From a virus, in the IMG/VR virus record IMGVR_UViG_3300042261_000275, positions 1 to 32,575 of that record: 32,575 nt of DNA, one strand, 5' to 3'. The first letter of the stretch is position 1. Each line of letters begins with the position of its first letter. Below are positions 1 to 32,575 of this stretch, one piece after another. Below the pieces are notes generated by a model. That model did not search any database, was not told the origin of the DNA, and saw nothing but the letters and a program-made list of their open reading frames with translations. The translations under genes and the position numbers were made by a program.

Positions 1-17
1 AAAAACTTGTTATTTTA

Positions 18-143
18 ATGTCTTGTGAAAATGGAGAATGCGTCGTCTATGAAGAATATGACAAATCAAAATATATCAAACTACTCACAGAATACATTAG
101 AGAGTTTGTTAGAGATAAACTGGAGCCCTATGGAACCAAATAA
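18..143 (+). CDS. small hypothetical protein upstream of gp33 (41 aa, possibly the 3' end of a longer gene)
   Basis: Function not recognised. An ATG at 18 opens a 41-residue frame (starts MSCENGECVVYEEYDKSKY, ends EPYGTK) rich in Glu, Lys and Tyr and probably helical. Its stop (141-143) overlaps the gp33 start at 130, the compact coupling usual in phage operons. The frame is also open back to the window edge (codons AAA CTT GTT ATT TTA before the ATG), so this may be the tail of a larger gene starting outside. No good Shine-Dalgarno site precedes 18. It competes with a longer reading of gp33 from GTG 25 in another frame; I prefer this ORF because gp33 homology begins only after 130. That it is translated is an inference. 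Confidence 0.45.
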   Translation: MSCENGECVVYEEYDKSKYIKLLTEYIREFVRDKLEPYGTK

Positions 144-462
144 AACACTAAGAAAAGATGGAAAATCTAATGTAAGGAATGATTCTTTTTATGAGTATTC
201 TCCACGATATGAAGAAACTCTAGAAAAAGTAATAGAAAGTAAATTTCTAACTCCTTCCAAATTTGCATTAGAAATCGAAAAAATTGTAGCAGAAGAAAAA
301 TTAAATTACATTGATGCCATCGTCCATTATTGCGAAATCAATGAAATTGAAGTAGAATCAGTTACGAAACTCATTTCAAAACCTTTGAAAGAGCGATTAA
401 AGTGGGACGCAACTCGTCTTAACTTTATGAAACGAACGTCAAAAGCAAAACTTCCGCTATGA
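130..462 (+). CDS. 33: late promoter transcription accessory protein gp33
   Basis: Counterpart of T4 gp33, the small coactivator that links host RNA polymerase to the sliding clamp at late promoters. The 110-residue product is close to the T4 length (112). The recognisable cyanophage core runs from about residue 30 (TPSKFALEIEKIV) through a helical middle to the basic C-terminus (RLNFMKRTSKAKLPL). Start: ATG 130 has a GGAG-type ribosome site about 6 nt upstream; a GTG at 25 would add 35 low-complexity residues and is not preferred. The order gp33, gp59, gp32 matches T4 and supports the call. The CTAAATA/NATAAATA boxes seen before structural genes in this window would be its targets (inference). 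Confidence 0.85.
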   Translation: MEPNKTLRKDGKSNVRNDSFYEYSPRYEETLEKVIESKFLTPSKFALEIEKIVAEEKLNYIDAIVHYCEINEIEVESVTKLISKPLKERLKWDATRLNFMKRTSKAKLPL

Positions 463-468
463 GTCCTT

Positions 469-497
469 TTGACTTTTAGAAACTCTTATAGTATAAT
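469..497 (+). promoter_or_regulatory. sigma70-type promoter for the HNH gene/gp59
   Basis: TTGACT (469-474) and TATAAT (492-497) are separated by exactly 17 nt, giving a near-consensus promoter with a start near 504. It begins 7 nt after the gp33 stop and points into the HNH endonuclease and gp59. A 9-bp direct repeat TTATAGTAT occurs at 486-494 and again at 516-524. Confidence 0.8.
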
Positions 498-540
498 CAA
501 GAATATTCTAAATAGTTATAGTATTGTTTGAAAAACCCTG

Positions 541-966
541 ATGTCTTATAAAAATAGACAAAACGCCCTTGATTATGCAAAGAGATATAGAGAAGATCCA
601 AAAAATGCTACTGTAATAAAACAGCAGAAGGATGCTTGGTATCAAGAGCAGAAAGAGCGTGTAAAACTTAAAGAAAGAGAAAGACGCCAACTTATGCGTG
701 AATCTGCTCTTGAAGAGTTGGGTGGAAAGTGTGTAATATGTGGAACTACTGAAAACTTAGAGTTCAATCATATTGACCCTTCTACTAAAGAAAGAGAAGT
801 ATCTACCAAGTGTGGTCTTCGTCATAAAGAACACTTAAAGTGCGAACTTATGTGTAAGGAACATCATCGTTTATGGTCCAACGCAGAAGCACGATTATCT
901 AGACAATACTGGCTTGAAACTCTGTCTGTTGAAGAGCGTAGGAGAAGAATTCGTGACTGCCTTTGA
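541..966 (+). CDS. free-standing HNH endonuclease
   Basis: Likely a homing-type DNA endonuclease, 141 aa. Residues 20-55 are a highly basic helical segment suited to DNA contact. The HNH zinc/nuclease module follows: C64-x2-C67, then FNHIDP with H77, then C101-x3-C105-x2-H108-H109. The ATG at 541 is followed directly by an MSYKNRQNALDYAKRY start typical of small phage HNH proteins. It separates gp33 from gp59, which are neighbours in T4. It has its own consensus promoter, and its last 14 nt overlap the gp59 start, so its 3' end supplies the gp59 ribosome site. Fold assignment is from motifs; cleavage site and homing activity are unknown. Confidence 0.85.
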   Translation: MSYKNRQNALDYAKRYREDPKNATVIKQQKDAWYQEQKERVKLKERERRQLMRESALEELGGKCVICGTTENLEFNHIDPSTKEREVSTKCGLRHKEHLKCELMCKEHHRLWSNAEARLSRQYWLETLSVEERRRRIRDCL

Positions 967-1543
967 AACTTATCAACATTATCTTTCACTAAAAAATCAT
1001 TTTACAAATCCAAAATATGATTTTTTTAAATATGGTGCAAAAACTCGTGCAAGTATAACATCTTTTAATAAACGTAAAGACAAATATTTTTTTGAACGCA
1101 CTTCAAGAAAATATAATGATAAAGAAGTGGTAGATTTTTTACTCTCAAACTTTGTAGCAGCAGATTCACCGAGTAACTTATGGATTGGAGAAATTATCAA
1201 TTCTGGAGAAAGAACATACGCAGATTGGATGCGAAGACAACAGAGTTTGACCTACTTGTTCAAAGAGCAAAGCAACGAATTGTTCTCGGAGACAAAATTA
1301 GAGGATGCGTTGAGTTGTTCCAAAGGTCATCCACCAGTCCTCAAAAGGTTTCTAAGTGGGAGATTGTCGCCAGAAACCTTCGTAATCTACGACAAAATCT
1401 TTTCTTTTTCAAAGGATTTTGATAAGAGACTCCTTGATCCAGTGTGGGAAACCGTCAGTTTAAAAATTAAAAAGTATAATCCGTTTCTAAATATTGACGT
1501 ATTCCAATTTAAAAAAATTTTACGGGACATTATAAATGAGTAG
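953..1543 (+). CDS. 59: gp59 helicase loader (loader of gp41)
   Basis: Homologue of T4 gp59, which loads the replicative helicase gp41 onto gp32-coated single-stranded DNA at forks. Matching segments include FETYQHYLSLKNHF, YDFFKYGAKTRASI, NKRKDKYFFERTSRKY and NLWIGEI, with VFQFKKILRDI near the end. The product is 196 aa against 217 in T4. I choose GTG 953 because GGAG at 941-944 lies 8 nt upstream and the N-terminus (MTAFETYQHY) then agrees with cyanophage gp59; an ATG at 914 would add 13 residues lying entirely within the HNH coding region. The 5' end overlaps the HNH gene by 14 nt and the 3' end overlaps the DUF1825 gene by 8 nt, indicating coupled translation. Confidence 0.88.
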   Translation: MTAFETYQHYLSLKNHFTNPKYDFFKYGAKTRASITSFNKRKDKYFFERTSRKYNDKEVVDFLLSNFVAADSPSNLWIGEIINSGERTYADWMRRQQSLTYLFKEQSNELFSETKLEDALSCSKGHPPVLKRFLSGRLSPETFVIYDKIFSFSKDFDKRLLDPVWETVSLKIKKYNPFLNIDVFQFKKILRDIINE

Positions 1544-1868
1544 CTTTTTTGACTCCGATATTATTCAAGACGAACTGAAAGAAATCAATAAGTTACAAGA
1601 AGAGATTTACGGAAGTATTCTTTCTTTTGGTGCAATGGACCGTGAAACAAAACTGGAACACATTGAAAAACTACAAGTGCTCCTTGAAAAGCAACGTGTA
1701 ATGTATACACGACTGTCCCTTTCTGACGATCCACAAGCGGTTGAGATGAAAGAAAATCTTCGTAAGTCTGTCGCCCTGATGGGGTTCCCACCAGAGACTG
1801 ATATGAGCATCCTGTTCAGCAGTATGGACAAGACAATCGAATCTCTCAAGCGATTTGTTGACCGCTGA
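1536..1868 (+). CDS. DUF1825 family protein
   Basis: 110 aa, mostly helical and acidic. The opening FFDSDIIQDELKEI, the central DRETKLEHIEKLQVLLEKQR and the ending SSMDKTIESLKRFVDR follow the pattern of the DUF1825 family of cyanobacterial proteins of unknown function, which also occurs in cyanomyoviruses between gp59 and gp32. It overlaps the gp59 end by 8 nt, so it is probably translated with it. The gp32 promoter -35 box (1858-1863) lies inside its last codons. Its placement among replication genes suggests a role at the fork or in host takeover, but that is only inference from context. Confidence 0.75.
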   Translation: MSSFFDSDIIQDELKEINKLQEEIYGSILSFGAMDRETKLEHIEKLQVLLEKQRVMYTRLSLSDDPQAVEMKENLRKSVALMGFPPETDMSILFSSMDKTIESLKRFVDR

Positions 1869-1886
1869 GGGTATCCTTGCTATAAT
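1858..1886 (+). promoter_or_regulatory. sigma70-type promoter for gp32
   Basis: TTGACC (1858-1863), a 17-nt spacer and TATAAT (1881-1886), with a start near 1893. The -35 sits in the last codons of the DUF1825 gene. It gives gp32, needed in stoichiometric amounts, its own strong transcript. Confidence 0.85.
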
Positions 1887-1930
1887 ATCCAAGTAAATCC
1901 CCCGAATCCAATTAATCCGAGGTAATCCAA

Positions 1931-2842
1931 ATGTCTTTCGCAGACCTTAAAAAGCAATCTAAACTTGGCTCTTTGACTGCCAAACTGGTCAAAGAAGTTG
2001 AAAAAATGAATACGAGTAGCGGTTCTAGTGACGACCGCGTATGGAAACTGGATGTGGACAAGAGCGGCAATGGTTATGCCGTAATCCGTTTCCTCCCTGC
2101 TCCGAACGGTGAGGACCTTCCGTTCGTGAAACTCTACAGTCACGCATTCCAAGGTCCTGGTGGTTGGTATATCGAGAACTCTCTGACTACTCTGGGTCAG
2201 AAAGATCCTGTGTCGGAACTGAACTCTGAACTCTGGAACAACGGCACTGATGCTGGTAAAGAAGTTGCCCGTAAGCAGAAGCGTAAACTGACTTATGTGA
2301 GCAACATCTATGTGGTGAAAGATCCTGCCAATCCCGACAACGAAGGTAAAGTCTTCCTGTTCAAGTATGGCAAAAAGATCTTTGACAAACTGACTGCTGC
2401 AATGCAACCTGAGTTTGAGGATGAGGAAGCAATCGATCCGTTTGACTTCTGGCAAGGTGCTAACTTCAAACTGAAGGCAAAGAATGTTGCTGGTTATCGC
2501 AACTATGATTCCAGCGAGTTTGCTGCTGCTGCTCCTTTGCTGGATGATGATGACGCAATGGAAGCAGTGTGGAAGAAGCAGTATTCGCTTGCCGAACTTG
2601 TTGCTGCAGACCAATTCAAGACCTATGACGAACTGAAGAAGCGTCTTGACTATGTTCTGGGTTCTAAAGGCACTCCTCGTTATCAGGATCCTGAAGACCT
2701 GGATGAGGACAACACCCGTGGTTCAACCCGTGAACTGACTGAGGAACTGTCTTCTCTGAAACCCACCCGCCGTGCTGCTGCGGTTGAGGAAGACGAGGAT
2801 GATGATGCCCTTAGTTACTTCGCCCGTCTTGCCGAAGAGTGA
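1931..2842 (+). CDS. 32: gp32 single-stranded DNA-binding protein
   Basis: Homologue of T4 gp32, the cooperative ssDNA-binding protein of replication, recombination and repair. The product is 303 aa (T4: 301). The N-terminus has the basic cooperativity region (LKKQSKLGSLT, residues 6-16). The OB-fold core is clear: LPFVKLYSHAF, GGWYIEN, VVKDPANPDNEGKVFLFKYG and FWQGANFKLKAKNVAGYRNYD. The C-terminus is an acidic tail (EEDEDDDALSYFARLAEE), the usual contact for partners such as gp59. The T4 zinc-binding Cys cluster is missing: after GGWYIEN the sequence reads SLTTLGQKDPVSELNSELW with no Cys. Base composition is visibly more G+C-rich than the structural genes. It has its own promoter and terminator. 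Confidence 0.93.
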   Translation: MSFADLKKQSKLGSLTAKLVKEVEKMNTSSGSSDDRVWKLDVDKSGNGYAVIRFLPAPNGEDLPFVKLYSHAFQGPGGWYIENSLTTLGQKDPVSELNSELWNNGTDAGKEVARKQKRKLTYVSNIYVVKDPANPDNEGKVFLFKYGKKIFDKLTAAMQPEFEDEEAIDPFDFWQGANFKLKAKNVAGYRNYDSSEFAAAAPLLDDDDAMEAVWKKQYSLAELVAADQFKTYDELKKRLDYVLGSKGTPRYQDPEDLDEDNTRGSTRELTEELSSLKPTRRAAAVEEDEDDDALSYFARLAEE

Positions 2843-2849
2843 TCAAGTG

Positions 2850-2872
2850 GGGGGCATCCGCCCCCTTTTTTT
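2850..2872 (+). terminator. rho-independent terminator after gp32
   Basis: Stem GGGGGC (2850-2855), loop ATCC, stem GCCCCC (2860-2865), then seven T (2866-2872). It starts 8 nt after the gp32 stop. The T run overlaps the complement of the gp53 stop codon, so the two convergent units abut without spare sequence. There is no T run on the other strand, so it should act only on gp32 transcripts. Confidence 0.93.
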
Positions 2873-3566
2873 ATATCAAGGTATTTCTTGTGTTTTCTGT
2901 CCTAATAATTCTGCTATCTATGTAAGAGGATGATGGTTCATAATTCATAATCTCTCTCATATCGTTCAGGAACTGTTGTAGATAACTTTGTTTCAAGACA
3001 TAAATTTTTCTCTTTTCATCATTTAATTGAACTTCATATTCATAGTTTGTTACACCAACAACAGGATTCAGTTCAAGAATTGTTTTTGAATAACTTACTC
3101 CAACACCAACAGGAGAATCTACTCTTTGTGATTCTGTAGGATCTGCAATTGTAAAAGATGCATCTACAATTTGCCCTGCTGGAAGGATAAGTCTTCCTTT
3201 TCTGTCTAAGACTTCTGTGGTTTCATAATGGTGAATATTTGTTAGATCTTCTCCATATTTGTTTTCTGCAAATCTATAAAGGTCACGATCAGACAGAGGC
3301 CATTGGTTTCTTACATTGATAATACCAGCACACATAAGAACAACCCAATCAAGGTCTGCCCTACCATAAAGTTCTTCTGCAACCGTATCTGGACGAGCAC
3401 CATCTGTGATACTGTATTTGTCAAAGACTGTAATGATGTTTTGGATATCTTCGCGGAGTTTAACTCTTCTGAAAAGATTCTTGACAGTGATATATTCATC
3501 AGAAGATGATCTACTGTCAAGAAAAGATTGGTATTGTAAATTTGGAAGTTCTCTGAAGTATCCCAT
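2871..3566 (-). CDS. 53: gp53 baseplate wedge subunit
   Basis: 231 aa, matching gp53 of cyanomyoviruses. It starts MGYFRELPNLQYQSF and has the conserved features KNLFRRVKLREDI, YSITDGARPDTVAEELYG and LDWVVLMCAGIINVRNQWPL, followed by LYRFAENKYG. T4 gp53 (196 aa) contacts the wedge and is added late, holding wedges around the hub. The first half is the conserved part; residues 115-170 are a more variable beta-rich insertion. It follows gp48 with a TAATG stop/start overlap at 3564-3568, so translation is probably coupled. It is the last gene of the minus-strand block and converges on gp32. Confidence 0.87.
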   Translation of the reverse strand: MGYFRELPNLQYQSFLDSRSSSDEYITVKNLFRRVKLREDIQNIITVFDKYSITDGARPDTVAEELYGRADLDWVVLMCAGIINVRNQWPLSDRDLYRFAENKYGEDLTNIHHYETTEVLDRKGRLILPAGQIVDASFTIADPTESQRVDSPVGVGVSYSKTILELNPVVGVTNYEYEVQLNDEKRKIYVLKQSYLQQFLNDMREIMNYEPSSSYIDSRIIRTENTRNTLI

Positions 3567-4474
3567 TAGTATCCTACTCCAATTTTTGCTTCTTGTTTAT
3601 CATAATCTTCAAAGTAAATTGGATTAAGTTCAGATAGATTGATTGTCATTTTCATATGAACTGGTGTGGAGTCTCCATAAACTGCATAAGTTCCAGATCC
3701 AGTATAATTTACCTGAATACCTTTTAATGCCATAGGTTTAAAGGTATTCAAGAATGGGTGTTTTTTACCACCACTCTTGTATTGTAATTTGAATACACTT
3801 GGGGCACTGATAAACAATCCAGCACTTGCACCAGAAGAAGTAGATCTTGCAGAACTTTCTCTTTTTAATGTATTGATAATTGCTTTAACTTGTTGAGCTT
3901 CATTTCCATCTCTTGGTGCAAAATCAAAATCAAATGAAAATTCTCTTAGATTAACTCCAGTAAATAGGAGTTCCATATTTGGGTTTAGAACTTGTCCAGT
4001 TGCTCTAGAAACTAAACTGGCAGTATCTACGTTTCCACCTAAACTATTTACTATTTGTGCTGCATAAAAAGAAGTCACCTGATCTTGCAAATTTCCAGTG
4101 CGTGCGAAATCTGTCACTCCTGAAAGAAATTGTCCACCAGCATTTAAAGCTCCTGCCACTGGATTTGAACTTTTGAATCCTTCTGATAGTGCTTTTGTAC
4201 TGAGCATTTCAAAAGCGTTTAATTTATTTTCTCCCCATCCAACCGAATTTCCGTCTTGAATTGTTTGTGGAATTGGTAGAATAATGACGGCTCTTGGTGT
4301 TTGATTTTGTCCAGCAATAGATGCAGATGAAGTTTGAAATGCTGCTTGACCTCCAGATTGAGAAAATTTTGGTGGTTGATATTGAACTATTTGAATTTCC
4401 AAATAGTCATCAAACTCTTTCAGAGCTTTAAATGGATATCTGTAGGTTGGTATTCCCGCCGCTGGAGCTGCCAT
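3566..4474 (-). CDS. 48: gp48 baseplate tail tube cap
   Basis: 302 aa. gp48 sits on the hub together with gp54 and is the platform on which the tail tube is built. The C-terminal half carries the recognisable core: NPNMELLFTGVNLREFSFDF, FAPRDGNEAQQVKAIINTLK, MALKGIQVNYTGSGTYAVYG, then HMKMTINLSELNPIYFEDYD. This core resembles tail-tube-like folds. The N-terminus (MAAPAAGIPTYRYPFKALKEF) is preceded by a minus-strand CTAAATAT box. Residues 45-190 are Ala/Ser/Gly-rich and variable. It is shorter than T4 gp48 (364 aa). The assignment to gp48 rather than gp54 rests on the partner 5384-6238, which fits gp54 better. Confidence 0.82.
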   Translation of the reverse strand: MAAPAAGIPTYRYPFKALKEFDDYLEIQIVQYQPPKFSQSGGQAAFQTSSASIAGQNQTPRAVIILPIPQTIQDGNSVGWGENKLNAFEMLSTKALSEGFKSSNPVAGALNAGGQFLSGVTDFARTGNLQDQVTSFYAAQIVNSLGGNVDTASLVSRATGQVLNPNMELLFTGVNLREFSFDFDFAPRDGNEAQQVKAIINTLKRESSARSTSSGASAGLFISAPSVFKLQYKSGGKKHPFLNTFKPMALKGIQVNYTGSGTYAVYGDSTPVHMKMTINLSELNPIYFEDYDKQEAKIGVGY

Positions 4475-4484
4475 TTATAGTTTT

Positions 4485-4907
4485 TTAAATATTTAGACGG
4501 ATTTTTGCAAAAGGAATGGTTCTCATATCATCAAGTTCTTCAGATCTAACTTCGTAGATTCCTCCAGCAATCTCATCCCAAGTATATTGTCTCACTTCAT
4601 CCCAATGAAAATTAATTCCTCTAAATCCCCAGTTGTATACATCCGTAACGGCAACTAGGGGATTTTGATCATACTGAACATTGGGTGTTTTAGGATTATA
4701 TATGAAAGTATAAAATCTTCCTGCCTGTGGAGTTTTAGAACCTTCTTTTAAAACACCGACAATTTCAAGCATTAGATCATCTGGATCTTCATTACCTGTA
4801 AGACCATCTAGAATATTTCTAACACGATTTGTGCTAGTATCTGATACTGGTTGCAGTCCTTTATCTTGCTTTTCTTGTGTTCTTTGTTTAAGACTTTTTC
4901 TGGGCAT
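4485..4907 (-). CDS. conserved hypothetical virion-module protein
   Basis: 140 aa, no established function that I recognise. After a basic start (MPRKSLKQRTQEKQDKG) comes ILDGLTGNEDPDDLMLEI, then the conserved core GRFYTFIYNPKTPNVQYDQN, PLVAVTDVYNWGFRGINFHW and VRQYTWDEIAGGIYEV. Short proteins with a Y-N-x-K-T ... D-x-x-P-L-V ... G-F-x-G-I-N-x-H pattern recur in many large tailed phages near head and tail completion genes. It lies between gp4 and gp48 with gaps of 1 and 10 nt, so it is co-transcribed. A structural or assembly role is inferred from location only. Confidence 0.75.
   Translation of the reverse strand: MPRKSLKQRTQEKQDKGLQPVSDTSTNRVRNILDGLTGNEDPDDLMLEIVGVLKEGSKTPQAGRFYTFIYNPKTPNVQYDQNPLVAVTDVYNWGFRGINFHWDEVRQYTWDEIAGGIYEVRSEELDDMRTIPFAKIRLNI
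4489..4496 (-). promoter_or_regulatory. T4-like late promoter box before gp48
   Basis: Read on the minus strand the sequence is CTAAATAT, one of a set of CTAAATA/NATAAATA boxes found just upstream of structural genes here. It lies 15 nt before the gp48 ATG, inside the last codons of the preceding gene. Confidence 0.4.
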
Positions 4908-4908
4908 C

Positions 4909-5343
4909 TTATACTCCTAGATCGTCTTCTGTCAGAACTTTAAATTCCCATTGATGATCTTCACAAAACTCTTTGGCAGATTTCCACTTTGCCTGATTCT
5001 TGGCATATTCAACCACCTCATACAAGTATCCTTTTGTTTGTCTTTTTGGTTTTGGCGGAGGAATAGTCTGTTTTTTTGGTTTGATTTCAATTAGATATGT
5101 TTTAATCTGACCATTACTTTCTTTTACTTTGATATAAAAATCAGGGAAGTAACGATGAACACGATTATCAACTGGAGAAACATAAGGAAGTGCAATTTCT
5201 TCAGATCCCCATTCTAAAATGTTTTCATTCAGATCACAATAATTCATAAATTTTCTTTCCCAAAGTGATCTGTAAATAATATTTTTTGGATCACCTTTGT
5301 ATTTTTTGGGATATGATGGTTGGTATTTTCCCTTATATGACAT
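4909..5343 (-). CDS. 4: gp4 head completion protein (PD-(D/E)xK nuclease-like)
   Basis: 144 aa (T4 gp4: 150). T4 gp4 is needed to finish filled heads before tail joining. The sequence has the TnsA-like PD-(D/E)xK nuclease signature: E29 in RSLWERKFMNYCD, D68 in YFPDFYIKV, and E86-x-K88 in YLIEIKPKK. The N-terminus is basic (MSYKGKYQPSYPKKYKGDPK). It is the first gene of the minus-strand block, divergent from gp54, with 40 nt between the starts holding an oriented late-type box for each direction. A nuclease role in trimming DNA at the portal is inferred from family and motif. Confidence 0.87.
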   Translation of the reverse strand: MSYKGKYQPSYPKKYKGDPKNIIYRSLWERKFMNYCDLNENILEWGSEEIALPYVSPVDNRVHRYFPDFYIKVKESNGQIKTYLIEIKPKKQTIPPPKPKRQTKGYLYEVVEYAKNQAKWKSAKEFCEDHQWEFKVLTEDDLGV

Positions 5344-5351
5344 CTAAATAA
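5344..5351 (+). promoter_or_regulatory. T4-like late promoter box for gp54
   Basis: CTAAATAA in the 40-nt divergent gap between gp4 and gp54, pointing toward gp54 (GTG at 5384). It resembles the T4 late consensus TATAAATA; no -35 element is expected for this class. Confidence 0.5.
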
Positions 5352-5374
5352 CTATACTATAAGACTCATAATAG

Positions 5375-5382
5375 GTATTTAG
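5375..5382 (-). promoter_or_regulatory. T4-like late promoter box for gp4 block
   Basis: Minus-strand CTAAATAC, mirror image of the box at 5344, pointing into gp4 and the minus-strand block. The start would fall between it and the gp4 ATG at 5343. Confidence 0.5.
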
Positions 5383-5383
5383 A

Positions 5384-6238
5384 GTGCCAGTAAGACCCCG
5401 TAAAATATCTGACATTAAACCTATTTTTACTAATCTTGCTGTAACTTCACAGTATGAGGTTCAGTTTGGTGGACTACCTCCAGAATTGCAAAGTTACCTA
5501 AGTCTTAGAGGAGTTGATTTTCGTTTCACAAATGAAACTGCAGGACTACTTTGTAATGCCGCATCACTTCCAGGATCATCTTTTGCCACGGCAGATGTAA
5601 ATGGAAACTTTACTGGTTTGATGGAGAAATTTGTTCATACAAGAATCTATACTCCAATTGATCTAAGTTTCTATGTTGATAAAGAATATAAGGTTGTAAA
5701 GTTTCTTGAGCACTGGATGGAATACATTTCAAGTGCATCTGGAGTAAATCCAAACTCAAGTCAATATTTTTACAAGATGAAGTATCCTGATCAATATAAG
5801 TGTAACTTCACAAAGATTACAAAGTTTAATAGAGATTATCAGAATCAATTACAGTATTATTTTGTTGGATTATTTCCAGTTTCAATGAGTTCTGTATCTG
5901 TTTCATATGACAGTTCAACAACAATGACTGTCAATGCCCAGTTCAACTATGAAAGATATATTCCAGGATCAATTCTTAGTGTTGATCAACTTAATTTAAT
6001 CAGTAATAATCTAGATCCTTTTTCGGCAAGAACGGCATTCAACAATTCTCAACAACAAACAGCAGATAATCAGTTATTTAATGGTGGTAATAATATTCAA
6101 TTTGGTGTAGATACTAATAGCACGATTAATGCAAATCTTGCAGGTCTAAATGCACTTGCTGGTGGTAATAACCCAGTTACATCAGATCCTAATAATTTAA
6201 CTAAATCTGTTGGAAACTGGTTCAATGTTGCCCCATAA
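5384..6238 (+). CDS. 54: gp54 baseplate tail tube initiator
   Basis: 284 aa (T4 gp54: 320). It sits with gp48 on the hub and starts tail-tube polymerisation. The tube-like core is residues 15-200: LAVTSQYEVQFGGLPPELQ, LLCNAASLPGSSFATADVNG, IYTPIDLSFYVDKEYKVVKF, and YYFVGLFPVSMSSVSVSYDS. The last 80 residues are Asn/Gln/Ala-rich. The start is GTG (5384), giving MPVRPRKISDIKP, with AGG about 8 nt upstream; the ATG-less 5' end makes GTG the natural choice. It opens the plus-strand tail module and diverges from gp4. The 3' end overlaps the late-type box for gp26. Confidence 0.82.
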   Translation: MPVRPRKISDIKPIFTNLAVTSQYEVQFGGLPPELQSYLSLRGVDFRFTNETAGLLCNAASLPGSSFATADVNGNFTGLMEKFVHTRIYTPIDLSFYVDKEYKVVKFLEHWMEYISSASGVNPNSSQYFYKMKYPDQYKCNFTKITKFNRDYQNQLQYYFVGLFPVSMSSVSVSYDSSTTMTVNAQFNYERYIPGSILSVDQLNLISNNLDPFSARTAFNNSQQQTADNQLFNGGNNIQFGVDTNSTINANLAGLNALAGGNNPVTSDPNNLTKSVGNWFNVAP

Positions 6239-6241
6239 ATA
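6234..6241 (+). promoter_or_regulatory. T4-like late promoter box for gp26
   Basis: CATAAATA overlapping the gp54 stop, 26 nt before the gp26 ATG. It matches the T4 late consensus TATAAATA at 7 of 8 positions. Confidence 0.55.
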
Positions 6242-6267
6242 AATTTACTGAAGTTCCATAGGTTATT

Positions 6268-6984
6268 ATGCCTTTACCAAAAATTTCTACACCAACGTAT
6301 GAGTTGGAAGTTCCTTCTTTGCAGAAAACGATCAAGTATCGTCCTTTTCTAGTCAAAGAAGAAAAAATTCTTATCATTGCAATGGAGAGTGAAGATAGTA
6401 AACAAATTGGAAATGCGGTTAAGGAAGTCATTTCCAATTGTATCATCACAAAAGGTATCAAAGTTGATAGTCTGGCAACTTTTGATATTGAATATTTGTT
6501 CCTGAATATTCGTGGAAAGTCCGTAGGAGAATCCGTTGATGTTCTTGTAACTTGTCCAGATGATGGTGAGACACAGGTTCCAGTTTCAATCAATCTGGAT
6601 GATATTAAAGTTCAAACATCAAAAGAACATTCTAGAGACATTAAACTTGATGATACTCTAACTTTAAGAATGAGATATCCTTCTCTTAACGAGTTCATCA
6701 AAAATAATTTCTCTGCTGGGGAAGTAAGTGTTGATGATACTTTTGAATTGATCTGTTCTTGTATCGAACAAGTTTATAGTGAAGAAGAATCTTGGAATGC
6801 TTCTGATTTTAGTAAGAAAGAGTTAACTGAATTTGTTGAGCAACTAAGTTCAAAACAGTTTAAAGAAATTGAAACTTTCTTTGAAACTATGCCAAAGTTG
6901 ACTCACCTAATTAAATTGAGAAATCCAAATACAAAAGTCGAAAGCGAAGTTGTTCTAGAAGGGTTATCGTCTTTTTTCGCGTAG
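6268..6984 (+). CDS. 26: gp26-like baseplate hub protein / probable tail assembly chaperone
   Basis: 238 aa, matching the T4 baseplate protein family of gp26 (T4: 208 aa). Recognisable parts are MPLPKISTPTYELEVPS, IKYRPFLVKEEKILIIAMES, FDIEYLFLNIRGKSVGE, VLVTCPDDGE and MRYPSLNEFIKNN, then an acidic helical end. The last codons read TCT TTT TTC GCG TAG, containing the heptamer T TTT TTC, with a hairpin 9 nt downstream. A -1 slip there bypasses the TAG and continues into the 58-aa ORF at 6987, giving a product of about 298 aa (237 residues, then RVG and the small ORF). That is the arrangement of lambda G/GT chaperones upstream of a tape-measure gene. The plain hub name follows T4 usage; the chaperone role is inferred. 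Confidence 0.82.
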   Translation: MPLPKISTPTYELEVPSLQKTIKYRPFLVKEEKILIIAMESEDSKQIGNAVKEVISNCIITKGIKVDSLATFDIEYLFLNIRGKSVGESVDVLVTCPDDGETQVPVSINLDDIKVQTSKEHSRDIKLDDTLTLRMRYPSLNEFIKNNFSAGEVSVDDTFELICSCIEQVYSEEESWNASDFSKKELTEFVEQLSSKQFKEIETFFETMPKLTHLIKLRNPNTKVESEVVLEGLSSFFA

Positions 6985-7010
6985 GGATGGCTCACGAGAA
7001 TCTTGAGTCA
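6972..7010 (+). other. candidate programmed -1 ribosomal frameshift signal (gp26 to gp51)
   Basis: The slippery heptamer T TTT TTC occupies 6972-6978, with TTT and TTC as zero-frame codons of gp26, five and four codons from its end counting the stop. After a 9-nt spacer comes a 7-bp hairpin: TGGCTCA (6988-6994), 9-nt loop, TGAGTCA (7004-7010), with one G-U pair. The -1 frame from 6978 reads CGC GTA GGG ATG GCT and runs open to 7163, exactly the frame of the small ORF. Sequence, phase, spacing and hairpin all fit; use in vivo is not shown. Confidence 0.7.
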
Positions 7011-7163
7011 TACTATAAAACTAATTTTCAGTTGGTTCAGCACCATAAATACTCATTGACTGAGATTGAAAATATGATTCCTTGGGAAAGGGAAGTGTAT
7101 ATTGCTCTTCTTAAACAGTATATTGAAGAGGAAAATCTGAAGAATCAACAAGTAAATGGCTAA
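6987..7163 (+). CDS. 51: gp51-like small hub assembly protein (58 aa), likely the frameshift extension of gp26
   Basis: A 58-residue frame, MAHENLESYYKTNFQ... with the core MIPWEREVYIALLKQYIEEE. An I/L-P-W-E-R-E-x-Y-I-x-L-L pattern is common in the C-terminal extension of tail assembly chaperones and in the short gp51 of cyanophages. Its ATG is only 2 nt beyond the gp26 stop, and the single G-rich stretch (GGG) touches the ATG, so no properly spaced ribosome site exists. This favours expression as a -1 extension of gp26, though coupled reinitiation is possible. The end overlaps the next gene start by 8 nt. T4 gp51 is far longer (about 249 aa), so the gp51 name rests on position and cyanophage usage. 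Confidence 0.72.
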   Translation: MAHENLESYYKTNFQLVQHHKYSLTEIENMIPWEREVYIALLKQYIEEENLKNQQVNG

Positions 7164-8745
7164 GATTCCATCGCCAATTGGACCAACTATTGACATTGCC
7201 GCGAGAACTGTTTCTCGATCGGTCATTTCTGGTGGTGGAGCAGGTGGAGGTGGTGGTAATGTTCAACCACAAACCTCTGCCATTGTAAAGAGAAATACAA
7301 CAGATATCGTTCAATTAAGAAAAGATCACAATGCCCTGGTAAAGGCACAATCTGCATCCGTATCTGTTTTTAGAAATACAATTGGAAATCTTTCAGATCA
7401 GTTTAAAGTAATCAATGTATCTGTAAGAGATCTTGGTAGTGGTGTTACTGGACTAAACAGAGGTATTACTACAGATACCAATTTAGAAGTAACAAAAGAT
7501 AGGCAAGAATTGGATAGAGAAAGAAGACTAGCAGAAAGGGGGGAAAGAGCAGGTAAAGAAAAACAATTAGAGCAAAAATTACAACAGGCACTTCTTGCAC
7601 CTGTTCAATACATATCAAAACGAGCTCAAGGCATTCTAGGAAATTTGATGAATGCTTTTACAATGTTTTTTCTTGGGTGGTTAAGTAATAAAGTCATTCA
7701 GATATTAAAAGAACAATCTGGAAAAACAACTAATATCTTTAAGGCATTATTTGATGGTTTGATTGGTGGTGTCACTACCTTCTTCAAATCACTTCAATTC
7801 ATAAACAAATCTCTTAGGGCAGTTGTCAGCACTATATTTGGAATTACCAAATTAATTTCCAAGTTTATAACAGGTGGTCTAGGATTATTGTTTAAGGGAT
7901 TATCTACCATTGGTAAAGGTATTGTAGATGCTGGCAAAGGTATTTTTAGTGGTGCCAAAAATCTTTTAGGATTTGGTGATGATGCCGCAAAATTAGCAGG
8001 TAAAGAAACTGCAGAAGCAACGGGAAAATTAGTTGCAAAAGAAGGTGCTGAAACTGCAGGGAAAAGTCTTTTTAAAAAAATTCCAGGTTTAAGTATTGGT
8101 GCTGGACTACTTTTTGGTGGTGCCAGAGCATATCAAGGTGATTATTTTGGTGCAGCTGGAGAACTTGCATCTGGTATTGCTGGAACTTTTGCTGGACCTG
8201 GAACTTTTATTTCCCTTGGTATTGATGCTGCATTACTAAAAAGAGATATAGACAAAGGATTTGAAAAAGATAAAAAAAATCCACCACAATCTGCATTTTC
8301 AACACCACAAACTCAACCATTACCAGCACAAACTACTCCTGCGGCAACAGCACCAGCACCAACAGCAATGCCTTCAACACCATTAACTCCAACTCCTATG
8401 CAGTTTGGAGTTGATCAAACTGGTATGACTATGAATTTTGATTATGGTGAATCCTCTACCCCACCAAAGATAGAAACTGCCGAAACCAGTTCTCCTAATA
8501 AACAACAAACAAATCTTGCCCAGACTCAAAGTATTCCTTCAGAACCAGCAAGAGTTGGACCCCCACCAACACCAAAACCAAACATTGTATCAATGTCATC
8601 ATTGACTCCAAAGAGTAATCAGTCTTCAACAGTTCTAAGATCTTCACCAGGATCTGTAGCAAGTGAAGTTCCATTTATTCCATCTTCAAATCCAGACAAT
8701 TTTTATACAATGTATTCTCAAATTAATTATAATGTGGTAATGTAA
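7156..8745 (+). CDS. hub/tape-measure-like structural protein (529 aa)
   Basis: No firm family. In order: a glycine linker (residues 26-34), a helical region, a charged coiled coil (about 110-145, TKDRQELDRERRLAERGER), hydrophobic helices at 157-185 including FFLGWLSNKVIQIL, further Gly/Phe-rich hydrophobic helices to about 280 and at 310-360, then a Pro/Thr/Ala-rich tail (380-500). Hydrophobic helices plus coiled coil are typical of tape-measure proteins, which line the tail tube and later enter the membrane. It directly follows the gp26/gp51 pair, the usual place for a tape measure, and precedes gp27, where T4 order differs but gp28/gp29 are otherwise unaccounted for. A gp29-like role is inferred. 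It shares the coil plus F-L-x-G-W-L layout with the next gene. Confidence 0.7.
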   Translation: MAKIPSPIGPTIDIAARTVSRSVISGGGAGGGGGNVQPQTSAIVKRNTTDIVQLRKDHNALVKAQSASVSVFRNTIGNLSDQFKVINVSVRDLGSGVTGLNRGITTDTNLEVTKDRQELDRERRLAERGERAGKEKQLEQKLQQALLAPVQYISKRAQGILGNLMNAFTMFFLGWLSNKVIQILKEQSGKTTNIFKALFDGLIGGVTTFFKSLQFINKSLRAVVSTIFGITKLISKFITGGLGLLFKGLSTIGKGIVDAGKGIFSGAKNLLGFGDDAAKLAGKETAEATGKLVAKEGAETAGKSLFKKIPGLSIGAGLLFGGARAYQGDYFGAAGELASGIAGTFAGPGTFISLGIDAALLKRDIDKGFEKDKKNPPQSAFSTPQTQPLPAQTTPAATAPAPTAMPSTPLTPTPMQFGVDQTGMTMNFDYGESSTPPKIETAETSSPNKQQTNLAQTQSIPSEPARVGPPPTPKPNIVSMSSLTPKSNQSSTVLRSSPGSVASEVPFIPSSNPDNFYTMYSQINYNVVM

Positions 8746-8746
8746 A

Positions 8747-10675
8747 ATGGCAATAGCAACTCTTGCACCAGCAGCATTTACACCATTAAAAAGTCGATTT
8801 TCCACGATCAGAACTGGACTTAAAAAAGCGACTACTGATTTGGGTAGATCATCAAAACTTTTATTCAGAAAAACAAGAGTCAAAGCAGAGTCCATAAGAT
8901 TAAGAAAATCATTTTTTGCAAGAAGAGAAGAAGGTATTCGCAGAAGAGAAAAAGAGGGGCAATTAGAGGCAGCAAAAGTTGGAACTGGGAGAAGAAGAGG
9001 TGGTAATCCTTTAGCAGATCTCGGCAAAGGATTGCTAGAAAGGATTATGGACACTCTTGGGACCTTTCTTGTAGGTTGGTTGGTTTATAATTTACCAACA
9101 ATTATGACAATGGCTCAAAATTTGATTGGTAGGATTAAAACTGCTGGAAGTGTCATAACAAGATTTTTTGGAAATGTAATTAAAATTTTTACTGGAAGTG
9201 CAAAAATTGCTGGGGCAATGCTTCAGAATATTGTTAGTTTGGATATTTTTGATACGAATAAAAGAGTTAGAACCGCATTCAGTGAATTGACAGGAACATT
9301 TGATGATTTAGAGTCAAACATAAAAACAGGTATAGATTTAGTTACAAAACCTCTTGGTCAGTTACCTGGAGAAAAAGAAGTTCCAAGAACAGGAACTGAT
9401 TATACAACTCCACCTGGAACTGGTGGTGGATATGCCACCGCAGGACTGTCTGGGGTCTCTCAAAAAAGAATTGGTAACGATGCTGCATTTTTAGCGGAAG
9501 TTAAAAGAGTTTCTCAAAAATATGGAATCAAAGAAGGAGATTTATTGGGATTAATGGCTTCTGAAAGTGGATTTAATCCAGCAGCAGGGCAAATCGGTGA
9601 TCACGTTGGATTAATTCAATTTGGTGCAGGAGAAGCAAGATCTGTTGGAACAAGTCAAGCGGCTCTAAAAAGAATGAGCAGGGCAGAGCAAATGAAATAT
9701 GTTGATAAGTATCTTGAAACTCGTGGATTGAAAAAAGGTGCAGGAGCTGGTCAACTTTATGCAACTGTTTTTGCTCCTGCATATGCAAATGCAAATCCAA
9801 ATACAGTTTTGTATAGTTCTCCCTCTGCGGCATATAGGTCTAATTCACCTCTTGATGCAAATAGAGATGGAAAAATAACCATTGCCGAAATGGGTGGTAG
9901 AATTGAACGAAAGAAAAAAGAATTTGGAATTTCTGATAATGTTTCTATTGCTTCAATGCCATCAGCAACTCCAACACAAGCACAACCAATAGGGCAATCA
10001 AGTGGATGGCAAGTAGAAAATCCACGTGGTGCAAAAGTTAAAGGATATTCTGGATTAACTCCTCATCATACTTATCAAACCGCATATGATGGGCGTGAAG
10101 TTAGGGATTTTACTATTTTTAAAGATGGAAAATATGCAAATATACCAGTTCCTTCCCCAGTTTCTGGTAAAGTTACTTGGACTGGTTACTTAAGTGGAGG
10201 TGGAAATTGGGTTGAAATTGTATCAAATGCAGGAAAAGTTGAACTAGGACACTTTAGCAAAATATTAGTGACAAAAGGGCAACAAATTTCTGCAGGAACT
10301 ATTCTTGGATTGCAAGGAAAGACAGGAAGAGCGACAGGAGTTCATGTTCATATTCAAGCACCATCTAATGTGATTAGAGATTATGTCAATTCTCTTGCAA
10401 GTGGAACATCTCCGACTGGTGGTATGGTAGAGATGCCGTCACTTGCTCCAGAAGATATATCCAGTCAACCAGGTCAACTTCAAGCAGAATCATTGCCACC
10501 TGTAGAACCAATAACAAGTGTTCTTTTTATTGATGATCGTGGAGATACTCCTCAAGTTCCTGATATGGGTGGTGCAATTCAACCTCCTATGGCCCCACCA
10601 GCAACAGTTAATCAGGCAACCTTGTTAAATAATTTTATCAAAACTGTTATTCTCTCAGATTTAGCATATACCTAA
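8747..10675 (+). CDS. tape-measure-like protein with transglycosylase-like and M23 peptidase-like domains (642 aa)
   Basis: A three-part protein. Residues 1-200: basic coiled coil (50-85) and membrane-like helices (FLVGWLVYNLPTIMTM, 107-122). Residues 243-390: lysozyme/SLT-like domain with catalytic-type E273 in LMASESGFNPAAGQ and GLIQF at 288-292. Inside it residues 370-381 (DANRDGKITIAE) form a canonical EF-hand loop. Residues 439-545: M23 LytM-like domain, with HH at 440-441, GHFS (H502) and HVH (533-535) as zinc and catalytic candidates. The end is Pro-rich. It probably cuts peptidoglycan glycan and peptide bonds during DNA injection, replacing the lysozyme that T4 carries in gp5. It starts 1 nt after the previous stop and overlaps gp27 by one base (TAATG). 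Confidence 0.8.
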   Translation: MAIATLAPAAFTPLKSRFSTIRTGLKKATTDLGRSSKLLFRKTRVKAESIRLRKSFFARREEGIRRREKEGQLEAAKVGTGRRRGGNPLADLGKGLLERIMDTLGTFLVGWLVYNLPTIMTMAQNLIGRIKTAGSVITRFFGNVIKIFTGSAKIAGAMLQNIVSLDIFDTNKRVRTAFSELTGTFDDLESNIKTGIDLVTKPLGQLPGEKEVPRTGTDYTTPPGTGGGYATAGLSGVSQKRIGNDAAFLAEVKRVSQKYGIKEGDLLGLMASESGFNPAAGQIGDHVGLIQFGAGEARSVGTSQAALKRMSRAEQMKYVDKYLETRGLKKGAGAGQLYATVFAPAYANANPNTVLYSSPSAAYRSNSPLDANRDGKITIAEMGGRIERKKKEFGISDNVSIASMPSATPTQAQPIGQSSGWQVENPRGAKVKGYSGLTPHHTYQTAYDGREVRDFTIFKDGKYANIPVPSPVSGKVTWTGYLSGGGNWVEIVSNAGKVELGHFSKILVTKGQQISAGTILGLQGKTGRATGVHVHIQAPSNVIRDYVNSLASGTSPTGGMVEMPSLAPEDISSQPGQLQAESLPPVEPITSVLFIDDRGDTPQVPDMGGAIQPPMAPPATVNQATLLNNFIKTVILSDLAYT

Positions 10676-12000
10676 TGTCAATCGAACAGTCTTTATACGA
10701 AAAAGTATTTTTAGAATCTAATGATAAGCAACGAGTAGTTGACATTAAATCTGGTGTCGTTGCAATCGATTATTATGAGGATATTTTTTCCCCAACAGTT
10801 ACTGCTAAGATATATGTAATTAATGCTGGTAACACAATTGCCCCAGAGGATGGAACCGCAAAACAATCAATCTATAATGGATTGCCATTAAGAGGTGGAG
10901 AAAGAGTTGCACTGAAAATTGCCGCAAACTCAAAAACAAATAAACCATTAGATTTTTCCTCGGCAAATAATACTCTATATGTTTCTGGTATTAGTGATGT
11001 TGTCAGTGAAGGTCAAAGAGAGACTTTTACTTTGAATCTTGTTTCTAGAGAAGCACTTACCAATGAGACGGCAAGAGTTGGTAAAAAATTTAAAGTTGAT
11101 TCAACAATTAATACTTCTGTCAGTGAAATTCTAAGCAAATATTTAAAGACCACAAAGATCGGAACAATTGATACAACCAAAAATGGATATGGATTTATTG
11201 GTAATTTGAGAAAACCATTTACTGTTCTAATTTCCTTAGCATCCAAGGCAGTTTCACCAGAAACTAATATGGCTGGATTTTTATTTTACCAAACGGTAGA
11301 TGGATTTCAGTTTAGATCAATTGATAAATTGATAATGCAAGAACCAAAGGCTGAATATGTCTATACAGAAGTCAATCAATCTCAAATTGAAAGAAACAAT
11401 GACTTTACAATCTTAAATTATAAGACGGAAAAGAATCAGAATTTACTTGAAAAAATGAGACTCGGAACTTATGCAAGTTATAGAATCTTTTATAATCCTT
11501 TGACATTTCAATTTACTAATCCAGCAAAGGGTGTGTTTAAACAGCAAGACTGGGCAGGTAAATCTAAAAATCTTGGAAAGGCATTAGGAACTTCTGCAAA
11601 ACTACCAAAAATTTCTGAAGGATCTGGACAAGGATTGGGTGATTCACCTACTCGTATTATAACTCAGTGTTTGGATGTGGGAACTCTTGATCCAAACATA
11701 TCAAAAAAAGTTAATGCAGATCCTACTGATTATCAATCACAGGCATTGATGAGATATAATGTTTTGTTTACTCAGACTATTACAATGACAGTTCCTTTAA
11801 ACACCAATTTAAGGGCTGGTGACATTATTACTTGTAAGATCCCAAAGATTTCAACAGAACGGGCAGATGAGTATGATGATGAGCAAAGTGGTCTATATAT
11901 GATTAAAGAGCTTTGTCATCATTATGATACTCAAAGATCATTGACATCTATGAAATTAGTAAGAGATACCTTTGGTCAATACGGAACAAATACGAAATGA
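10675..12000 (+). CDS. 27: gp27-like baseplate hub protein
   Basis: 441 aa (T4 gp27: 391). T4 gp27 is a trimer forming the hub ring between tail tube and the gp5 needle. The beta-rich N-terminal half (VVDIKSGVVAIDYYEDIFSP, LPLRGGERVALKI, FTLNLVSREALTNE) resembles the gp27/VgrG hub domains, as does the C-terminal stretch TMTVPLNTNLRAGDIITCKI with QSGLYMIKELCHHYD. The ATG overlaps the previous stop (TAATG) and the end overlaps the gp5 start (ATGA), so hub proteins are translated together in the order needed for assembly. Confidence in hub function is high; the gp27 name relies partly on location before gp5. Confidence 0.8.
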   Translation: MSIEQSLYEKVFLESNDKQRVVDIKSGVVAIDYYEDIFSPTVTAKIYVINAGNTIAPEDGTAKQSIYNGLPLRGGERVALKIAANSKTNKPLDFSSANNTLYVSGISDVVSEGQRETFTLNLVSREALTNETARVGKKFKVDSTINTSVSEILSKYLKTTKIGTIDTTKNGYGFIGNLRKPFTVLISLASKAVSPETNMAGFLFYQTVDGFQFRSIDKLIMQEPKAEYVYTEVNQSQIERNNDFTILNYKTEKNQNLLEKMRLGTYASYRIFYNPLTFQFTNPAKGVFKQQDWAGKSKNLGKALGTSAKLPKISEGSGQGLGDSPTRIITQCLDVGTLDPNISKKVNADPTDYQSQALMRYNVLFTQTITMTVPLNTNLRAGDIITCKIPKISTERADEYDDEQSGLYMIKELCHHYDTQRSLTSMKLVRDTFGQYGTNTK

Positions 12001-14042
12001 TAGACCAGTCACAAGTTAAAAGTAACTTTATTGGAAGAGATGGATTTAGATGGTGGATTGGGCAGATTCCACCTAAAGATGCTCAGAAAGAACAGTATGA
12101 TGGAGAAGGTTGGGGTAATAGAGTAAAGGTTAGAATTATGGGGTATCATTCCCCAGATCAGGTTGAACTTCCAAACCAAGATCTTCCTTGGGCTCAGATA
12201 TTACTTCCTTCCACGACTGGAACAGGTGCTGGTAACTATGCAGTTAATCATAAGTTACTACCAGGTGATGTAGTTATTGGATTTTTCTTAGATGGTGATA
12301 ATGCCCAAATACCTATGATTATGGGTGCATTGGGAAGAACTTCTGAAATTGCCACAAACAATGCTAGTTTTACGTCTCCCTTTGTTCCTTTTACTGGATA
12401 CACTGATACAATTAAAGATCCAAAATCATCTGGAAAATTAAAAAATGATCAGACAAGTGAAGATCGACAAGGATCTCAAAAAAGTCCAAGATTAGTTCCA
12501 CCAGATCAAGTATCAAAACTTAATTCTACTGGACCTACTGCGGATGAAATTGCGGCATTTAGTGGTATAGGAAAAACAATTGTCTTTGCCGATAGTTGTG
12601 AGGATACATCGACAAAGACAATCAAATCTGAAGTAGAGAACTTATTAAAGTGGGCACAAGAAAAGCAGGCTAAAGTTGCGGAATATCAGGCAAAAATCGC
12701 AACAGTTGCTTCAATTATTAAATCAAGTGTCAGTTGGATTGTTGGTAAGTTAATGGAATATCTTTATAATTTTCTGGTTGGGTGTGAGAAAAAACCAGGA
12801 ATTATTCCAAATGCATTAAAAGCTTTATATACAACTGTTTATTCTGCTGTTTTTGCGGCATCTGGTAATCCTGCCGCCGCCCATCAAGCTGGAGTTAAAT
12901 CAAACGAATTTTTTGTTCTCCCAGTGGCAGCAGTAGAAAAAGCACTTCCTTGCGTTGCTTCTGCAATTCTTGATGGATTAACTAATCTGATCGTCGGATT
13001 ACTAGAAGCGTTACTGGATAATATTCAACAATTTGCCCAGTGTGCGGCGGAACAATTCCTGGGAACTTTGATGAATAAAATTGTTGATGCCATTGCTGGT
13101 GGATTGTCTTCGGTTCTGGGTGGAATCTCCAGTCTTCTAGGAGGACTCAGTGTGGTTGGAACACTACAACAAGCCGCCTCTTCTATTTTTGGGCAGGGTG
13201 GTTTATTTGATTGTGGACAAGATAAAGATAAGTGCAAAGGATCTGTAAAGGAATGGGTGATTGGAAAGGGTCCAAAGCAAACGGCAAATGTTGGAGAAGT
13301 GTTTGATAATGTTGTCAATGCAGCAAATAGTATCGGAAGTCTTGTTGGCACAGTAAGTGGAAGTGTTGATCAGGTAATTTCTGGAGTTTCACAAGTTACT
13401 GGAATCTTTGGTGGAGATCTTGCATTTGGATCAGTTGATGGATGTTTTACTGGGTTCCCAAATAGTTGTAGTCCCCCAACAATCAATATTTTTGGAGGTG
13501 GTGGATCTGGTGCATCGGCAATTCCAATCTTTGGTCCTGCTATTGCACTATCAACTCCTTATCAAAATGTTCAGAAAGTGACTAGTATTATCGGTGCAAT
13601 TGTTACCAATGGTGGTTCTGGATATTCATTCCCACCAGCGGTAGAGTTTACTGATAATTGTAACCTAGGATTTGGTGCTAGTGGACAGGCAATTATCAAC
13701 GATGGAAAGGTTGTAGCAATTGTAATGAACTCTATTGGTGCAAATTATCCAATGGGTGATATTCTTCCAACAAGTGTTTCTGATGTTGTTGTGATAGATG
13801 GAGGATCTAACTATACTGATGGTGATATTGGAGTTGATAATTTTGGAAATACATATTCACTCGATATTCAAAATGGTGTAATTCTATCCGCAAAACCAGA
13901 TCTAAATAATATTGGAATAGGAGATAAGGTAGAAATAATTGTTGAGTCCGATACAGGAGTCGGAGCACTTCTCAAACCAGTATTTGGACCACTGAATCAA
14001 GATTCTGGAGATCCAATAAAACAAGTCGATTGTGTTTACTAA
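11997..14042 (+). CDS. 5: gp5-like baseplate hub OB-fold protein lacking lysozyme domain (681 aa)
   Basis: The first 130 residues match the OB-fold N-terminus of T4 gp5: FRWWIGQIPP, WGNRVKVRIMGYHSPD, LPWAQILLPSTTGTGAGNY, LLPGDVVIGFFLDGDNAQIP and PMIMGALGRT. In T4 a lysozyme and then the needle follow in one chain. Here residues 200-400 are instead helical and Ala-rich, with several Cys, then Gly-rich sequence with two GGS-x-Y-type repeats near residues 534-545 (TNGGSGYSFPP) and 597-606 (DGGSNYTDGD). No lysozyme motif is visible. The needle is a separate gene 6 nt downstream. It starts by ATGA overlap with gp27. It is probably the trimer that caps gp27 and holds the needle. Confidence 0.8.
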   Translation: MIDQSQVKSNFIGRDGFRWWIGQIPPKDAQKEQYDGEGWGNRVKVRIMGYHSPDQVELPNQDLPWAQILLPSTTGTGAGNYAVNHKLLPGDVVIGFFLDGDNAQIPMIMGALGRTSEIATNNASFTSPFVPFTGYTDTIKDPKSSGKLKNDQTSEDRQGSQKSPRLVPPDQVSKLNSTGPTADEIAAFSGIGKTIVFADSCEDTSTKTIKSEVENLLKWAQEKQAKVAEYQAKIATVASIIKSSVSWIVGKLMEYLYNFLVGCEKKPGIIPNALKALYTTVYSAVFAASGNPAAAHQAGVKSNEFFVLPVAAVEKALPCVASAILDGLTNLIVGLLEALLDNIQQFAQCAAEQFLGTLMNKIVDAIAGGLSSVLGGISSLLGGLSVVGTLQQAASSIFGQGGLFDCGQDKDKCKGSVKEWVIGKGPKQTANVGEVFDNVVNAANSIGSLVGTVSGSVDQVISGVSQVTGIFGGDLAFGSVDGCFTGFPNSCSPPTINIFGGGGSGASAIPIFGPAIALSTPYQNVQKVTSIIGAIVTNGGSGYSFPPAVEFTDNCNLGFGASGQAIINDGKVVAIVMNSIGANYPMGDILPTSVSDVVVIDGGSNYTDGDIGVDNFGNTYSLDIQNGVILSAKPDLNNIGIGDKVEIIVESDTGVGALLKPVFGPLNQDSGDPIKQVDCVY

Positions 14043-14048
14043 TAAAAA

Positions 14049-14615
14049 ATGTCTGACTATCAAGCACGAGATATCTGTAGTATAGGTCCTAAGTATAGGA
14101 TTGAGTTTAATAGTAACTTTCCAGGAATAGATGGTAAAAACATCTATCAACAATATTCTTGGAATGATAATGGTGATGTGAATGTGCAGGCATTCAGTGA
14201 AACTGGTTCATTTAGAATATTGAATGATAAAAAAATCGAAATCATTGCTGGTAATACATCTCAAGAGAGGGGTGTGGATATTGTAATTGCTGGAATGAAC
14301 GGTGATGTTACTATTACGGCAATGAGTAATGGTAGTATTAGAATCAAAGGCAAAAACGTGATGATAGAGGCAATTGAGGATATTGATCTTAAGGCTGGAA
14401 GAAACATTAATGCCACTTCTGGATCTGGAAGAATCTTAATGAAGGCAAATAAGATTGATAATGTCGCACTCACAGGAAATGCAATTCAGAATACATTCGG
14501 TGTAAGGGCATTTGCAGGATCTCCAGTTGGTGCAGAATATATTAAAGATGTATTTGAGGGTGCAAGTCCACTGGATGTTTCTGGCGGCGATGCTGCTGGT
14601 GCAGATTGTAATTGA
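14049..14615 (+). CDS. gp5 C-terminal needle-like beta-helix protein
   Basis: 188 aa. Residues 60-135 consist of short alternating strands (DIVIAGMNGDVTITAMSNG, SIRIKGKNVMIEAIEDIDLK, GRNINATSGSGRILMKANKI), the pattern of the triple-stranded beta-helix at the end of T4 gp5 and VgrG spikes. In T4 this is fused to gp5; here it is a separate gene following the OB-fold protein, suggesting a split hub needle. The first 55 residues (RDICSIGPKYRIEFNSNFPG) may dock on the 681-aa protein. The C-terminus is Gly/Ala/Asp-rich (SGGDAAGADCN), with no metal-binding tip motif visible. Family by pattern and position. Confidence 0.72.
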   Translation: MSDYQARDICSIGPKYRIEFNSNFPGIDGKNIYQQYSWNDNGDVNVQAFSETGSFRILNDKKIEIIAGNTSQERGVDIVIAGMNGDVTITAMSNGSIRIKGKNVMIEAIEDIDLKAGRNINATSGSGRILMKANKIDNVALTGNAIQNTFGVRAFAGSPVGAEYIKDVFEGASPLDVSGGDAAGADCN

Positions 14616-14628
14616 GGAGAAATAAGTT

Positions 14629-15510
14629 ATGTCAGTCGGTAAAATTCTTAATAAACTTTTAAAAATTTTAGGTGTTCCTGTCTTCCCAGAAAAGGGAGAG
14701 GAGAAGATGTATCATGACAATACAACTTTTAATCAGGATCTTAAAGTTGCTGGAGATGTATTCAATCAACAAAATGTCATAACTTTAGGTCAAAAAGTTG
14801 TTTGTGGAAACCTTTGGATGTTAAAAAATCCAATGGATAGAATTCCAATCATTCCAAATATTTTTGGTTCTTTTGGAATTATTGCTGGATGGTCTGGAGT
14901 TTTTGTAACAGGAATAACTCAAGTTTTGGGTGCTAAAATTACAAACGGGGCGGATGTTGATCTTGGTGCTTTAGATGTCTCTTATTCTGCCGTTGGTAAT
15001 GAATTGACGGGTGTTCAAGCGGATATTGTTCCGAAAACATTGACTGTTACACCAGAAGACAGTTGTGCAGCTGCAAAGGGAAACTTAAATGGTTATTGGA
15101 CTGTAAATGGAATTCAAATTTCAACTGAACCTGATGCAACCTCTGATATTCGTCTTAAAAAAAATATAGAACCATTTCAAAATGGATTGGATATTGTTTT
15201 ACAATTAAATCCAGTTCGTTTTGATTGGAGAGAAGAATTATGCCCATCTTCATTTTTACAAGAATATAGAGAACCAGACGATGAATATGGATATCCTGGC
15301 AGAGTTAAAAGACAATATGGATTAATCGCACAAGAAGTTGAAAAAATTCTTCCAGACATTTGTGGTGAAAGAAAAATGTATGATGAAACTTACAAACTGA
15401 TTCGTTATGAAAAACTAGTTCCCCTTTTAATTTCGGCAATTCAAGATCAACAAAAACAAATTGAAGATCTTAAGAACGAACTCAACGCCCTTAAAGATCA
15501 AAATAAATAA
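14629..15510 (+). CDS. tail protein with C-terminal S74 intramolecular chaperone (293 aa)
   Basis: The N-terminal 170 residues are a beta-rich structural region with no recognised family. From residue 172 it has an S74 peptidase/endosialidase-type chaperone: SDIRLKKNIEPF (cleavage expected just before S172), NPVRFDWRE, YGLIAQEVEKILPDI, YEKLVPLLISAIQDQ and a terminal coiled coil. Such domains trimerise a fiber and then cut themselves off. An excellent AGGAG ribosome site lies 9 nt before the ATG at 14629. It follows the hub needle, so a short fiber, spike tip or baseplate appendage is likely. A similar domain ends the 1789-aa fiber downstream. Confidence 0.8.
   Translation: MSVGKILNKLLKILGVPVFPEKGEEKMYHDNTTFNQDLKVAGDVFNQQNVITLGQKVVCGNLWMLKNPMDRIPIIPNIFGSFGIIAGWSGVFVTGITQVLGAKITNGADVDLGALDVSYSAVGNELTGVQADIVPKTLTVTPEDSCAAAKGNLNGYWTVNGIQISTEPDATSDIRLKKNIEPFQNGLDIVLQLNPVRFDWREELCPSSFLQEYREPDDEYGYPGRVKRQYGLIAQEVEKILPDICGERKMYDETYKLIRYEKLVPLLISAIQDQQKQIEDLKNELNALKDQNK
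15502..15509 (+). promoter_or_regulatory. T4-like late promoter box for the LamG protein
   Basis: AATAAATA at the end of the preceding gene, 25 nt before the ATG at 15535. It differs from TATAAATA only at the first base. Confidence 0.4.
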
Positions 15511-15534
15511 AGAAAAGGTATTGGTATTTGAAAT

Positions 15535-17283
15535 ATGGATGAAGCATTAAGATCAAGAGTGCTTGGTTATTTAAATGAAGAGCAGAATCAATTTAAAAAT
15601 GTATTCGACACCCAAACAAACGTAACTTCTCCACAAACGATAACGGTTGTTTCTTATGAGCCAGGAAATGATGGTAGAAATGTAGAAAAAATATCTGAAG
15701 AACCTACAAATTACTCTCAACCAGATATTGATAAAGAACTAAGACAAAAAATAATTGATAAAGCGACAGATTTACAAGCTTTTTGTAAGATTTTAGATGA
15801 TAAAATTATTTCAATTAATGCAGATATTAATACTAAGAAAACACAAATAGTTACTTTATCAACCGAAGCAAATAACGGTAACTGTTGGCCTGGTATTGCA
15901 TATAGCTCAACAACGGCTGGTGGATCTGTAGTATCACCAAGTGGAGTCACACAAAGTTATAGAACTACGACAACTGTTAATAACGATATTGAAAATATAA
16001 GAATATATCCAAATATGGCTGGTCCACAAGTTAATTACTCCGTGGAAAACCCATTTGAACCAGATTCGATTATTCGATTAACGTCTCCTTATTCTGGTTA
16101 TGGATACAGAAATCTTCAAGATACTGTTTTTTATAGGTATAAAGATGGATCTTTAACTGGATCACAAATAGATGGTAGCGGAACTAATATAGGAAATGGA
16201 AGATTTGATATATCTTCTACTCTAGCAGATCACAGTGCAAGAAGTGTAGGATCGTTTAGATATTATCCTGGTGCTGGGGTCGCACCTTATGCAACAGATA
16301 CTGGAGTGACTGGTGCAAGATGTGTTGCTATAGCAAGTAGTATTTCAACAATCTATAGTCAAATTTTAACTTTGAGAGTTCAAAGAGATTCCCTCAGATC
16401 TGATCTGAACACGATTAAGCAAAATAAAAGTGAAAAAGAAATAAGTGCCTGGGGAATTAATAGAACTTATAATGAAGTAACAACCAGACAAACTAGAAAT
16501 AGCAGTGCTATTGCCGCAGTTCAGGCATTTGATTCGTCTGATCTTGTTGGGGCAGAGGGTCTAGTATTGTTCTTGGATGTATCAAAACCAGAATCTTATT
16601 CTGGTGTTGGAACTGCCTGGAATGATATTAGTGGATATGGATTTACTGCCACTCTCTTACCAACAGTAAGTCCACCAGCATATGATTATAGGGATGGTGG
16701 ATCGTTTAAGTTTAATGGAACGAGTCATTATGCAGACACGATTGCCAGACCATCAACCAGTGTTCTTGGTGTTGGTAATACCTGGACAATGGAAGCCTGG
16801 TTTAAGGTTAATGGTCCACCATCAGATACAACTTTATTGAATACCATTGTTGACGTTAATGCATCTGGATCAACAAGTAATCTAATGGGAGTTAGTTTTG
16901 GAAATGGAGATATTTTTACTGGCATTGCAACAAATCGTTTGATTTATGCAAGTCGTTCTGGAACAAGTCAAGTTGTTGTTGGTTCTGCAGGAATTACAAC
17001 AGGATATTGGTATCACGGTGTTGTTGTTAGAAATGACACCTCAAATACAAAAATATACTTGAATGGTGTTGGAGTTGCTACTTATAGTGGCAATATTTCT
17101 TCTGGTACAACCAGCACGACATTTACAAGAATTGCACAATACACTGATACAACTGCTTATAGTAATGTAAATGTTGCCGTTGTTAAATTGTATCAAAAAT
17201 CATTTACTGATTCGGAGATACAAAACAAATTTATTTCTGGTAAAACTAGATTTTCTACTGGCATCGGCACACTTGTTTACTGA
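15535..17283 (+). CDS. structural protein with LamG/concanavalin-like lectin domain (582 aa)
   Basis: Residues 1-110 are helical with coiled coil (DKELRQKIIDKATDLQAFC, KILDDKIISINADINTKK). Residues 120-290 are Ser/Thr/Gly/Tyr-rich beta sequence and 290-340 a second helical coil. Residues 345-570 have the LamG-type jelly-roll pattern: GLVLFLDVSKPESYSG, TAWNDISGYGFTATL, GGSFKFNGTSHYAD, NTWTMEAWFKVNG, YWYHGVVVRNDTSNTKIYLN and VAVVKLYQKSFTDSEIQNKF. Such domains often bind glycans. With coiled coils as trimerisation stems it may be a receptor-binding or virion-decorating fiber. It is the last gene of the hub module and is followed at once by a sigma70 promoter. Adhesin role is inferred. Confidence 0.78.
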   Translation: MDEALRSRVLGYLNEEQNQFKNVFDTQTNVTSPQTITVVSYEPGNDGRNVEKISEEPTNYSQPDIDKELRQKIIDKATDLQAFCKILDDKIISINADINTKKTQIVTLSTEANNGNCWPGIAYSSTTAGGSVVSPSGVTQSYRTTTTVNNDIENIRIYPNMAGPQVNYSVENPFEPDSIIRLTSPYSGYGYRNLQDTVFYRYKDGSLTGSQIDGSGTNIGNGRFDISSTLADHSARSVGSFRYYPGAGVAPYATDTGVTGARCVAIASSISTIYSQILTLRVQRDSLRSDLNTIKQNKSEKEISAWGINRTYNEVTTRQTRNSSAIAAVQAFDSSDLVGAEGLVLFLDVSKPESYSGVGTAWNDISGYGFTATLLPTVSPPAYDYRDGGSFKFNGTSHYADTIARPSTSVLGVGNTWTMEAWFKVNGPPSDTTLLNTIVDVNASGSTSNLMGVSFGNGDIFTGIATNRLIYASRSGTSQVVVGSAGITTGYWYHGVVVRNDTSNTKIYLNGVGVATYSGNISSGTTSTTFTRIAQYTDTTAYSNVNVAVVKLYQKSFTDSEIQNKFISGKTRFSTGIGTLVY

Positions 17284-17289
17284 TAGGGG

Positions 17290-17318
17290 TTGACAGGGAA
17301 GACGAGACCCCCTATAAT
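17290..17318 (+). promoter_or_regulatory. consensus sigma70 promoter before small-gene/tRNA region
   Basis: TTGACA (17290-17295), 17-nt spacer, TATAAT (17313-17318): full consensus, start near 17325. The -10 sits between inverted arms ACCCCC (17307-17312) and GGGGGT (17321-17326). It likely drives the 69-aa gene, the Phd-like gene and the first tRNA. Confidence 0.9.
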
Positions 17319-17344
17319 ATGGGGGTAATCAACGGAACCACCTA

Positions 17345-17554
17345 ATGAGCATTGCACAAGAGACCGTTCAAGGCATTGTGATTGATGTATGCACCCGCAC
17401 CTTCCTTCTTCTGAGCGACCAGGGGAGTGAGCGTCTGGTAGAGTGCGATACTGTTCAGGAATTTATGAATGTGCTGGAGGTTGTGACTGCTCAACTGGAT
17501 CCTGAACAGATTGAGTATGCTGACCTTGCAATCTATGGTCAGGACAATAACTAA
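17345..17554 (+). CDS. small conserved hypothetical protein (69 aa)
   Basis: Function not recognised. MSIAQETVQGIVIDVCTRTF begins a beta-strand-rich half (FLLLSDQGSERLVECDTV), followed by a helix (VQEFMNVLEVVTAQL) and an acidic end (DPEQIEYADLAIYGQDNN). It is the first gene after a full-consensus promoter, so strong early expression is likely. Base composition is noticeably more G+C-rich than the fiber genes, resembling gp32 and the helicase. The next small ORF starts 12 nt after its stop. Confidence 0.8.
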   Translation: MSIAQETVQGIVIDVCTRTFLLLSDQGSERLVECDTVQEFMNVLEVVTAQLDPEQIEYADLAIYGQDNN

Positions 17555-17558
17555 ATAA
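17551..17558 (+). promoter_or_regulatory. T4-like late promoter box before the Phd-like gene
   Basis: CTAAATAA overlapping the preceding stop codon, 8 nt before the ATG at 17567. Same core as the boxes before gp54 and the long fiber. The start site would be close to or inside the ribosome site, so it may be only a stop-codon context; low confidence. Confidence 0.3.
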
Positions 17559-17566
17559 AGGACAAA

Positions 17567-17740
17567 ATGGAAGTTTTCACTGTGGAAGAGTTTCAAGAAA
17601 ACTTTGATCAACTTATGATAAGAGTTGAAAATGGGGAGCACTTGGGTATCATTGACGAAGAGGGAAAAGCATTCGTAATGATGCCAGCAGATGATGAACT
17701 TATACGAATACATACTGAGTTAAATAACGAGGCATCATAA
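17567..17740 (+). CDS. Phd/YefM antitoxin-like small protein (57 aa)
   Basis: The sequence MEVFTVEEFQENFDQLMIRV, then ENGEHLGIIDEEGKAFVMMP, matches the DNA-binding half of Phd/YefM-type antitoxins (pattern: T-V-x-E-x-x-x-N-F-x-x-L-x-x-R-V-E-N-G-E-x-x-x-I). The usual C-terminal toxin-binding tail is cut to a short charged segment (ADDELIRIHTELNNEAS), and no toxin-like gene is next to it. Possible roles are a phage regulator or an orphan that neutralises a host toxin; neither is shown. AGGAC lies shortly upstream of the ATG. The gene ends 9 nt before the first tRNA. Confidence 0.75.
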   Translation: MEVFTVEEFQENFDQLMIRVENGEHLGIIDEEGKAFVMMPADDELIRIHTELNNEAS

Positions 17741-17749
17741 AGCATAGGA

Positions 17750-17837
17750 GCGAGTGAGACTTGGTAGTCAGAGGAGTCTTATAAACTCTTTCCGCCAGAT
17801 TAGCGGCTTTGACCTGGTTCGAATCCAGGCACTCGTA
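17750..17837 (+). tRNA. atypical class II tRNA-like gene, loop anticodon UAU
   Basis: Acceptor GCGAGTG pairs with CACTCGT (first pair G-U), discriminator A. Anticodon stem GGAGT/ACTCT encloses loop CTTATAA, which by U33 position gives anticodon UAU (17780-17782). A long variable arm has stem CCGC/GCGG. T-arm CCTGG-TTCGAAT-CCAGG is perfect. The D arm is short: GAC/GTC with loop TTGGTA, one base after the acceptor and three before the anticodon stem, as if about four bases were lost relative to tRNA-Leu. Class II shape fits Leu, Ser or Tyr, but UAU is an Ile anticodon. It may be a decayed or recoded tRNA-Leu. CCA is not encoded. Confidence 0.65.
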
Positions 17838-17854
17838 TTACCTTAATCATACTT

Positions 17855-18472
17855 ATGGATTTCCTAAGATACTATTTTCTCGAAGATACATCAGTCTGTG
17901 ATCGTTTAATAGATTTTTTTAACGACTCTGGAGAAACTAAACCTGGAGTTTGTGGTGGATATGACGCCAAAAATACACCAGTAGTGGATACAAACGTAAA
18001 AGATTCTATTGATCTAGAACTTTATGCATATGAAGAAGACTGGCAATCCCAAAGAAATCAAAGTATGCCACAGGTTGTCATTGATTATCTTGATGAATTG
18101 CAAAAAGTCTGTGAACTTTACATACAACAATTTCCTTTTGTCGATAACTATGGTCCTTGGGGTCTTATCGAACCATTTAATCTTCAGTATTATAAACCTG
18201 GTGGAGGATTTAAGACATTTCATACGGAACGATTATCAAGCACAAGCAGGTATATACAAACACGTCATTTGGTATGGATGACATATTTAAATGACGTAAC
18301 AGATCAAGGAGAAACTGAGTTTTATCATCAGGGTTATAAAGTTAATCCAGAAAAAGGTAAAACCGTAATCTGGCCACCAGATTGGACTTATACTCATAGA
18401 GGTATTCCTTCTCCAACTCAGGAAAAATATATCATTACTGGATGGTATAATTTCTGGACTCCTGAAGAATAA
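17855..18472 (+). CDS. 2OG-Fe(II) oxygenase, prolyl-4-hydroxylase-like
   Basis: 205 aa. The C-terminal double-stranded beta-helix is clear: FNLQYYKPGGGFKTFHTE, RHLVWMTYLNDVTDQGETEF, GKTVIWPPDWTYTHRG and KYIITGWYNFW. Fe(II) ligands are H123, E125 (H-x-E instead of the common H-x-D) and H181, with K191 as the likely 2-oxoglutarate carboxylate binder. Such phage oxygenases are frequent in cyanomyoviruses; substrates are not known. It lies between two tRNA genes in a region of small accessory genes. Aspartate-to-glutamate exchange usually keeps iron binding but can change activity. Confidence 0.85.
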   Translation: MDFLRYYFLEDTSVCDRLIDFFNDSGETKPGVCGGYDAKNTPVVDTNVKDSIDLELYAYEEDWQSQRNQSMPQVVIDYLDELQKVCELYIQQFPFVDNYGPWGLIEPFNLQYYKPGGGFKTFHTERLSSTSRYIQTRHLVWMTYLNDVTDQGETEFYHQGYKVNPEKGKTVIWPPDWTYTHRGIPSPTQEKYIITGWYNFWTPEE

Positions 18473-18474
18473 TC

Positions 18475-18493
18475 TATTCGTTATTTGCGAATA
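18475..18493 (+). repeat. small hairpin before tRNA-Met
   Basis: TATTCG (18475-18480), 7-nt loop, CGAATA (18488-18493), just after the oxygenase stop and 6 nt before the tRNA. No T run follows, so it is not a standard terminator; it might guide RNA processing. Confidence 0.4.
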
Positions 18494-18499
18494 TCTAAT

Positions 18500-18572
18500 G
18501 CTGGTTTAGCTATCTGGTGAAAGCACCCGACTCATAATCGGACACAGGTGGGATCGTTCCCCACAACCAGCA
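18500..18572 (+). tRNA. tRNA with anticodon CAU (Met, or Ile2 if lysidine-modified)
   Basis: Acceptor GCTGGTT pairs fully with AACCAGC, discriminator A. D stem GCT/AGC, anticodon stem CCCGA/TCGGA (outer C-A mismatch), loop CTCATAA with anticodon CAT at 18533-18535, five-base variable loop. T stem GTGGG/CCCAC is perfect, but the T loop is ATCGTTC, lacking the usual TTC and A58. CCA is not encoded. Whether it is charged with Met or modified to read AUA cannot be told from this. Confidence 0.85.
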
Positions 18573-18573
18573 C

Positions 18574-18602
18574 TTGACCATTAAGACTCTAAGAGTTATA
18601 AT
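18574..18602 (+). promoter_or_regulatory. sigma70-type promoter for the UAA tRNA
   Basis: TTGACC (18574-18579), 17-nt spacer, TATAAT (18597-18602). The predicted start near 18609 is about 6 nt before the next tRNA, so this tRNA can be made separately from the upstream genes. The whole element lies in a palindrome centred at 18591. Confidence 0.8.
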
Positions 18603-18606
18603 GGTC
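18576..18606. repeat. 31-bp near-perfect palindrome covering a promoter
   Basis: Outer arms GACCATTA (18576-18583) and TAATGGTC (18599-18606), inner arms ACTCT (18586-18590) and AGAGT (18592-18596), all sharing the centre base 18591. Only one mismatched pair and one G-T position interrupt the dyad. It starts in the -35 box and ends just past the -10. Confidence 0.85.
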
Positions 18607-18614
18607 CCATCAAT

Positions 18615-18687
18615 GCCCGTGTAGCCCAGCGGAAGAGGCAAACGACTTAAAATCGTTCAAGCGACAGTTCGAATCTGTCCACGGGTA
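18615..18687 (+). tRNA. tRNA with anticodon UAA (Leu codon UUA) but short variable loop
   Basis: Acceptor GCCCGTG pairs with CACGGGT (first pair G-U), discriminator A. D stem GCC/GGC, anticodon stem AACGA/TCGTT, loop CTTAAAA with anticodon TAA at 18648-18650. The variable loop is only CAAGC, five bases. T arm GACAG-TTCGAAT-CTGTC is perfect. Overall a healthy class I tRNA, yet bacterial tRNA-Leu is normally class II with a long variable arm. CCA is not encoded. Isotype by anticodon is Leu; actual charging is uncertain. Confidence 0.88.
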
Positions 18688-18691
18688 TAAA

Positions 18692-18699
18692 AATAAATA
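18692..18699 (+). promoter_or_regulatory. T4-like late promoter box before the 100-aa gene
   Basis: AATAAATA just after the tRNA 3' end, 21 nt before the ATG at 18721, in A/T-rich sequence where chance matches are likelier. Confidence 0.35.
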
Positions 18700-18720
18700 T
18701 AAGATATCGGGCACAACCCT

Positions 18721-19023
18721 ATGTCTTATCGTATCGACACTGCATACTGCTGGTACAATAATGGCAGTATGATCGTGAAGATGTATTTTATCAATCACAT
18801 TCCTTTCACATTTGACGAACTTCCAGACGGGCACTTATATGATCAAGATCTTTGTAGATTAGCGGATAAAGAGAGATCTTTTGAACCAGAAGACCTATAT
18901 AGAAACTCTTTCTATTTGATCGATGAAGAGGTGCATCCTTGCTTTTTTCCAGTTGAGTTAGAGAACCCTGAGGATATGCCTGATGACATTATTGAATATG
19001 ATGAGGAAGATTTGGCGGGCTAA
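18721..19023 (+). CDS. hypothetical acidic protein (100 aa)
   Basis: Function not recognised. It starts MSYRIDTAYCWYNNGSMIVK, has a hydrophobic/aromatic middle (MYFINHIPFTFDELPDG) and ends strongly acidic (ENPEDMPDDIIEYDEEDLAG). Three Cys and many aromatic residues suggest a folded domain. Only a weak ribosome site (CGGG, about 10 nt upstream) is visible. It sits between the tRNAs and the long-fiber gene; its stop is next to the late-type box of the fiber. Confidence 0.65.
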   Translation: MSYRIDTAYCWYNNGSMIVKMYFINHIPFTFDELPDGHLYDQDLCRLADKERSFEPEDLYRNSFYLIDEEVHPCFFPVELENPEDMPDDIIEYDEEDLAG

Positions 19024-19027
19024 ATAA
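19020..19027 (+). promoter_or_regulatory. T4-like late promoter box for the 1789-aa fiber
   Basis: CTAAATAA overlapping the preceding stop, 31 nt before the fiber ATG. Same sequence as the gp54 box at 5344. Confidence 0.5.
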
Positions 19028-19058
19028 AACATAGAAATATTACCGTCGATATAATCCG

Positions 19059-22000
19059 ATGCCTCTTAATAGACTTGACAACTTTATCAAGAACACTGAT
19101 GGTCGCATCTTATATGTAAGCCCAAGTGATCTGAACGCTACAGATAGCATTAGTAATCAAGGAAACTCACTTTCTCAACCCTTTAAGACTATTCAAAGGG
19201 CACTCTTAGAAGCAGCGAGATTTTCTTATGTAAGAGGCAATGATAACGATATTACCGAAAAAACCACAATTCTGCTCCTTCCTGGTGAGCATATTGTTGA
19301 TAACAGACCTGGTTATGCAATCAAAAATGATGGTGGTGTAAAGGTTGTTGCACCAAACGGAGTTGTATATCCTGCCGAAAATGAATTATCATTAACACTT
19401 ACCTCAAACTTTGATCTTCTTCAAAGAGAAAACTATCTTTACAAGTTTAATAGTGTTAATGGTGGTGCAATTGTTCCTAGAGGAACTTCTATTGTTGGTC
19501 TAGACCTAAGAAAGACGAAAATCAGACCAAAATATGTCCCAAACCCAACTGATTCTTTAGTTCCTACAAGTGCGATCTTTAGAATTACTGGTGCTTGCTA
19601 TTTCTGGCAGTTTTCTATTTTTGATGGAGATGAAACTGGTCTAGTTTATACAGATAATGCAGACTTTTCGATCATTAACTCTGCAACTCCAACATTCTCT
19701 CACCACAAACTAACTTGTTTTGAATATGCAGACGGTGTTAATACCGTATCTGGATATGATCTCACAGACCTTGATATGTATTACAGCAAGGTCTCTAATG
19801 CATTTAATGCCGCATCTGGTAGAGATATTGACCAAAAGTATCCATCTTCTACTCTTGGATTTGCAAAACAGCGTCCAGAATGGGAAATTGTTGGTGCATT
19901 TGCAACAGACCCAGTTAATATTAGCAGTATTATCTCTGGTGACGGATATACACCTGGATCTATTATTACCGTAACAACATCCACTCCACACGGATTTAGT
20001 GCAGGAACTCCTATCAAAGTCAATGGAGTTTCAACATCAGACTATAATATTTCAACAAAAGTTCAGAGTGTTATCACCAGCACTCAATTTACTTATCTAT
20101 TACCTTTTGTAAGGGCAAATCTTCCAGCAACTCCTTCTCCCGCTGGAGCAACTGCAACAATTGAAACTGATACCGTAGGAGGTGCATCACCATACGTCTT
20201 CAACTGTTCACTCCGTTCTGTATGGGGTATGAACGGTATGCATGCCGATGGTGCAAAAGCATCAGGTTTCCGTTCGATGGTTGTTGCCCAGTTTACGGGT
20301 GTTTCTCTACAAAAAGATGATAGGGCATTTGTCAAGTATGACCCATCATCAAGAATCTATAAAGGGATTAGTCCAATCACCAAAGTAACAGGTGGTGATT
20401 TATCATCTGGTGCTACTTCTACTGATATTACTTCCGCATATCACCTAGATTCTGATGCGATTTATAGAAGTGGATGGGAAACAAGTCACATCAAACTATC
20501 AAATGATGCGTTTATTCAGGTTGTTTCGGTCTTTGCGATTGGATACAACAAACACTTTGATGCCGTAAATGGTGGTGACGCATCAATTACCAACTCAAAC
20601 TCAAACTTTGGTCAAATCTCACTCCACTCTCAAGGATTTAAAAAGGAAGCATTTGAAAAAGATAATCATTCTGTAATTACATCAATTATTGCTCCTAGGG
20701 CAATTACTGCATCTCAAATTGACATTGATTGGTTGGCTCTTGATGTTGGTCTGACAACTGCAGTTGGTATCTCCAGTCATCTTTATCTTTATGGATTTAC
20801 CGCACAAGATGACAAACCACCCACAATTATTCAAGGTTTCCGTGTAGGTGCAAATACAAGTGATAAACTATATCTTGCAACTGGTGTCGGTGGAACCGTA
20901 ACAGCAAATATTCATATGGTGGATGCAATTACACCATATGGAGCAACTTCTGTAGGATCTACAATTACCTATGGAACAAATACTGGCACAAAAACATATA
21001 AGGTAACCTCTGGACCTACAGACAATGTTCTAACATTAGGAACTGTTCCTCACGCTCTACAGACTGGGGAAACCGTAAGAATTTATAGTGATGATGGTGA
21101 TCTACCAGAAAATCTAAATCCAGAAACTGATTACTATGTAATTTACAACACTTCTACCACCATCAAACTTGCAGCATCTTCCACAAATGCCACACTTGGA
21201 AATGCAATTACAATTTATGGTGGAACAAATCTAACAATTCAAAGTAGAGTATCCGATAAATTATCTGGAGATTATGGTCATCCAGTTCAATATGATAGTT
21301 TGAGATCAAACTGGTTTGTCCACGTAAATCCAAACAACGAAATTTTTGATGCTTTCCGAACTTATGGTGTTTTTGGTCTTACTGCTAGATCAAACGTAAC
21401 TCAATTCAAGAGAATCAGTGATGGTAGATCTCTAGATGAAAAGATCTATAAGATGAGAGTCTTTATTCCTAAAGAACTTTCAAATGCAAAAGATCCTACC
21501 GCATCATTTGTTATTCAAGAATCCAGTAAGACTGGAATCAGAAGTGATAGTGATGCATCAATCAATGTTATTACTTCTGCAGATTTTGAATTTGATAGAA
21601 ATCCTAGATTCATTAGTTCTTGCACTTACAGTGGAACTACTGTTACTGTAACTTCTCAAAATCCACACGACTTGAGAGTTGGTGATACTGTAAGTGTTAA
21701 GTATGTCGCAAGTTCTAGTAATCCATCTGCAACAGATAACTTAGGATTTAACGGAAAATTTGTGATCACTGGAACACCAACAAATATGGTATTCCAGTAT
21801 TCTTCAACTGATACAAATAATGTCGTTCATACTCCAGGGACATTTACGAGCCCTGATACAAGTAGCAGAACAACTTTACTACCAAGATTTGTAAGAGTAG
21901 ATGCTCAAGATAACTTCTATGTCTATAGAAATGAAGTTATTAGTCCTTATATTAAAAACATTCAAGATGGTATTTACCACCTGTATGTTCTAAACTCTAA

Positions 22001-24428
22001 AAACGCCATTCCAAATGAGTTTACTGGATATAAGTATTCTCAAAATGTTGTTGATCTTTATCCACAACAGGATCCAGATAATCCAAATGATACTCCACAA
22101 TCCGCAAAGAGTTTTGCAAAGAGATCTCCTCTCGGGGATGTTGTTACAAATGATCTTAAAAAGAGTATCACAAAAGAAACTCTTGATTATTTCTTAAATG
22201 ATTTTGGTATTGGTATTGGTGTTTCTTTGACAGCAACTCAAGCTGGTATTTGCACCGTAACACTTACTAAAGAGCATAGACTTGCTGGAATTGTAACCTA
22301 TACCACACTTACTGGTGGATCTGGTAAGAAAAACGGAACCTACTATAACGTAAAACTTTATAATAGCACTGCCCTTAATTCTTGGGATGGTGCAACCGCT
22401 AAAGTTGTAGTTTCTGGCGGTTCTGTTGTCGGTGCGGAAATTATGAATGGTGGTAGTGCCTATACCAATGGTGAGACACTATACTTTGATACTACTAAGA
22501 TTGGTGGTTCTCCAAACGCAAGCATTACTATTACAACTGCTGGTATTTCTACAAATGTCGGTGATGTTGTCCAATTTACTGGAGTTGGAACAATCACAGA
22601 TTCTTATGCAAGAATCAATTCTGTTCCTGGAATCAATCAAGTTTCAGTAGCAAGAACAGTCGGTGATCCATATATTGGTGCTGGGCAGTATGCTGTTGTG
22701 GTTGGTCCATCATTTGGAGTTGCTGGTGCCCCTGTTTATAATGCAACTGTTGGTGTCGCAACATTCACAACAAATACTGCACATTATCTGTTAGCAGGTA
22801 ACAGATTTAGAATTCTTGATTCCAATAATAATAATCTTGGTGATTATATTGTCAAGGAAAAAATCAGTGTAACAAGTTTTAGTGCTGTAACCAATAATCC
22901 ATTAAGTTCTCCAGTACCAAGATGGATTCTTAAGCACGGATTCTCTGCAAATGATGCTTCTTCGGATGATACTGGTGAAAATCTTGGCATTAGAGACGTT
23001 CCAATTTATGCTGGAGAAAGTTTAATTCTTGGAGAAGCACTTACAAACTCTGCAAGCAATACATCATTTATCGTATCAAGTCCTGTATCTGGAATTGGAA
23101 CCATTCCAAGATTCCCATTAGGATCTTACATTCAAATTGATGGTGAGATGATGAGAGTCGCAAGTAGCACTCTCAGTGGAGTTGGTAACAATAAGATTAC
23201 TGTTCTTCGTGGTGCCCTTGGTACAGTTATTACCGCCCACTCTAACGGATCACTAATCCGTAAGATTAAGCCAATTGCTATTGAATACCGCAGACCATCA
23301 ATCCTAAGAGCATCTGGTCAGACATTTGAATATCTTGGATATGGTCCTGGTAACTATTCAACTGGTCTTCCTCAGGTTCAGGTCAAGACAATTTCTGAAA
23401 GAGAAGCATTCCTTGTTCAATCTCAACAGAAATCTGGTGGTGTAGTCATCTACACTGGTATGAATAACAATGGAGACTTCTTCATTGGAAATACCAAGTA
23501 TTCTGCTTCTTCTGGTGAGCAAACCACATTCCAAATCCCAACTCCAACTGTGACTGGACAAGATCCATCACGTTTGAGTTCGGTATTTGATGAAGTTATT
23601 GTTAAGGAAAGACTGCTTGTTGAGGGTGGTAACTCTGGAACCATTCTTTCACAATTTGATGGTCCAGTTACTTTCAACCAAGAACTGAAGATGAATGGGA
23701 CGGTAAATATTACCGCCCTATTAAAAGAAACCAATACAACCGATTCAACAAACTTTAACAGTGGATCTGCAGTATTCAGTGGTGGTGTTGGAATCAATAA
23801 GAATCTATTTGTTGGTGGAAACGTCGGTGTTTCTGGAACAACTGGATTTACAAATTCTGTTTATGCATACAGTGATGTAAATACCGTTGGTGTTGTAAGT
23901 GCAACAACAAATCTCACTGGTGTTGGTCAGAGTGGTGCCGTAAGACTTAAGGCACATCCAACTTCTGGATATTCTGTCCTTCAATTCCTTGCCAGTGATG
24001 GTGTTACTGAAAATGCTAATATTACTGCTGATCCAAGTCGCCTCACAGTTAGCACCAGGGCAACACAAATTGTATTAAATGATAATACGGTAGTTGTTGG
24101 TGTTCTAAGTGTAACTAGTGATATTACCGCATTCTGGACATCTGACCAAAGATTAAAGGACAATATTACTCCAATTGAGGATCCACTTACAAAAGTCCTT
24201 TCAATAAGTGGAAATACTTTTGATTGGAATGAGAAGTCTAATAAGTCTGGTCATGATGTTGGGGTAATTGCACAAGAAATTCTTGAAGTTTTACCTGAAG
24301 CAGTTACAACAAGAGATAATGGATATCTCGCAGTTGATTATCATAAGGTGGTTCCATTGCTAATTGAAGCAATTAAAGATCTTGCTAATAAAGTTGAAGA
24401 TTTACAGAATCAAATCAACAATAAATAA
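19059..24428 (+). CDS. long tail fiber-type structural protein with S74 chaperone (1789 aa)
   Basis: The N-terminus (residues 15-55: GRILYVSPSDLNATDSISN, then PFKTIQRALLEAARF) is the entry motif of right-handed beta-helix proteins, followed by TTILLLPGEHIVDNRPGYAI. Most of the chain is Thr/Ser/Asn/Gly-rich beta sequence with repeated FTGVGTITDS- and NGGSAYTNG-like units. The final 96 residues (about 1694-1789) are an S74 domain: SDQRLKDNITPI (cleavage expected before S1695), NTFDWNEKS, DVGVIAQEILEVLPEAV, VDYHKVVPLLIEAIKDL and a closing coiled coil. Closely similar N-termini are found on large structural proteins of cyanomyoviruses. It probably forms a trimeric fiber or fiber-attachment structure for host recognition. 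It follows a late-type box and precedes a second fiber gene. Confidence 0.85.
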   Translation: MPLNRLDNFIKNTDGRILYVSPSDLNATDSISNQGNSLSQPFKTIQRALLEAARFSYVRGNDNDITEKTTILLLPGEHIVDNRPGYAIKNDGGVKVVAPNGVVYPAENELSLTLTSNFDLLQRENYLYKFNSVNGGAIVPRGTSIVGLDLRKTKIRPKYVPNPTDSLVPTSAIFRITGACYFWQFSIFDGDETGLVYTDNADFSIINSATPTFSHHKLTCFEYADGVNTVSGYDLTDLDMYYSKVSNAFNAASGRDIDQKYPSSTLGFAKQRPEWEIVGAFATDPVNISSIISGDGYTPGSIITVTTSTPHGFSAGTPIKVNGVSTSDYNISTKVQSVITSTQFTYLLPFVRANLPATPSPAGATATIETDTVGGASPYVFNCSLRSVWGMNGMHADGAKASGFRSMVVAQFTGVSLQKDDRAFVKYDPSSRIYKGISPITKVTGGDLSSGATSTDITSAYHLDSDAIYRSGWETSHIKLSNDAFIQVVSVFAIGYNKHFDAVNGGDASITNSNSNFGQISLHSQGFKKEAFEKDNHSVITSIIAPRAITASQIDIDWLALDVGLTTAVGISSHLYLYGFTAQDDKPPTIIQGFRVGANTSDKLYLATGVGGTVTANIHMVDAITPYGATSVGSTITYGTNTGTKTYKVTSGPTDNVLTLGTVPHALQTGETVRIYSDDGDLPENLNPETDYYVIYNTSTTIKLAASSTNATLGNAITIYGGTNLTIQSRVSDKLSGDYGHPVQYDSLRSNWFVHVNPNNEIFDAFRTYGVFGLTARSNVTQFKRISDGRSLDEKIYKMRVFIPKELSNAKDPTASFVIQESSKTGIRSDSDASINVITSADFEFDRNPRFISSCTYSGTTVTVTSQNPHDLRVGDTVSVKYVASSSNPSATDNLGFNGKFVITGTPTNMVFQYSSTDTNNVVHTPGTFTSPDTSSRTTLLPRFVRVDAQDNFYVYRNEVISPYIKNIQDGIYHLYVLNSKNAIPNEFTGYKYSQNVVDLYPQQDPDNPNDTPQSAKSFAKRSPLGDVVTNDLKKSITKETLDYFLNDFGIGIGVSLTATQAGICTVTLTKEHRLAGIVTYTTLTGGSGKKNGTYYNVKLYNSTALNSWDGATAKVVVSGGSVVGAEIMNGGSAYTNGETLYFDTTKIGGSPNASITITTAGISTNVGDVVQFTGVGTITDSYARINSVPGINQVSVARTVGDPYIGAGQYAVVVGPSFGVAGAPVYNATVGVATFTTNTAHYLLAGNRFRILDSNNNNLGDYIVKEKISVTSFSAVTNNPLSSPVPRWILKHGFSANDASSDDTGENLGIRDVPIYAGESLILGEALTNSASNTSFIVSSPVSGIGTIPRFPLGSYIQIDGEMMRVASSTLSGVGNNKITVLRGALGTVITAHSNGSLIRKIKPIAIEYRRPSILRASGQTFEYLGYGPGNYSTGLPQVQVKTISEREAFLVQSQQKSGGVVIYTGMNNNGDFFIGNTKYSASSGEQTTFQIPTPTVTGQDPSRLSSVFDEVIVKERLLVEGGNSGTILSQFDGPVTFNQELKMNGTVNITALLKETNTTDSTNFNSGSAVFSGGVGINKNLFVGGNVGVSGTTGFTNSVYAYSDVNTVGVVSATTNLTGVGQSGAVRLKAHPTSGYSVLQFLASDGVTENANITADPSRLTVSTRATQIVLNDNTVVVGVLSVTSDITAFWTSDQRLKDNITPIEDPLTKVLSISGNTFDWNEKSNKSGHDVGVIAQEILEVLPEAVTTRDNGYLAVDYHKVVPLLIEAIKDLANKVEDLQNQINNK
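24420..24427 (+). promoter_or_regulatory. T4-like late promoter box for the 872-aa fiber
   Basis: AATAAATA overlapping the stop of the 1789-aa gene, 14 nt before the next ATG. Short distance; may also be simple stop context. Confidence 0.35.
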
Positions 24429-24441
24429 CTAAAAACTGTCA

Positions 24442-27060
24442 ATGGCAAATTATAATAAGTCATTTAACTTTAAGAATGGTGTTCAGGTTGACGTAGATAA
24501 GTTTATTGTTCGAGGCAGTCTCGTCGGTATCGGGACATCCATTCCAGGTGAACTTTTTGATGTAAATGGTAATGTAAGAGTCGCTGGACTTGTAACTGCA
24601 CAAAATTTAAACGTATCTGGAATTGCAACTTTCTCACAAGTTAGAGTCGGGGCAGTTCAATTATCTGCAACTTCTGGTGTTATTACCGCTACCGCATTTT
24701 ATGGAGATGGAGCAACACTATCTAACCTACCAACATCTCAATGGGTTGACGTTGATGTAGGTCTTGGATTTACAAGCATCTATGCAGCTGGAAATGTAGG
24801 AGTTAATACTTTAGATCCAAGATTTAGTTTACAAATCGGTGCTAATCCATTATCTCCTTTTGGTGCGTCACCCTTATTTGGTGGGGTAAGTCCATATAAT
24901 TTACCTGGTGTTGGAATTAACTCAAACGGTAATATTATTGCTTCTGGAATTATCAGTGCCAGATCTTTCTCTGGTGTTGGTGCTGGCCTTACTTCATTGA
25001 ATGCAGATAATATTACGGTTGGGGCACTTTCAGAAAGCATTATTCCAGTCATTCCTAATAATAAATTGGGTCCTAACTTACAGTTGGGAATTATTACTGC
25101 TACTAATGCCTTTGTTGGTAATCTAACTGGAACTGCATCTACAGCACTGTCTCTACAAGGAAGTATTAATATTCTTGTTGGTTTCGTTACTAGTATTAAT
25201 CTTGATGTAGGAATTATCTCCGCACAAAATGCCATAGTTTATAATACTTTTGGAGTTGGTATTGGTAGCACAGTATTTTATGCCCAACATTCTGGAAAGG
25301 TTGGAGTAGGTTCCACAAGTCCAGCTGGGACTATGGATATTAACTCCCCAATTAATACAACATTAAATGTTATTAGTAGGGGAAATGAGGCAAAGATTGG
25401 TATTGGACAATCAAATACCAATCAAAACTATGTTGGTGTATTAAGATTCGGAAATCCAACTGGAGTTTTTGATATTATTAACAGAGCTCCAGGAAACATG
25501 AACTTTATTCTTCATAATGGAGGTCTTGTATCTGGATTTACAACTGGTGCTTTTAACTGGAGATATGGCCAAACAAGTCAAGATCTAATGACCTTGACTA
25601 AGGATGGTAATCTTGGTCTTGGCGTTACTCTTCCATCTAGAACTTTAGAAGTTGTTGGAACATCTACTTTTACTGATATTGCATACTTTGGGTCCAATGT
25701 TGTAGTTAATGGAACACTTCAAGTTAGTTCTGCATCTTTTGGATCTAATGTTGCGGATGTTAACTTTAATACAACATCTGGAATTTCAACTTTCTATGAT
25801 TTTAATATAACTGACAATTTATTTGTAGATGGTGGTATTGGAATTGATACAACATCTTTATACAATGGTGTCAAATTAGATGCAAGTTCATCACAAGCAT
25901 TATTTGGTAGTGTTGGTATAGGAACCACAGTTAGATATGATGCTGCTACTAGTGGAACTAACACATTACAAGTTAAAGGTAATTCATTATTAACTGGTAA
26001 TATTGGTATTAATACTGTATTGGTGCCAAATACTACAAATGAACTGAGTATTTACAATACAAATATTAACCTTGTTTCGACTGGATATAAGGGTGATTCC
26101 TTTGGTGGAATATTAATCACAGCAGTTGATACTAATATTACACTGAACGGAGATTCCAATATTGCAATTGGAACTGCAAGTCCAAATGCGGCATTTGATC
26201 TCAGTGCAATTGGTAGAAGAGCTACTCCAGGTACAGTTGGACAACCTGGCCAATCATATATGATACTGCCAAAACTAAATCCAACTGAAAGAGGAAATCT
26301 AGTTTTAGTATCTGGTGGTTTAATTTATAATACAACAACCAACCAAATGCAGGTCTATAATGGATCTGTTTGGCATAATGTAACTCATACTGATGGTAAT
26401 TCTGCAAACGCTGGATTCTCAACATTTGCAAGATGGTCTGGAATTTCAACAGTAGCATCCGTAGCAGGATTTGCAACAGTATCCATTCAGGCAGGTGTAT
26501 CTACCATTGCATCTGTAGCAGGATTTGCAACAAATGCGACTAGAGCAGGTGTTGCCACATTCTCAACTCTTGCTGGTTCTTGTGGATTTGCAACTGTCGC
26601 AACTCAGGCAGGTATTTCTACCTCAGTTATCAATGGTGTTGCAAACGTTACTGCACTTAATGTAAGTCCTGGAATTAGTACGGTTGGTATTATAACAGCA
26701 AGTGGAACAATCACTGACTCAATTGGAAACGTCAGAAGATATCCACAAAACTCACAAAGCACACTATTATCTGCCTATACTCTTGTTGCCAGTGATGCTG
26801 GAAAACACGTTTATATTACTGATACTACAAATGGTGTTATTGTTCCATCGAATGTATTTACGATTGGGGATTCAATTTTGATTGTTAATTCTACAAGTGG
26901 AACTATGAGTGTTGATAATGCTGGTGGCGGCGGTGCGGCGACAATTAGACTTGCTGGAAGCACATCCACAGCACCTCACAGTATGCCAGCCTACGGATTG
27001 GCACAATTACTGTGTGTTGCATCAAATACCTTCATTTTATCTGGAACTGGTATCGTATAA
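24442..27060 (+). CDS. fiber-type structural protein (872 aa)
   Basis: Starts MANYNKSFNFKNGVQVDVDK. It is built from repeats of the pattern V-G-I/V-G-T/S-x-x-P-x-x-x-x-D/E-V-x-G: examples are VGIGTSIPGELFDVNG (28-43), VGVGSTSPAGTMDINS, LGLGVTLPSRTLEVVG and IAIGTASPNAAFDLSA. These units are common in trimeric phage fibers. Between them are many VTAQNLNVSGIATFS-like strands. A tandem AGFAT-type repeat fills 26437-26622. The end (SQSTLLSAYTLVASDAGKHV onward) is a compact beta domain resembling the tip of short fibers; unlike its neighbour it has no S74 chaperone. A terminator follows 28 nt later. Likely a host-range fiber working with the 1789-aa protein. Confidence 0.82.
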   Translation: MANYNKSFNFKNGVQVDVDKFIVRGSLVGIGTSIPGELFDVNGNVRVAGLVTAQNLNVSGIATFSQVRVGAVQLSATSGVITATAFYGDGATLSNLPTSQWVDVDVGLGFTSIYAAGNVGVNTLDPRFSLQIGANPLSPFGASPLFGGVSPYNLPGVGINSNGNIIASGIISARSFSGVGAGLTSLNADNITVGALSESIIPVIPNNKLGPNLQLGIITATNAFVGNLTGTASTALSLQGSINILVGFVTSINLDVGIISAQNAIVYNTFGVGIGSTVFYAQHSGKVGVGSTSPAGTMDINSPINTTLNVISRGNEAKIGIGQSNTNQNYVGVLRFGNPTGVFDIINRAPGNMNFILHNGGLVSGFTTGAFNWRYGQTSQDLMTLTKDGNLGLGVTLPSRTLEVVGTSTFTDIAYFGSNVVVNGTLQVSSASFGSNVADVNFNTTSGISTFYDFNITDNLFVDGGIGIDTTSLYNGVKLDASSSQALFGSVGIGTTVRYDAATSGTNTLQVKGNSLLTGNIGINTVLVPNTTNELSIYNTNINLVSTGYKGDSFGGILITAVDTNITLNGDSNIAIGTASPNAAFDLSAIGRRATPGTVGQPGQSYMILPKLNPTERGNLVLVSGGLIYNTTTNQMQVYNGSVWHNVTHTDGNSANAGFSTFARWSGISTVASVAGFATVSIQAGVSTIASVAGFATNATRAGVATFSTLAGSCGFATVATQAGISTSVINGVANVTALNVSPGISTVGIITASGTITDSIGNVRRYPQNSQSTLLSAYTLVASDAGKHVYITDTTNGVIVPSNVFTIGDSILIVNSTSGTMSVDNAGGGGAATIRLAGSTSTAPHSMPAYGLAQLLCVASNTFILSGTGIV
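26437..26622 (+). repeat. in-frame tandem repeat in the 872-aa fiber (18-21 residue units)
   Basis: Three consecutive units follow (S/A)-G-(I/V)-(S/A)-T-x-(A/S)-(S/T)-(V/L)-A-G-...-F-A-T: SGISTVASVAGFATVSIQ, AGVSTIASVAGFATNATR and AGVATFSTLAGSCGFATVATQ, then a partial AGIST. The DNA is also repetitive (GCAGGATTTGCAACA twice), so unit number could change by slippage or recombination. Confidence 0.85.
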
Positions 27061-27088
27061 ACCAAAGACACTTTCTAAACTGTCCACT

Positions 27089-27112
27089 GGGGGGTTCCGA
27101 CCCCCCTTTTTT
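27089..27112 (+). terminator. rho-independent terminator after the fiber genes
   Basis: Stem GGGGGGT (27089-27095), loop TCCG, stem ACCCCCC (27100-27106), then six T (27107-27112). It ends the long structural transcript and insulates the helicase. Confidence 0.93.
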
Positions 27113-27123
27113 AATGTTATAAT
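27095..27123 (+). promoter_or_regulatory. probable sigma70 promoter for the helicase
   Basis: A perfect -10 TATAAT at 27118-27123 lies 14 nt before the helicase ATG. At 17-nt spacing the -35 would be TTCCGA (27095-27100), only three matches and located within the terminator hairpin loop region. The -10 is convincing; the -35 is weak, so an activator may be needed. Confidence 0.5.
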
Positions 27124-27136
27124 AGTCCTATACGCA

Positions 27137-28372
27137 ATGAGGTCAGTGATTCAACTCCGTCCCCACCAGCAACGTGCTCTGGATGCCCTGCTGCAGCATC
27201 GGAAAGGTCAGGTGATCATCCCCACTGGTGGGGGTAAGACCAACGTTGCCATCTTTGATGCCCTGCGTGAGTTTCAATCTGATGCTCCTAAGACCATTGT
27301 GGTGTGCTGCCCGAGAATCCTCCTGGCAGAGCAGTTGTCCAGTGAGTTCCTTGAGTTTATCACGACTGCTGCTGTTCTGCATGTTCACAGTGGTGAAACA
27401 CACCACCAAAGCACCACCAAACCTTCCGAGATCTACAACTGGTCCCGTCGTGCCTACAAGCATCAACTGATCTTCACCACCTACAACTCCCTGCAGCGTC
27501 TTCAGCAGGCAGATATTCACGTTGATACCATTTACTTTGATGAGGCACACAACAGCGTTCAGCGTCACTTTTTCCCTGCTACGGAGCACTTCGCTGCTAA
27601 TGCTGACCGCTGCTATTTCTTCACTGCTACTCCTAAGCATTCTGCCACTATTGCAAAACCTGGTATGAATGACGCTGCCGTTTATGGCAACGTGATCTGC
27701 AACGTGCCTGCTCCTGAACTGGTTGAGGGTGGTTTTATTGTGCCCCCTAAGGTTGTGGTGCAGCAGTTTGAGATGCTGAGCAAGGGTCAGATCGTTGCCG
27801 ATGTTGACTGTGAGAATCTGATTCAGACCATCGATGCTCAGGAAGTGGGCAAGGTTCTGATCTGCTCCAAGGCAACCAAACAGATTGTTTCTCTGGTTTC
27901 CCAGACTGATTTCTGTCAGCAACTGGAGGATCGTGGTTTCTCTTGGATGTATATCACGTCCAAGACTGGTGCCGTGATCGATGGGCAGAAGGTCAACCGT
28001 GAGGTGTTCTTCGACACTCTGAGTGCTTGGGGCAAGGACAACGACAAGAAGTTTGTGGTTCTGCATCACAGCATTCTGAGCGAGGGCATCAATGTGTCTG
28101 GTCTGGAGGCAGTGCTGTTTATGCGGTCCATGGATTACATCGGTATCTCCCAGACCATCGGGCGGGTCATTCGCCTGCACAAGGACGACGCAGAGGGTCT
28201 CAGCAGCGGCAGAATCGCCCCTGGTGCCCTTCAGGACTACACCAAGTCCTTTGGGTTGGTCTGCATTCCTGTCTACTCTTCTGTGGGCATCAGCACCGCT
28301 AAGAAGGTTCAGGCGGTGGTGGACACCGTGTTCAACCAAGGTCAACCTGCTATTTCTGTGGTAAAGCGATGA
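27137..28372 (+). CDS. superfamily 2 DEAH-box helicase (411 aa)
   Basis: Motifs in order: Q-like RPHQQRALDAL (residues 8-18), Walker A IPTGGGKTN (29-37), Ia VVCCPRILLAEQL, Ib TTYNSLQRL, II DEAH, III FFTATPK, IV-like VLICSKAT, V LHHSILSEGINVSGLEAV and VI QTIGRVIRLHK. The helicase core is essentially the whole protein, so it is compact. T4-like phages carry UvsW (fork regression/RecG-like) and Dda; the UvsW-like Walker region makes a UvsW relative possible, but lack of an N-terminal DNA-binding domain leaves this open. I choose ATG 27137; the upstream open frame crosses the terminator. The sequence is strikingly G+C-rich (36 of 60 bases at 28201-28260). Confidence 0.88.
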   Translation: MRSVIQLRPHQQRALDALLQHRKGQVIIPTGGGKTNVAIFDALREFQSDAPKTIVVCCPRILLAEQLSSEFLEFITTAAVLHVHSGETHHQSTTKPSEIYNWSRRAYKHQLIFTTYNSLQRLQQADIHVDTIYFDEAHNSVQRHFFPATEHFAANADRCYFFTATPKHSATIAKPGMNDAAVYGNVICNVPAPELVEGGFIVPPKVVVQQFEMLSKGQIVADVDCENLIQTIDAQEVGKVLICSKATKQIVSLVSQTDFCQQLEDRGFSWMYITSKTGAVIDGQKVNREVFFDTLSAWGKDNDKKFVVLHHSILSEGINVSGLEAVLFMRSMDYIGISQTIGRVIRLHKDDAEGLSSGRIAPGALQDYTKSFGLVCIPVYSSVGISTAKKVQAVVDTVFNQGQPAISVVKR

Positions 28373-29049
28373 ATTTTGACATTGAAGGTCTGAAGGCTCT
28401 TGTATGGCACTACGGTGCTAGAGAAGGGATTATTACCCCAGATACTTGGGAAAAAATTATTTGTAAGTCTGTTGGTGGAACTCACATTCCTGGTGACGTT
28501 TTTATGGCAGACGGAATCAAGGATAAATCTGGTCTTAACATAAAAACCCTTCTCAAAAAATTTACTAAAGGATATATACAGACTTGTAGTTATGTCCAGT
28601 GTCGTTGTCCTCTGGACGAAACGAGTCATATTGGTAATGGTATTATAAAGACTTTGGTTGATAAAAGGGAAGAAAGTTTTAAAGAGTTTGGTCTTGATCA
28701 AATGATGGATGTGATTGTTATTCACAACCGAATTGGAGATGACTACAACGTGCGTTTGTTCGTCAAAGAGCAACTAAAATACGAAAGTCTGGATTTTGAG
28801 TGGCAGGATGGTTGTGGGTATCTCAACGCAGACAAATCGAAGAAAAATTGGAAAAGTAGTTGGAAATTGAAAAGAAATGGTGGTAATCAAGGTGGGTGGC
28901 AAACCTGTCTTTACATCAAAGAAGTTTTTGATTCTAGGAACTGTGTTGTAGATTTTACAGAAAAATGTGCGGATGAGTTTGATATCTCAATTGAAGATGC
29001 AAAGAAGAGAAGGGCAGACAGTTTGCAAACTGGCACACCCAGTGCTTGA
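28369..29049 (+). CDS. unknown protein coupled to the helicase, possible PD-(D/E)xK-like nuclease (226 aa)
   Basis: No family recognised with confidence. The ATG lies within the helicase stop (ATGA), so translation is coupled and a shared task is likely. Residues 41-63 (PGDVFMADGIKDKSGLNIKT...) resemble the D...(D/E/N)-x-K strand pair of restriction-type nucleases: D48 and N57-I-K59. A Cys-rich stretch follows (CSYVQCRCPLDE, residues 73-84), then VIVIHNRIGDDYNVRLFV. The C-terminal half has many Trp/Lys/Gly (DFEWQDGCGYLNADKSKKNW). Base composition drops sharply from the helicase (20 of 60 G+C at 28501-28560), so the two genes probably have different histories. Nuclease assignment is tentative. 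Confidence 0.6.
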   Translation: MNFDIEGLKALVWHYGAREGIITPDTWEKIICKSVGGTHIPGDVFMADGIKDKSGLNIKTLLKKFTKGYIQTCSYVQCRCPLDETSHIGNGIIKTLVDKREESFKEFGLDQMMDVIVIHNRIGDDYNVRLFVKEQLKYESLDFEWQDGCGYLNADKSKKNWKSSWKLKRNGGNQGGWQTCLYIKEVFDSRNCVVDFTEKCADEFDISIEDAKKRRADSLQTGTPSA

Positions 29050-29072
29050 TTCCCTTATAAATCCTCTATAAT
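29046..29072 (+). promoter_or_regulatory. probable promoter for the oxygenase/halogenase operon
   Basis: TATAAT at 29067-29072, 24 nt before the ATG at 29097. The nearest -35 is TTGATT (29046-29051) with a short 15-nt spacer. TTATAAAT at 29055-29062 also resembles a late box, so this gap could serve both phases. Confidence 0.5.
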
Positions 29073-29096
29073 ACTGTTGTTCACCAAAAAACTCCT

Positions 29097-29240
29097 ATGA
29101 AGTGCAAAGTTCAACTCTACGTTGCTGGTAAAACTTTTTACGAAGAGGTCTATGCCCGTGACTATCAGGAAGCCCGTGAGGTTGCTCTTGCCCGCAATCC
29201 AAATGCTAAAGTAATCAGTGTCAATGCCATCTTTGGATGA
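29097..29240 (+). CDS. small conserved cyanophage protein (47 aa)
   Basis: Starts MKCKVQLYVAGKTFYEEVYA and ends KVISVNAIFG, with a strand-strand-helix-strand pattern (helix RDYQEAREVALARN). Similar very short proteins are familiar from T4-like cyanophages; no function is known to me. The sequence is more G+C-rich than the following genes. It is the first gene after the 29046-29072 promoter, and its stop overlaps the next start (ATGA at 29237-29240), so it leads a coupled operon. Confidence 0.8.
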   Translation: MKCKVQLYVAGKTFYEEVYARDYQEAREVALARNPNAKVISVNAIFG

Positions 29241-29680
29241 TGAGTTACGTTTTTACTCCAAATGAGTATGAACTTTGTAAGGACATCAAATGGGATGATG
29301 TTATTGCAAAGATTGATTATGAATGGTCTAGACTGGATCACAGACTTGTTTGTGACGAAACTTCTGCCCCTACTATAGTTCTTCATAACAATTTTTATCC
29401 AGGAACAATTCAATCTGCATATGATGAAGTAAAGTCAAAGAAAGACATCAACATCCTTCACATCTACACTTCTCTTGGAAGTAATGCATTGACATTTGGT
29501 AGGCATTGTGATACAGTTGATGTCTTACTTGTCCAATCTATTGGTAAAATGACTTACATCTTTGATGATGAGTCCAAAGTAGAAATGAATCCTGGAGATT
29601 CTCTTCTAATTCCTAAAGGTGTTTACCACAATCCAATCGTATCTCAACCTAGAGTGACCCTTAGTTTTTCTTGGGAATAA
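29237..29680 (+). CDS. cupin/JmjC-like Fe(II) protein (147 aa)
   Basis: Residues 70-147 form a cupin-type beta barrel: NILHIYTSLGSNALTFGRHC, DVLLVQSIGKMTYIFDDES, then MNPGDSLLIPKGVYHNP and VTLSFSWE. A facial triad H90-C-D92...H131 is visible, as in JmjC-type 2OG-Fe(II) hydroxylases and mononuclear iron cupins. The N-terminal part (FTPNEYELCKDIKWDDVIAK) is helical. It starts at ATG 29237 (or the adjacent second ATG) by ATGA overlap with the 47-aa gene. Substrate unknown; context with two further oxygenases and a halogenase suggests a modification pathway or host-metabolism role. Confidence 0.8.
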   Translation: MMSYVFTPNEYELCKDIKWDDVIAKIDYEWSRLDHRLVCDETSAPTIVLHNNFYPGTIQSAYDEVKSKKDINILHIYTSLGSNALTFGRHCDTVDVLLVQSIGKMTYIFDDESKVEMNPGDSLLIPKGVYHNPIVSQPRVTLSFSWE

Positions 29681-29682
29681 GT

Positions 29683-29913
29683 ATGAACATTCAAAATGAA
29701 ACTCTTTTAAATCCAAAGGCAGGTGACCCTAATGGATATGTGACCAAAGATGGTATGTGGGCAGCGGTTCCTTGGGGTAAAAAGTTTGTCATTATTCACA
29801 ACGGACAACAAGTTCATATCGCAAGCACATATGCAACTGCCAAGTCTTACATTTTAAAGCAAGTTAAAGCATCAAAGAAAAAGACATCAACACTAGAGAA
29901 TTTTCTTTCCTGA
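29683..29913 (+). CDS. small hypothetical protein (76 aa)
   Basis: Function not recognised. Starts MNIQNETLLNPKAGDPNGYV; the middle is a compact beta segment (DGMWAAVPWGKKFVIIHNGQ), then a helix (ATAKSYILKQVKASKKKTS) and a terminal TLENFLS. I choose ATG 29683, 2 nt after the preceding stop with GGGA about 6 nt upstream; a TTG at 29671 would add four residues. The next gene starts 2 nt after its stop, so it belongs to the same operon. The basic C-terminal helix could touch nucleic acid (inference). Confidence 0.75.
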   Translation: MNIQNETLLNPKAGDPNGYVTKDGMWAAVPWGKKFVIIHNGQQVHIASTYATAKSYILKQVKASKKKTSTLENFLS

Positions 29914-29915
29914 TT

Positions 29916-30521
29916 ATGTTAAAGATATTTCCACCAAACTTTGTTTTCTCCCAAAAAGTAAAGAACCATCAAGAGATTAAAGAAAAATACTATTCTAGAA
30001 TTCTTGATGATAACCAAAAGAATGGGGAAATTTATAAAACAAATAATAACTGGTATTGTAAGGTTTCTAGCAGTTTCTTTGCGAATGATCCGCAGAGAAA
30101 CTTTTTGCTTTTCGATGAAGATTTTATGAAAGACGTAGTATGGGATAATTTCCGACTGTTTTTCAAAGAAATGAGAAAAATTGTCGATGATTATAATCTA
30201 CCTCAACGTTCTGACATAACTGAAATTTGGTATAATATTTACCAGAAAGGCGAATTTCAAGATATGCATAGTCATCTTGGTCCATTTCACGGAAGTTGTA
30301 ATTTTTCAGGAATTTATTTAATTCATTTAGAAGAACCAAATAAAACGGCATTTAGACAAGAAGGTATTATCCCAGGACATAGTGCCTTCATATACGAACA
30401 TTTTACAGAAGATCTTGAAGAGGGGACCGTAATCTTATTTCCTTCCAGTCTTCTCCATTTGGTTAAACCCTGTGAAAAAACAAGGACAACAGTTTCTTTT
30501 AATATCATATGTCAGTATTAA
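29916..30521 (+). CDS. putative 2OG-Fe(II) oxygenase A (201 aa)
   Basis: Pattern of the phage 2OG-FeII_Oxy_5 type family: ITEIWYNIYQKGEFQDMHSH, SGIYLIHLEEPN, then EGTVILFPSSLLHLVKPCEK and TRTTVSFNII. Ligand candidates are H118 and H120 in the H-S-H motif, H181, and R190 for 2-oxoglutarate. The N-terminal half is helical and charged. No ribosome site precedes the ATG, which lies 2 nt beyond the previous stop, suggesting reinitiation. It overlaps the next oxygenase by 13 nt. The two are paralogue-like but distant. Substrate unknown. Confidence 0.8.
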   Translation: MLKIFPPNFVFSQKVKNHQEIKEKYYSRILDDNQKNGEIYKTNNNWYCKVSSSFFANDPQRNFLLFDEDFMKDVVWDNFRLFFKEMRKIVDDYNLPQRSDITEIWYNIYQKGEFQDMHSHLGPFHGSCNFSGIYLIHLEEPNKTAFRQEGIIPGHSAFIYEHFTEDLEEGTVILFPSSLLHLVKPCEKTRTTVSFNIICQY

Positions 30522-31126
30522 CTCATCAATTTTATCAGAAAGGAATTAATTGGATTATTGAATCCTATCTTGACAAAGATTCAGTTGAACAACTAAAAAA
30601 AGAAATCAATTCCAATTTAGATTTACTGCATAAAAATACTTATAGTTCTGCCCTTCAAGGAAACAATTCCACACAATACTGGATCTACGATCATCAAGTT
30701 CATCCTGAGTTTTTTAATCAAAATTTTACTCAATTGATGTATGACCTAAAAGATGGTGTAAATGATGCACTTATATCTTATTCTCTCACGAAGAATAGAT
30801 CTATTAAGTTTGAGAGTGCCTGGTCAATTATAGGAGATAAAAATACTTATTGTAGGATTCATAATCATCCAAACATTGATGGGGTATCTTCAGTTTTATA
30901 TTTGCAGGTTCCAGAAGTTGTAAATGAAGTAGATCTAAGTTCACCTCAAGGTCAAATTTATTTTGTTTTAAATTCTGACAATTCTACGGATGATCTGGAC
31001 TCACAAGTTATTCATATTACTCCAGAAATTGGTAAGTTACTGATTTTTCCAAACTGGTTATTACACGGGACTTATCCACAAAAAGAAGGGATTAGACAAA
31101 CCTTAAATACCAATCTGTTTATCTGA
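30509..31126 (+). CDS. putative 2OG-Fe(II) oxygenase B (205 aa)
   Basis: Same fold type as the preceding gene: ESAWSIIGDKNTYCRIHNHP, GVSSVLYLQVPE, GQIYFVLN, then HITPEIGKLLIFPNWLLHGT and IRQTLNTNLFI. Candidate residues are H118 and H120 (H-N-H), H186 and R196. The order strand, H-x-H, SGVxYL-like strand, LLIFPxWLLH, R matches family PF13759-type oxygenases. It begins inside the previous gene (13-nt overlap). Two adjacent, divergent copies suggest either successive steps or different substrates. The 27 nt after it contain no clear promoter. Confidence 0.8.
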   Translation: MSVLTHQFYQKGINWIIESYLDKDSVEQLKKEINSNLDLLHKNTYSSALQGNNSTQYWIYDHQVHPEFFNQNFTQLMYDLKDGVNDALISYSLTKNRSIKFESAWSIIGDKNTYCRIHNHPNIDGVSSVLYLQVPEVVNEVDLSSPQGQIYFVLNSDNSTDDLDSQVIHITPEIGKLLIFPNWLLHGTYPQKEGIRQTLNTNLFI

Positions 31127-31153
31127 TACATAATATAACTTACGTTACACATT

Positions 31154-31324
31154 ATGGAAGAAAGTCCCGAAGTTAAATGGAATCGTGGTCTTGATTTGTT
31201 CGTTGAAAGTGTTCACAAACCAGATCACGAACTTCGTCAATGTGCCCACAATCAAAAATGTTACAACGAACTCATGTCTGTTCGTGAGCACGTGCTAGAA
31301 TATCTAAAAACTATAAGACGATGA
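31154..31324 (+). CDS. small conserved hypothetical protein (56 aa)
   Basis: MEESPEVKWNRGLDLFVESV continues to HKPDHELRQCAHNQKCYNEL and a helical end (VREHVLEYLKTIRR). Near-identical small proteins are a familiar feature of T4-like cyanophages; function unknown. Two His and two Cys in the middle (H29... C-A-H, KCY) could bind metal, but spacing does not match a known finger. The stop overlaps the next start (ATGA at 31321-31324). The higher G+C of its codons resembles the other small conserved genes. Confidence 0.82.
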   Translation: MEESPEVKWNRGLDLFVESVHKPDHELRQCAHNQKCYNELMSVREHVLEYLKTIRR

Positions 31325-31551
31325 CTTATTACGCTTGGTTTATCGTATTTGCAGTGGTAGCATACTTCATCGTGACTGATGATAGTATTGCTGCCGCTTT
31401 TTATTATATGTTTAAGTTAGCAAAGTCTAACTATGAAAAGCAAAAGTGGTGGCTACTGAACAATCCACGCAATCCTGTAGTGAAATATTTGATGTGGAGA
31501 CGTTCTATGAAACTTGCCAAAGAACTAATGGATGAATATCAAAATAAATGA
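31321..31551 (+). CDS. small membrane protein (76 aa)
   Basis: One N-terminal membrane helix, residues 3-30 (YYAWFIVFAVVAYFIVTDDS then IAAAFYYMFKLA), followed by a basic/aromatic cytoplasmic-type tail (KQKWWLLNNPRNPVVKYLMW). The order hydrophobic then positive suggests the tail stays inside. Function not recognised; related small proteins occur in cyanophages. It overlaps its neighbours on both sides by ATGA, so it is translated together with the 56-aa protein and the halogenase. Confidence 0.75.
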   Translation: MTYYAWFIVFAVVAYFIVTDDSIAAAFYYMFKLAKSNYEKQKWWLLNNPRNPVVKYLMWRRSMKLAKELMDEYQNK

Positions 31552-32575
31552 AAAAAATTATAGTATTGGGAACAGGAACTGCTGGTCTTATAGCAGCATC
31601 GATGATTAAAACTTTATACAAAGACAAAGTTGATGTTGAAGTTTATTATGATAGAACTCAAGAAAGTATCGGAGTTGGTGAAGGAACATTCCCAAATATA
31701 ATGGATCTTTTATCAACTTTAAATATTTCCGTAACTGATCTAATAAAGACTATTGGAACCACAATTAAGTTAGGTATTGAATTTAAGAACTGGATTCCTG
31801 GTGACACTTATTTTCACGGATTTTCTGAAATTATAGAATCTGGGTCTGATCTTCCATATGACGAGCAAGAAAGTTGTGCTTGTTATGGGATTGCGAATGG
31901 TATAGAACACGGTTCTAGTCTGTATAATACATCAGAAACCACAATTCCAAATGACAACTTTAATTATGGATATGCAATTCATTTAGACACATTAAAATTT
32001 TCAAAGTATTTGAAGGCGGTTATCTCTAATAAAGTAAAATTTATAGATGATCTTCTTGTCGATTCTAAAGTTGAGAATGGATTTATCAAAGAACTAATTT
32101 TCGAAAACTCTGGACCTGTCATAGCAGACTTCTACATAGATTGCTCTGGTTTTAAATCATTACTAATTAAAAAGTTATCGAAAAATTGGGTAGATGTCTC
32201 TAATATTCTACCGATTGATAGTGCCATTCCTCAACAAGTATGGTTTGGTGATAGAGAGATCAAATCAAATACACTTGCCGAAGCAACAAAGAATGGATGG
32301 ATATGGCAGATTCCAGTGGGTGAAAGATATGGAACTGGATATTTGTATTCTTCCAAGTTTACAACCGATGAAGAGGCAAGAGAAGAATATGATACTTGGT
32401 TAAGAAAAAATCATAATGTTGGATTAGAATCAAATAGAATTATCAGATACAGTCCAGGATATTTTAAAGATTTTTGTGTTGGAAATTGTGCAGCAATTGG
32501 ATTGTCTAGTGGATTCATAGAACCTCTGGAAGCAACTGGAATTGCAATTATTGTAGAACAAGTCAATAGTTTGAT
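31548..32575 (+). CDS. flavin-dependent tryptophan halogenase-like protein (5' part, cut by window end)
   Basis: 342 codons are visible and the frame stays open at the edge. The N-terminus has the FAD motif G8-T-G-T-A-G13 (VLGTGTAGLIAASMI), then IGVGEGTFPNIMDLL. K74 in TTIKLGIEFKNW corresponds to the catalytic lysine that carries the chloramine in PrnA-type halogenases. WIWQIP is the W-x-W-x-I-P signature. E328 in FIEPLEATGI matches the conserved catalytic glutamate. The family uses reduced FAD, halide and oxygen to chlorinate an aromatic; a flavin reductase is needed and is not seen here. Start is by ATGA overlap with the membrane protein. Full length is expected near 480-500 aa. Substrate in the phage is unknown. 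Confidence 0.85.
   Translation, partial: MKKIIVLGTGTAGLIAASMIKTLYKDKVDVEVYYDRTQESIGVGEGTFPNIMDLLSTLNISVTDLIKTIGTTIKLGIEFKNWIPGDTYFHGFSEIIESGSDLPYDEQESCACYGIANGIEHGSSLYNTSETTIPNDNFNYGYAIHLDTLKFSKYLKAVISNKVKFIDDLLVDSKVENGFIKELIFENSGPVIADFYIDCSGFKSLLIKKLSKNWVDVSNILPIDSAIPQQVWFGDREIKSNTLAEATKNGWIWQIPVGERYGTGYLYSSKFTTDEEAREEYDTWLRKNHNVGLESNRIIRYSPGYFKDFCVGNCAAIGLSSGFIEPLEATGIAIIVEQVNSL

Follow-up and report, generated by a model that had tools for sequence, protein, structure and literature searches.

Comparative evidence for a predicted, widely conserved -1 frameshift joining gp26 to gp51 in T4-like cyanophages

We have analyzed a 32.6-kb contig of a marine T4-like virus (an IMG/VR virus record of 32,575 nucleotides, hereafter the window) and have found, at the 3' end of its gp26 gene, a signal that is predicted to move ribosomes into the -1 frame and to join gp26 to gp51. 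This putative gp26-gp51 frameshift is widely conserved and very well supported by comparison. We hold with high confidence that gp26 would be the short form of a tail assembly chaperone (TAC-N), and that a slip at T_TTT_TTC would add the gp51 domain to give a minor TAC-NC of 298 aa. At the level of sequence, comparison among relatives has established the site, its phase, the selection on the slip codon, the covariation of a downstream hairpin, the missing gp51 starts and the natural long form of T4-type phages.

Organization of the gp26-gp51 junction

The features of the window that matter here are the following.

5384..6238, + strand: tail tube protein gene, immediately 5' of gp26 (PF23849 Phage_TTP_2, E=2.3e-20; phrog_45 tail tube, 8e-37)
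6268..6984, + strand: gp26, predicted short chaperone form (TAC-N), 238 aa (PF12322 T4_baseplate, E=1.2e-75; phrog_150; AlphaFold2 mean pLDDT 87.8)
6957..6963, + strand: Shine-Dalgarno (SD)-like AGAAGGG, possible frameshift stimulator, at the anti-SD pairing peak found across relatives
6972..6978, + strand: slippery heptamer T_TTT_TTC
6979-6987, + strand: spacer of 9 nt from heptamer to hairpin
6987..7011, + strand: hairpin of 8 bp (6987-6994 with 7004-7011), supported by covariation and fold energy in relatives
6978..7163, + strand: -1-frame extension, putative C-terminal chaperone domain, 61 residues after the slip (phrog_634, E=3.5e-28; also the C-terminal part of phrog_150)
6987..6989, + strand: ATG of the annotated gp51 ORF (58 aa), not conserved as a start
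7156..8745, + strand: 529-aa ORF, tape-measure candidate from its position only, with weak matches to tape-measure PHROGs
8747..10675, + strand: 642-aa ORF, competing tape-measure or tail-tip candidate (PF01551, M23 peptidase, 1.7e-13; an SLT-like region below the SLT cut-off)

The final codons of gp26 are TCT TTT TTC GCG TAG, with the heptamer in the canonical X_XXY_YYZ phase and the 0-frame stop one codon past it. The -1 frame stays open for 61 codons and the product of a slip would read FF-RVG-MAHENLESYY..., giving the predicted 298-aa long form. The original prediction had described an in-phase heptamer, a 9-nt spacer before a 7-bp hairpin, a -1 frame open into the 58-aa ORF and a gp51 ATG lacking a properly spaced ribosome site, and all of this was borne out. 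Actually, the stem (6988-6994 with 7004-7010) reaches 8 bp when the pair A6987-T7011 is included, the -1 frame reads through to the stop at 7161-7163, and AGGG directly abuts the ATG at 6987, with no spaced Shine-Dalgarno sequence.

The PF12322 profile covers the whole gp26 domain, and the extension is elsewhere annotated as gp51 or 'baseplate hub assembly catalyst' (the phrog_634 annotation). Since it also matches the C-terminal part of the gp26 family phrog_150, fused gp26-gp51 versions are already within this public family. Four TTTTTTC heptamers are found in total on the + strand of the window. Near the start of the window (541-966) there is also a 141-aa ORF with the CxxC...NHxDP...C..HH pattern typical of HNH-type endonucleases.

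Conservation of the slip site

The 80 nearest IMG/VR loci were retrieved by the gp26 protein alone, so the heptamer played no part in choosing them. All 80 carry NNT TTT TTC in phase, and the codon before TTT differs in sense (TCT, AGT, GCT, AAT, GAT) and ends in T in every case. Further scans and annotated phage records widened the set to 255 analysable junctions, with T_TTT_TT[C/A/T] in phase in 251 and T_TTT_TTG in one more. Once near-identical copies and the T4-type coliphage had been removed, 208 distinct junctions of the T4 superfamily were left, and T_TTT_TTN was in phase in 206 of them (last base C in 168, A in 20, T in 17 and G in 1). Conservation of the heptamer and its phase, synonymous positions included, had been named as a check in the original prediction and was found. 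Specifically, the slip codon TTT underwent 0 synonymous changes on the gp26 tree, versus 10-43 at 25 other conserved two-fold codons. The YYZ codon varies among TTC, TTA, TTT and TTG only, passing even from Phe to Leu; this drift within the slippery set indicates that slipperiness and not the residue is conserved.

The same pattern reaches distant phages. T_TTT_TTC is present in Aeromonas AS-yj and Aeh1, Cronobacter S13, Citrobacter Ci1, Stenotrophomonas Mendera and Vibrio D483, and T_TTT_TTT in Sinorhizobium phiM7 and the Methylophilales phage Melnitz-2, with gp26 identities of about 28-36% in the first seven and 43% in Melnitz-2. When the gp26 of Vibrio D483 was used as the query to scan viral contigs, no relatives were recovered. 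A chance heptamer is ruled out by the 80 of 80 nearest relatives and the lack of synonymous change at TTT. Movement into the +1 frame is also ruled out, as this frame shuts shortly past the stop in nearly all loci. The predicted frameshift signal is far above chance.

Elements around the heptamer

The hairpin was examined in relatives and its conservation, also among the checks of the original prediction, was evident from both covariation and folding energy. In an alignment of 69 sequences 95.3% of the cells were paired and 28 were compensatory; a single pair alone occurs as UA, GC and AU, with both sides changed in 27 sequences. The covariation score was reached in 0 of 500 shuffles, a control inflated by the kinship of the sequences, and the signal was destroyed on sliding the partner by 1-3 columns. 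Over 205 loci the 35-nt stretch downstream had a mean MFE z of -3.2 against shuffles, versus -0.42 for control stretches of gp26. The hairpin of the window alone is only moderately stable against shuffles (z of -2.8 in a 31-nt stretch and of -1.7 or -0.3 in other, longer stretches). Besides, a sister clade without gp51 start (L182-L261, e.g. L094:2202-2250) has another stem, ACTCTTCCA/TGGARGGGT, about 7 nt past the same heptamer, indicating that the position of the hairpin is kept and its sequence is not.

Upstream, the SD-like run found in relatives 9-15 nt 5' of the heptamer had a mean anti-SD pairing of -6.3 kcal/mol versus a background of -0.84 kcal/mol. Its Glu codon is GAG in 63 of 73 cases versus 30% elsewhere in gp26. 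The Glu-Gly pair is itself conserved, so we take this element as supporting evidence only.

The gp51 extension and its dispensable start codon

An ATG is found within the first seven -1-frame codons after the slip in 96 of the 206 junctions (about 47%), while 109 have no ATG, GTG or TTG there and retain the heptamer. In these 109, without a usable start codon, gp51 would be reachable only via gp26. The protein alignment is continuous across the Met position, where many relatives have Leu codons, and the -1 frame is conserved also 5' of the annotated ATG. Arg directly follows the slip in 174 of the 206, over a 0-frame codon that may be Gly, Ala, Val, Glu or stop. Four close relatives of the window (L014, L015, L018 and L025, ~3717-3730 or equivalent) have lost the gp51 ATG, MAH having become LSH, with the heptamer and the downstream protein intact. 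The extension, predicted to be helical, is conserved yet unannotated in P-RSM1, ACG-2014j, ACG-2014h, S-PRM1, Aeh1 and S-WAM1.

T4-type coliphages and exceptions

The original prediction took gp26 and gp51 to be a frameshift pair. Comparative evidence upholds this for the cyanophages; it fails for the T4-type coliphage, whose gp26 and gp51 are both full-length members of a single family. In the Tequatrovirus genome gp26 and gp51 each match PF12322 end to end, and gp51 only has an additional C-terminal domain, which aligns with the cyanophage extension. Since gp51 spans both PF12322 and this homologous domain, the T4-type phage has a separate, second gene for the long form. Accordingly, PF12322 is present once in each of 18 complete non-T4-type genomes and twice in the T4-type genome. 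The T4-type gp26 keeps the Phe-Phe pair in the codons GAG TTC TTT (or GAG TTT TTT), having lost the slip site, and its -1 frame meets a stop after a few codons. Genes for a long-form gp51 occur widely, among phages of Escherichia, Klebsiella, Acinetobacter, some Aeromonas and others. We consider it quite probable that T_TTT_TTN frameshifting is ancestral and still prevailing in the T4 superfamily, that T4 gp26 and gp51 are a derived duplication in which the slip site then decayed, and that a free gp51 is absent from many such phages.

The Vibrio phages D509 and K469 (L085:2180-2300 and L086:2180-2300) have one PF12322 gene and no canonical heptamer. Here the gp51 ATG of the -1-frame ORF overlaps the gp26 stop (TAATG), and these phages may have replaced frameshifting by coupled translation, or may use a weaker single-tRNA slip.

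Probable chaperone role and the adjacent tail genes

At T_TTT_TTC the ribosome would slip back one base and the two Phe tRNAs would re-pair with TTT TTT, probably aided by the SD-like purine run about 10 nt 5' and the hairpin 9 nt 3'. Slipped ribosomes would bypass the stop one codon on and append the 61-residue helical gp51 domain, the 298-aa TAC-NC being the minor product. Both the occurrence of slippage and its efficiency are inferred here. If lambda G/GT is a guide, coating of the tape measure would fall to the N part and recruitment of tail tube subunits to the extension.

The gene order, tail tube, gp26 and extension, is that of tail assembly chaperones. Short and long forms with a common N-terminal part are supported by sequence conservation, and the T4-type genome has a natural long form. 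In a Foldseek search of the PDB with the AlphaFold2 model of gp26, the highest probability among the hits listed was that of the HK97 tail assembly chaperone 2ob9_B (0.47, TM 0.44 of the target, E of 3.5, not significant); YqbN 3klu gave a probability of 0.15, also not significant. No match to the Phage_TAC Pfam families was obtained, TAC families often being too diverged to match, and we found no direct sequence link from gp26 to solved chaperones. It has been reported that T4 gp51 is required yet absent from the T4 particle (PMC3004832). Gene order and the T4 gp51 reports fit a chaperone and the fold matches are not significant; for these reasons we regard the chaperone role as likely.

The ORF next to gp51 has 529 aa in the window and 421-733 aa in relatives. 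Its identification as the tape measure, proposed originally, did not gain ground beyond its position: Pfam, PHROG and hhalign against the T4-type gp29 gave nothing solid, and the hhalign comparisons produced no match tying gp29 to either the 529-aa or the 642-aa ORF. Both ORFs have in common a conserved segment of about 53 aa ending in a GWL motif (hhalign E=1.5e-5), which suggests that these adjacent tail genes have related N-terminal modules.

Alternative explanations

If the heptamer were incidental and gp51 were translated independently from the ATG at 6987 by termination-reinitiation (TAG GG ATG), the window itself would look much as it does, with the ATG 2 nt past the gp26 stop. The 96 relatives with an ATG near the same place, and D509 and K469 with an ATG overlapping the stop and the heptamer absent, would also suit this mechanism. 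It is nevertheless very unlikely, given the lack of a spaced SD at the ATG, the conserved -1-frame residues 5' of it and the absence of synonymous change at the slip codon. As a conserved mechanism it is ruled out by the 109 relatives that keep the heptamer and have no start codon. Reinitiation could still add some separate gp51 to the fusion, since the window and about 47% of the relatives keep the ATG. We give even less credit to slippage of the RNA polymerase, and not of the ribosome, on the T run. Six consecutive T in the window and eight in some relatives (TTTTTTTT) are in its favor, yet most sites have just six T followed by C, which is short for efficient polymerase slippage. The hairpin at ribosomal-frameshift distance, the SD-like element and the T_TTT_TTA variants fit the ribosome instead.

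A third explanation accepts the frameshift and makes its product a structural protein of the baseplate hub, not a chaperone of the tape measure. Older annotation, which made gp26 a hub subunit, and genetic studies placing it in the hub (cited in PMC3004832) agree with this. Against it are the order of tube, short form and long form, the absence of T4 gp51 from the particle, the HK97 chaperone as the top Foldseek hit among those listed, not significant, and the identification in 2022 of T4-like chaperone genes (Vladimirov et al., via PMC10885494). We find the hub explanation unlikely, if somewhat less so than the previous two, and favor a frameshift that would yield short and long chaperone forms.

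Relation to known systems

The -1 frameshifts of tail assembly chaperones are reportedly the subject of classical work by Xu, Hendrix and Duda in 2004. Lambda G/GT and other systems of this type are alike in having short and long forms, a slip site where the first frame ends, just before the expected position of the tape measure, and a small second ORF whose own start is missing in many relatives. Here, by contrast, no more than 3 nt separate T_TTT_TTC from the 0-frame stop in most of the relatives, and the sequence family, PF12322, is unrelated. The dnaX -1 frameshift of E. coli has the same three parts, an upstream SD-like element, a slippery heptamer and a downstream hairpin; its heptamer is A_AAA_AAG and it makes a shorter product rather than a longer one.

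The chaperone idea is already known. PMC3004832 counts T4 gp26 and gp51 among the hub assembly chaperones, so the chaperone reading, strongly supported by the comparative evidence, was not new when it was predicted. According to PMC10885494, the chaperone genes of T4-like phages were identified by Vladimirov, Gautam and Davidson (2022, Virology 566:9-15), in a study that by its title favors another mechanism over frameshifting; as summarized there, some T4-like phages have a short gene together with a fused one. These chaperones are of the same protein family and have the same C-terminal domain; T4-type phages have two separate full-length gene copies, unlike the one gene plus predicted frameshift found here. 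In PMC12846349 (2025) the same study is cited for T-rich or poly-T slippery sequences in T4-like TAC-N genes. That paper also deals with the Vandenendeviridae and Andersonviridae, similar to our case in a chaperone -1 frameshift deduced from conservation and a T-rich slip site upstream of the tape-measure gene (here, of its expected position), and different in being other phage families with the motif GTTTTT.

A search of open-access text gave no description of a gp26-gp51 frameshift in cyanophages. The original suggestion that the frameshift might be undescribed for the group needs correcting, the chaperone genes and T-rich slip sequences being credited to Vladimirov et al. (2022) in the two citing papers. 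For this reason the novelty is partial, and for some of the T4-like phages the frameshift was probably known before.

Implications

A core tail gene of abundant marine cyanophages would have a misannotated frame. The 'baseplate hub assembly catalyst' of these genomes would be the last part of a fusion protein, which goes unannotated where the start codon is missing. This would also tie gp26 and gp51, T4 hub factors that have long been a puzzle, to the frameshift system by which other phages make their tail chaperones. The same two proteins would then be made by either of two routes, programmed frameshifting or gene duplication, and the T4 superfamily would provide a clear case.
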